From: Akkermansia sp.
GTDB taxonomy: Bacteria > Verrucomicrobiota > Verrucomicrobiia > Verrucomicrobiales > Akkermansiaceae
Assembly: GCA_017521145.1 (NCBI GenBank)
Contig: JAFXDR010000169.1
Span: forward strand, 1-40,833
Direction of reading: 5' to 3'
DNA: 40,833 bases
In this document: piece by piece, positions 1 through 40,833 of the stretch
Layout of the letters: every line of letters begins with the position of its first letter
How positions within the stretch are numbered: position 1 is the stretch's first letter
Translations under genes and position numbers: made by a program
Notes under the pieces: generated by a model
What the model saw: the letters and a program-made list of their open reading frames with translations, nothing else
The model's database searches: none
What the model was told of the DNA's origin: nothing

Positions 1-192
1 CTGCTCACGGTGCACAAAATCCGCATCCTGGCCACGCGGCGCAATATCTCCAACGTGGAAATCAGCGGGCAGAAACTCATGCTCACCCGCAACAACGACT
101 ATATTCTGGACAACAAGCGCTTCCCCCGCCTCCAGAAAATCCGCCCTCACGATAAGCTCCACGAGGCCCTGCGCTTGCTCCAGAGTATGTGA
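1..192 (+). CDS. mfd: C-terminal end of transcription-repair coupling factor Mfd (partial)
   Basis: The frame is open from the first base of the window and ends at TGA 190-192, so only the last 63 residues are present; the GTG at 10 is internal, not a start. The tail reads as an alternation of short strands and helices (KIRILATRRNI, VEISGQKLMLT, KFPRL-type NKRFPRLQKI, KLHEALRLLQSM). This resembles the C-terminal TRCF/D7 domain of Mfd, the SF2 translocase that removes stalled RNA polymerase and recruits UvrA. The assignment rests on remembered family pattern only, with no catalytic motif in view, so it is moderate. An array of hairpins starts 7 bases after the stop. Confidence 0.55.
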   Translation: MLTVHKIRILATRRNISNVEISGQKLMLTRNNDYILDNKRFPRLQKIRPHDKLHEALRLLQSM

Positions 193-198
193 TAATGT

Positions 199-292
199 CC
201 TGACCGCAGGTCAGGATATCGTTCAGGCCCGCGGCCTGAATATCGTCCATGCGCAGCATGGATATCGTCCGAGCCGCAGGCGAGGATATCGT
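199..292. repeat. Array of four small hairpins joined by the constant heptamer ATATCGT
   Basis: Four consecutive units each hold a short inverted repeat with a 3-base loop followed by ATATCGT. Unit 1 is CCTGACC-GCA-GGTCAGG (199-215), unit 2 TCAGGCC-CGC-GGCCTGA (223-239), unit 3 CCATGC-GCA-GCATGG (247-261), unit 4 CCGAGCC-GCA-GGCGAGG (269-285, two central mismatches). The heptamers lie at 216-222, 240-246, 262-268 and 286-292. Stem sequences differ from unit to unit while pairing is kept. A fifth, wider stem follows: TCCCAAT at 293-299 with ATTGGGA at 327-333. Function unknown; it may end mfd transcription or be a REP-like mobile repeat. Confidence 0.85.
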
Positions 293-331
293 TCCCAATA
301 GAGCAACCCTCCATAATCCCACAACCATTGG

Positions 332-376
332 GAAAACCAACCGCCTCTATCGTGAAAACACGCGCTCCGCGCCTGT
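332..376 (+). repeat. Left copy of a 45-bp dispersed direct repeat
   Basis: The first 28 bases (GAAAACCAACCG, one variable base, CTCTATCGTGAAAAC) match 8707-8734 with a single mismatch, and GCGCCTGT at 369-376 matches 8744-8751 at the same spacing. The 9 bases between differ: this copy has CGCTCCGCG where the other has its reverse complement CGCGGAGCG, shifted by a base or two. Weaker similarity (CCC, GAGCA, ACAACC in the same order) extends about 45 bases upstream. Candidate end of a mobile segment, or a dispersed REP-like element. Confidence 0.7.
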
Positions 377-430
377 GAACCCAAAATTTCCGCACCATCC
401 GGGCGTTTACTGCCTATTTGTCAATCCTTT

Positions 431-1450
431 TCACGCTGCCCAGAATTGGGCAGAGGCGCGCACCCCGCGTTGGTCCACATACCGCGTTCGCAGCAGCGTA
501 GCATCCCGGTGGCCTATTTCCACCTGCAGCTCCGCATAGCTGCGGAAATGGCTCAGATGATAACTCGCAAAGGTATGCCGCAGCGCATCCTGCGGCCAGG
601 GGTGAGCGGGGGAGCCCCACCCCGCTGCGCGGCGCAGCTCCCGCCAGTGCCGCAGCCAGCCCGGCGGGCATATCCTCTCCCCGTCCGCCCGACGGTGCGC
701 CCGCAGAATCCGCAGCAGCGGCTTGTGAATCGTCACCCTCCGCGCACCGCCTGTCTTGCTGTGCTGTGGCAGGATATAAATCGCCCGCGCCCGCAAATCC
801 ACCTGTGCCCAGGTGAGCCTCTCCACCTCATGCGGGCGGATGCCGGCATACAGCATCATCCCCACCGCCGCCGCGCAGCTGCCATCGTGATAAGCCTCTG
901 CCGTCTGCCGCAAGTCCTTAATCTCCTGCGGCGTCAGAATCGGCACCTGCTTCTCCACCACCCGCGGAGCCTCCACCTTTGAAACCGGATTCTCGCTGCA
1001 CCAGCCCCGCTTCACCGCCGTGCCGAATACCCCGCTGAGGATTAAGCGCGCCTTCTGCCGCTGCCGCGGTGTATCAAAGGCCATCTCAATATACCGCGCA
1101 CACTCCTGCGCCGAAATCGCCCGCACCTTCCGCCGCGCCAGCCCCGGACACCGCTTCATGAACCGCCGCGTGAAATACCGGAAATCATACACCGTGCGCA
1201 CCCGCCTCTCCCGCCGCTCCTCCAGCGCGAAGGCGACCGCCTTTTCAAATGACACGGTGCGTTCCTGCTTCTTCAGCTCCTCCACCCCCGCTGCTATGCA
1301 CCGCCTTGCCCTTTTCAGACTCCCGCGTCCGGCAGCCATCGACTCTTTGGCAATTATCGCCACCTCCATCAAGTCCTCCCCGGCACTCTTCAATACTGCC
1401 AGCGCCGCCATTTCTTCTCTTGTCAGTTCTACCTTCATTGCTCGTCGCAT
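431..1450 (-). CDS. Tyrosine recombinase / phage-type integrase
   Basis: A 339-residue site-specific recombinase. Residues 65-160 resemble a SAM-like core-binding domain (YDFRYFTRRF, LILSGVFGTAVKRGW). The catalytic domain shows Arg205 (GIRPHEVERLTW), Lys232 (HSKTGG), Arg291 in DALRHTFASY, His314 (IGHRD) and the nucleophile Tyr324 (TRYVD). The first histidine of the usual HxxR box is Asp288 (DALR); an acidic residue here seems to recur in verrucomicrobial relatives, so activity is likely retained. The start at 1450 has a promoter (TATAAT at 1481-1486, minus) about 30 bases upstream; an alternative ATG lies four codons downstream. It diverges from the giant surface-protein gene, and a 14-bp inverted repeat encloses the shared promoter region. 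It may act on the island ends or on that inverted repeat. Confidence 0.9.
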   Translation of the reverse strand: MRRAMKVELTREEMAALAVLKSAGEDLMEVAIIAKESMAAGRGSLKRARRCIAAGVEELKKQERTVSFEKAVAFALEERRERRVRTVYDFRYFTRRFMKRCPGLARRKVRAISAQECARYIEMAFDTPRQRQKARLILSGVFGTAVKRGWCSENPVSKVEAPRVVEKQVPILTPQEIKDLRQTAEAYHDGSCAAAVGMMLYAGIRPHEVERLTWAQVDLRARAIYILPQHSKTGGARRVTIHKPLLRILRAHRRADGERICPPGWLRHWRELRRAAGWGSPAHPWPQDALRHTFASYHLSHFRSYAELQVEIGHRDATLLRTRYVDQRGVRASAQFWAA

Positions 1451-1463
1451 TTGGAATCCGTAA
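1450..1463 (+). repeat. Left arm of a perfect 14-bp inverted repeat
   Basis: TTTGGAATCCGTAA here is the exact reverse complement of TTACGGATTCCAAA at 1587-1600. The two arms enclose 123 bases (1464-1586) that contain the recombinase promoter and the -35 of the giant-gene promoter. The arm overlaps the last base of the recombinase start codon. Confidence 0.85.
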
Positions 1464-1473
1464 ATAACGGATT
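1455..1473. promoter_or_regulatory. Palindromic operator-like site in the recombinase leader
   Basis: AATCCGT-AAATA-ACGGATT is a perfect 7-bp inverted repeat lying between the predicted transcription start (near 1474) and the start codon (1450) of the recombinase gene. TTTGGAAT is also directly repeated at 1450-1457 and 1473-1480. Placement suggests repression or recombinase binding. Whether it acts as DNA site or RNA hairpin cannot be decided from sequence. Confidence 0.55.
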
Positions 1474-1480
1474 TTGGAAT

Positions 1481-1510
1481 ATTATACCCCCAATGAGTTA
1501 TCCATGTCAG
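1481..1510 (-). promoter_or_regulatory. Promoter of the recombinase gene
   Basis: On the minus strand CTGACA (1505-1510), an 18-bp spacer and TATAAT (1481-1486). The start would be near 1474, giving a leader of about 24 bases. Confidence 0.6.
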
Positions 1511-1581
1511 AACCTTCCGCGTACCTGATGAAAAGCTGTACCCTGTTTTTGATAATTCTTTGATTAAAACAGTTTGTGTGC

Positions 1582-1610
1582 TTGACTTACGGATTCCAAA
1601 AGCGTATTAT
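1582..1610 (+). promoter_or_regulatory. Promoter of the giant surface-protein gene
   Basis: TTGACT (1582-1587), 17-bp spacer, TATTAT (1605-1610). The predicted transcription start near 1617 leaves a leader of about 54 bases before ATG 1671 and excludes the in-frame TTG at 1560. The right arm of the 14-bp inverted repeat covers the last base of the -35 and most of the spacer, so inversion of the enclosed segment would replace the -35. Confidence 0.7.
1587..1600 (-). repeat. Right arm of the perfect 14-bp inverted repeat
   Basis: TTACGGATTCCAAA, the reverse complement of 1450-1463, lies between the -35 and -10 of the giant-gene promoter. Confidence 0.85.
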
Positions 1611-1670
1611 CTGAGGCAGTCTCACAAGAGTTTCCTCCTGATTAAATTCATTTTCTCAATTCTTTTTATC

Positions 1671-4600
1671 ATGAAACTGCATCTCCCTATTTCTCTTTTT
1701 CGTGCTATAATGGCGGTGATTTTGTCCACCCCTGTATTTGTAAATACTCTTGCCTCTGAAGCTGTTACTTTCTATACACAAACAACGATAGCAGACAATA
1801 ACGCCACAGCAGAAATTGAGAACAGCATTCCTTACTATACAAATGGCAAATTGACTTTATACACCCAGCAGGAAAACCCAAGTTATAGCTCATATGAAAA
1901 AATATCATTTGAGAATATTCAACCTAATGCAATAGTAGGGGGAAGAAGCAGCACAATTTCTCTGTCTGCTAATGGCGAGGTTTCTTTTATCGGAAATGGA
2001 ACAGCTGATTATATAGCGGGAGGAATATACGGAGCCACAGGCGGTAGTATTGAGCTGTCAGAGAATGAAAGTATATCTTTCATCGAGAACGTAGGAAAAT
2101 CAGCAGGCGCAATTTGGAAAGGAAGCAATAATACACTTGTGAGCATATGCGACAATGGAAATGTGTTATTCAGTAAAAACAAAGCCATGAATCTGTCTTC
2201 CACAGGGGGGGTTCTGAACGGTGGTGCGATTGACGCAGGCTGTACATTAAATATAAGAAACAATGATAATGTTTTATTTGAGAAAAACTTAAGCAATCTA
2301 CAATCTTTTTATTACCTGCATGCGATTAGCGCCTCGGATAGTACAATGTATGGAGGTAGTGAATTTTCAGCAGGTGAAGGCAAAGTAATTGAATTCAGGG
2401 AAGCGGTACATGTGGGTGGTTCACATAGTGTGGACTGGAATAGAGATTACACCGTAAATGGAGAAACCGTGAAACAAACCGGTGATATTGTTTTTACTGG
2501 CGCTTTCGTAGAAGAAAATTTAAATGAAATGCTGCAGAATGAGGGAGTAGGCCGCTCCGCAAGTACAAAGGAACTTTTATGGTCTCGTTGTTCACTATTC
2601 ATCGGTGAATCCGTTTTACATGGAGGTCGCCTACGAATAGAGGATGGTGCTATTTACCGTGGTCAAGGTATGACTGTAGCGGAAGGTTCAGACGCGACCG
2701 TCCGATTACAGAATGCGGCACTATGCCACGGTGGTTATACCTTAACGTTCAACCCCGGTACCACATTAGAATTACACGGGAATAATGCAATCAGTGGGAC
2801 TGTCGATATGCACTCAGGTAGTAAAATAGTCATTGACGAGGGTATCACTGACATCAACGGGGCTCTATATTTCTTGGGCAATGCCACATTTAATCTCAAT
2901 GGAGATAAAGACAGTTCCAGCAATAATCAGGTTCTCTTATGCGTGGCTAATGAAGTTTATGGATGGAGTAATGTTCAACAAAACATAGCCAGTGGTGGCA
3001 CTTTAACATGGGTGGATGATTTATTGATACTGAATTATGATGCAAATAGCTACAATCGCCATTTTAGAGGGAGTGCTGTGTATAATTCTACGCAATCAAA
3101 TGACTTAATGCTACACCACTATAACAGTGTCGAATTTAATGGTATACGCAACAGCAACTCTGGAGGCGCGCTTACGGATTCATTATACGCATCGGGAAAT
3201 GACAGAGATAACACCTCTCTGAGATATAATGATATCGTAATTTTCAGTGGAAATTCTTCAAGTAGTTCTGATACCTATGCTCAAGGTGGTGCAATCTACG
3301 TAGGTGGTAGCAACAGCACGGGAACCACCATAATATCAGACAATGGTAGTGTAATTTTCGACGCTAATACTGCCAGCAGCTCAGCGTCATGGGCAAATGG
3401 GGGTGCTATTGTTGCTAAAAATTTAACATTAAACAATAATGGTAGCGTGATTTTCAGTGGAAACGTAGTTTCGAGCGACACGAGTTCACCTGCAGGAGGA
3501 GCAATCGCCATTGTCTCGCGCGGCGAGCTAAACATCCGCAACAATGATTCCGTTCTCTTTGAGAAGAATGTGGAGAAATCTGGTAGTACCTATTGCTTGC
3601 GCAGCATCCATACCTTTGGTAACAGTCCTTCTGTGATTTCTCTTTCCTCAGCAGCCGGTAAGAGTATCGAGTTCCGGGATTCAGTGTATATAGGGTCCGG
3701 CACCACAGTTAATCTGAATGCGGATTATACGGATGCGAATGGTGTAGTACACAAGCAGCAGGGCGATATCATCTTTACCGGTAAGTATGCGGAAACGCAC
3801 CTGAACGAGATTCTAGCAGCGGATGAACAAGGGCGCACCGCCACGGCAAAGGAGATACTCAACTCCCGCACAACTTCGGTGGCAGCCATGACGAATCTCT
3901 ACGGAGGTCGGCTGCGCGTGGAGGATGGAGCTATCTACAAGGGATATGGCATCACTGCCCACGAAGGCTCGGCAGCCACGGTGCGGATGAAAGACGCCTC
4001 ACAGGAGCATGTCGGGTATAACATCACCATGAATGCCGGTACTGCGCTGGAATTAGAGGGCAGCAATTCCATAACAGCTGCCAACCTGATAATGCAGGAA
4101 GGAAGCAATCTGCATTTTGCGCTGGGTGAGACGAACAGGGAGAGCGCAGCTCTCACTCTAGATGGCTCGCTCCTGCTAAATGGAGCTGTGAATCTGAGCT
4201 TTGATCTGAACTTTGATGTGACAATTGGTGTGTACAAGTTGGTATCCCTATCCGGCAGTGAACTGTTGGATTGGTCTCAATTAACAGTTGCTGAAGGGAG
4301 TGGAAGTGGCTACAATTTTACCCTGAACAGTGATAAAACCGGCCTGTCTCTTGAGATTTTATGGACGCAAATGGAATTACCCCAAACAGAGGGAGCATTG
4401 ACTCTTTCGGACGTTACATGCGGCCAAATGAATTTAGCGGATACTTATAGCTATGACTCCATATCAGTTACACGTGGGTGCTACAGTCTCGTAGGCAGCG
4501 GCAGTGTGGGGGTGAGCGGGCTGCTTTCCGTTACCGGCGGGGCAGATTTGACGCTGGATGTGGACACCACGGCTATGGTGGTAGAAGTAGGGGATGATTC

Positions 4601-7600
4601 CTCGTTGAGCCTGCAGAAGGGGTTGAATCTGGTATCGCTGATGACGCTGGATGATGAGGAGACGGAGTCCGCCAAGGCGATTTCCGTGGGGCGGAATGCC
4701 GAACTGAGCCTGACGGATGCAGCCCTGCTGGGGCAGGTGGCCACAGCGGATGAGACATCGGCGGTGTACTACCAGACGGAAGCAGGTGATAAGCTGCTGA
4801 AGTTTACTGGCGAGATGGGCAGCGCCGGTCTGAATCTGGCACTGGGAGAGGATGGCAAGACAGTCAGCGCCACGGACAGCGCAGGCTTCACGGGCAACAT
4901 CACCGTGCTTTCCGGTACAACGCTGGTGAATGAAGCGACCTCAACCACCGATGGGGTACCCTTTGGTGATACCTATGCCACAGCTGCAGACAAGACGATA
5001 ACGGTGCAAGGGGGCGCCGCGCTGGATATCAACGGCCGCGAGACATATTACCACCTGGTGCTGGAGAAGGATGCTCTGCTGACCAACAGCGGCACAGACA
5101 CGCACCACGACTGGAAGGGGATTCCAGTGATTGACCTCAGCGGGAATGCCGAGGTGAATGCCGCAGCGCAGATTTGCATGGGGGGTGCAGATCTTGCCAC
5201 GAACACCCTCAACCTGAACGGCAATACCCTTACCAAGACCGGAAGTGCCAATCTGGTGCTGCGGAATACATGCATAAACGAAGGTACACTGGCCGTGAAT
5301 GGGGGCTTGGTGCGGTTCATGGGCAACACCTCTACCGCCGCAGGAACTGGCATACAGGTGAATAATGGCGGCACCCTGTGGATTTCTGAAGGCACGGGCA
5401 ACTACGCCGGCTCACTGGTGTTGAACACGGGGGGACATGTGTATTTGGGCGAAGGTCCCAGTGGTACGCTGGGTGGGGATAACGGAACCAATTCCCAGAC
5501 TATTTCCCTGACGGGGCTGGGTAAGTTGGAGCTGGCCGGTGGCACCATGACCTTCCGTGGAGAAAATTTAAACATGGGCACGGTAGATGTAACGGCAGCC
5601 AGCACGTTGGAACTGTGGGACCAGACGGGCAGCGATAGTGTGGCCACAACGGCGTCCACGATATCCACGTTGAACATGTCAGCCAATCTGAACCTGGCAA
5701 CCACCTGGAAAAGCTCGCTGAATATCGCAAGCCTGACCGGCAGCGGCGAGCTGCTAGTGGGCAGCAGCAAGCAAAAGCACAAGGTATCGGTGCAGGATCT
5801 CAGCGGATTCACAGGCACCTTTGCCATTCGTGGGGCCAATAGCACACTGTCGTTGAATCTGGGTGGAGATGATGAGATGAATGCGGCTCGGGTGACAAAG
5901 GATGATTCGGCAGTGCTGATTCTGGAGGGTAGCGGTACCTATTGCTTCAGTAACCTGGAAAATGTAGCCGCAGCAGCAACTGGCATTTCCGATATTCAGT
6001 TCGGCGATACCTGGAGCGGGAAGATTGCACTGAGAAACAGTACAGCTACCGGCATGGAGCTGGATGATTTTGGCGGCGCCGGCAAGACTATCGTTATCGA
6101 AGGTGTAAGCGGCTGGTTCGCTTACAATCGCACTGTGGAAAGCCACCTGCAACTGGTAGAATCCGGGCTTACCCTGCTGGATACCAGTAAGAAAACATAC
6201 ACCTATACCGGAGGCATCAGCGGCAGTGGCGATTTTACCATCAAGAGCAAGGCAGATAGCACCTACACCGGCACCTATAATTTGAGCGGTGACCTCTCCG
6301 CCTGGGACGGTGCTTTCCGCGTGCAGCAGAGCGAAGATAACACCAATACAGCCCCTGTCAACCTGAACCTCACTGGCGGCGGCACGCTCTTCAGTGGTAC
6401 GGATGGCTGCGGTGTCCTCATGGAACGCACGGGTGAAATGAATGTGACCATCGGCAATGCAGGGACGGCCACTACCATGCAAGGCGACATCAGGAATGTG
6501 GGTGTGACCAATGAAGGAGTAACCACCTATGGCACCGTGAATGTGACCTTGAATAATACTGTGGATGCACAGGGAGATATCATTGCAAGCCGCATCAACG
6601 TGGGCGCGGGTGCCGACATTAATTTCAGCGGTACAGTGCAGGCAAATCAATGGACCGTGGGAGATGATGCCCGCCTGGTTATTGAGAGTGGCAGTAAGGT
6701 ATACCTGAGCGAAGCGGACAATGGAACTCTGAGGGGCGACGTGGGAACTGATGATGTCGGCACCCTGGATTTGACCCGCACGGCTGGAGTGGAACTGGCC
6801 GGCGGCACTTTGTTCTACCGCGGCAAAAATATCACGTTCGGCTCGGTTGACGTGACAGAAGACAGTGTGCTGGAAATCTGGGATCAGACCGGTGTAGATG
6901 GGGTGGCCTCTCATGCCTGTACCATTGACACGCTGAATCTGAATGCCTCGCTGGAGCAGAAAACGACCTGGAAATGCACGCTCGACATAGGCTCACTCAC
7001 CGGTAGCGGACCATTGACCGTGAGCAGCAGGAATGAGAAACACTATGTGACGCTTAACGATGTCAGCGCGTACACTGGTACAGTAAGCATCAGCGGAGCC
7101 AATACAACCTTGACACTGAACATAGTGAAGGATGCCGTTGTAAATGCATCCCTCGTAACGAAGGATAATGCCTCGCATCTGGTGTTGAAAGGCCAGGGCT
7201 CGTACAATATCGGCACCGCTCGAAGTCTGGCCGCAGGCGTGCGTTTTGCCGAGGATTGGAAAGGCAGTGTGCGGCTGACGGGAGCGCTGGCCGGCGAAAC
7301 TCTCAGCGGGCTGAACCAGGAAAGCTCCTGGGTGGAGCTGTTCGGGGTGAGCGGCTACCTGAGCCAGGCCGATGCCGCGGTTGGCGCACAGACATACGGA
7401 ATGAACCTGAAGCTGACGGATGCAGGAGAGACGGCTGCCTGGAATCTGAATGATGGCTGGAATGGAGATGTCCGCACCTTTACTGGTATGGTATGTGGTA
7501 CAGGAACCCTGAACCGCAACCATTACAAGGGGACGGAACAGACTCTGATTTTTGCCGGAGATGTGTCCGGATGGAGCGGTGCTTTGGAACACAATGCTAC

Positions 7601-8474
7601 GTCAGCCACTAATAATGGACAAAAGGTGAAGACGAATGTGACATTCAACGGCTCTTCCGAAATCAACGTGGCGATGCGGACGAATGGAAAGGGTGAGTTG
7701 AATGTGACGCTGGATGACGCAAACCTGGCTGCTGGCAGCAAGGTGACGGTGAATAATGCCGTTTCCGCTACCAATTTCACCGTGACAGAGGGAACTGCTG
7801 CTAAGCTGAATAACACGCTACAAGTATCCGGGGTGGTAGAACTCATGGCCGCAGCGAGCCTGGAACTGGGTGAGGTAGTTTCGCTTTCTGCCGGTGCGGG
7901 CAGCGCACAACTGAACACCGTAAGCCTGAATTCAACCGGAATACGCGGAACCGGAGATGCGTCTTCGCTGACCAATCTGCAGATGCAAAACCTGAGCGGC
8001 AGCTTTGCCGTGGCAGATGTGGCAATGCATGAGGTGGAGATAAGCGGCAGCAATTCCGCGCTGACTCTCAGCAACGTGAGTCTGGATGATTCCTGTACTA
8101 TTGACCTTGGGTCAGCAGGAACGGTTACCTTTGATAATTCGACCCTGTGTCTCACGGTGCCGGAGTTGTCATGGGATGGTTCAGAGGTATTGTATATCGA
8201 CTGCTCTGCCTTGTTGACCGGCAATGCCCTTGGCAACCTGTTGATTGATTTGAACCATTCCGTTGACGAAATAGTAAACCTGGGCTACCAGACAGTGGCC
8301 GTTGATTTCGGGGCAAATGTGAATACTACTAACCTGAACCTGAATCTTTCCCAAGCGCAATTCACAGGTTTTATGGGTAGCATTGCCCAGTTTAATCTGG
8401 TTCCCGAACCTGCTACGGCAACATTGGGACTTAGCGCTCTTTTGCTGCTGTGCGCCCGCCGCAGGAGAAAATAA
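1671..8474 (+). CDS. Giant Pmp/autotransporter-like surface protein with PEP-CTERM-type tail
   Basis: 2267 residues from ATG 1671, the first start downstream of the promoter; it opens with a signal peptide (MKLHLPISLFRAIMAVILS, cleavage near TLASEA). The N-terminal third has repeated GGAI/GGAL and VIFSGN, VIFDAN, VLFEKN motifs, the GGA(I/L/V)-FxxN pair typical of chlamydial polymorphic membrane proteins. The rest is beta-helix-like, resembling autotransporter-associated beta-strand repeats. Two large segments are duplicated: about 2260-2830 with 3530-4110 (each with FTG, GGRLR-EDGAIY-G and TLEL/ALEL steps), and about 5400-6320 with 6690-7600 (each with ELAGGT-RG-N and VSGWF/VSGYL steps). The C-terminus VPEPATATLG, hydrophobic stretch, CARRRRK is a PEP-CTERM/exosortase-type sorting signal; there is no autotransporter barrel. 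G+C rises along the gene (22/60 at 1801-1860, 41/60 at 7261-7320). Likely an exposed adhesin or fibre protein; ligand unknown. Confidence 0.85.
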   Translation: MKLHLPISLFRAIMAVILSTPVFVNTLASEAVTFYTQTTIADNNATAEIENSIPYYTNGKLTLYTQQENPSYSSYEKISFENIQPNAIVGGRSSTISLSANGEVSFIGNGTADYIAGGIYGATGGSIELSENESISFIENVGKSAGAIWKGSNNTLVSICDNGNVLFSKNKAMNLSSTGGVLNGGAIDAGCTLNIRNNDNVLFEKNLSNLQSFYYLHAISASDSTMYGGSEFSAGEGKVIEFREAVHVGGSHSVDWNRDYTVNGETVKQTGDIVFTGAFVEENLNEMLQNEGVGRSASTKELLWSRCSLFIGESVLHGGRLRIEDGAIYRGQGMTVAEGSDATVRLQNAALCHGGYTLTFNPGTTLELHGNNAISGTVDMHSGSKIVIDEGITDINGALYFLGNATFNLNGDKDSSSNNQVLLCVANEVYGWSNVQQNIASGGTLTWVDDLLILNYDANSYNRHFRGSAVYNSTQSNDLMLHHYNSVEFNGIRNSNSGGALTDSLYASGNDRDNTSLRYNDIVIFSGNSSSSSDTYAQGGAIYVGGSNSTGTTIISDNGSVIFDANTASSSASWANGGAIVAKNLTLNNNGSVIFSGNVVSSDTSSPAGGAIAIVSRGELNIRNNDSVLFEKNVEKSGSTYCLRSIHTFGNSPSVISLSSAAGKSIEFRDSVYIGSGTTVNLNADYTDANGVVHKQQGDIIFTGKYAETHLNEILAADEQGRTATAKEILNSRTTSVAAMTNLYGGRLRVEDGAIYKGYGITAHEGSAATVRMKDASQEHVGYNITMNAGTALELEGSNSITAANLIMQEGSNLHFALGETNRESAALTLDGSLLLNGAVNLSFDLNFDVTIGVYKLVSLSGSELLDWSQLTVAEGSGSGYNFTLNSDKTGLSLEILWTQMELPQTEGALTLSDVTCGQMNLADTYSYDSISVTRGCYSLVGSGSVGVSGLLSVTGGADLTLDVDTTAMVVEVGDDSSLSLQKGLNLVSLMTLDDEETESAKAISVGRNAELSLTDAALLGQVATADETSAVYYQTEAGDKLLKFTGEMGSAGLNLALGEDGKTVSATDSAGFTGNITVLSGTTLVNEATSTTDGVPFGDTYATAADKTITVQGGAALDINGRETYYHLVLEKDALLTNSGTDTHHDWKGIPVIDLSGNAEVNAAAQICMGGADLATNTLNLNGNTLTKTGSANLVLRNTCINEGTLAVNGGLVRFMGNTSTAAGTGIQVNNGGTLWISEGTGNYAGSLVLNTGGHVYLGEGPSGTLGGDNGTNSQTISLTGLGKLELAGGTMTFRGENLNMGTVDVTAASTLELWDQTGSDSVATTASTISTLNMSANLNLATTWKSSLNIASLTGSGELLVGSSKQKHKVSVQDLSGFTGTFAIRGANSTLSLNLGGDDEMNAARVTKDDSAVLILEGSGTYCFSNLENVAAAATGISDIQFGDTWSGKIALRNSTATGMELDDFGGAGKTIVIEGVSGWFAYNRTVESHLQLVESGLTLLDTSKKTYTYTGGISGSGDFTIKSKADSTYTGTYNLSGDLSAWDGAFRVQQSEDNTNTAPVNLNLTGGGTLFSGTDGCGVLMERTGEMNVTIGNAGTATTMQGDIRNVGVTNEGVTTYGTVNVTLNNTVDAQGDIIASRINVGAGADINFSGTVQANQWTVGDDARLVIESGSKVYLSEADNGTLRGDVGTDDVGTLDLTRTAGVELAGGTLFYRGKNITFGSVDVTEDSVLEIWDQTGVDGVASHACTIDTLNLNASLEQKTTWKCTLDIGSLTGSGPLTVSSRNEKHYVTLNDVSAYTGTVSISGANTTLTLNIVKDAVVNASLVTKDNASHLVLKGQGSYNIGTARSLAAGVRFAEDWKGSVRLTGALAGETLSGLNQESSWVELFGVSGYLSQADAAVGAQTYGMNLKLTDAGETAAWNLNDGWNGDVRTFTGMVCGTGTLNRNHYKGTEQTLIFAGDVSGWSGALEHNATSATNNGQKVKTNVTFNGSSEINVAMRTNGKGELNVTLDDANLAAGSKVTVNNAVSATNFTVTEGTAAKLNNTLQVSGVVELMAAASLELGEVVSLSAGAGSAQLNTVSLNSTGIRGTGDASSLTNLQMQNLSGSFAVADVAMHEVEISGSNSALTLSNVSLDDSCTIDLGSAGTVTFDNSTLCLTVPELSWDGSEVLYIDCSALLTGNALGNLLIDLNHSVDEIVNLGYQTVAVDFGANVNTTNLNLNLSQAQFTGFMGSIAQFNLVPEPATATLGLSALLLLCARRRRK

Positions 8475-8503
8475 GCCTGAAATTACGGCAGCGGCTAAGA
8501 CTT

Positions 8504-8536
8504 CAGCCCCTGATTCCGGAAAGGAATCAGGGGCTG
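8504..8536 (+). terminator. Terminator of the giant surface-protein gene
   Basis: A perfect 14-bp stem, CAGCCCCTGATTCC (8504-8517) with GGAATCAGGGGCTG (8523-8536), loop GGAAA, followed by only TTTCG. It lies 30 bases after the stop. The T-tract is poor, so efficiency is uncertain. Confidence 0.7.
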
Positions 8537-8706
8537 TTTCGTAGTTCGTTCACCGTCAATACCAATTTGCAAAAACCCAAGGTTAACCACGCCTCCGCTG
8601 TTCATCCGGAGCAGCCGGATATCGCTTGCGTGGCCATTGCTGCCGGAAGGCAGAGGCGGCTGAGTATCCCCCATGGAGCAGTCTTCCACAACCTGGCGGG
8701 CATGAA

Positions 8707-8751
8707 GAAAACCAACCGTCTCTATCGTGAAAACTCACGCGGAGCGCCTGT
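8707..8751 (+). repeat. Right copy of the 45-bp dispersed direct repeat
   Basis: Same orientation and internal spacing as 332-376: 27 of the first 28 bases match, then a 9-base segment that differs, then GCGCCTGT. Confidence 0.7.
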
Positions 8752-8827
8752 TTGACTACCTGACAGGCAATGGCGGTGAGCACTGGGACGCCGCAAGGAT
8801 CTGCCCTTGCCGTGAGCCGCCGGAGGC

Positions 8828-9928
8828 TCAATACACGCGGGGAAGACGCGGGCCCAGACCGGTAAAGATTTCCCAGACAATGGTGCCGGCTTTCTCTGCC
8901 ACTTCTGTCACGGGAATGTGGGAACCGAACAGCTCCACTTCATCGCCGGATTGCACACCAGGTACCTCCGTGACATCGGCCATGATCTGATCCATCGTCA
9001 CACGCCCCAGCATGGGGCAATACTGGCCGTTGATATAGACACGCGCGCCCTTATTGGAAATCTGACGGTTCCAGCCATCGGCATAGCCGATACCGATAGT
9101 CGCCACGCGGGTGGGACGATTGGTGATATGGGTGCGGCCGTAGGAAACCCCGTGCCCCGTGGGCAGCTCGCGCACCAGGGTCACGCGGGCATGCAGGCTG
9201 AGCGTGGTGCGCAGCACACCATCGTATATCGAAGCCATGGGAGCCACCCCATACAGCAACAGCCCCGGGCGCGCCAGATTTGCCACAGGCACCTCATAAC
9301 CCAGTTCCCCGGCACTGGCGGCAATGTGGCGGTAGCGCAGGTCAAAATGCTGCTGCAACGTGCCGGCGCAATCCGCAAAAAGCCCGATTTCATTCTGCGT
9401 GAAGGGCACATCCTCATCTGCCGAGGGGAAGTGGGACATGATGCCCTCTATCCGCAGATTGGGCATATTCTTCAACTGTGCAGCGGCCTCACCCAGCTGG
9501 TCGGGCAGGAAACCCTCGCGCCCCATGCCGGTATCCACCGCCACATGCAAGGCAAATTCCTTATCCAGAGCAGCCGCCAGGCTCTGGAAGTGGGCGGCTT
9601 CCTCCACCGTGGAGATGGTGCAGCACCAGTTATTCTGCACAATTTCCTCACGCTCTTCCGGGAAAGTAGGCCCCAGGATGAACGGGGTAGTGCGCACCCC
9701 GGCGCGCAGCAGACGGCGGGCCTCACCCACATTCGCCACGCCGAAGAACGAAATTCCATGATTATCGAGCCGGCGTGCCACCGGCTCCAGGCCGTGACCG
9801 TAAGCCCCGGCCTTGATAACCGGCATGAGCTCCGTATCCGGCAAAGCCTGACGGGCGATATCCAGATTATGGGCGATGGCTTCCAGATTCACACAGGCCC
9901 ACGCGCGCGCTGCACTCTCACTGCTCAT
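8828..9928 (-). CDS. alr: Alanine racemase
   Basis: Pyridoxal-phosphate enzyme that interconverts L- and D-alanine for peptidoglycan. The 366-residue product from ATG 9928 has the PLP lysine Lys39 (VIKAGAYGHG; most relatives have Asn where Gly41 is), the catalytic tyrosine Tyr263 (GVSYGRTH) and Tyr282 in GIGYADGW, close to the numbering of the Geobacillus enzyme (39, 265, 284). MLGRVTMDQ is the usual C-terminal-domain motif. The frame extends 36 codons upstream, but that part is unlike Alr and crosses the promoter at 9936-9964, so ATG 9928 is chosen. Length is normal. Confidence 0.95.
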   Translation of the reverse strand: MSSESAARAWACVNLEAIAHNLDIARQALPDTELMPVIKAGAYGHGLEPVARRLDNHGISFFGVANVGEARRLLRAGVRTTPFILGPTFPEEREEIVQNNWCCTISTVEEAAHFQSLAAALDKEFALHVAVDTGMGREGFLPDQLGEAAAQLKNMPNLRIEGIMSHFPSADEDVPFTQNEIGLFADCAGTLQQHFDLRYRHIAASAGELGYEVPVANLARPGLLLYGVAPMASIYDGVLRTTLSLHARVTLVRELPTGHGVSYGRTHITNRPTRVATIGIGYADGWNRQISNKGARVYINGQYCPMLGRVTMDQIMADVTEVPGVQSGDEVELFGSHIPVTEVAEKAGTIVWEIFTGLGPRLPRVY

Positions 9929-9935
9929 GGCTACG

Positions 9936-9964
9936 ACTCTATCACTTCCCCGGTGAGGTGTCAA
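9936..9964 (-). promoter_or_regulatory. alr promoter
   Basis: Minus strand TTGACA (9959-9964), 17 bp, TAGAGT (9936-9941), then 7 bases to ATG 9928. Transcription should start at or within a base or two of the start codon; no Shine-Dalgarno is possible. Confidence 0.75.
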
Positions 9965-10000
9965 CCGCAAAGCCCTGGAGACAGCATTTGAAGTATGAGA

Positions 10001-10105
10001 TACGAAGTGCGAAGTTCCGCGGGTGTTCACCCGCACTTATTTCCTTCGTACCTCCCACCTCGCATCTCGTCCTTTTGGCGGAACGCCAAACCCCGATTTA
10101 TCGGG
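10001..10105. repeat. Opposed heptamer repeats and three hairpins between rimO and alr
   Basis: TACGAAG and TGCGAAG abut at 10001-10014. On the other strand TGCGAGG, TGGGAGG and TACGAAG abut at 10044-10064 (read 10064 to 10044). Between these opposed heptamers is GCGGGTG-TT-CACCCGC (10019-10034). Next come TTTGGCG-GAA-CGCCAAA (10074-10090) and CCCGAT-TT-ATCGGG (10092-10105). The last directly follows the rimO stop and may serve as its terminator. Heptamer repeats of this T(A/G)CGA(A/G)G type suggest a dispersed genomic repeat. Confidence 0.6.
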
Positions 10106-11485
10106 TTACTCAATCCCGAAATCGAGGTCCTCTGCCCCATCGGCAAAGAGCTCGTAGGCAATGGAATCCACAATCTCCACCTCGGCAAACTCACCCACTG
10201 GCAGGGCGGGATCCACATGGATGGAGCCATCCACATCCGGCGCATCCCAGGGACCGCGGGCAATACCGGGGGCATCCACCAGCACCCGCATGCGGGTTCC
10301 CACACTCTCCTGACCAATCTCATCGGCAATGCCGGCCAGAAGCATGGAAAGCTCATTACTGCGGCGCTTTTTAGTAGCATGATGCACCTGGTTTTTCATC
10401 TTGGCCGCCAGGGAACCTTCCTCTCGGGAATAGGGGAACACCCCGGCGCGCTCAAAGCGGAATTCCTTGATGAATTCCCGCAGCTCAGCGTGGTCTTCCT
10501 CTGTTTCTCCAGGCAGGCCGGAAATGAACGTGGTACGCAGGCCGATACCCGGTACTGCAGCGCGGATGTTGCGAATCAGATTACGGATGTAATCGCCATC
10601 GGTCTTGCGGCGCATGCTGTCCAGAATACCATCGGCAATATGCTGCAGGGGAATATCCACATACTTCACCACTTTATCGCACTGGGCAAAAGTGTCGATG
10701 AGTTCCTGGCTCCAGTGAGCGGGGTGCGTGTAAAGCACGCGAATCCAGAAATCTCCGGGAATATCATTCAGCTCGCGCAGCAGGCTGGCCAGCGATTCCC
10801 CGCGGGAAGAATCCACCCCGGCGGTCTTGCTGCCTCGCTTTTCCCATTTATCCATGCCGTAGTAGGTGGTATCCTGGGCAATGAGGTTGATTTCCCTGGC
10901 CCCCTGCTTCACCCAGTGCTGCACTTCTTTCACGATATTGGCCTGCGGGCGGCTGCGGTGACCGCCACGAATGCGGGGAATGACGCAATAGGCGCAGGCA
11001 TGGTTGCAGCCTTCGGCAATTTTCACGTAGGCATAGTGCGAGGGTGAGATAAGCTTGCGCGGCACCCCCCAGTCCGGCAGGTAGGTGGATACCCTGGTGG
11101 TGTATATCTTCTGAGCAGTGCCATTCAGGCAGGCGGTGGCAATTTCAGCCACACGGCTAATTTCATCCACCCCCATGAAGCAGGCCACCTCCGGCATTTC
11201 CTTAGCGAGCTCCTGTGCATAGCGCTGGGAAAGGCAACCCGCCACAATAATCTGCTGCTCAGCCGGCGCATCCCCCGCCTCGCGGGTACGCACCGCATCG
11301 AAAATGGTGTTGATGGCTTCCTCCTTGGCGGGGTCAATGAACCCGCAGGTATTGATGATAAGGATATCGGCCTCCCCCGGCTCTACCTGGCGGAACCCGG
11401 CATCCAGCATGCAACCCACCATGTGTTCGGAATCCACCTGGTTCTTGGCACAGCCCAGGGATATAAGAGCGAAGGAAGCGTTCAT
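10106..11485 (-). CDS. rimO: Ribosomal protein uS12 methylthiotransferase RimO
   Basis: Radical-SAM enzyme that adds a methylthio group to the conserved aspartate of ribosomal protein uS12. The 459-residue protein has the N-terminal methylthiotransferase domain with cluster cysteines Cys12 (SLGCAKN), Cys47 (NTCGFI) and Cys84 (VAGCLSQ). The radical-SAM motif is Cys160, Cys164, Cys167 (GCNHACAYC) with IPRIRGG after it, and a C-terminal TRAM region follows. The start is set by ATG 11485, just before the conserved SLGCAKNQVDSE, and by a TATAAT box 6 bases upstream. It lies 31 bases downstream of the SGNH hydrolase gene but has its own promoter. Confidence 0.97.
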   Translation of the reverse strand: MNASFALISLGCAKNQVDSEHMVGCMLDAGFRQVEPGEADILIINTCGFIDPAKEEAINTIFDAVRTREAGDAPAEQQIIVAGCLSQRYAQELAKEMPEVACFMGVDEISRVAEIATACLNGTAQKIYTTRVSTYLPDWGVPRKLISPSHYAYVKIAEGCNHACAYCVIPRIRGGHRSRPQANIVKEVQHWVKQGAREINLIAQDTTYYGMDKWEKRGSKTAGVDSSRGESLASLLRELNDIPGDFWIRVLYTHPAHWSQELIDTFAQCDKVVKYVDIPLQHIADGILDSMRRKTDGDYIRNLIRNIRAAVPGIGLRTTFISGLPGETEEDHAELREFIKEFRFERAGVFPYSREEGSLAAKMKNQVHHATKKRRSNELSMLLAGIADEIGQESVGTRMRVLVDAPGIARGPWDAPDVDGSIHVDPALPVGEFAEVEIVDSIAYELFADGAEDLDFGIE

Positions 11486-11491
11486 GCGGCG

Positions 11492-11520
11492 ATTATAGCG
11501 GCGCAGATGCAGGAATTCAA
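11492..11520 (-). promoter_or_regulatory. rimO promoter
   Basis: Minus strand TTGAAT (11515-11520), 17 bp, consensus TATAAT (11492-11497), then 6 bases to ATG 11485. The -35 overlaps the stop codon of the upstream hydrolase gene (11517-11519). Predicted leaderless mRNA. Confidence 0.75.
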
Positions 11521-13481
11521 GGTTTTTCAGGAGCAAAACTGCCCTCAGTACAGCGCAGCCAGATGGGGGCAAACATACGCAGCTTGCCGGATTCCAGCTT
11601 AACACCCTGCTCTGCCGGAGCAGATGCAGGCAAGCCCTGCCCAATCAGCATATCGCCCAGCCACAGGTAATAACCCTGCGGTTTGTTCTGGGCAGCATCG
11701 CCCGGATGCCAGGCCACGCGCAGCGGCTTGACTCCCTCTGCAAATGACCGGGCGCAGTACAGCGGCCGCTCTCCCCAGCATATGCTGGTGGGGGTGATGC
11801 GCACGGTGCCACTGCCCTGGGCATCGCTCACGGTCAGCTCCACGGCACCGCTCCCTTTGCGGCTGTTCTTCCTTGTGCCTTTGATAGCGAATTTCAGCTC
11901 CACGCTATAGCCTTTCGTACGGTCAAAAAGCGGCTCATGCTCCAGCGACTGAGGCGATTTCACCTTGCTCTTCTTCACCAGGCTCTGCCAGGAATCCGAT
12001 GCCGCGCGCGGCAGCCCGGCCGTGCGTCCCGGCAGCCCCATGGCGCGGGCCAGATTACCGGCAATGATGAGCGAGCCCTGCTCATTCGGGTGCAGGCCAT
12101 CACGACCCGGACGGTTCGACATGGAATCCGGCCAGCTGAAAGGCACGGCGTGGTCATAATCCACCATACCCACATTCACATCCACAAAGCGCAGCTTCTT
12201 ATCATGAGCCTTGGCATAGCGGCTCACCCAATCCTTCAGCAAGCCGTTATACTGCTGCACCGCCAGGTGGCGATCCGGCTCGTTGTTGTTGGAGTGATTC
12301 CCCCAGCACGGCACGGCCATCACGTAGAGCACATCGGACTCCTCCTTGAGCAAATCGGCTGCAATGCGCCCCATATTACCCCACTCGCGGCCGGGTTTCC
12401 AGCTGTATTTACCCCCGCCCTGGCTCACCTTGCCTCCCAGCAGATTCTGCATCTTCTGCGCGAACTCCTGCGGCGAATACCCGCGGTCGGATAGCAAATC
12501 GTTTGTCCCCATCAGGCAGCACCAGGTATCGCAGTTGAACGATGCCGCAGCCGATTTCGTGGAATGTCCGCCGTAGTTCACACCGCTCATGCCGGCATTG
12601 GAGCCGGAAATGATGTTATGTGTGCGCCCGGACGACTGCGCCAGATGCACATTCGGGAAACTGACCCCGGCATACGAATCCCCCGCATCGGAGGTAGACA
12701 GCCTGGTGTAGCCGGGGGTGTAACCGCTGCGCGGCCCCACGATTTCCGCTTCCACCCCGTTATCCACCAGGGTCTTGAAAAGCTGCCAGCGCCAGGTCTG
12801 GTCATTCACCCCATGCGTGATGGAGTCGCCACAGAACATGATACGGCCCAATGAGTCATCGCTGCTCTTTTCCCGAGCCTTGGAATAATCCTCCGGGGCC
12901 TTATAGCCACTTGTATCCAGGGTGGAAGCAGCCTTGATGCCCACTGCGGTCACATAATTGGTATTCACCGTGTATGCATGCGTGGTATCAAAGGGAAGCT
13001 GGGTCTTCAGGTTGGGGGCATTGAGAAGCACCTCTCCCCGGCAGCTCACCGTCACGCCCCTGGCCGGAGCCACATCCAGCTGCAATGTCACCTTGCCATC
13101 CCGGGCCAGAGATTTCAGCTTTTCATAAGTCACTACACCATCTTTTTCCCAGGGCTGGTCACCCCAGTAACAGGTAAGATGCTTTGCTGTATCAGCCAGG
13201 CCATATACCAGCTTGCGGCCGTTCGGCATGCTCATCTCCCAGGTTACCATGGGGCCCTGCTTGTAGTCATTGGAAGCCAGATAACTCTCTAACGAAGCCA
13301 TGTCCAGCGTCACTTCCAGCCGGGTGGTGGCCGCGGCTTTCAGTACGAAACGCCCGTCACCAGCATATATCACCCGGTTCTGCTCATCGCAGAAGCGGTC
13401 CTTCAGATTAGAATAATCGGCAGCACCGGCATGCAGCGCCAGCGCCAACAACAGGCTGGTGGTCAGTGATTTCATGGTCAT
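11517..13481 (-). CDS. Secreted SGNH/GDSL hydrolase with flanking beta domains
   Basis: 654 residues with a signal peptide (about 1-21, LALALHAGAA). The central esterase domain has block I GDSITHG (Ser220), block III GTND (325-328) and block V DGLHPN (Asp461, His464), giving a complete Ser-Asp-His set. The segments before about 210 and after about 500 look like beta-rich, LamG-like domains. The fold suggests a carbohydrate or acyl esterase, such as removal of O-acetyl groups from a glycan; mucin sialic acid is an attractive guess but not shown. It begins 12 bases after the stop of the PhoB-like regulator gene, so the two are probably co-transcribed. Confidence 0.85.
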   Translation of the reverse strand: MTMKSLTTSLLLALALHAGAADYSNLKDRFCDEQNRVIYAGDGRFVLKAAATTRLEVTLDMASLESYLASNDYKQGPMVTWEMSMPNGRKLVYGLADTAKHLTCYWGDQPWEKDGVVTYEKLKSLARDGKVTLQLDVAPARGVTVSCRGEVLLNAPNLKTQLPFDTTHAYTVNTNYVTAVGIKAASTLDTSGYKAPEDYSKAREKSSDDSLGRIMFCGDSITHGVNDQTWRWQLFKTLVDNGVEAEIVGPRSGYTPGYTRLSTSDAGDSYAGVSFPNVHLAQSSGRTHNIISGSNAGMSGVNYGGHSTKSAAASFNCDTWCCLMGTNDLLSDRGYSPQEFAQKMQNLLGGKVSQGGGKYSWKPGREWGNMGRIAADLLKEESDVLYVMAVPCWGNHSNNNEPDRHLAVQQYNGLLKDWVSRYAKAHDKKLRFVDVNVGMVDYDHAVPFSWPDSMSNRPGRDGLHPNEQGSLIIAGNLARAMGLPGRTAGLPRAASDSWQSLVKKSKVKSPQSLEHEPLFDRTKGYSVELKFAIKGTRKNSRKGSGAVELTVSDAQGSGTVRITPTSICWGERPLYCARSFAEGVKPLRVAWHPGDAAQNKPQGYYLWLGDMLIGQGLPASAPAEQGVKLESGKLRMFAPIWLRCTEGSFAPEKP

Positions 13482-13493
13482 CGGTCTGTAGTG

Positions 13494-14171
13494 TTATGGT
13501 TCGGGATTAAAATAATAGCCCACGCCGCGCTCTGTCGCCACACAGGCAGCGTAATCGCCCAGTTTCTGGCGCAGGCGTTTCACATGCGTGTCCAGCGCGC
13601 GGCTCTGCGTCGTATCAGCATAGCCGAACAGGATATTCTGCAGCTCATAGCGGTCCTGAACCCTGCCGGGGCGCTCCATCAGGTAGGCCAGTAATTTGAA
13701 CTCTGCCGTGGTTAAATCCAGCGATTCTCCCGCCAGGGTCGCCCGCAGGGTGTTCTTATCCAGCACCAGCTCGCCAGCACGCACCACCAGCTGCGCCGCG
13801 CCCGCGTTCGCACGCGCCAGCACATTGCGCACACGCAGCACAAGCTCCTTGGGGCTGAATGGCTTGCTTACATAATCATCCGCCCCCAGAGAAAGCCCCT
13901 CCAGGCGGTCATCGAGCGCCCCGCGCGCAGTCAGGAAAATTACGGGAATGCTGCGCGTCATCTCATGCTCCTTCATCTGCCGGAAAATCTGCATGCCATC
14001 AATGCCCGGCAGCATCACGTCCAGAATCACCAGATCCGGGTGCAGCCGCACAATCTGTTCCCAGCCCTCGGTACCGTGGTGCACCAGTGTGCACGCCCAG
14101 CCCTGGCGCTCCAGATTGAACGCCACAAGCTCGGCAATATCCACGTCATCCTCGACTACCAGAATGTGCAT
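13494..14171 (-). CDS. PhoB/OmpR-family response regulator
   Basis: 225 residues. The receiver domain has acidic Asp8/Asp9, phospho-acceptor Asp51 (VILDVMLPG), the Thr of FLTARG and Lys of SKPF. The C-terminal winged helix (LTTAEFKLLAYLMERPGRV and VKRLRQKLG) is the OmpR DNA-binding type. It is probably the partner of the PhoR-like kinase at 15564-16754, although an alcohol dehydrogenase gene on the same strand separates them and the kinase runs the other way. The SGNH hydrolase gene follows after 12 bases. Phosphate sensing is suggested by family resemblance only; no transport genes are nearby. Confidence 0.9.
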   Translation of the reverse strand: MHILVVEDDVDIAELVAFNLERQGWACTLVHHGTEGWEQIVRLHPDLVILDVMLPGIDGMQIFRQMKEHEMTRSIPVIFLTARGALDDRLEGLSLGADDYVSKPFSPKELVLRVRNVLARANAGAAQLVVRAGELVLDKNTLRATLAGESLDLTTAEFKLLAYLMERPGRVQDRYELQNILFGYADTTQSRALDTHVKRLRQKLGDYAACVATERGVGYYFNPEP

Positions 14172-14252
14172 ACCCTAGTACTTTACCATAATTTAACCAG
14201 GATAGAAGCTTTTTTTTCGCAGAGCGGCGAAAAATCGGGTAGTCCGGTGCTT
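14172..14252. other. Short gap between dehydrogenase and regulator genes
   Basis: On the minus strand TTTTTCGC and GCGAAAAA, six bases apart and followed by an A-rich run, form a weak hairpin near 14210-14236 after the dehydrogenase stop. A poor -10 (TAAAGT) lies 8 bases upstream of the regulator ATG without a convincing -35. Confidence 0.35.
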
Positions 14253-15422
14253 TCAGAAAGCCTCTTCCAGAATGCCGCGCACCTCCTCAACAGTGAGATC
14301 CGGCTTATAGCCACCACGCAGCAGGAAAGTACCTTCGGCAATACCATCGAGCATTTCCGGGGTGGTACCCAGTTCACGCAGCGAGAGCACCAGCCCGATT
14401 TCCTGCATCCAGGCCCGCATGGCATCCAACCCGGCCAGGGCTACTTCCTCTTCCGATTTACCGGCAGGGTTCACCCCCCACACCACCTGGGCAAACCGCG
14501 CAAATTTAGGCAGGCCATAAGGCAGAATGTGGTGGAAATACGGCAGCGTGACCGCCGCAAGGGTCATGCCATGCGTGGCATCCGTGAACGCGCCCACCGA
14601 CTGCCCCATCATGTGCACCATCCAATCGGTCGTCTTACCCTTGGCAATGAGGGTATTGAGCGCCCAAGTGGCAGTCCACATGATATTGCTGCGGGCTTCA
14701 TAATCCAGCGGATTCTTCGCGGCAATGCGGCTGCTGTGCACCAGGGAGCGCATCAGCCCCTCGGCGATATAGTCGCTTGTATTGTCATCGGTGCCGGAAA
14801 GGTACTGCTCCAGAATGTGCGACATCACATCGAAACACCCGGCCACCATCTGGTAATGCGGCAGCGTGAGCGTAAGCTCCGGGTTCAGAATGGAGAAACG
14901 GGGGAACACGGCATCCCCGAACACACGGCCGATCTTGCGCTTTGCGGCATGGTTCGTAATCACCGAGCCGCCGTTCATCTCGCTGCCGGTGCCAGCCATG
15001 GTCAGCACACAACCCACCGGGATGATGGCATTATCCACCGGTTCCATGCGCACGTAGTATTTTTCCCAGGCATCGGCATCGCAATAAGCCGCCACGGAAA
15101 CACCCTTGGCGTAGTCACACACCGAGCCGCCACCCACGGCCAGGATGAGGTCCACCTTATTCTCGCGAGCCAGGCGGGCACCTTCGCGCAGCTTTTCCAC
15201 CGTGGGGTTAGGCATTACCCCCGGGTCTTCCACAATTGTCTTTCCCGCTTCTGTCAGAATAGCCACCACCTTGTCGTACAAGCCGCTCTTCTTAATGGAT
15301 GCCTTGCCGTAGGAAAGCATCACCACCGGGCCATAGTTTGCCAGTTCGCCTGCCAGACGCTCCAGTGAGTCCCCGCCAAAATGCACCCGGGTCGGGTTGG
15401 AATAAGTAAAGGTTCCGTTCAT
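14253..15422 (-). CDS. Iron-containing alcohol dehydrogenase (butanol dehydrogenase BdhA/YqhD type)
   Basis: 389 residues of the group III metal-dependent dehydrogenase family, which reduce aldehydes with NAD(P)H. The nucleotide-binding turn is AVGGGSVCDYAKG. Metal ligands expected in the family are visible: Asp and His in GCFDVMSHILEQY, and the two histidines in MVHMMGQSV and DATHGM. The start at 15422 fits the family N-terminus (F-YSNPTRVHFG) and a promoter 9 bases upstream. It sits between the two-component regulator and kinase genes; whether it is their target is unknown. Likely role: fermentative redox balance or detoxification of aldehydes. Confidence 0.92.
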   Translation of the reverse strand: MNGTFTYSNPTRVHFGGDSLERLAGELANYGPVVMLSYGKASIKKSGLYDKVVAILTEAGKTIVEDPGVMPNPTVEKLREGARLARENKVDLILAVGGGSVCDYAKGVSVAAYCDADAWEKYYVRMEPVDNAIIPVGCVLTMAGTGSEMNGGSVITNHAAKRKIGRVFGDAVFPRFSILNPELTLTLPHYQMVAGCFDVMSHILEQYLSGTDDNTSDYIAEGLMRSLVHSSRIAAKNPLDYEARSNIMWTATWALNTLIAKGKTTDWMVHMMGQSVGAFTDATHGMTLAAVTLPYFHHILPYGLPKFARFAQVVWGVNPAGKSEEEVALAGLDAMRAWMQEIGLVLSLRELGTTPEMLDGIAEGTFLLRGGYKPDLTVEEVRGILEEAF

Positions 15423-15431
15423 ACTGTCGCT

Positions 15432-15460
15432 ATTCTACACGCATGCCCGGCCGTTGGCAA
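15432..15460 (-). promoter_or_regulatory. Alcohol dehydrogenase promoter
   Basis: Minus strand TTGCCA (15455-15460), 17 bp, TAGAAT (15432-15437), 9 bases to ATG 15422; predicted leader of 2-3 bases. Confidence 0.7.
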
Positions 15461-15528
15461 GAAGATAGAACAAGGTACAAGACGGGAAGTTTGAAACAAC
15501 CCGTAATTCCAAATTCATCTACATGGTC

Positions 15529-15557
15529 TTGGCAAGGACGCGGTTTTCTGGTATGGT
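15529..15557 (+). promoter_or_regulatory. Histidine kinase promoter
   Basis: TTGGCA (15529-15534), 17 bp, TATGGT (15552-15557), 6 bases to ATG 15564. Leaderless start predicted. It diverges from the dehydrogenase promoter about 70 bases away. Confidence 0.65.
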
Positions 15558-15563
15558 GGTGTC

Positions 15564-16754
15564 ATGGTAAGCTGGAATATCGTGCTGGGTCTGATGGTGA
15601 TGGCATTCGCCCTGCCCTTCATCTTTCTGGGGGGCAAGATGAAGCTCATCCGCCGCCGCGCCAGCGAGGAACACAACGAAGTAAAGCAACTGCGCGGAAT
15701 TCTGGCCGAGCTGGAAGAACACGTGCGGCGCGACCAGTCGCTTTTTCTGGAGGCCCTGGGGGTGCCGTTCCTGCTCATGCGCCCCTCCGGCCGGGTGGTG
15801 ATGGCCAACCAGAAGGCTGCCCATTTGTTCGGCATGGCCACCATGACCAATGTGAACCTGCTGCGCCTGCTGCCGGAAAGTGAATTGCGCCAGGTCATCC
15901 AGCAGGCAGTCGATTCCACTGAAAAGGTGCGGGCCATGGTGCAAGTGCCCCGCCCGGAGGGGGAGCGCGTGTACCGGGTTACCGCCACGCACCTGGCCAC
16001 GCGCGAGAAGCACATCGGCATCGTATTCCTGGACATGACCGAAGAGCACCGCACCCAGGTCATCCGGCGCGATTTCGTGGCCAATGCCTCGCACGAGCTG
16101 CGCACGCCGCTCACCCTTATTCTGGGCTATCTGGAAACCCTGCTGGATGACCCGGAAGCCCTCAACGACCGCGAGCTGAGTGAACGCTCGCTGGGCATCA
16201 TGCGCCGCCACGCCGACCGCATGGCGCGGCTGGTGGCCGATATGCTGATGCTCTCGCGCGTGGAAACCCCGGATTCCGGCTACCTGAAATGCGAACACTT
16301 TGACCTGGCGCAACTGGCAGAGGATGTGCGGCTGCGACTGGAAAATCTGGCCTCCGCCCAGCAGGCGCAGGTAGCATTAGACATTGAACCGCATCCCTTT
16401 GACATGCAGGGCGACAGCTTCTACTGGTCTCAGGTTCTGTTCAACCTGATGGAAAACGCCCTGAAGAACAACCCCTCTCCCGGTCTGCAACTGCGGGTAA
16501 GCGCCGGGCTCGCGGCCGATGGTACCCGCCACATCTGCGTGGAGGACAACGGCGTGGGTATCGGGGCTGATTCCCTGCCCTACATTTTCAACCGCTTCTA
16601 CAGGGCAGACAAGACCGGCCGCATCAAAGGCACCGGGCTGGGGCTGGCCATTGTGAAGCATGCAGTGGAAGCCCACGGCGGCAGCATCCGCGCCGAAAGC
16701 GAACCCGGAGTCCGCACTGCCTTCATCATCACCCTCCCCCCCGACTGCTGCTGA
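15564..16754 (+). CDS. PhoR-like membrane sensor histidine kinase
   Basis: 396 residues: one membrane helix (about 5-23), a charged coiled linker, a PAS-like domain (about 60-160), then HisKA with phospho-acceptor His177 (FVANASHELRTPLT). The ATPase domain has the N box (FNLMENALKNN, about 293-303), DNGVGIG (328-334) and GTGLGL (356-361). This order, with a short N-terminus and PAS, is that of PhoR. The likely partner regulator is at 13494-14171. The stop codon overlaps the start of the phosphoesterase gene (TGATG at 16752-16756), implying translational coupling. Confidence 0.92.
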   Translation: MVSWNIVLGLMVMAFALPFIFLGGKMKLIRRRASEEHNEVKQLRGILAELEEHVRRDQSLFLEALGVPFLLMRPSGRVVMANQKAAHLFGMATMTNVNLLRLLPESELRQVIQQAVDSTEKVRAMVQVPRPEGERVYRVTATHLATREKHIGIVFLDMTEEHRTQVIRRDFVANASHELRTPLTLILGYLETLLDDPEALNDRELSERSLGIMRRHADRMARLVADMLMLSRVETPDSGYLKCEHFDLAQLAEDVRLRLENLASAQQAQVALDIEPHPFDMQGDSFYWSQVLFNLMENALKNNPSPGLQLRVSAGLAADGTRHICVEDNGVGIGADSLPYIFNRFYRADKTGRIKGTGLGLAIVKHAVEAHGGSIRAESEPGVRTAFIITLPPDCC

Positions 16755-17881
16755 TGATGTTCATGAAAGCCACCCTCGTGCTTGGCTGTGGGCTGTTCGC
16801 CTATGTACTGCTGAGCCTGATTCGCCCGCTGCCGCTGCGCTGGTGGTGGAAAGCGCTGCTTTGCCTGCCGCTGGGGGCGGTGGCGTTCAAATTCCAGCTT
16901 CTGTATGGCATCTGGGGCGGCCATTTCTTCCGTCCGGCGGTACCCGTATGGCTGGAGCTGGGGAGCAACTGGCTGTTCATGGCACTGCTGATACTGGTCC
17001 CCTTGCTTCTGGTGCTGGATATAGGGAGGCTTCCTGTGTGGCTCTGCCTGCGCAAGCGCCTGCCGCAGTGGCGCAGGCTGAACAACTGGCTGAATCTGGC
17101 CCTGCTGCTCCTGGTTCTGCTCACCACCGCACGCGGCATGTGGAATGCCTTTGCCCTGCCTGAAGTGCGCGAAATCACCATCCACCTGCCCCAACTGCAA
17201 GCCCCGGTGCGCCTGGCCATGCTCACCGATTTACACGCCGACCGCCACAAACAAGCTCCCTTTTTCCGCGAGGTAGTGGCCCGCACCAATGCGCTGCAGG
17301 CCGATGCCGTGGTGATTACCGGTGATTTTGAAGATGGAGCCCTGAACGAGCTCGCCCCGGCGCTGGCTCCACTGCGCGAGCTGCGCTCCCGCTGGGGCAC
17401 CTTTGCCGTGCATGGCAACCACGATTATTTCAGCAATCATGCTGCCTGGGAACACTACCTGAGCAGCCTGGGCATCCGATTCCTGAACAACGAACACTGC
17501 CTGCCCGGCGGGGGTGCCATTGTGCTGGCAGGCGTGACCGACCCCGCAGCGGTGCGCGATTCCTCCCAGCTACCCAGTGTCAGGAAAGCCCTGGCCGGAG
17601 CCCCGGGCGGCAAGCCCGTCATCCTGCTTTCCCACCAGCCCAGGCTGGTTCCGGCTGCTGTGCGTTACGGAGTGGCGCTGCAACTTTCCGGTCATACCCA
17701 CGGCGGCCACGCCCCGGGGTTACGCCAACTCATTGCCCTCTTCAACGAAGGACTGGCCCAAGGGCTTAACCGAGTCGGGAATACGCAGATCTATATCTCC
17801 AACGGTACCTCCCTGTGGTCAGGCTTCCCGCTGCGCCTCTTCACCCCGGCAGAAATCACCCTCATCCACCTGCTGCCGTAA
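16754..17881 (+). CDS. Membrane-anchored calcineurin-like metallophosphoesterase
   Basis: 375 residues with about four N-terminal membrane helices (within 1-130) and a C-terminal phosphoesterase domain. The metal and active-site motifs are in order: LTDLHAD (DxH), ITGDFEDG (GD), VHGNHDYF (GNHD), LSHQP and SGHTHGG. This is the YkuE/YaeI-like family; some members hydrolyse UDP-diacylglucosamine or GPI-like head groups, but the substrate here is unknown. The ATG overlaps the kinase stop, so it belongs to the kinase operon and could process a membrane lipid or product linked to that signal. Confidence 0.85.
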   Translation: MMFMKATLVLGCGLFAYVLLSLIRPLPLRWWWKALLCLPLGAVAFKFQLLYGIWGGHFFRPAVPVWLELGSNWLFMALLILVPLLLVLDIGRLPVWLCLRKRLPQWRRLNNWLNLALLLLVLLTTARGMWNAFALPEVREITIHLPQLQAPVRLAMLTDLHADRHKQAPFFREVVARTNALQADAVVITGDFEDGALNELAPALAPLRELRSRWGTFAVHGNHDYFSNHAAWEHYLSSLGIRFLNNEHCLPGGGAIVLAGVTDPAAVRDSSQLPSVRKALAGAPGGKPVILLSHQPRLVPAAVRYGVALQLSGHTHGGHAPGLRQLIALFNEGLAQGLNRVGNTQIYISNGTSLWSGFPLRLFTPAEITLIHLLP

Positions 17882-17918
17882 GCTACCCTGCAACCTGATC
17901 ATTCTCTCTGATAACACT

Positions 17919-17951
17919 AAAAAAGCCCCGCCGGGAATCGGCAGGGCTTTT
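17919..17951. terminator. Bidirectional terminator between phosphoesterase and rpsF
   Basis: AAAAGCCC-C-GCCG, loop GGAAT, CGGC-A-GGGCTTTT: a stem with one C/A mismatch, preceded by A's and followed by T's, so it works for both converging genes. Confidence 0.85.
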
Positions 17952-17993
17952 GAAATGTAAAGGAGTATCGCGTACTTAACCGCGGCGGGCGGT

Positions 17994-18272
17994 TTACTTG
18001 GCGCGGTAGTACTGGTAGTGTACGCGCTCGTCGATGGCAAGAGCCTCGCGGGCCGTGCGAATCACGGAGGGCTCAGCGTCGAACTGGAACAGCATGTACT
18101 GACCGTGCGTCAGGTGGTTAGACTCATAAGCGAATTCACGACGACCCACATTCGTGGTGCCGGTCACCTTGGCGCCTGCAGCCTCGAGCTTCTCCGTCAT
18201 GGCGGCGGTCAGCTCATCGAGGGTGGCAGAACCCTTCATGTTCAGAACGATCAGTGCTTCGTACTTTCTCAT
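17994..18272 (-). CDS. rpsF: Ribosomal protein bS6
   Basis: 92 residues, the usual core length, beginning MRKYEALIVLNM and ending with the RVHYQYYRAK strand typical of bS6, which binds bS18 and 16S rRNA in the small-subunit platform. It stands alone; ssb, rpsR and rplI, its usual neighbours, are absent from this locus. No Shine-Dalgarno precedes ATG 18272. Confidence 0.95.
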   Translation of the reverse strand: MRKYEALIVLNMKGSATLDELTAAMTEKLEAAGAKVTGTTNVGRREFAYESNHLTHGQYMLFQFDAEPSVIRTAREALAIDERVHYQYYRAK

Positions 18273-18278
18273 AGCTTT

Positions 18279-18307
18279 TTTAAATGTAAGATCTCTTGCT
18301 TTCGCAA
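18279..18307 (-). promoter_or_regulatory. Possible rpsF promoter
   Basis: Minus strand TTGCGA (18302-18307), 17 bp, TTTAAA (18279-18284), 6 bases to the ATG. Both boxes match consensus at only four of six positions, but spacing equals that of the other promoters here. Confidence 0.4.
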
Positions 18308-18396
18308 ATGCGGTGGCAGATGATGCACCTTTTTTACAAAGAAATCAAGCCTAAAGTGAGATTAAGGCTAAAATTTCTGCTTAAAGAGCCTTAAAT

Positions 18397-19365
18397 TCAG
18401 ATAAGTTTGAGGCGTACGAGGTCCTGAGTATCGATAAGACCCACCGGTTTGCCATCGGAATCGAGCACCACGAGGTCATCGATGCGACGGTCTCGCAGAG
18501 CCTTGACTGCCACAATGGCGAGCTTGTCGGCTTCCACATAGACGGGGTTTTGGGTCATGATGTCGCGCACAGGATTCGTGCCGCAGGAGGGATCCTTCTG
18601 GTAGGCACGGGCAAAGTCGCCATGAGTGAAGACACCGGCCAGAGAGCCGTCCTCATGCACCAGAATGCAGGCACCCACGCGGGCGGTGGACATGGCAATA
18701 ATGCAGTCCATAATGGTGGAGGATTCCGGCAGCTTGGCGAATTCTGTACGCATGATATCACTGATGCGGGTGAGCAGAGCACGCCCCAGGGAGCCACCGG
18801 GATGGCTGCGGGCAAAGTCTTCCTTGGTGAAATTCTGAGCTTCCAGCAGGGCCATGGCCAGGGCATCGCCCATGACCAGCATGGCGGTGGAGGAGGACGT
18901 GGGAGCCAGGTTCAGCGGGTCGGCCTCGCGCTCCACGTGGGTATTGAGCACCACATCAGAAAGCTGGGCAAGCGTGGAGTTGGGCTTGCCGGTCATGCCG
19001 ATGATGGAGATATCGAAGCGCTTCAGGAAAGGCATGAGGGTGAGGAGCTCGGCGGTCTCGCCGGAGTAGGACATAGCGATGCAGGCATCGCCATCCTGCA
19101 CAATACCCAGGTCGCCATGCAGAGCGTTCATGGTATCAAGCACCACGGAGGGAGCCCCGGTGGAAGTGAGGGTGGCAGCAATCTTATCGCCGATAAGGCC
19201 GCTCTTACCCACACCCACAATGATAATCTTGTGGCCGGAGTTAATAGCCTTGCGCATGGCTTCCACTGCTTCATCGAAGGAGTTATCCAGTTCGTCGCCA
19301 ATAATCTTGAGAGCGTCGATTTCGTCCTCGAATACCTTTTTACCGCGAATGATGTGGCTGATCAT
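18397..19365 (-). CDS. kdsD: Arabinose-5-phosphate isomerase (KdsD/KpsF)
   Basis: Converts ribulose-5-phosphate to arabinose-5-phosphate, the first step towards KDO of LPS. The 322-residue protein has an N-terminal SIS domain with GVGKSG (catalytic lysine), MSYSGETAELL and the family ARSHPGGSLGRALL with its histidine. Two CBS domains follow (SDIMRTEFAKL..., VRDIMTQNPVYVE...), the full-length KdsD/KpsF layout. Presence of the gene supports a Gram-negative outer membrane. No convincing Shine-Dalgarno lies upstream. Confidence 0.95.
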   Translation of the reverse strand: MISHIIRGKKVFEDEIDALKIIGDELDNSFDEAVEAMRKAINSGHKIIIVGVGKSGLIGDKIAATLTSTGAPSVVLDTMNALHGDLGIVQDGDACIAMSYSGETAELLTLMPFLKRFDISIIGMTGKPNSTLAQLSDVVLNTHVEREADPLNLAPTSSSTAMLVMGDALAMALLEAQNFTKEDFARSHPGGSLGRALLTRISDIMRTEFAKLPESSTIMDCIIAMSTARVGACILVHEDGSLAGVFTHGDFARAYQKDPSCGTNPVRDIMTQNPVYVEADKLAIVAVKALRDRRIDDLVVLDSDGKPVGLIDTQDLVRLKLI

Positions 19366-19430
19366 AATAGTTAAAAAACTGTTTTAGTGGTCACATTCTA
19401 GCATACACGCGCTATGTCTGCAATAAAAAA

Positions 19431-19455
19431 CCGCCGTGGAGAACCTCCACGGTGG
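19431..19455 (-). terminator. efp terminator
   Basis: On the minus strand an 11-bp GC-rich stem (CCGCCGTGGAG and CTCCACGGTGG, one wobble) with a 3-base loop is followed by six T's (19430-19425). It ends efp ahead of kdsD. Confidence 0.85.
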
Positions 19456-19482
19456 CAGAAAAGAGGATTTTGTGTACAAAAA

Positions 19483-20052
19483 TCAGTTATTCACACGGCC
19501 CAGGTAGGTACCATCTTCCGTTTTCACGGAGATACGCTGACCAGCAGTGATGAACAGGGGCACCTGCACCACGAGGCCCGTGGTCATGGTAGCACTCTTG
19601 TACACGTTATTGGCAGAGTTGCCCTTCACGCCTTCGGGAGCCTCGGCCACTTCCATGGTGATAGCGGCGGGCAGCTCAATGGAGCACACGATTTCATCAG
19701 TAAAGAGCAGCACATACACATTACCCTCGATGAGGTAATCCTTCACGGGTTCCACGATATCCTCGCCCACGCATACATCCTCGTAGGTCTCGGTGTTCAG
19801 GAAGTGGTAGCCCATGCCGTCCACGTAGGAGAATTCCATCTCCTCGCGGCTGAGCATCACGCCTTCAAGGAAGTCGTTGGAGGTAAGGCGCAGATTGTAG
19901 TCTTTGCCGGTTGCGATGCTGCGGATGGTCATCTGCACGTAGGAGGCCATGCGGGGGGGAGTCTTGAGCTGGCTCTCACGCACAACGCAGATATCGCCGT
20001 TGTAGTTCACGGCGTGACCTTTGCGAAGCTGAATAACGGGAACTTTTGCCAT
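19483..20052 (-). CDS. efp: Elongation factor P (arginine at the modification-site position)
   Basis: 189 residues with three OB/KOW-type beta domains: N-terminal VIQLRKGHAVNYNG, middle SYVDGMGYHFLNTETYEDV and C-terminal TTGLVVQVPLFITAGQRISV. It relieves ribosome stalling at polyproline. The tip of the first domain reads LKTPPRMASY, placing Arg34 where the E. coli protein has beta-lysylated Lys34. Arginine-type EF-P is rhamnosylated by EarP in other bacteria, while EfpL/YeiP-type relatives also carry Arg; which applies here is unknown as no modification gene is in the window. It has its own promoter and terminator. Confidence 0.93.
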   Translation of the reverse strand: MAKVPVIQLRKGHAVNYNGDICVVRESQLKTPPRMASYVQMTIRSIATGKDYNLRLTSNDFLEGVMLSREEMEFSYVDGMGYHFLNTETYEDVCVGEDIVEPVKDYLIEGNVYVLLFTDEIVCSIELPAAITMEVAEAPEGVKGNSANNVYKSATMTTGLVVQVPLFITAGQRISVKTEDGTYLGRVNN

Positions 20053-20061
20053 AACGCGCGG

Positions 20062-20090
20062 AGATTAGCAGACCGCCCCCTGATAGTCAA
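20062..20090 (-). promoter_or_regulatory. efp promoter
   Basis: Minus strand TTGACT (20085-20090), 17 bp, TAATCT (20062-20067), 9 bases to ATG 20052. Predicted leader of only 2-3 bases. Confidence 0.7.
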
Positions 20091-20138
20091 GCTTTTTCTC
20101 TCAGAAAGCACGCACGCCTTTTCTGAATCACAGATTGC

Positions 20139-20156
20139 ACGGGCACACCTGCCCGC
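20139..20156. other. Small GC hairpin after the release-factor-like gene
   Basis: CGGGCA-CACC-TGCCCG (20140-20155), with no T-run in the minus direction. It may be a weak terminator of the gene ending at 20181. Confidence 0.3.
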
Positions 20157-20180
20157 CTTTCTCTTAGTTACAGGACTTTT

Positions 20181-20537
20181 TCATGGTTCCATCTTGCGCT
20201 GGGTGATGCTGCAGGAGCGGGGCTGGCCGCCGCGTTTGCGGGCGCGTTTGAGCTCCAGCTGGCGTGGACTGGGAGCTCCGTTGATGCGGTGATCCAGTTC
20301 TTCACAGAGCGTGCGGCGGGCCAGGTAACGATTGATTTCCCGCTCCCGCTCACAGTGGCAGCGGATGACAATGCCGCTGGGCACATGGGTCAGATACACG
20401 CAATTATTCGTCTTGTTCACCTTCTGCCCGCCCTTGCCGCTGCCGCGCACAAACTTCTCCTCCAGGTCATTCCTGTGCACGCCAAGGCGCAACATCATCT
20501 CCTGGAGCTTCTGTAATTTTTCGGGAGAAACCGGCAT
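20181..20537 (-). CDS. Small peptide-chain-release-factor-like protein with GGQ motif
   Basis: 118 residues with GSGKGGQKVNKTNNCVYL, the peptidyl-tRNA hydrolysis loop of class I release factors, and a basic tail (RARKRGGQPRS). Codon-recognition domains are missing. Such stand-alone GGQ proteins (ArfB/YaeJ, MTRFR/C12orf65-like) rescue stalled ribosomes; the short N-terminus fits the latter group better. Start ATG 20537 is 6 bases after a TAGGAT box. The gene stands alone near efp, which also acts on stalled ribosomes. Confidence 0.85.
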   Translation of the reverse strand: MPVSPEKLQKLQEMMLRLGVHRNDLEEKFVRGSGKGGQKVNKTNNCVYLTHVPSGIVIRCHCEREREINRYLARRTLCEELDHRINGAPSPRQLELKRARKRGGQPRSCSITQRKMEP

Positions 20538-20543
20538 GGCTGT

Positions 20544-20572
20544 ATCCTAGGCAAAGAAGATGCGGGAAGCAA
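20544..20572 (-). promoter_or_regulatory. Promoter of the release-factor-like gene
   Basis: Minus strand TTGCTT (20567-20572), 17 bp, TAGGAT (20544-20549), 6 bases to the ATG; leaderless. Confidence 0.65.
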
Positions 20573-20612
20573 GATAAATTTCTGACCAACAGTCCCCACT
20601 GAAATAAATACA

Positions 20613-20641
20613 TTGAAAAACGCCAGCATAACTGGTATCAT
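20613..20641 (+). promoter_or_regulatory. Promoter of the secreted protein gene at 20664
   Basis: TTGAAA (20613-20618), 17 bp, TATCAT (20636-20641), 22 bases to ATG 20664, giving a leader of about 15 bases. Confidence 0.6.
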
Positions 20642-20663
20642 CCAGCAGTCATCGGGATAAATT

Positions 20664-21641
20664 ATGAACCCACTCACTAACCATACTCTGATTCTCTCTA
20701 TACTGGCAGCCAGTGTGCTGAACCTGGCAGTTCCGGCACAGGCGGCGCCCTGGGATAAATTGAAGAACGCCATCTCTGAAAAAATTTCTAAAAAGGAGAC
20801 TGATTTAACCAAGGAGGAACTCTGGGTTCAACGTGAGTTGAAAGAGTTTGCGGCGCTCAATTCCATGTACACCAAATCCGGCAACGCCGAAGCTCATGAA
20901 AAAGCACAAGAACGCACAGAAACGCTCATCCGCCAGCTCAGAGGCGTATACACTTTCATCAAAACAAAAAAGGAAAAGAATTCCCGGAAAAAGAAGCAGG
21001 AAGTAACACTGGAAAGTCTGAAGCCATACCATGTGGCCCACCAGGCCCAACGCATGGAAATTTACAAGAATTTCCTGCGTGCCAGCCGGAAGTTCATCAA
21101 AAAATCCCGAACCGACATGATGAGGGTTCAGCCCATCAGCTGCATCCTCAGAACCCACCTCTACACCGATTTCGACAAAGCCCCGGCCCGCGCCATCACC
21201 AAAGCGGAAGCCTTGAAGATATGGGGGCAGAAAGAAGTGAACGACCTGGATCGCCTGCTGGATTTCTATCCGGATTGCAAGGATGAGGGTGTATTAATTG
21301 AGGCCCTGGCCCTCACGGAACGCATTCTGGATTCCTACGCCCCCATGTACCCGGAAATCCAGAAATTGATTCCCTACCGCACCTACGATTCTGTGAAAAA
21401 CGTTTTCGGAGTGGAGCTGGAAACGAAAGATTTGGCAAGCGCTCATGAAAATTTAAAAAGCTCCAGAGCCGCGTTGTACAGGAAATTCCTGGAGAACAAG
21501 AATATATTCAATCGCTATGCTCCCATGTATGCCGATTACCTGAAGGCCATTGAAATCATTCTGGTGACCCACCAGGAGGATGTGGCGGCAGCGGAACGTG
21601 GCAAATTCACACGCCAGCGAGCCCAGCGCTTTGGTATATAA
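20664..21641 (+). CDS. Secreted helical protein of unknown function
   Basis: 325 residues that I do not recognise. A signal peptide is clear (hydrophobic 8-25, cleavage near AQA-APW). The mature part is very rich in Lys, Glu and Arg and predicted helical. It holds an internal duplication: LESLKPYHVAHQAQR-EIYKNFLRASRKF and LASAHENLKSSR-ALYRKFLENKNIF. The same pattern occurs in the next gene, 96 bases downstream, so the two are paralogues. No cysteine pairs, lipobox or enzyme motif is seen. A periplasmic or surface structural role is possible. Confidence 0.75.
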   Translation: MNPLTNHTLILSILAASVLNLAVPAQAAPWDKLKNAISEKISKKETDLTKEELWVQRELKEFAALNSMYTKSGNAEAHEKAQERTETLIRQLRGVYTFIKTKKEKNSRKKKQEVTLESLKPYHVAHQAQRMEIYKNFLRASRKFIKKSRTDMMRVQPISCILRTHLYTDFDKAPARAITKAEALKIWGQKEVNDLDRLLDFYPDCKDEGVLIEALALTERILDSYAPMYPEIQKLIPYRTYDSVKNVFGVELETKDLASAHENLKSSRAALYRKFLENKNIFNRYAPMYADYLKAIEIILVTHQEDVAAAERGKFTRQRAQRFGI

Positions 21642-21737
21642 TCAATGAAATAAAAGTCTATACAGCCATCCTATCCAGGCCTCCAGTAACAGCAGTCTAA
21701 AGAATAATCCTCACCATCTCAACTATTCTGTTCAGTC

Positions 21738-22328
21738 ATGACCATCTTCACCCACCATCTCAACCTGAATCTGCTCCTGTGCATCGGGCTATTCCTCCTT
21801 GTCCCCGTTCAAGCCAGTGAGGATAAAGCCGCAGAGGATCCGGAAAAAGCAGCCCTGGAATTAAAGAAGAAAAAGGAAAATGCCGTGAAGAAGTTTGCCA
21901 ACGAAGAACTCAAGGATTTCCAACGTCTCGTCACACTTCTCAGAGGATTCCGCAACAAAAACGATGTCGAGAAGCTCGACAAGGCATCCCGCAAGATTGA
22001 ACAGAAGTACAAACCGCTATACGGCAGCAGCGGCTACGGTAATTCGTATGAAGGCGGCTCCATCAAATATGAAGGATTTGATATTACTCTTGCAGATCTA
22101 GAGCCTGCACACCGCAGAATGGCAGCCAAGCGGCGATCCCTGTACAAGAAATATCTGGAAGCTCACCGGCATTTTCGCATCAAGAAGTACGATGTCGGCA
22201 CATACGAGGATTTCTCCTCCATCACGGATGCAACATACTGGGCACGTCGCGTACTGACGATTCACCAGACTGAAGAAGCCCAGCACGAATACAAAAAATA
22301 CAGAAAGCGCCACGGCTTTTATTATTGA
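21738..22328 (+). CDS. Secreted helical protein, paralogue of the preceding gene
   Basis: 196 residues with a signal peptide (LLLCIGLFLLVPVQA) followed by a charged stretch. FANEELKDFQRLVTLLRGF matches VQRELKEFAALNSMY of the neighbour, and ITLADLEPAHRRMAAKRRSLYKKYLEAHRHF matches its VTLESLKPYHVAHQAQR region. The closing DATYWARRVLTIHQTEEAQ also matches the neighbour's IEIILVTHQEDVAA. It carries one copy of the repeat where the neighbour has two. A TATTCT box lies 8 bases before the ATG but no -35 is evident. Function unknown. Confidence 0.75.
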   Translation: MTIFTHHLNLNLLLCIGLFLLVPVQASEDKAAEDPEKAALELKKKKENAVKKFANEELKDFQRLVTLLRGFRNKNDVEKLDKASRKIEQKYKPLYGSSGYGNSYEGGSIKYEGFDITLADLEPAHRRMAAKRRSLYKKYLEAHRHFRIKKYDVGTYEDFSSITDATYWARRVLTIHQTEEAQHEYKKYRKRHGFYY

Positions 22329-22372
22329 TACACCCTGCAACTGGCAGCACCCTGAATTTTAGTAGAAATTTC

Positions 22373-22401
22373 TTGACATTGCATGCATGTAGGGCTAAGC
22401 T
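22373..22401 (+). promoter_or_regulatory. Promoter of the glycosyltransferase cluster
   Basis: TTGACA (22373-22378), 17 bp, TAAGCT (22396-22401), 9 bases to ATG 22411. The -35 is perfect, the -10 poor. Confidence 0.5.
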
Positions 22402-22410
22402 TCAGATACC

Positions 22411-23181
22411 ATGAGTCAAGATGCAACCTGCAACGTCATCTGCCTGAAGTGGGGTACCCGCTATCCCGCCTCGTACACGAATACCCTTTACCGTTCTGTA
22501 AAAAAACACCTTCATCGGCCCTTCCGTTTTGTCTGTGTAACAGACGATCCTACCGGACTTGATGAAGGCATTGATGCTCAGCCATTCCCCCCCAATCCTG
22601 GCTACGCCCGGGCAAAGGACTGGCCAGGTATTTTCTCCAAGCTCGCCATCACTCAGGATGGTTTTGCTGATTTGAAAGGCCCCACTCTTTTCCTGGATGT
22701 CGATGTAGTCATCATGGATGATATTGACTGCTTCTTTGATTACAAGCCGGGAGAGAACTGCATCATCCACAACTGGATTGAATGGCATAAGACCATTTTC
22801 CGCAAGCGCCCCAACATCGGCAACTCCTCTATCTTCCGTTTCGAAGCAGGCAAATCCGGTTACATCTACGAAACCTTTATCAAGGAATTCGACCGCGCAC
22901 ATGACAAGAGCCAGTTCCCGACAGAACAGGCTTTCCTCACCTATGCCATGGTCAAGGTCAACTGGTGGCCGTATGATTGGGCTCAGAGTTACAAGCGCTG
23001 CTGCCGCCCTATCTTCCCGCTCAACCTGTTCGTAGCCCCCAAACCGCCGAAAACCAGGATTCTGGTATTCCACGGCAACCCGGATCCGGACCAGGCAGTT
23101 GTCGGGTTCGATGACGGCAAGGCACACCACAAGGTGCTCCCCGCACCTTGGATAGAAGATTACTGGAAGCTTGATAATTAA
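22411..23181 (+). CDS. Putative glycosyltransferase (DxD type)
   Basis: 256 residues without signal or membrane helix. FLDVDVVIMDDID carries the DxD metal and nucleotide-sugar motif (Asp96, Asp98) of GT-A fold enzymes; NSSIFRFEAGKSGYI and LVFHGNPDPD resemble later blocks of GT8-like proteins. It likely adds a sugar to LPS, capsule or a surface glycan; donor and acceptor are unknown. It heads a run with a GT25 enzyme (4 bases downstream) and a YrbL-like protein, probably one operon. Confidence 0.7.
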   Translation: MSQDATCNVICLKWGTRYPASYTNTLYRSVKKHLHRPFRFVCVTDDPTGLDEGIDAQPFPPNPGYARAKDWPGIFSKLAITQDGFADLKGPTLFLDVDVVIMDDIDCFFDYKPGENCIIHNWIEWHKTIFRKRPNIGNSSIFRFEAGKSGYIYETFIKEFDRAHDKSQFPTEQAFLTYAMVKVNWWPYDWAQSYKRCCRPIFPLNLFVAPKPPKTRILVFHGNPDPDQAVVGFDDGKAHHKVLPAPWIEDYWKLDN

Positions 23182-23185
23182 AGGC

Positions 23186-23986
23186 ATGGATAATCCCAAC
23201 ATCCTCTATCTCGCCATCAACCTGCCGTGGTCTACAGAACGCAGGGAACATATGGCGCAGCAAGCAGCCGAACACGGCATCGATATCCAGATTATCGAAG
23301 CTGTAGCTGGTGCCACGCTTACTGATGAGCAGAAGGCCATGTACGACAGCCGCAAACGCGAATCGATGTATGTGCGGCACTTGACTCCGAATGAGCAGGC
23401 TTGCGTACACAGTCATCGCAAAGCGCTTCAGACATTCCTTGCCTCATCGGCAGATTACGGGGTTGTGCTGGAAGACGACTCCACGCTGGAGAATGGATTC
23501 GTGCAGGGGCTGATGTATCTGATAAAGGAGATTCCCGGCTGGGAATGTTGTAAGCTGTACACGGAACCCTCCAAACTCTATCCTCTTTGCCCCCCGATTC
23601 CCAATGCCCCTGTTCAGCCGGTTATGCCAAAGAAGATTCCGTGGGGCTCGGTAGCCTACATCTATTCCCGATCAGCCGCGGAAAAGATTATGGCACGTTT
23701 TAACACATTCTGGCTGGGAGCAGATACTCAGCTGGTGGAGATGATGTTTGCAGCAAAGGTTGCGCTTATCGGCATCACACCCAACCTGGTCGGAACCCTG
23801 TATGCTCACAATGAACAGAGTGATATTGATGCAGATGTCAAGCGCACCAAGACACCAGCCCACTATCTGAAGCGCTCTGCATGGCAATACCTCAAATACC
23901 GGGCAAGTGTTGTGAAGAGGGCTATCGGCAAATGGCGCGCCCGAGTGCGCATGCAGAGGATTTTCTCTAAGACATTGGCCAAATAA
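23186..23986 (+). CDS. GT25-family (LPS biosynthesis) glycosyltransferase
   Basis: 266 residues from ATG 23186; a TTG 15 bases upstream overlaps the previous gene and is less likely. The family pattern is clear: YLAINLPWSTERREHM at the N-terminus, ACVHSHRKALQ and VVLEDD (95-98), as in LpsA/LgtB-type galactosyl- and glucosyltransferases of LPS outer core. WGSVAYIYSRSAAEKIM is the later family block. The basic C-terminus (KRAIGKWRARVRMQ) may bind the inner membrane. Downstream of the first glycosyltransferase by 4 bases. Confidence 0.85.
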   Translation: MDNPNILYLAINLPWSTERREHMAQQAAEHGIDIQIIEAVAGATLTDEQKAMYDSRKRESMYVRHLTPNEQACVHSHRKALQTFLASSADYGVVLEDDSTLENGFVQGLMYLIKEIPGWECCKLYTEPSKLYPLCPPIPNAPVQPVMPKKIPWGSVAYIYSRSAAEKIMARFNTFWLGADTQLVEMMFAAKVALIGITPNLVGTLYAHNEQSDIDADVKRTKTPAHYLKRSAWQYLKYRASVVKRAIGKWRARVRMQRIFSKTLAK

Positions 23987-24009
23987 CACATTATTAAGAA
24001 TTTCTCATC

Positions 24010-24582
24010 ATGCTGAAACTTGAACGAATCATCAATATGGGAGCCAGACGGCTCTGTCTTTATCACCCGGAGAATCCCACAAAATGCGTAAAAGTTGCCA
24101 TGCACTACAAGAACGTGTGGCAACTGAAAAACGAACTCCTTGGTTATAAAAAGACGAAAGATCTTCTCAAGGATTATCTCCCGGAATATGAGGAAGAACT
24201 GGTTGAGACAAATCTTGGACCTGGATTAGTCTGCGAACTGGTCTGTAACGATGACGGAACCGTCTCACGCTGGCTGGTAGACAATCTGAGGAACAAAAGC
24301 ATCAGTCAGGACATCGTAGATCAAATCAAACGATACGCAGATATTGTTATTTCCAACAACATTCCGCTCTACGACCCGAATCCCTGCAATTTCCTGGTTC
24401 AAATCAAGAACGGGAAAGAACGGATCGTCTTTTCAGACATGAAAAGCTACAATGATTACAAACCCTGGGTGTACCTCCACCTCGAGAAAGTAATACCTGC
24501 GCTCAATCGAAGAATCCTTAAACGGAGGCTTGCAAAACTTCTCGCAACAGTCGAACGCGTTTACCAGACAAGTAATAAGTAG
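24010..24582 (+). CDS. YrbL-like kinase-fold protein
   Basis: 190 residues. The N-terminal RRLCLYHPENPTKCVKVAMH matches the YrbL family (RKCYAHPEDAQRCIKI in E. coli), where the lysine stands in the kinase-like nucleotide-binding strand. YADIVISNNIPLYDPNPCNFLV is in the position of the catalytic loop and IVFSDMKSY of the metal-binding loop, both altered from a true kinase. YrbL-like proteins are often found with sugar transferases, as here, 23 bases after the GT25 gene. Base composition is AT-rich (22 G+C of 60 in 24301-24360), suggesting transfer. Substrate unknown; it may phosphorylate a glycan or lipid. Confidence 0.7.
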   Translation: MLKLERIINMGARRLCLYHPENPTKCVKVAMHYKNVWQLKNELLGYKKTKDLLKDYLPEYEEELVETNLGPGLVCELVCNDDGTVSRWLVDNLRNKSISQDIVDQIKRYADIVISNNIPLYDPNPCNFLVQIKNGKERIVFSDMKSYNDYKPWVYLHLEKVIPALNRRILKRRLAKLLATVERVYQTSNK

Positions 24583-24606
24583 ACGCAGACTTCAAGTTTT
24601 CCTTAA

Positions 24607-24657
24607 GATAGAAAGCAGAAGCCGGTGGGTCACCCCCACCGGCTTCTGCTTTCTATC
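24607..24657. terminator. Long perfect hairpin between converging genes
   Basis: A 23-bp perfect stem (24607-24629 with 24635-24657) and loop TCACC sit between the YrbL-like gene and the SurA-like gene, which converge. A T-tract is nearly absent on both sides. It probably terminates both transcripts or blocks 3' degradation. Confidence 0.75.
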
Positions 24658-24668
24658 CTTACACCACG

Positions 24669-25670
24669 TCAGATAAACGTGCGGATAACGGCCTTATCGC
24701 GCAGGCGATCCACCCACTGGCGGTAGCGGCGCTCGCTCTTCTTGCGGCGCACGGCATCATCCACCTTCTGCTTGATTTCCGGCTTGCTCAGGGAAGGAGC
24801 AGCAGCCAGTTTCTTGCCGTGAACTTTCACAATGGTGAAACCGGCGGGGTCAAGGAGCGGCCCCACCAGCTGGCCGGGCTGGGCGGCAAACACCACATTG
24901 GCGAACTCCACAGCCAGTTCGTTGCGCTGCAGGGAGGGCCACCTGCCCCCCTCGCTGGCATAGGCATCGCGGGAGTGCTGGCGGGCAGCCTCATCAAACG
25001 CAATCTTACCCTTTTCCAAATCCTCGCGCAGGCGCATGGCAAACTTGTAGCGTTCCTCCGGGGTCATCATGGGGTCATCCGGGTCCACAGCGGGAATGAA
25101 AATCTTGCTGTAGGTGATGCGGTCTTTCAGAATATCGCGGTATTCAGAGCTGGTGTTCTTGTATTCCTCGGCAATTTCATCCGGGGTGGGGGGAATGCCG
25201 CGCTCATAGCGCATACCGCGCATGGCCGATACGGTGATTTCCTTGCGCACAGAATCGCGGTACTCGGTGTAATTCATGCCGCTCTTGCGCAGGTTTTCCA
25301 GGAATTCGCTGCGGTCGCCGTTGTACTGCACCAGGATGCGGCGGTTGATTTCCTCGTCCACCTGGTCTTCCTTGATGGAAAAGCCCTTGGTGGTGAAATC
25401 ACTCAGCACCAGCTCGCGCTCCACCAGGTCATTGAGCACGGCTTTCTTGGCCGCCACCAGCTCAGAATTGAAACGAGGGCCCTGGCGCGGGTAAAGCATC
25501 ATAAGCTCACGGAAATAGGGAGCCAGGCGGGCACGCACCTCACTGGAGGTAATGGGGCGGCCATTCACCGTGGCAGCAATGCGGTTCACCACAGCGGCAT
25601 CTGCACTCTGGGTCACCCCTGCGGCCAGCACAGTCAGCAAAAGGATAGCGAAACGGCTTACAAGTTTCAT
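24669..25670 (-). CDS. Periplasmic SurA-like peptidyl-prolyl isomerase
   Basis: 333 residues from ATG 25670, chosen because it starts a signal peptide (MKLVSRFAILLLTVLAAG, cleavage near ADA-AVV) and is 8 bases after a TATACT box; the frame runs 25 codons further up without sense. The N-terminal chaperone part (AATVNGRPITSSEVR, ALNDLVERELVL-type) resembles SurA/PrsA. The single parvulin domain (about 185-295) has YSKIFIPA, FDEAARQHSRDAYASEGGRWP and GQLVGPLLDPAGFTIVKV. It should help outer-membrane proteins fold, perhaps including the giant surface protein. Confidence 0.88.
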   Translation of the reverse strand: MKLVSRFAILLLTVLAAGVTQSADAAVVNRIAATVNGRPITSSEVRARLAPYFRELMMLYPRQGPRFNSELVAAKKAVLNDLVERELVLSDFTTKGFSIKEDQVDEEINRRILVQYNGDRSEFLENLRKSGMNYTEYRDSVRKEITVSAMRGMRYERGIPPTPDEIAEEYKNTSSEYRDILKDRITYSKIFIPAVDPDDPMMTPEERYKFAMRLREDLEKGKIAFDEAARQHSRDAYASEGGRWPSLQRNELAVEFANVVFAAQPGQLVGPLLDPAGFTIVKVHGKKLAAAPSLSKPEIKQKVDDAVRRKKSERRYRQWVDRLRDKAVIRTFI

Positions 25671-25678
25671 ATGCTGGG

Positions 25679-25707
25679 AGTATACTCCATGCTTCCGTAA
25701 GATGCAA
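25679..25707 (-). promoter_or_regulatory. SurA-like gene promoter
   Basis: Minus strand TTGCAT (25702-25707), 17 bp, TATACT (25679-25684), 8 bases to ATG 25670. Confidence 0.7.
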
Positions 25708-25738
25708 CATTCTTCTTTGTCACATACGGATTTTATGC

Positions 25739-25767
25739 TCGCCATAAAAAAGCGTGCATGGTAGAAT
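25739..25767 (+). promoter_or_regulatory. Aminotransferase promoter
   Basis: TCGCCA (25739-25744), 17 bp, TAGAAT (25762-25767), then about 34 bases to ATG 25802; one of the few genes here with a longer leader. Confidence 0.45.
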
Positions 25768-25801
25768 GCCAGAGTTAAACAATCTCACACCCACACCAGT
25801 T

Positions 25802-26893
25802 ATGGCAATCAAACTGTTCATTCCCGGTCCCACTGTAGTATCCGAAGACATTCTCAAGGAAATGTGCCTGCCGATGATCGGGCACCGCTCCAAGAAAGCC
25901 TCCGAAATCCAGAAGCGCATCTCTGACAACATGCAGAAAGTGCTCTTCACCGAAAACCGCATCCTGCTTTCCACCTCCTCCGGCTCCGGCCTCATGGAAG
26001 GCGCCATCCGCTCCTGCACCGCCAAGCGCGCCGCCGTGTTCTCCATCGGTGCTTTCGGCGACAAGTGGTTCAAGATGGCCAAGACCAACGGTATCCCGGC
26101 TGATAAGTTTGACAGTGTGATGGGCGAACCCACCACCGCCGAAATGGTGGATGCCGCACTCTCCACCGGCAAGTACGACGTGCTCACCGTCACCCACAAC
26201 GAAACCTCCTCCGGCATCCAGAACCCGGTGGAAGAAATCGCTGAGGTCATGAAGAAGTACCCGGATGTGGTGTGGTGCGTGGATGCCGTCTCCTCCGCTG
26301 CCGGCTCGAAGATTGAGACCGACAAGCTGGGTATCGACGTGCTCATCACCTCCACCCAGAAGGCCCTTGCCCTGCCCCCCGGCCTGGCTATCTGCGCCAT
26401 GAGTAAGAAGGCCTACGACCGCACCGCCGAGGTGGAAAACCGCGGTCTCTACTTCGACCTGCGCACCCTCTGGGACTTCATCGACAAGAAGAACTACCAG
26501 TACACCTCCACCCCCTGCCTCTCCCTCATGTATGCGCTCGACAAGCAGCTCCAGCACATCGTGAACGAAGAAGGCATCGAGAACCGCTTTGCCCGCCACG
26601 AGGAACTGGCCGCCTACACCCGCGCCTGGGCCGATGAGCACTTCGCCGTGTACCCCAACCGCAAGTACCTCTCCAAGACCCTCACCGTGATTGACTCCCG
26701 CCCCAAGGGCAGCGATGAGATGATTTCCATCCCCGAGCTCAACGCTTTCCTCGCCCCCCGCAATCTGCAGCTGGGCAATGGCTACGGCGGTCTGAAGGAC
26801 AAGACTTTCCGCATTGCCCACATGGGCGAGCTCCAGATGGATGACATGAAGGAAATCACCTCCGCTGTAGAGGATTTCCTCAAGTCCAAGTAA
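25802..26893 (+). CDS. Class V aminotransferase (alanine-glyoxylate/serine-pyruvate type)
   Basis: 363 residues from ATG 25802, which starts the family N-terminus KLFIPGPTVVSE; the frame's earlier ATG lacks similarity. The PLP lysine is Lys187 in TSTQKALALPPGLAI, with the PLP-ring aspartate in WCVDAVSSAAG and the glycine-rich STSSGSGLMEGAI upstream. Such enzymes transaminate alanine or serine with glyoxylate or pyruvate; some verrucomicrobial relatives might replace SerC. Codon use is strongly C-ending, as in a highly expressed core gene. Confidence 0.85.
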   Translation: MAIKLFIPGPTVVSEDILKEMCLPMIGHRSKKASEIQKRISDNMQKVLFTENRILLSTSSGSGLMEGAIRSCTAKRAAVFSIGAFGDKWFKMAKTNGIPADKFDSVMGEPTTAEMVDAALSTGKYDVLTVTHNETSSGIQNPVEEIAEVMKKYPDVVWCVDAVSSAAGSKIETDKLGIDVLITSTQKALALPPGLAICAMSKKAYDRTAEVENRGLYFDLRTLWDFIDKKNYQYTSTPCLSLMYALDKQLQHIVNEEGIENRFARHEELAAYTRAWADEHFAVYPNRKYLSKTLTVIDSRPKGSDEMISIPELNAFLAPRNLQLGNGYGGLKDKTFRIAHMGELQMDDMKEITSAVEDFLKSK

Positions 26894-26918
26894 AGCCACC
26901 TCTTTCACCACACAACCC

Positions 26919-26950
26919 CGGGCAGGAGGTGCACTTGCACCCCCTGCCCG
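26919..26950 (+). terminator. Terminator of the aminotransferase gene
   Basis: CGGGCAGG-A-GGTGCA, loop CT, TGCACC-C-CCTGCCCG: a 14-bp stem with one A/C mismatch, followed by TTTCCTT. Confidence 0.7.
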
Positions 26951-26968
26951 TTTCCTTGGAATAACAAT

Positions 26969-27394
26969 ATGAAAAACCCGCAATTTATCCTGAACTACGA
27001 CGTCATGTACTACGACACCGACTGCGGCGGCGTGGTGCACAACCTGGCCTACCTGCGCTGGGTCGAGGAATGCCGCACCAAGATGGCCCCGGATATCGGC
27101 ATCGACTTCATCGGGCTCATCCGCGAAAACCGCCACCTGGTGCTGGTAAGCCACGAGGTGCACTACAAGCGCCCCGCGTTCATGGGAGATAAGATTGAAA
27201 TCCACGCCTGGGTGGAAAAGGTGGAAAAATCGCGTTTCTGGTGCGTCTTTGAAATCCGCCGCGATGGCGGGCAGCAGGTCTGCGTGACCGTACGCCAGTG
27301 TCTGGCTCTGGTGCAGATGCCCCAGGGGCGGCCCCAGCGCATCCCCGAAGCCTGGTACAACAGCGCCGCCCCAGCCGAAGACCTTGCAGATTAA
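26969..27394 (+). CDS. Hotdog-fold acyl-CoA thioesterase (YbgC/FadM type)
   Basis: 141 residues. MYYDTDCGGVVHNLAYLRWVEECR is the 4-hydroxybenzoyl-CoA thioesterase motif with catalytic Asp18; VSHEVHYKRPAFMGDKIEI is the second family block. The N-terminus and length are typical. It hydrolyses acyl-CoA or acyl-ACP in the cytoplasm. No Tol-Pal genes, the usual YbgC neighbours, are nearby. A Y-family polymerase gene follows after 51 bases with no clear promoter, so they may be co-transcribed. Confidence 0.88.
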   Translation: MKNPQFILNYDVMYYDTDCGGVVHNLAYLRWVEECRTKMAPDIGIDFIGLIRENRHLVLVSHEVHYKRPAFMGDKIEIHAWVEKVEKSRFWCVFEIRRDGGQQVCVTVRQCLALVQMPQGRPQRIPEAWYNSAAPAEDLAD

Positions 27395-27445
27395 TGCCTG
27401 GTCCCGCCTTTACCCCGACTACCCTGCCCCCCTGGCTGTACCGGC

Positions 27446-28954
27446 ATGCCGCCCAGCTCCTACATTGCCATTGACCTCAAATCGTTCTATGCCTCCGTGG
27501 AGTGCATCGAGCGCGGACTCGACCCGCTCAATACCAACCTGGTGGTGGCAGATGAATCGCGCACAGACAAGACCATCTGCCTGGCGGTGACCCCGGCTCT
27601 CAAGAGCTACGGCGTGCCCGGGCGGCCCCGCTTGTTCGAGGTGCGCCAGAAAGTGCGGGAGGTGAATGCCACCCGCCAGTACTCCGCACGCGGGCGCAGG
27701 CTCACCGGAGCCTCGCACATCCACTCCGAGCTGCTGAGCAACCCGGCACTGGCGCTGGACTTCCTCATCGCGCCACCGCGCATGGCACACTACATGGAAT
27801 ACAGCACCCGCATCTACCAGGTCTATACCAGATACGTCTCGCCCGAGCACATCGTGGTGTATTCCATCGATGAAGTATTCATGGATGCCACCCCCTACCT
27901 GACCACCTACGGGTGCAGCGCCCACGAGCTCGCCCGCCGTATCATCCAGGATGTACTGCGCACCACCGGTATCACCGCCACGGCGGGTATCGGCACCAAC
28001 CTGTACCTGGCCAAAGTGGCCATGGATATTGTGGCCAAGCACATCCCGGCAGATGCCGATGGCGTGCGCATTGCCGAGCTGGATGAAATGAGCTATCGCC
28101 GCCAGCTCTGGTGCCACCGTCCGCTCACCGATTTCTGGCGCGTGGGCCGGGGATATACGCGAAAGCTGGAGCAGCACGGACTCTACACCATGGGCGATAT
28201 CGCCCGCCGCTCCCTGCAGAATGAAGAAACGCTCTACCGGCTCTTCGGCAAGAATGCAGAGCTGCTCATCGACCATGCCTGGGGCTGGGAACCCTGCACC
28301 ATGGCCGATATCAAGCACTACCACCCGGAAAACCACAGTCTGGGCTCCGGCCAGGTGCTGCACGAGCCCTATCCCCCGGAAAAAGCCCGCCTGGTACTTC
28401 GCGAAATGGCCGATCTCCTCGCACTGGAACTCGTGGAAAAAGGCCTCGTGACCGATCAGATTGTCATCACGGTGGGCTATGATATCGAAAATCTCACCGA
28501 CCCGGTGCGCCGCCGCCAATACCGCGGCCCCACCACCACCGATGCCTACGGGCGTGAAGTCCCGGCGCATTCGCACGGCTCGCAGAACCTCGGGCGCTTC
28601 ACCTCCTCCACCCGCCTCATCCTGCAAGCCGTGGGGGCGCTGTCTGAAAAACTGGTGAATGATAACCTGCTGGTGCGCCGCCTGAATGTAGTGGCCAACC
28701 ACGTGGTGCCGGAAACCGAAGCACCCCGGCCACACGAAGGGGACGGACAGCTCGACCTCTTCACCGATTACGAAGCCGAGCAGGCACGGCAGGAGGAAGA
28801 AGCCGCCCGGCTTGCCAGGGAACGCAAGATGCAGCAGGCCCTGCTGCGCATCCGCGGCAAGTTCGGCAAGAATGCCATCCTCCGCGGCATGAACCTGGAA
28901 GAGGGAGCCACCGCTCGCGACCGCAACTCACAGATTGGAGGGCATAAAGCATGA
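27446..28954 (+). CDS. Y-family DNA polymerase (UmuC/UvrX type)
   Basis: 502 residues of a translesion polymerase. The catalytic acids are in IAIDLKSFYASVE (Asp10) and YSIDEVFMD (Asp142, Glu143), and GIGTNLYLAKVAMDIVAKH is the conserved helix of the palm. A little-finger domain follows. QLDLF (435-439) is a beta-clamp-binding motif. The long C-terminal helix is rich in Glu, Arg and Ala. The stop overlaps the start of a YolD-like gene (ATGA at 28951). This pairing is characteristic of Firmicutes UvrX-YolD loci and suggests transfer from them. No LexA box was recognised. Confidence 0.9.
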   Translation: MPPSSYIAIDLKSFYASVECIERGLDPLNTNLVVADESRTDKTICLAVTPALKSYGVPGRPRLFEVRQKVREVNATRQYSARGRRLTGASHIHSELLSNPALALDFLIAPPRMAHYMEYSTRIYQVYTRYVSPEHIVVYSIDEVFMDATPYLTTYGCSAHELARRIIQDVLRTTGITATAGIGTNLYLAKVAMDIVAKHIPADADGVRIAELDEMSYRRQLWCHRPLTDFWRVGRGYTRKLEQHGLYTMGDIARRSLQNEETLYRLFGKNAELLIDHAWGWEPCTMADIKHYHPENHSLGSGQVLHEPYPPEKARLVLREMADLLALELVEKGLVTDQIVITVGYDIENLTDPVRRRQYRGPTTTDAYGREVPAHSHGSQNLGRFTSSTRLILQAVGALSEKLVNDNLLVRRLNVVANHVVPETEAPRPHEGDGQLDLFTDYEAEQARQEEEAARLARERKMQQALLRIRGKFGKNAILRGMNLEEGATARDRNSQIGGHKA

Positions 28955-29361
28955 ACCGCAAAGCAGAAGAACGATACGCAGATATCATCGGCCTGCCGCA
29001 CCATGTCTCCACCCGCCACCCGCAGATGAGCATGGCCGACCGCGCAGCGCAGTTCTCGCCCTTTGCCGCGCTCACCGGGCACGATGCCGCCATTGCCGAA
29101 ACCGCCCGCATCACCGATGAGCGGCCCCTGCTCGATGAATCCACCAAATGGGCCATCAGCGATCTTCTGCAACAAGCCGCCGCCACTCCTGATATACAGC
29201 TCCATATCACCTACTTCATCCCTGATCCCCGCAAATCCGGCGGTTCCTATGCCGAAACCTGCGGCTCCATCAAGCGGCTGGAACCCACCGGGCGTCTCAT
29301 TCACCTGAGCGATGGCTCCCGCATCCCGATTGACGATGTGGTGGAAGTGGTGAGGGTGTAA
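28951..29361 (+). CDS. YolD-like protein
   Basis: 136 residues. MSMADRAAQFSPFAALTGHDAAIAE is the signature of YolD-like proteins encoded with Y-family polymerases, and the C-terminal half (YFIPDPRKSGGSYAETCG, DGSRIPIDDVVEV) is a small beta domain also present in clostridial members. Translation is coupled to the polymerase through ATGA. YolD proteins are thought to be accessory factors or regulators of the polymerase, perhaps UmuD-like; no protease site is seen. Its stop codon abuts that of the ATPase gene on the other strand. Confidence 0.85.
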   Translation: MNRKAEERYADIIGLPHHVSTRHPQMSMADRAAQFSPFAALTGHDAAIAETARITDERPLLDESTKWAISDLLQQAAATPDIQLHITYFIPDPRKSGGSYAETCGSIKRLEPTGRLIHLSDGSRIPIDDVVEVVRV

Positions 29362-30675
29362 TCAGCAATCCCTCAGCATCTTCTCTGCCCCGGAAACCAG
29401 GTAGAGGGGAATATTCCATAGCCCGGAATTATATTCCAGCGGAGCCAATGATGAACGGAGGGAGACCGTTGGTTCATAACGGGCACGATAAGAAGCCAGA
29501 CTGCGGGCTCGCAAGTTCACACCAGCCTTAACTTCTATTGGAATAACCTCATTCCCGGCCTGAGCCACAAAGTCGACCTCTGCCATTCCATTTTCCGGTT
29601 CCCAATAGGCAAGTTTCCAATCAGTGGAACTCAGCAGCTCCTGCAAGACAAACTGTTCCGTAAGAGCCCCCTTGAATTCCTCAAAAATGGCATTATTTTC
29701 TACCATACTGCGGCTATCCAATCTCGCCATAGCCCCAAGCAATCCACAGTCAATCCCGTAAAGTTTGAACGCATTGGGAGACTCATACGCAGCAAGGGGC
29801 ACGCCTGGTTTGGATATGCGACGTACCCGGTGCAACAATCCACACAGAATCAGCCATTCCACCGCCATCTCATACTCGCGGGCCCGGGCTCCCTCGCCCA
29901 GGTACTTATAAACAAATTTCCGGTTCTCCCGAGCCAGCTGGATGGGAACCGAATTCCATACTGCATGAATCCGGGGCACATCCCGCGGTGCTGTGTACTT
30001 CGAAAAATCATTCTCATAGCCTTGGATAATCTGGAGCTGAACCCTCCTCACTTCCGAAAAGTCCCGGCTTCGTGCATAAATGGATACCACTTCGGGCATA
30101 CCGCCCACATACAGGTATTCCTTGAGTCGGTTCACCAGTTTCCCGTGAATGACTCTCAACAGCTTCTCATTGGCGCTTTCCAAAATTTCGACCAGATTCC
30201 CCTCTCCAAGCGCTGCTAGAAATTCCCGAAAATTCAGCGGGTGTAAATGCAGAAAATCCACCTGCCCAACAGGAAACGACATCTGTCGCTGCCGCACCGC
30301 TACCCCCAGCAGACTACCAGCAGCCATAATGTGATATTGCGGCGCATTTTCCCGAAGAAACTTCAACGCATTGAGCGCTCTCTCACATTCCTGGATTTCA
30401 TCCAATACCACCAGCGTATTTCCCGGCTCCACCGGCACGCCTGTCATTAGAGAAATAGCCTGCATCACCCCCTCCACATCGTACCCCCCCTCAAAAATGG
30501 ATGCAGCATGTGGCGTATCCACGAAACTCAGATACGCCGTGTGCTGGTATTCACGCCGTCCGAACTCGCGCATAATCCAGGTTTTCCCAACCTGGCGGGC
30601 ACCTTGTATGACGAGAGGCTTGCGCCATTCGCTCTGCTTCCAATGCTTTAATACATCCAACACATTGCGTTCCAT
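29362..30675 (-). CDS. AAA ATPase with C-terminal DUF4143 nuclease-like domain
   Basis: 437 residues. Walker A is GARQVGKT (25-32), Walker B TLVVLDEIQECE, and MAAGSLLGVAV a sensor-like segment; the family hallmarks FLHLHPLNFREFL and YLYVGGMPEVV follow. The C-terminus, EVDFVAQAGNEVIPIEVKAG, is the DUF4143 segment resembling the E-(ExK) core of PD-D/ExK nucleases. Physiological role unknown. A strong Shine-Dalgarno (AAGGAGGT, 30683-30690) precedes ATG 30675, unlike most genes here. Three 32-bp repeats cover its promoter. G+C is lower than in neighbours (31/60 at 29701-29760). These signs point to recent acquisition. Confidence 0.9.
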   Translation of the reverse strand: MERNVLDVLKHWKQSEWRKPLVIQGARQVGKTWIMREFGRREYQHTAYLSFVDTPHAASIFEGGYDVEGVMQAISLMTGVPVEPGNTLVVLDEIQECERALNALKFLRENAPQYHIMAAGSLLGVAVRQRQMSFPVGQVDFLHLHPLNFREFLAALGEGNLVEILESANEKLLRVIHGKLVNRLKEYLYVGGMPEVVSIYARSRDFSEVRRVQLQIIQGYENDFSKYTAPRDVPRIHAVWNSVPIQLARENRKFVYKYLGEGARAREYEMAVEWLILCGLLHRVRRISKPGVPLAAYESPNAFKLYGIDCGLLGAMARLDSRSMVENNAIFEEFKGALTEQFVLQELLSSTDWKLAYWEPENGMAEVDFVAQAGNEVIPIEVKAGVNLRARSLASYRARYEPTVSLRSSLAPLEYNSGLWNIPLYLVSGAEKMLRDC

Positions 30676-30701
30676 ATCATTGACCTCCTTTTTCTGAAAA
30701 G

Positions 30702-30730
30702 AGAATAATCAATTTCTCACATTTCGGCAA
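30702..30730 (-). promoter_or_regulatory. Promoter of the DUF4143 ATPase gene
   Basis: Minus strand TTGCCG (30725-30730), 17 bp, TATTCT (30702-30707). The leader of about 20 bases contains AAGGAGGT. The -35 lies inside repeat unit 1, and unit 1 differs from units 2 and 3 exactly at the bases that make it TTGCCG rather than TTGCTA. Confidence 0.65.
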
Positions 30731-30803
30731 GATAAAAATGGCAATTTCTCACATTTTAGCAAGATAAAAATGGCAGTTTATCACATTTTAGCAAGATAAT
30801 ACC
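30710..30803. repeat. Three 32-bp tandem repeats upstream of the DUF4143 gene
   Basis: Units 30710-30741, 30742-30773 and 30774-30803 share the order CA(A/G)TTT(C/A)TCACATTT, then GCAAGATAA, then ATGG in the first two. Units 1 and 2 differ only in CG against TA; unit 3 ends two bases short. Period is 32 without spacers, so this is not CRISPR. The position over the -35 suggests binding sites for a regulator, possibly the ATPase itself. Confidence 0.85.
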
Positions 30804-30830
30804 AAGAGAAATCATTTCAGAACCCTATCA

Positions 30831-30897
30831 TCTGCCCCTTACGGGGCAGAGATAAGTTGCGCTCACGCGGAGATAAATTCGCGGGCGCTGCCCGCGA
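30831..30897. repeat. Hairpins joined by GAGATAA after the UDP-glucose pyrophosphorylase gene
   Basis: TCTGCCCC-TTAC-GGGGCAGA (30831-30850) and CGCGGGC-GCT-GCCCGCG (30880-30896) flank a weaker GCG-CTCA-CGC. The segments are separated by GATAA at 30851-30855 and 30872-30876, each preceded by GA or GG. This is the same design as the ATATCGT array at 199-292 with another linker. The hairpin nearest the stop (30905) probably also terminates the pyrophosphorylase transcript. Confidence 0.65.
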
Positions 30898-30904
30898 GCC
30901 GGGG

Positions 30905-32227
30905 TCAGATGCACACCTCACCGGAAAGGGGCTCGCCAGGGGCAAAGGTATGGGGCTGGGTGACCACCAGCTTGCTCACGTGCTTGAGGGAGGGCACGCC
31001 GAGTGCATCCAGCGATTCGACCAGCTTGTAGAGCTTGCCATCCAGCAGCACCACGGGGGCTACCCCGTTGCACTCGGGAGCCAGCTTCATGGCACCGGAG
31101 GCATCAATCTCCACCGCATCGGAACGCAGCAGGAGCAGATCCGAACAAGTCTTCACCGGGAAGAAACGGGAGCGCGGCACGCACACGGCACGGGCACCGG
31201 GGAAACACTGCAGCGCTGCCCCCATGGCGGTTTCCAGCTGGTAAACCTTCTGGGTGGAGGCATCACGCGGGTCCACGGTCTTGCTGTTGCAGATAACCGG
31301 CAAGGGCAACACGCCGCCATTGGCATCCAGCACGCTCCTGAGGGCATCCAGCCGGATCCAGAGGTTGTTGGTGTTGAAATAGCGGTGCTTCTCAATGTTC
31401 TGGAACTCCGGCACATCGGCCTCCGGGCACTGGGCCACCTCGCGCAGAACGGGCTGGCCATCGGCCTTGCGCGTAGCCAGGTGGCCGCCCTTCTTATCGG
31501 CCTCAGTGCGGCGGGTCACTTCCATCACGAAAGGAGCCCCGCTGCCGGCAAACCAGCGCAGGAAACGGGTATCGAGCTGAGCCCCCAGATTGTCAGAATT
31601 GGACACAAAGGCATACTTCACCCCGGCGGCCAGCAGCTTATCCAGCCAGCCACTGCCCACCAGCGCCGGATAAATATCACCATGACCCGGCGGGCACCAC
31701 TCCAACTCCGGATTAGCGGGGAACTCCACCGGCTCCAGGGAATCCGTCACCAGCTTCGGCACCCGGTTCTGCAGCATCTCCACCTGGGCGGCATCGGCAA
31801 AATCGGCATACTGCGCCAGGTGCGCCATGGTATCTGCGCTGGTGGAAAAAGAATTCATGAGCAGCAGGTTCACCGGGTATTGCGCCCGCTCGCGCAGGCT
31901 CTTCACCTGGCGTACAATCGTATCCAGGAACGTGACACCCGGCTTGATTTCGAGCAGGCTCTTGGCCTTCTGCAAGCCCATACCGGTACCCAGACCGCCA
32001 TTCAGCTTCACCAGCACCGTCCGGGCCAGCAGAGCGGCATCAGCTTCCGGGGTGGCTGCCACCAGTTCCTCCCAATCGGCCACATCGCGGGCGGGCTCAA
32101 TCTCGCTTTCCGGAATCATCATCGACTGCTCAGAAGTGAGCACATTCACACTGTGACGGAAAGCATCTATCGCTGCGCGGGAAAGCCCCACGCCCTGCAT
32201 CTTGCGTTCAATGGTATCAAAATTCAT
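30905..32227 (-). CDS. UTP-glucose-1-phosphate uridylyltransferase, eukaryote-like UDPGP family
   Basis: 440 residues. VLVKLNGGLGTGMGLQKAKSLL (from about 71) is the nucleotide-binding loop of the UGP2/UDPGP family, not of bacterial GalU; KYAFVSNSDNLGA, EWCPPGHGDIYPAL and FNTNNLWIRLDAL are further family blocks. It makes UDP-glucose, a donor for surface glycans, which links it to the glycosyltransferases at 22.4-24.0 kb. ATG 32227 fits the family. Some family members use UDP-N-acetylhexosamines; the NSDN motif and length favour glucose. Confidence 0.9.
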   Translation of the reverse strand: MNFDTIERKMQGVGLSRAAIDAFRHSVNVLTSEQSMMIPESEIEPARDVADWEELVAATPEADAALLARTVLVKLNGGLGTGMGLQKAKSLLEIKPGVTFLDTIVRQVKSLRERAQYPVNLLLMNSFSTSADTMAHLAQYADFADAAQVEMLQNRVPKLVTDSLEPVEFPANPELEWCPPGHGDIYPALVGSGWLDKLLAAGVKYAFVSNSDNLGAQLDTRFLRWFAGSGAPFVMEVTRRTEADKKGGHLATRKADGQPVLREVAQCPEADVPEFQNIEKHRYFNTNNLWIRLDALRSVLDANGGVLPLPVICNSKTVDPRDASTQKVYQLETAMGAALQCFPGARAVCVPRSRFFPVKTCSDLLLLRSDAVEIDASGAMKLAPECNGVAPVVLLDGKLYKLVESLDALGVPSLKHVSKLVVTQPHTFAPGEPLSGEVCI

Positions 32228-32238
32228 ACGCTGACGGC

Positions 32239-32267
32239 AGTATACTCCCCTGCCCGGCCGCTTTCAA
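32239..32267 (-). promoter_or_regulatory. UDP-glucose pyrophosphorylase promoter
   Basis: Minus strand TTGAAA (32262-32267), 17 bp, TATACT (32239-32244), 11 bases to ATG 32227, giving a leader of about 5 bases. Confidence 0.7.
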
Positions 32268-32291
32268 TACCAAATTCTGCAAAAAGCAGGC

Positions 32292-32320
32292 TTGCCAGCA
32301 GGTTTCACCTCTGCTAGCAT
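32292..32320 (+). promoter_or_regulatory. Ankyrin lipoprotein promoter
   Basis: TTGCCA (32292-32297), 17 bp, TAGCAT (32315-32320), 7 bases to GTG 32328. It lies where a longer reading frame would begin (TTG 32292), which argues for the GTG. Confidence 0.65.
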
Positions 32321-32327
32321 AAGGGGC

Positions 32328-32903
32328 GTGTTTCGCCGCCTCATACTCCTGCTGCCCTGCCTGCTGCTCTATTCCTGCCGCAGTGTAGAGGATGCCAACC
32401 AGGAACTCCTGGCTGCGGTAAAGGCCGTGAATGAGGCTGAGATACGCCAGTCCCTGCACTCCGGCGCCAGCGCCAATGCCATGCAATCTGGCAACGAAAC
32501 CGCGCTGGGTCTCCTGATAAGCCAGTACAAACGCAGCCACGAGGAGCGTCGCGAGCGCATCACAGCCGCCGCCACCCTGCTGCTGGAGCAAAGGGCCGAC
32601 CCCAATGCCCTGCACCACGGCTACACCCCGCTGCAGATAGCCACCGGGCAGGGCTGCGAACTCATCGTCTCCCGGCTTCTGGTGCATGGAGCCGACCCGA
32701 ATCTGGAGACACGCGCCGGGCTGGCTCCCATATGGCAGGCGGTATTCGACAACAACCACAGCATCGGGCTCATTCTCCTGCAGGCGGGTGCCAATCCGAA
32801 TGCACTGAACCAGAATCGGGAAACCCCGCTGCAATACCTCCGCAAGCGCGGCTACCAGCAGACCAGGATCATGATTCACCTGCGCCAGTATGGCGGCAGA
32901 TAG
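32328..32903 (+). CDS. Ankyrin-repeat lipoprotein
   Basis: 191 residues from GTG 32328, starting a short basic N-terminus, a hydrophobic core and the lipobox LLLYSC, so the cysteine should be lipidated. Four ankyrin-like repeats follow: IRQSLHSGASANAM, AATLLLEQRADPNALHHGYTPLQIA, IVSRLLVHGADPNLETRAGLAPIWQAV and IGLILLQAGANPNALNQNRETPLQYL. The protein would sit on the periplasmic face of a membrane and bind partner proteins. It is followed after 11 bases by a flavoprotein gene, probably in one operon. Partner unknown. Confidence 0.82.
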   Translation: MFRRLILLLPCLLLYSCRSVEDANQELLAAVKAVNEAEIRQSLHSGASANAMQSGNETALGLLISQYKRSHEERRERITAAATLLLEQRADPNALHHGYTPLQIATGQGCELIVSRLLVHGADPNLETRAGLAPIWQAVFDNNHSIGLILLQAGANPNALNQNRETPLQYLRKRGYQQTRIMIHLRQYGGR

Positions 32904-32914
32904 TTCTACTTTCT

Positions 32915-33397
32915 ATGCGATACGACACTTCATCCCTGCGGCGGCAGGACCGGGCTCTGCCCGAAGAATCAGCCTGCCAATTACTGAGTGAGAGCGAATC
33001 CGGCATCCTCTGCCTGCAGGATACCGCAGGCGGCGGCTACGGCGTACCCCTCAACTACGTGTGGGATGGTGCAGAGGCTCTCTACATGCACTGCGCCGGC
33101 GAGGGGCACAAGCTGGACTGTCTGCGGCAGGAGCCCCGCGTCACCTTCGTGGTAACCGAGAGCAGCCGCATCCTCCCGGCCAAATTCTCAACCGCCTACG
33201 AAAGTGTGCTGGTGCATGGCCGGGCGTGCATCGTTGAGGCTGAGAACGAAAAAATACGCGCCCTGCAACTCCTGATTCAGAAACTCACCCCGCAGGAACA
33301 AGCGCGCGGGGATGAATACATTGCCCGCGCCATCCACGCCACCACGGTTATCCGCCTCAGCATTGAGCGAGTCTGCGGCAAAGCGCACCGTAGCTAA
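32915..33397 (+). CDS. NimA-like pyridoxamine-5-phosphate-oxidase-related flavoprotein
   Basis: 160 residues from ATG 32915 (MRYDTSSLRRQDRAL). LLSESESGILCLQDTAGGGYGVPLNYVWDG, LYMHCAGEGHKLDCLRQEPRVTFVV and the following TAYESVLVHGRACIVE match the NimA/split-barrel FMN family that includes 5-nitroimidazole reductases; His of YMHCAGEGHK is in the family's conserved H-AxEGxK site. A pyridoxal-binding or heme-binding role is also possible. Its stop overlaps the UvrA-like gene's stop by a few bases on the opposite strand. Confidence 0.82.
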   Translation: MRYDTSSLRRQDRALPEESACQLLSESESGILCLQDTAGGGYGVPLNYVWDGAEALYMHCAGEGHKLDCLRQEPRVTFVVTESSRILPAKFSTAYESVLVHGRACIVEAENEKIRALQLLIQKLTPQEQARGDEYIARAIHATTVIRLSIERVCGKAHRS

Positions 33398-35823
33398 ACC
33401 GGTTCTCCGGCGTAGGTGATGCGGCCGCCCTCGGCACCGGAGCCGGGGCCGAGCTCCACCAGGTAATCGGCGCGGGAGAGGATGCCCTGGTTGTGCTCGA
33501 TACACAGAATGGTGTGGCCCGCAGCACGCAGGCGGTAGATGGCGCGCAGCAGCATATCCAGCTCGGCAAAGTGAAGCCCGGTGCTGGGTTCATCCAGCAC
33601 GAGCAGCAGGTGCTCACCCGGGCGGCTGCCGCGCTTAGGCGCAGCCTTCGATAAATAGGTGGCCAGTTTCACACGCTGGGATTCACCGCCGGAAAGCGTC
33701 GTCACGGGGCGGTCGAGCGGCAGGTAGCCCAGTCCCAGTTCCTGCAGCGCTTTCAGGATGGCCGCAGCCTGTGGCACAGGGGCAAAGAATTCCACCGCTT
33801 CATCCACAGTCTGCGCCAGCGCCTGGGCTATGGATTTGCCACGCCAGGTGACCTCGAGCGTCTCGCGGTTATAGCGGGCACCGTGGCAGGCATCGCATTC
33901 GGTATACAAATCAGCCAGGAAGTTCATATCCACCTGCAGGCGGCCCGTGCCACCGCAGCGCTCGCAGCGACCGCCACGGGCATTCAGCGAGAAACGGGCG
34001 GCGGTGTAACCGCGCTGGCGGGAAAGTGGCAGTGCGGCATACAGCGGGCGCAGCACATCGAGCAGCCCGGTGGCCGTGGCGGGTGTGGAGCGCGGGGAAC
34101 TGCCCAGCGGGCTCTGGTCCACAAGCACGGCGCGGGATATGCCCCCGGCGCCCTCCAGGCGGCCTTCCTTCATGGCGGGCAGCAGGCATTCATGCACCAG
34201 CGTACTCTTGCCGGAACCACCGGGGCCGGATAAGCAGGTGAAAGCCCCCAGAGGGAAGCGGAATTCCACATCCTGCAGGTTACGGGCGGTAGCATGGTGC
34301 AGGCACAACCAGTGGCAGGCGGCCAGGTTGCGGGGCTCCACCGCCGGCAATGCCTTGCGCCCGGCGAGCCAGGCACCGGTGGGAGAATCGGGATTCTTCA
34401 GAAAATCATCATAGGTACCTTCAGCCATGACCAACCCGCCATCGGGGCCGCTGCCGGGGCCCATTTCCACCAGCCAGTCGCATTCCTGCAAGAGCTGCGG
34501 GTCGTGCTCCACCACGAGAATCGTGTTTCCCTTGTCGCGCAGGCGTTTGAGCGCAGCAATGAGCTTTTCCGTTTCGCTCGGATGCAGGCCGATGGTCGGT
34601 TCATCCAGAATATAGAGCACACCGGAAAGCCCGCCGCCAATCTGCCCGGCCAGTCGGGCGCGCTGCAGTTCGCCGCCGGAAAGCGTGTTGGCGGCGCGGG
34701 AGAGGGTCAGGTAGCCGAGCCCCAGTTCCAGCAGACAATCGAGCCGCTGCTTCAGGCTGCCCAGAGCCGGCACCAGGGCATCCCGGTAGGCGGGAGGCAC
34801 CGCGAGTTGTTCCAGCAGGGCGCGGTTCTCCTGCACCGGGAGCTCACAGAACGCACCCAGACTCATGGGCTGCCCGCCGAAATCGAGCGTGACGGCCAGC
34901 GCGGTGGGGTTCAGGCGCATTCCTTTGCAGGCGGGGCAGATGCGCCACTCGCCTTTTCCCGTTTCCACGGTGCCGAGCCCCTGACATTCCGGGCAGGCTC
35001 CGTGCGGGGAGAAGTGGGAGAAGAGCCCCGGAGTCATATCCGGCAGGGTGAAGCCGGTTTCGGCATTGCGGTAACGCGTATGGAAGCATTGCAAAGCGGA
35101 CTCCCCACCGCGCGGCTGAACCAGAGCCCGCAATTCATCCGGCCAGAGGCGCAGCGCCGCTTGCACCGAGTCTGCCACGCGGGATTCCACCCCCTCGCGC
35201 AGCACAATGCGGTCCACCACCAGCTCGCAGACCAGCCCCGGAGCGGGCGGGCGGTTTTCCAGTTCGTCAAGCTCACAGATTTCGCCCGCCACGCGCACAC
35301 GCAGGTAGCCCTGCTTGCGCAGCATCAGGATATCACTCTCCGGGTTCTGCCCGAAAGCGGGGGAAAGCGGAGCCAGCAGCGTGAGCCGTGTGTTCTCCGG
35401 CAGTGCCAGCAGGGCAGCGCCTATTTCTTCAGGGCTCAGGCGGGTGAGGCGTTCCCCGGTGACGGGGTCGTGCGGCACACCGATGGCCGCATACAGGATG
35501 CGCAGGTAATCCAGCGTTTCGGTGAGCGACCCCAGTACAGTGCGGGATTGCCCGGTGGGGAGGTGCTGCTCCAGGCACAGCGCGGGAGGCAGACCTTCAA
35601 TGCTTTCCACATGCGGTTTTTCCGGGCGCGCAAGCAGACGCCGAGCCCCGGCCGACAGGCAGTCCAGAAAACGGCGGCGGGATTCCGCAAAGAGGGTGTC
35701 ATAGGCCAGCGTGCTCTTGCCGGAACCACTGGGGCCCATGAGCGCAATGAGCTTGCCCGCCGGCAAGCTCAAATCTATATGCCGCAGGGTGTTCTGGCTG
35801 GCACCTGTGATGCGGATATCCAT
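33394..35823 (-). CDS. uvrA: Short UvrA paralogue lacking the insertion domain
   Basis: 809 residues against about 940 for standard UvrA. Both ABC modules are intact: Walker A GPSGSGKST (30-38) and GPGGSGKST (533-541), LSGGE (381-385, 710-714), DEPT (407-410) and DEPST (744-748). The UvrB-binding region is recognisable (LPENTRLTLLAPL, LRKQGYLRVRVAGE, VVDRIVLREGVESRVADS). The first CxxC of the central zinc module is gone, and the roughly 110-residue insertion domain that normally follows CPxC is reduced to 15 residues between CPEC (277-280) and CPAC (296-299). The C-terminal zinc module (CERC 620-623, CDAC 643-646) is present. The start at 35823 begins the family N-terminus. It follows two bactofilin genes closely. 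Likely a second UvrA with specialised damage recognition or drug resistance. Confidence 0.88.
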   Translation of the reverse strand: MDIRITGASQNTLRHIDLSLPAGKLIALMGPSGSGKSTLAYDTLFAESRRRFLDCLSAGARRLLARPEKPHVESIEGLPPALCLEQHLPTGQSRTVLGSLTETLDYLRILYAAIGVPHDPVTGERLTRLSPEEIGAALLALPENTRLTLLAPLSPAFGQNPESDILMLRKQGYLRVRVAGEICELDELENRPPAPGLVCELVVDRIVLREGVESRVADSVQAALRLWPDELRALVQPRGGESALQCFHTRYRNAETGFTLPDMTPGLFSHFSPHGACPECQGLGTVETGKGEWRICPACKGMRLNPTALAVTLDFGGQPMSLGAFCELPVQENRALLEQLAVPPAYRDALVPALGSLKQRLDCLLELGLGYLTLSRAANTLSGGELQRARLAGQIGGGLSGVLYILDEPTIGLHPSETEKLIAALKRLRDKGNTILVVEHDPQLLQECDWLVEMGPGSGPDGGLVMAEGTYDDFLKNPDSPTGAWLAGRKALPAVEPRNLAACHWLCLHHATARNLQDVEFRFPLGAFTCLSGPGGSGKSTLVHECLLPAMKEGRLEGAGGISRAVLVDQSPLGSSPRSTPATATGLLDVLRPLYAALPLSRQRGYTAARFSLNARGGRCERCGGTGRLQVDMNFLADLYTECDACHGARYNRETLEVTWRGKSIAQALAQTVDEAVEFFAPVPQAAAILKALQELGLGYLPLDRPVTTLSGGESQRVKLATYLSKAAPKRGSRPGEHLLLVLDEPSTGLHFAELDMLLRAIYRLRAAGHTILCIEHNQGILSRADYLVELGPGSGAEGGRITYAGEPV

Positions 35824-35833
35824 AAAAACGTTC

Positions 35834-36472
35834 TCAGAAGCGGCTCTGGTCGTCAAACGAACCGCCGGGGTCCACCTGCACATCTGCCGCCTTGCACACT
35901 CCGGCATACGCCCCATTGCGGTACACATGCAGAAGCCCCTTGCACTGCAAGCGCCCGGTCAGGCGGCCGTATATCTCTGCACTTTCGGCGGCGGCACCCA
36001 CGGTCAGCTCCACTTCCGCGCCTTTCTCCACCACCAGTTTTCCGGCGCTGATGGAGCCTTCCACCCGGGTGGAGGTGTTGAAGCTCAGCGTGCCTGTGCA
36101 GCGGAAAGAGCCGGAGACCCGGCCATCGACCTCCATATTGTGGCACACCACCGAGAGGTTGGAAAGCTTGGTGCCGGATTGCACATGCACATTGCCCAGC
36201 GTGCGCACGGTCAGGCGGCGCGACCCGGGGCGGATGCTGACATCGGCCATGTTCAGGTGCGCATGGCAGTGAATGTAGTTGGCCGAAAGCGCCGCCGAGG
36301 GCACCTGTGAGCTCTGCCCGCATTCGTAGCACACCACCTCGCGCATGGGTACCTGCACCCGCTCGTCCTCGGTACGAAACGAGGTGAGCGCGACTCGGCG
36401 GTCGCGCTCACCTGCGGGTAAGAGACCGGAAACGACAGGAACAATAAGCGGTTCTGTGCGGAATTCCGGCAT
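35834..36472 (-). CDS. Bactofilin-like protein with N-terminal zinc-ribbon-like segment
   Basis: 212 residues. The C-terminal part (about 75-200) is a bactofilin beta-helix, with regular short strands such as LTVRTLGNVHV, SVVCHNMEVDGRVSG, TGTLSFNTSTRVEGSI and KLVVEKGAEVEL. Before it, VVCYECGQSSQVPSAALSANYIHCHAH holds Cys48, Cys51, Cys69 and nearby histidines, a likely zinc site in place of the common double CxxC. It lies 20 bases downstream of a typical bactofilin and 10 bases upstream of the UvrA paralogue. It probably polymerises as a cytoskeletal scaffold with its neighbour. Confidence 0.8.
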   Translation of the reverse strand: MPEFRTEPLIVPVVSGLLPAGERDRRVALTSFRTEDERVQVPMREVVCYECGQSSQVPSAALSANYIHCHAHLNMADVSIRPGSRRLTVRTLGNVHVQSGTKLSNLSVVCHNMEVDGRVSGSFRCTGTLSFNTSTRVEGSISAGKLVVEKGAEVELTVGAAAESAEIYGRLTGRLQCKGLLHVYRNGAYAGVCKAADVQVDPGGSFDDQSRF

Positions 36473-36492
36473 GGTCAGATTGTGGCTACAGC

Positions 36493-37113
36493 TTAGCCAA
36501 GCAGGTTGGCCTCATCGCTCTTGGGAGCACGGGCAGCAGCCTTCTTGGGAGCAGGAGCGGCAGCCGGGGCGGGAGCCACGGCGGGGTTACCCACGCGGCA
36601 GTAGCCCACGAATACGGCACCTTCCTGGATGGAAATCTTGGCGGCGGTCACATCGCCCACCAGCTCGGCGGTGGAGGCGAGCTCCACACGGTCGGACACC
36701 ACGATATTGCCCACCACCTTGCCATGGATGATGGCGCTCTGGGTGCGCACGGCCACCTTGTTCTTATCGCCGGCCTGGATACTGGCATTGGCGCCCACGG
36801 TCAGCACACCGTCAGAGGTGATTTCGCCTTCCACGGAACCGTCCACCAGCAGGTCATCGGTGAAGCGCAGTGTACCCACCACGGATACGTCGTAGTTCAG
36901 CACGTTGCGGGTGGCACCACCTGCAGCGGGAGCAGGAGCCCCCATCTCAAAGGGGGAAGCGGAAGATTCTTCGGCACCGAAATAACCGGCATCGGCAGGG
37001 GCGGAAGCACCACCCTGCTGCACGGGGGAAGCCCACTCATCGGGCACATCGTTCTCGGCAAAGGGAGAAGCGGGCATGGGAGAGCCATTTGGTTTCTGCG
37101 GATACTTAAACAT
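36493..37113 (-). CDS. Bactofilin (polymer-forming cytoskeletal protein)
   Basis: 206 residues with a proline- and alanine-rich, disordered N-terminus (to about 68), the bactofilin domain (NVLNYDVSVVGTLRFTDDLLVDGSVEGEI, then VLTVGANASIQAG, KVVGNIVVSDRVELA, ELVGDVTAAKISIQEGAVF) and a basic Ala-Pro-Lys tail. The hydrophobic beta-helix ladder is what self-assembles into filaments in bactofilins. Disordered ends are normal for the family. It heads a run with the zinc-ribbon bactofilin and UvrA paralogue genes. Confidence 0.9.
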   Translation of the reverse strand: MFKYPQKPNGSPMPASPFAENDVPDEWASPVQQGGASAPADAGYFGAEESSASPFEMGAPAPAAGGATRNVLNYDVSVVGTLRFTDDLLVDGSVEGEITSDGVLTVGANASIQAGDKNKVAVRTQSAIIHGKVVGNIVVSDRVELASTAELVGDVTAAKISIQEGAVFVGYCRVGNPAVAPAPAAAPAPKKAAARAPKSDEANLLG

Positions 37114-37250
37114 AATCTTTTCGTTGTAAATGGTTTATAGAAAACTACACACGCCAGTTCCGGCGCTGGATATATGGTACATTTTTATACCGCTTTTGTC
37201 GATATGAAATTTTGTCAGATACGGATTTTTTTCGGTACCCTTTTCCATCA

Positions 37251-37934
37251 TCATGCGCCAATCCCTTTTTCAGCGGTATAGATGCTGGCAATACCCATAC
37301 TGAGGGGGTGGCAGGTGGGGCAGGTGTAGCCTGCGCGGGTGAGCAGTTCACAGAAAGCCTGGCCGCGGGGAAAGGCTTCGATACTGTCGCCCAGGTAATC
37401 ATACGCACCGCTGTTGCCCGTGAGCCAGCCGGCAATGCGCGGCAGCACGTGGTGCAGATAAAGGCGATAGGGTGCAGCCAGAATGTTTTCCGGCATACTG
37501 AAATCAAGCACAAGCAAATGCCCCCCCGGCCGCAGCACACGCCACCACTCCCGCAGTGCCTTTTCGTCATCGGCCATGTTGCGGAGCCCGAAAGCCACGG
37601 TGGCGGCATCGAAGCCGGCATCGGGCAGCGGCAGGCTCATGGCATCGGCCTCCAGCACATTGGTGAGCCCGCGGCGCACGGCCACATCCAGCATGGGGCG
37701 GCAGAAATCGGTACCCAGTACCTCCATCTCCGGGAAAGCGCGCTTGAGCGCCAGCGCCAGATCCCCCGTGCCGGTGGCGATATCGAGCAGATTCTGCGGT
37801 TTCCACTCGGCCACCATCTGCACCACCCGGGCACGCCACATGATATCCGTGCCCATGGAAAGGATGTGGTTGGCGGTCACATAGCGCTCCGCTATGGACG
37901 AAAAGGCCGCGTGGACGTATGCGGGATCCGGCAT
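37251..37934 (-). CDS. ubiE: Demethylmenaquinone/ubiquinone C-methyltransferase
   Basis: 227 residues. SAM-dependent methyltransferase with motif I LLDIATGTGDLAL and the UbiE/MenG signatures YDYLGDSIEAFP (equivalent to the Y-YL-SI-FP box), VAFGLRNMADDEKALREWWRVLRPGG and LVLDFSMPEN. It completes menaquinone (probably) in the respiratory chain; the quinone type is not shown by sequence. It starts 3 bases after the icd stop and is clearly in that operon. Confidence 0.93.
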   Translation of the reverse strand: MPDPAYVHAAFSSIAERYVTANHILSMGTDIMWRARVVQMVAEWKPQNLLDIATGTGDLALALKRAFPEMEVLGTDFCRPMLDVAVRRGLTNVLEADAMSLPLPDAGFDAATVAFGLRNMADDEKALREWWRVLRPGGHLLVLDFSMPENILAAPYRLYLHHVLPRIAGWLTGNSGAYDYLGDSIEAFPRGQAFCELLTRAGYTCPTCHPLSMGIASIYTAEKGIGA

Positions 37935-37937
37935 GGC

Positions 37938-39161
37938 TTACTTGATATGAGCCAGCAGGGCATTGCCAAAGGCCGTGGTGCTCACCGCGGTGCTGCCGGG
38001 AATCATCTCGGCCAGATCAGCGGTCACCGTCTTATCGGCAATAGCGCCTTCGATAGCGGCGACAATGAGATCAGCGGCTTCCACCCAGCCCATGTAGCGC
38101 AGCATCATTTCTGCCGAGAGCAGGAAAGAACAGGGGTTCACCTTATCCAGCCCGGCCAGCTTGGGCGCGGTGCCGTGCGTGGCTTCAAACACGGCGTGTC
38201 CGGTGCGGTAGTTGATGTTGGCACCGGGGGCAATGCCGATACCACCCACCTGGGCTGCGAGAGCATCGGAGCAGTAGTCGCCATTCAGATTGAGCGTGGC
38301 CACCACGGAGTGCTCCTGCGGGTGGATGAGGATTTCCTGCAGGAAGGCATCGCAGATGCAATCCTTGATGATGATGCCGTTGGGCAGCTTGCACCAGGGG
38401 CCGTCGCCAATGGGCTCTGCGCCGAACTCGCGGCGGGCGAGGTCGTACCCCCAATCGCGGAAACCGCCTTCGGTGAATTTCATGATGTTGCCCTTATGAA
38501 CCAGGGTCACATAGGGCCGGTTGGTTTCAATGGCATACTGGATAGCAGAGCGCACCAGGCGCTCCGTGCCTTCCTTCGACACAGGCTTAATGCCAAAACC
38601 GGATGTCTGCGGGAAACGCACCTTATTGGCACGCTGCGGGAATTCAGCAGAGAGCCAGTCAAAGAATTTCTCAGCTTCCGGGGTGCCGCATTCAAACTCG
38701 ATGCCGGCGTAGATATCTTCCGTATTCTCGCGGAAGATGACCATATCCACCTTCTCCGGGGCTTTCACCGGGGTCTCGATACCCTGGAAGTAGCGCACCG
38801 GGCGCACGCAGCAGTAGAGATCGAGCCCCTGGCGCAGCGCCACATTGAGCGAACGGATACCCTTGCCCACCGGGGTGGTCAGCGGGCCCTTGATACCCAC
38901 CAGCAGGGTGCGGAAAGCTTCCATGGTGTCATTCGGCAGCCAGGTGCCCACCGTATCAAACGCCTTCTGCCCGGCCAGCACCTCCTGCCACACCAGCGCG
39001 CGCTTGTCGCCATAGGCGGCGCTCACAGCGGCATCAATCACGCGTTTGGCAGCGCGCCAGATATCCGGGCCGGAGCCATCGCCGATAATGTGCGGAATGA
39101 TGGGAAAATCGGGTACGTTCAGCCCCTGCCCCGTCATGGTAATGGGAGTTCCTTTGCTCAT
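37938..39161 (-). CDS. icd: NADP-type isocitrate dehydrogenase
   Basis: 407 residues of the homodimeric E. coli-like Icd that makes 2-oxoglutarate. [11 protein letters not shown] has the substrate-binding (and in E. coli phosphorylated) serine, Ser104; [41 protein letters not shown] and [17 protein letters not shown] are family blocks, and [11 protein letters not shown] is the nucleotide site. A Shine-Dalgarno (AGAGG) precedes the ATG. It follows the 56-residue membrane-protein gene by 21 bases, and ubiE follows after 3; the three probably form one operon. Confidence 0.96.
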
Positions 39162-39182
39162 ATGCGTTTCCTCTCGTTAAAA

Positions 39183-39353
39183 TTATTCCTCGGCAGAAGC
39201 CTCGGCAGCCGGCTGCTCGTCACCTTTCTTCTCACCCGCATTCATGGAACAGAACGCAAAAATGGCACCCAGCAGCAGCGGGGGGAGAATCCAGAACAGT
39301 ATACCATCGCGCTCACCGGCACGACGCGTCTTGATAGGTGTATATTTGGCCAT
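39183..39353 (-). CDS. Small single-span membrane protein (56 residues) leading the icd operon
   Basis: An ATG (39353) to TAA frame of 56 codons: a basic start (MAKYTPIKTRRAGERDG), one membrane helix (GILFWILPPLLLGAIFAFC) and an acidic, Ala/Glu-rich tail ending SAEE. By the positive-inside rule the N-terminus is cytoplasmic. A TTGCAA-16-TACAAT promoter lies just upstream, and icd starts 21 bases after the stop. Coding is supported by the promoter, the charge layout and the tight spacing. I do not recognise a family; it could be a small respiratory or transport subunit given icd and ubiE downstream. Confidence 0.7.
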   Translation of the reverse strand: MAKYTPIKTRRAGERDGILFWILPPLLLGAIFAFCSMNAGEKKGDEQPAAEASAEE

Positions 39354-39373
39354 ATGCTTGTACTTGTGCGGGT

Positions 39374-39401
39374 ATTGTAGCAGATTATTTCACGATTGCA
39401 A
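39374..39401 (-). promoter_or_regulatory. Promoter of the small membrane protein-icd-ubiE operon
   Basis: Minus strand TTGCAA (39396-39401), 16 bp, TACAAT (39374-39379), 20 bases to ATG 39353; leader of about 13 bases. Confidence 0.65.
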
Positions 39402-39413
39402 CCCGAAAGCGCA

Positions 39414-40706
39414 TCACGGCTCCGGCTCCGCAGGGGATTCCCCGAAAATAAGACAGCAGCTGGTATCCTCCTCCCACGAGATATAAATGGTGGTATAGCC
39501 ATGTTCCTCGTCGCTGTACACCGTGCAATAATCAATCTTCCCCGGGAAACCATGAACCGGCGTCAGTGATTCCACATAGCCGGCCAGTTTCTCTCCCCGC
39601 TGCGCCGCTTCCCGGTATTCCGCTTCATCACTTCCACCAAAAAGCAGGAATGCCCCAAAGGCCAGCGCCGGCAGCACAGCCACGAATAATGCCAGCATCA
39701 GGTTGCGCATGGCACGGCGCGGTTTCTGCGGTTGGGGCAGATGCGCCGGAGGCTGTTCATCCAGGCTAAGGCCAAATGCTCCCCCGGTTCGGTATTCGTA
39801 CACATAGTTGTGCCGAAGCTGCCATGCCCGGCTGACTTGGGAAACCGGCATCACGCTCCATGCAGCACCGGGGGTGGCCGCGAGCACATGATTCTTTGTC
39901 ACATGCAATTCACCCGGCTCATCCGTATTAATCCACTTTTTCTGCTGACATCCCGGGTGAATATAGCGCCGGAGCATGAAAAACAGAGCCATCAGCGAAA
40001 AAGCAATTCCTCCCAGAATCAAGATCACATCAACCGGCTCAAGCTGCGAAGCCGACGTATAGAAGCACCAGACCAAATACAGAAACGCAGTCTCAAATAC
40101 ACATGCGCAGCAAAGCAGGAACACCTTGACCCAGGGGCTCCACACCTGACACACGAGAACATCAGCCAACTCTGCACGCGCCTCACGCGTTGGCACACCG
40201 CAAACCGGAGTCGGGCTCACACACTCCTCCGGCATGCGTATCTGCTCCTCCGGAGGAATATGCTTCTTCACCCGCTCCTGAAAATAGCGGCACATTTCAT
40301 CCACCCGTTCTGCGCGCATGTTTTCCAGTGGGAAGAGATAATGGAAATCACTTTCCAGATACACCATCAGCATGGTCCCCACCTTGCGCGCCTGCACAAT
40401 CCGCTGCCACGCCACGTAGGCTTTCGCTCCAGTCCTGGGAGTCTCGATCATCATCCCCGCTTCCGTCAGCGTCACAAACCAATCCCCAATATCCGCCTGT
40501 CTGCGTAATACCCGGACATAGATACAGAAGTTTATGCCCGCAGCCAACACAGCCCCCGTGCTGCTCGCAATGAGAGCCCAGGGCGACCCCAACAGACTCA
40601 ATACCACATAAGTGATGATGAACACCGGTAGAAAACTCCGCAGAAACACCCACCTCAACATGGTCATTTTGCTTTTCCGTTCCGGCTCTGACAACCTGTA
40701 AACCAT
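39414..40706 (-). CDS. YcxB-like multi-span membrane protein
   Basis: 430 residues from the ATG at 40706; an ATG two codons earlier lies directly against the -10 box and could not be in the transcript if it starts where predicted. Two similar halves are visible, each with a pair of hydrophobic helices followed by a soluble beta segment. WFVTLTEAGMMIETPRTGAKAYVAWQRIVQARKVGTMLMVYL is YcxB-like, and LHVTKNHVLAATPGAAWSVMPVSQVSRAWQLRHNYVYEY is its second copy. A third membrane helix (LMLALFVAVLPALAFGAFLL) precedes a short soluble tail. Function of YcxB-like proteins is unknown. Confidence 0.65.
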   Translation of the reverse strand: MVYRLSEPERKSKMTMLRWVFLRSFLPVFIITYVVLSLLGSPWALIASSTGAVLAAGINFCIYVRVLRRQADIGDWFVTLTEAGMMIETPRTGAKAYVAWQRIVQARKVGTMLMVYLESDFHYLFPLENMRAERVDEMCRYFQERVKKHIPPEEQIRMPEECVSPTPVCGVPTREARAELADVLVCQVWSPWVKVFLLCCACVFETAFLYLVWCFYTSASQLEPVDVILILGGIAFSLMALFFMLRRYIHPGCQQKKWINTDEPGELHVTKNHVLAATPGAAWSVMPVSQVSRAWQLRHNYVYEYRTGGAFGLSLDEQPPAHLPQPQKPRRAMRNLMLALFVAVLPALAFGAFLLFGGSDEAEYREAAQRGEKLAGYVESLTPVHGFPGKIDYCTVYSDEEHGYTTIYISWEEDTSCCLIFGESPAEPEP

Positions 40707-40712
40707 GTCCAT

Positions 40713-40741
40713 ATTCTAGCAGCAGAAAACACCCCATACAA
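40713..40741 (-). promoter_or_regulatory. Promoter of the YcxB-like gene
   Basis: Minus strand TTGTAT (40736-40741), 17 bp, TAGAAT (40713-40718), 6 bases to ATG 40706; decides the start codon. Confidence 0.65.
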
Positions 40742-40833
40742 GCAAAATCCAGCCACCGCAAACCGGGGAATTCCCCGTCTCCTCCGCCAGGTGTTTAATC
40801 ACCAGAAAGACGAAAACGAGCGCCCCTCCATCC

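Follow-up and report, generated by a model that had tools for sequence, protein, structure and literature searches.

Hairpin-ended S23p elements: small, apparently mobile DNA elements of gut Akkermansia

The hairpin array and its surroundings in the window

The window, that is, the whole stretch of 40,833 nucleotides analysed here (contig JAFXDR010000169.1 of an Akkermansia sp. assembly), carries at 198-291 an array of four hairpins, which read TCCTGACC-gca-GGTCAGGA, TTCAGGCC-cgc-GGCCTGAA, TCCATGC-gca-GCATGGA and TCCGAGCC-gca-GGCGAGGA in this order (Table 1). Each unit is built as T-stem-loop-stem-A and is followed by TATCG and then by the T of the next stem. A preliminary description of this DNA had pointed to a fixed heptamer ATATCGT between the hairpins; the linker is constant indeed, but what is constant is TATCG, to which the outer A and T of the adjoining stems had been added. 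The loop length of three given there holds for all four units, while the statement that four units keep pairing is slightly overstated, as units 1 to 3 are perfect but unit 4 has two central mismatches. This imperfect unit recurs at the orthologous place in another genome (locus L122).

The array is not a product of chance, because it stands out in both resampling and folding. Three hairpins with a stem of at least 7 and a loop of 3-5 lie directly before TATCG on the plus strand of the window, against a single such combination in total over 200 first-order Markov resamples of it, and DNA folding of 197-293 gives -24.9 kcal/mol, against -15.0 +/- 2.4 kcal/mol for shuffled sequences (z -4.15, with none of 200 shuffles as low).

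Regarding its context, the array forms the left terminus of an element that is short and degenerate (197-378) and belongs to an asymmetric subtype where the TATCG array is followed by a core with an inner repeat and by a right end made of GTGAAAA repeats. The inner repeat TTCCCAAT/ATTGGGAA was also found at two other loci (L132 and L109), and the GTGAAAA right end is longer and fuller in L132, L133 and L122 than in the window. Since L122, which belongs to the SIG71 MAG, has this array at the corresponding position and a like array is found in G005:C69, the window element is probably an old insertion. The recurrence of a similar hairpin at 8604-8620, noticed earlier, is real: the hairpin with its linker occupies 8605-8624, reads TCCGGAGCAGCCGGA-TATCG, and belongs to a second copy of the element, itself degenerate, in which 8707-8751 matches 333-377 at 87%. 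Just beyond the first copy lies a tyrosine recombinase gene on the minus strand (PF00589, 431-1450), and 1560-8474 encodes a 2304-aa protein with a C-terminal PEP-CTERM-like motif scoring below the cut-off. No evidence was found that this recombinase acts on the array, and an Rfam search of positions 1-9000 of the window gave no match, rRNA included.

Table 1. Coordinates of the hairpin array, the short element and its second copy in the window
Feature	Position	Strand	Basis
Hairpin unit 1, 8-bp stem, loop GCA	198-216	+	Direct reading, resampling
Linker TATCG	217-221	+	Direct reading
Hairpin unit 2, 8-bp stem, loop CGC	222-240	+	Direct reading, resampling
Linker TATCG	241-245	+	Direct reading
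Hairpin unit 3, 7-bp stem, loop GCA	246-262	+	Direct reading, resampling
Linker TATCG	263-267	+	Direct reading
Hairpin unit 4, imperfect stem with two central mismatches, loop GCA	268-286	+	Direct reading, folding
Linker TATCG	287-291	+	Direct reading
Whole short element: left array, core, GTGAAAA-type right end, truncated relative to its relatives	197-378	+	Orthologous copy in L122
Core between inner inverted repeats TTCCCAAT (292-299) and ATTGGGAA (327-334)	292-334	+	Direct reading
Right end: GTGAAAA repeat, then CACGCGCTCCGCGCCTGTGA (imperfect palindrome)	352-378	+	Direct reading, copy comparison
Second, degenerate element copy: hairpin and TATCG (8605-8624), GTGAAAA right part (8707-8751)	8605-8755	+	Similarity

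Full and short forms of the element and their dispersal

DNA and pattern searches in the home genome (G000; 2.03 Mb in 204 contigs, 84.7% complete) revealed more arrays, among others on contigs C40, C54, C137, C194 and C203. At C40, C137, C194 and C203 the layout is a paired one, in which four units are followed by a core and then by four units in inverted orientation; the cores of C40 and C194 are about 475 bp long and hold a 113-aa ORF, while those of C137 and C203 are about 70 bp long and have no ORF of the TIGR02436/PF05635 family. The full form of the element consists of four hairpins with a family-specific linker, a core of about 475 bp with one four-helix-bundle gene, and four inverted hairpins, and the short forms keep these ends around a core of 68-74 bp in a MITE-like manner.

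In all, 134 distinct TATCG arrays of at least three units were collected from the DNA sampled from the home genome and its close relatives, of which 118 have exactly four units. They use 187 distinct unit sequences, which bears out the earlier view that the structure is kept while the stems vary. All 118 four-unit arrays have G directly ahead of unit 1; farther upstream, position -3 favours A (0.70) and position -5 a pyrimidine (0.87). Thirty-six array pairs are symmetric; their core measures 68-74 bp in 18 and mostly 468-502 bp among the remainder, where the exceptions are longer cores or come from mispairing within tandem runs. Short elements also stand in direct tandem runs at a spacing of about 170-215 bp (L097, L132, L143 and L169). 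When 84,980 species genomes were scanned for a pair of adjoining TATCG units, most matches fell in Akkermansia MAGs from ruminant and deer gut, which have many copies, and scattered single matches in other phyla are taken as mostly chance. The preliminary description had named a lack of further copies, or copies that are simple duplications, as speaking against its reading; copies abound, and their stems are not identical.

The loops are mostly triloops, and those of GNA type, when read inward, make up 72 of 111 at the left end and 73 of 116 at the right end, with no TNC at all. In DNA, d(GNA) triloops closed by C-G are unusually stable. With GNA facing inward at both ends, one and the same transcript would have GNA loops in one array and UNC loops in the opposite array, and the symmetry therefore favours recognition of a DNA strand over that of RNA; it could also be inherited by copying one end from the other.

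Among 43 pairs of near-identical arrays, 33 have unrelated upstream DNA, and homology sets in with the G that precedes unit 1. Dispersal is supported by this, although some of the pairs are close neighbours and some are local tandem copies. The REP-like mobile repeat proposed earlier stands as far as a mobile-type repeat is concerned, but its link with a Y1 transposase fails, as set out below. Neither a target-site duplication nor a clean before/after pair was found, and two candidate sites carry solo hairpins. One is the C194 site, which lies between genes presumed from their translations to be DJ-1-like and TM2-like: in two other genomes (G020:C108, L336; G017:C126, L337) it holds a single hairpin, TAAG-TCCGGGC-acca-GCCCGGA-CTTA, between convergent genes. 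The other is the C40 site, with a degenerate single hairpin in G010. Such solo hairpins are either remnants of recombination between outermost units or hairpins predating the insertion, and a solo hairpin where the element is missing may be a terminator that was already there. In G011 and G035 (L223, L231) the gene at the C194 site runs in the opposite direction to that of the home genome (L186), possibly by inversion between the ends or by a second insertion. Arrays often start just after stop codons. Different species retain them at orthologous places, and movement may thus be slow or have ended.

Proteins, linkers and the exchange of hairpin units

The protein encoded in the C40 and C194 cores matches TIGR02436 "four helix bundle protein" (E 3.7e-28) and PF05635 23S_rRNA_IVP (S23p; E 7.8e-24), and the two copies lie well above the curated cut-offs, with 97.9 and 93.8 bits against 24 for TIGR02436 and 84.4 and 78.7 against 33.8 for PF05635. 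Both elements sit between protein-coding ORFs, outside 23S rRNA genes. To our knowledge, the four-helix-bundle proteins of the S23p/IVP family are widespread, lack an assigned function and had been described mainly as orphan ORFs within rRNA intervening sequences; nor do we know of any catalytic activity for this protein. Its PDB relatives are 2rld (E 1.8e-22) and 2gsc (E 0.25), with five chains each, and the Xanthomonas relative 2gsc is described as a homopentameric toroid (PMC4990558). By homology, the Akkermansia protein may be expected to form a pentameric ring as well.

Of 97 relatives, 79 have TIGR02436 genes, and the home genome has 15 copies. Just under 100 of these genes were examined with their flanks: inverted paired arrays surround most sampled genes of what we call the hairpin clade, with linkers that differ between them (TATCG, TTTCG, ATTTCAC/ATATCAC, TCTTCAC/TCTTCAT, TTTTCAC, ACTTATC/AATTCTC and others). 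A maximum-likelihood tree of 96 proteins places every protein labelled as hairpin-flanked in a single clade of 48 (97/94). The six linker classes, whose labels were assigned by the analyst from the flanks and of which GTGAAAR is the least uniform, need 5 changes on this tree, which is the minimum, compared with a mean of 24.4 after shuffling (none of 200 as low); near-copies inflate this clustering, and several classes hold well-separated proteins. A first tree, built without the last loci, gave 5 changes with a minimum of 4 and a shuffled value of 14.2. Genes of other four-helix-bundle clades (L195, L197, L204, L213, L232) are bordered, at one flank or at both, by long runs of a plain short repeat (CTCTCCA, ATTCGTA or GAGGTAA), sometimes inverted between the flanks. 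A de novo linker search at the best four-helix-bundle loci of other genera, a small sample, found no arrays.

If the protein acts on the ends, copies without a gene should carry the linker of the protein of that genome. Genome-wide counts were made with a triple-linker pattern, which is already specific. The triple-TATCG pattern gives 14-125 matches in 8 of 76 genomes, and at least 14 matches of either TATCG or TTTCG are reached in 8 + 2 of them. A protein at least 70% identical to that of C194 is present in nine of these ten array-rich genomes (G000, G037, G010, G005, G101, G017, G043, G035 and G011) and in none of the 66 others; the exception is G020 (81% complete), array-rich without a matching gene. 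G035 and G011, where TTTCG surrounds the gene, have 15 and 16 TTTCG matches and 1 and 0 TATCG matches, the next highest genome having 5 for TTTCG. A few degraded TTTCG arrays are also present in G034 and G009 without a matching protein, and are probably relics. For GTGAWAT, arrays are abundant in five genomes (G057, G022, G017, G007 and G029), four of which have a gene with matching flanks, G007 (84% complete) being the one without, in a test that is weaker as the proteins of these genomes were fetched only in part. Spacer and protein change in step in these sequences, which is what one would predict of a protein that acts on the spacer.

How the stems themselves change was followed by comparing units between arrays whose cores are at least 85% similar, the pairs not being independent. 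In total 275 unit pairs are identical, 58 differ in the loop only, and 64 are replacements of the whole unit in which both versions pair; the other stem differences comprise 39 pairing-breaking positions, 4 compensatory ones and 53 indels or other changes. Changed stems with kept pairing are mainly the result of module exchange, with occasional compensatory change. Compensatory evolution, the source of stem variety implied at first by the array, is not borne out, as whole-unit replacement dominates by 64 to 4, and compensatory point mutation as the main source was rejected with 4 cases set against 39 pairing-breaking positions together with those replacements. A clean compensatory case is unit 4 of C194, which reads CCTGTC..GACAGG in one array of the pair and CCCGTC..GACGGG in the opposite one. 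In near-identical copies such as the tandem ones at L143, TCCATGC hairpins are exchanged for TCCAATCC hairpins, or TCCCGGGC is swapped with TCCGGCGC. At L143 one unit is swapped between neighbouring tandem elements. The exchange plausibly takes place at the common junction GGA-TATCG-TCC.

Interpretation and comparison with known systems

We consider it fairly likely that gut Akkermansia harbour a family of small DNA elements that appear to be mobile, namely the hairpin-ended S23p elements and their MITEs, with the arrays as their termini and a protein that pairs the ends. The ring-forming protein would bind the linker/hairpin arrays as single-stranded DNA, e.g. behind the replication fork, and would read the structure plus the linker while ignoring the stem sequence. 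It would then join the two ends, and the element would be copied or moved by host replication or repair enzymes or by a nuclease in trans, which is the weakest step of the scheme. As the stems would not be read and most units share the same junction, recombination or template switching at the linkers could swap whole units like modules. Moreover, every unit is a palindrome, and therefore the outermost units of both ends are also direct repeats, between which recombination would leave a solo hairpin.

Among other readings, REP/REPIN-like elements moved in trans by a Y1 transposase (RAYT), with the four-helix-bundle gene as a passenger or accessory, seem unlikely to us. Y1 genes are found in 37 of the 59 genus genomes, three of them in the home genome, and their loci (L271-L290) also have several inverted hairpins per side with variable stems and often GNA loops. 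However, the flanks of these hairpins are constant and different (e.g. GGAG-stem-GTGACAG), and Akkermansia Y1 hairpins are a REP-like family of their own; the linkers described above track the four-helix-bundle protein; and no Y1 match was found in five genomes that carry four-helix-bundle genes (G006, G009, G029, G040 and G054). The linked Y1 transposase suggested earlier was rejected on these grounds, with one exception: at L286 (G037:C44, about 1150-2300) a Y1 gene with its own hairpins lies inside outer arrays joined by ATTTCGA/TCGAAAT, the only such case seen. Nor did the idea of an attC-like substrate of the neighbouring recombinase hold, since the arrays stand at many loci without this recombinase and flank a four-helix-bundle gene instead, and inspection of the ORFs on either side of the C40 and C194 elements showed other genes; of the proposal of single-stranded DNA, it is the plausibility of such a state for the hairpin units that is left.

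Quite unlikely, too, is an element working at the RNA level, whose arrays would fold in the transcript, be bound there by the protein, and spread maybe via a reverse transcriptase. The protein family is shared with rRNA intervening sequences, which are processed from RNA, the protein has kinship with Avd, and arrays often begin just past stop codons, but the inward GNA at both ends would give one transcript both GNA and UNC, and Rfam had no match in window positions 1-9000. In addition, RVT_1 matches were confined to 13 of the 59 genus genomes; the other 46 gave none, and neither did the home genome (84.7% complete). A reverse transcriptase as the mover was rejected because most genomes gave no match. 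Very improbable, finally, are host-useful bidirectional terminators or mRNA 3'-end stabilisers spread by recombination, which the protein genes use or beside which they inserted: the location between convergent genes and the solo hairpins at the C194 site would fit, yet the fixed number four, the inverted pairing around a core, the family-specific linkers and their co-inheritance with the protein are left unexplained. An effect of the arrays on mRNA 3' ends may exist as a side effect. No consistent association with the arrays was seen for Y1 transposase, for reverse transcriptase or for the tyrosine recombinase beside the window array.

Returning to small DNA elements whose ends are paired by the S23p protein, a wider proposal, which we regard as possible though somewhat doubtful, is that they represent a new mobile class without a recognised transposase, recombinase or reverse transcriptase. 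In this class, a ring-shaped four-helix-bundle protein would recognise paired four-hairpin arrays of single-stranded DNA by linker and structure only, the ends would be rebuilt from interchangeable modules, and rRNA intervening sequences would be a special case. A large S23p/IVP clade is tied to specific DNA ends that change with the protein, which is expected of a protein and its target site, and the old proposal that the ORF of intervening sequences (IVS) serves mobility becomes testable. The elements also show a terminus of exchangeable hairpin modules, in which structure and linker are kept while the stem sequence is free. In the literature searched, most subscription papers lying outside its coverage, no prior description of hairpin arrays around this protein family was found.

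Avd of the diversity-generating retroelements is a small helical protein family related to that of the core protein; of the traits of those retroelements, a reverse transcriptase was not found in the home genome and no template/variable repeat was seen. Integron attC sites are similar in being arrays of variable-stem hairpins presumed to act as single-stranded DNA, but here there are no cassettes between the hairpins and no association with an integron integrase. Like MITEs, the short forms have a short non-coding core, inverted ends, dispersed copies and sharp boundaries; unlike MITEs, their ends are conserved in structure and linker instead of sequence, the two ends often carry different units, and there is no known transposase.

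Closer are two other systems. The 23S rRNA IVS with an S23p ORF, known in Leptospira and Coxiella, shares the protein family, small size and inverted ends. That of Coxiella has tandem heptamer repeats GACAGAT before its ORF, which the plain repeats of the other four-helix-bundle clades resemble, and has been termed a selfish element (PMC4990558); the ORF product was proposed there to make the IVS mobile, with reference to Ralph and McClelland 1993. The Akkermansia element differs from it in that the copies examined lie outside rRNA genes, the ends consist of four hairpins, short forms without a gene are many, and linker and protein change together. REPINs and GTAG REP sequences with their RAYT have inverted palindrome pairs, a repeat-flanked gene, non-autonomous short copies, and variable stems with a conserved tag (PMC3733652). 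The Akkermansia element is like them in its inverted palindromes, flanked gene, non-autonomous copies and variable stems, and unlike them in having four units per end, a linker of 5-8 nt, no GTAG/CGTC tag, and a four-helix bundle instead of Y1. Being outside rRNA and without Y1 and GTAG, it is a member of neither system, and the best reading is that hairpin-ended S23p elements are related to, yet distinct from, both rRNA IVS and REPIN/RAYT.

Follow-up and report, generated by a model that had tools for sequence, protein, structure and literature searches.

The question raised by this locus is whether the short region between a tyrosine recombinase gene and the gene for a giant surface protein is an invertible promoter, a segment that the recombinase turns over and that controls expression of both genes, as a first-pass annotation had proposed. 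The stretch of DNA analysed here (the window, 40,833 nucleotides) comes from a ruminant-gut-type Akkermansia MAG, in which it is contig C7 (genome 2.0 Mb, 204 contigs, 85% complete). We consider it very likely that the adjacent recombinase inverts a 123-bp segment and that the locus forms a self-contained phase-variation switch of the giant surface gene, and the switch in the window is real and probably functional.

Layout of the locus

The elements of the proposed switch are as follows.

431 to 1450, minus strand: tyrosine recombinase, presumed invertase, 339-aa frame (Pfam Phage_integrase, E 4.5e-12)
1446 to 1463: recombinase-side arm of the inverted repeat, CGCATTTGGAATCCGTAA, with the locus-private triplet TGG at 1452-1454
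1464 to 1586: invertible segment, 123 bp; homologous segments elsewhere lie the other way round with respect to the recombinase
1481 to 1510, minus strand: P2, putative internal promoter, CTGACA (1510-1505)-18-TATAAT (1486-1481), 11 of 12 positions as in the consensus; directed at the recombinase now; inversion would turn it toward the giant gene
1582 to 1587, plus strand: -35 half of P1, TTGACT, 17 bp from its -10; TTGAC lies within the segment and is kept at one segment end across the family
1587 to 1604: target-side arm, TTACGGATTCCAAAAGCG, which doubles as promoter spacer, with the triplet CCA at 1596-1598
1605 to 1610, plus strand: -10 half of P1, TATTAT, fixed, beyond the repeat
1671 to 8474, plus strand: giant surface protein, 2267 aa, with the N-terminal signal-like start MKLHLP and a PEP-CTERM-like tail, VPEPATATLGLSALLLLCARRRRK

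The first-pass annotation had described a perfect 14-bp inverted repeat (1450-1463 and 1587-1600) enclosing 123 nt, and both the repeat and the count are borne out. The repeat is in fact longer than 14 bp, with 17 of 18 positions matching over 1446-1463 and 1587-1604. Both inverted arms contain a half-site, CGGATT / AATCCG (1455-1460 and 1590-1595); the outer half-site has diverged, reading AAAGCG / AAATGCG instead of AATCCG, and an additional half-site copy, ATAACGGATT, adjoins the recombinase-side arm at 1464-1473. The recombinase promoter and the -35 of the giant gene, both said to lie in the segment, were likewise found there, and a promoter scan of 1400-1720 returned 3 matches against 0.7 expected in shuffles. 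A conserved dyad, GGAAnGnnGTnCC, sits mid-segment at 1527-1543 and at the same place in related invertible segments; possibly it is a site for an accessory protein.

The neighbouring gene does encode a tyrosine recombinase, as had been proposed. Its sole Pfam match is Phage_integrase, not the resolvase family that would mark a serine invertase of the Hin/Gin type, and no solved structure matched it by sequence. The frame is intact, and R205, K232, R291, H314 and Y324 are conserved in 77 recombinase relatives; the HxxR motif reads DxxR in 77 of 77 related recombinases, with Asp in place of His at residue 288 of P0001 (Asp288). The conserved start codon, ATG at 1438-1436, lies only 7 nt beyond the arm, which leaves no room for a promoter between arm and gene. 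We presume that this recombinase is the actor of inversion.

Beyond the recombinase gene, at 190-295, lie four short GC-rich hairpins whose stems differ and which are separated by a constant GATATCGTYC linker. This array has an RNA fold z of -6.15 and no match in Rfam. The spaced repeat ATATCGTN{10,30}ATATCGT has 37 copies in the window's genome and as many as 92 in related genomes, compared with 0 matches for the reversed pattern; its spacers are mostly hairpins, and the arrays often come in twos, face to face.

A family of related switches

We collected 88 relatives of the window recombinase (45-100% identical), and a repeat matching at 13 or more of 16 positions lies upstream of 80 of the 88. 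Shuffled upstream regions reached 13/16 in 10 of 88 cases and 14/16 in 1 of 88. Three unclear loci among the 80 were removed, and the 77 clear ones were kept. The GTDB collection contains 32 stretches with the pattern AATCCGTA-(103..128)-GCTTGACTTACGGATT, every one from an Akkermansia or Akkermansiaceae MAG, and within the genus Akkermansia 9 of 76 genomes have it; where hosts are named, they are cattle, buffalo, sheep, goat, yak and water deer.

Nearly all loci of this family carry TTGAC (or TTGCA) directly inside one arm. When this -35 is set at the target side, TAnnnT follows 16-18 bp away, beyond the arm, in 63 of 74 loci; when it is set at the recombinase side, a matching TAnnnT follows in 0 of 71. 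The segment thus holds the -35, and the -10 lies beyond the repeat, at the target side alone; the promoter is split by the crossover site, and because the arm is the promoter spacer, inversion joins or separates the two elements. The -35 points toward the recombinase, leaving the split promoter broken, in 68 loci and toward the target in 7, of which the window is one. At the P2 end of the segment, outward promoter scores exceed those of shuffles family-wide (p = 1.6e-5), while scores toward the opposite end fall below them (p = 0.001).

The switch in the window lineage might instead be a frozen remnant that no longer flips. One mismatch in the 18-bp arms and the extra half-site copy could be signs of this, as could the lack of any inverted copy of the exact window locus in the window's own genome, the comparison covering one genome per species. 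Outer-arm mismatches are, however, the rule across the family, the 14-bp core is perfect, and the recombinase frame, its catalytic residues and both promoters are intact, so that we regard this reading as improbable and keep to that of a working switch. A single one-mismatch match in contig C167 had no partner arm in the 14-bp search and was taken as chance.

Two members of the family differ in layout. At L141 (contig C48 of genome G045, about 4450-4660), three arms with the same spacer triplet lie alongside one recombinase, so that the locus could take up three or more arrangements. L056 (contig C24 of genome G015) belongs to the same inverton type, and the 14 kb analysed there contain no related recombinase; some switches may therefore be flipped in trans.

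Inversion at a related locus

Natural inversion is seen in a relative of the window locus. L188 (contig C65 of genome G072) and L190 (contig C31 of genome G068) are one locus in two genomes. Their target flanks agree at 175 of 180 positions and their segments at 179 of 188 (95%), the latter only when one is reversed, and the outer bases of each arm stay in place. Since flanks and outer arm bases are unchanged while the segment is reversed, the crossover lies within the shared core, ATTTAGAATCCG. Both orientations thus occur across the family and at one orthologous locus, and the exact window locus was seen in one orientation.

At L067 (contig C121 of genome G019, 6203-6443), a contig end, the recombinase flank and start are joined to both arms. 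A mixture of the two orientations in the sample would produce such a structure, and we take it as supporting, with an assembly artefact as another possible cause.

Inverted repeats around divergent promoters are typical of operators, and here the arms overlap a promoter spacer, so that a dimeric repressor or recombinase-like protein could bind both arms and loop the DNA without inverting it. This would leave unexplained why a relative exists in both orientations with its flanks unchanged, why orientation varies among loci, and why the adjacent gene encodes a recombinase that has kept its catalytic residues. We rejected the operator reading on the natural inversion, the recurring layout and the split promoter, and we consider it very improbable. 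The bases at the centre of the arms, described below, also speak against it.

Crossover triplets

Within the arm motif TTNNNAA, the two arms of a locus have identical triplets, whereas different loci have different ones. This agreement holds in 33 of 33 loci of the window's clade (0 of 5000 permutations at each position) and in 69 of 73 loci of the wider family against 11.3 expected; a repressor would not need such a match within loci and variation between them. Because the family loci had been chosen by arm similarity, which may introduce bias, we ran the test again on pairs for which distance was the sole criterion, namely neighbouring sites less than 400 bp apart in the genome of A. muciniphila ATCC BAA-835 (2,664,102 bp). 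The pattern CGGATTNNNAATCCG, with at most one mismatch, occurs at 100 places in this type genome, and the reversed pattern at 0. Inverted-identical triplets were found in 37 of 39 neighbouring pairs against 1.9 expected, with 25 distinct triplets among the 37; the two exceptions are neighbours that come from different pairs or from none. Having a private triplet at each locus is a simple rule, and it may prevent rearrangement of the chromosome through the many similar sites.

Target genes

The giant protein has the Pro-Glu-Pro, hydrophobic stretch and Arg cluster of a PEP-CTERM tail at its C-terminus. Its TIGR02595 score, 11.9 bits, falls under the 16-bit cut-off, and the sister targets L046 and L053 score above it (21.6 and 17.2 bits). 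Targets across the family include giant PEP-CTERM-like and autotransporter-like proteins, acyltransferases, glycosyltransferases and other surface-glycan enzymes. Two further copies of the switch lie in the window's genome: one in contig C89, which faces an acyltransferase and whose recombinase is truncated at its start by the end of the contig, and one in contig C173, with a recombinase 66% identical and an acetyltransferase-like target (PglD_N/hexapeptide).

At L044 (contig C50 of genome G015), the recombinase is 92% identical to that of the window and the invertible segments match, and the targets are unrelated: L044 has an acyltransferase-SGNH protein in place of the giant protein. Closely related recombinases with unrelated targets mean that switch and target are modular.

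Such modularity, together with the Phage_integrase family assignment, is what might be seen if the gene encoded a prophage or mobile-element integrase whose attachment site is marked by the repeats. Attachment sites, however, are direct repeats at element ends, not inverted repeats 123 bp apart; the layout of recombinase, repeat and target recurs dozens of times; and the neighbours are surface-glycan and surface-protein genes. The integrase reading was rejected because the layout recurs without phage context, and also on the split promoter and the natural inversion; its probability seems to us very low.

Proposed mechanism

In the mechanism we propose, the recombinase would cross over in the shared arm core TTNNNAATCCG, where NNN is private to the locus, and invert the 123-bp segment. 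In the present orientation, the in-segment -35 stands 17 bp from the fixed -10, and the giant surface protein would be transcribed, while the internal P2 would transcribe the recombinase. After inversion, the -35 would point toward the recombinase, where there is no -10, and P1 would be broken; P2 would no longer drive the recombinase, which would be made mainly in the present orientation. The positions of the elements fit the earlier prediction that inversion would strip TTGAC from the giant-gene -35 and point P2 at the giant gene. The departure of P2 from the recombinase may account for the strong predominance of the broken orientation in assemblies; the 68:7 excess fits a recombinase made mainly in the present orientation, with other causes possible. 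Because P2 would face the giant gene after inversion, the OFF state may not be silent, and the gene would perhaps be driven again.

Taken further, this last point leads to an alternative in which the giant gene is transcribed whichever way the segment has flipped, from P1 or from P2, and the gene truly switched ON and OFF is the recombinase. The predicted strength of P2 is at least equal to that of P1, and no terminator-like site was found between P2 and the giant gene. Against this, a strong P2 is confined to the window's subgroup of loci, and many other members of the family have a weak P2 or none, while the split promoter is a general feature, and the cps1 inverton has true ON/OFF states (PMC13343947). 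We therefore consider a mere exchange of promoters unlikely, yet worth keeping in mind, and favour a phase-variation switch of the giant gene. The original proposal of an invertible promoter controlling both genes draws support from the split promoter, the 68:7 orientations, the reversed segment of L188 and L190 and the CGGATT half-site, the effects on expression being predictions from sequence.

Comparison with known invertible promoters

A. muciniphila lives in mucus and has been studied extensively; its capsule and its surface proteins undergo phase variation. The Akkermansia inverton motif is CGGATT..AATCCG (Jiang et al. 2019, as cited in PMC13343947), and both orientations of Akkermansia invertons occur in published reads, with the group 138 inverton of A. 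muciniphila (2092093-2092283) changing orientation over time (PMC11892184). One of our site pairs, 2094059-2094248, has the same 190-bp span as this inverton at an offset of 1966, which we infer to reflect a different assembly. Like Akkermansia invertons, the window switch has CGGATT in its arms, a short invertible promoter and TTGAC beside one arm, and its kind occurs many times per genome with surface targets, including PEP-CTERM proteins; unlike them, its outer half-site has diverged to AAAGCG. On the strength of half-site, promoter position and targets, we place it among the Akkermansia invertons.

In the ruminant clade, every switch comes with a recombinase of its own next to it; the A. 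muciniphila type genome, in contrast, contains about 40 site pairs but five relatives of the window recombinase. At least two of these five have their own inverton (710770/710916 and 2436887/2437032). The gene beside the latter (2437097-2438092) adjoins CRISPR locus 1, where the integrase Amuc_2006 has been placed (PMC3048395), and by position only we equate the two. In the available portion of PMC11892184, invertases are linked by proximity to several inverton groups, none is named for group 138, and nearby invertases are described as generally not drivable by the inverton promoter; the window recombinase differs in that its start abuts the arm. Ruminant relatives in which switch and recombinase lie together thus point to five candidate invertase genes in the A. 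muciniphila type strain. The split promoter, a recombinase per switch and private triplets are absent from the papers covered, and we make no claim of novelty for them.

A broader reading, plausible but tentative and to our minds slightly short of an even chance, is that these loci are genus-wide, self-contained Akkermansia cassettes, in which a promoter is split by the crossover, the recombinase is made in one state, a private triplet bars cross-site recombination among dozens of sites per genome, and the same recombinase family provides the invertase of the A. muciniphila invertons.

Our findings may also be compared with switches of other gut bacteria. Capsule and surface-protein promoters of Bacteroides are likewise many per genome, concern surface glycans or proteins and involve tyrosine recombinases (PMC11892184; general knowledge), and they differ in repeat motifs and promoter type. 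By analogy, the window switch also resembles fimS-FimB/FimE of Escherichia coli, in which a short promoter segment, an adjacent tyrosine recombinase, a surface structure and orientation-linked recombinase expression are combined. In fimS, the entire promoter lies within the invertible segment. Here, unlike in fimS, the promoter is split and the recombinase would be transcribed from inside the segment, and a promoter divided by its own crossover site makes for an economical switch design.
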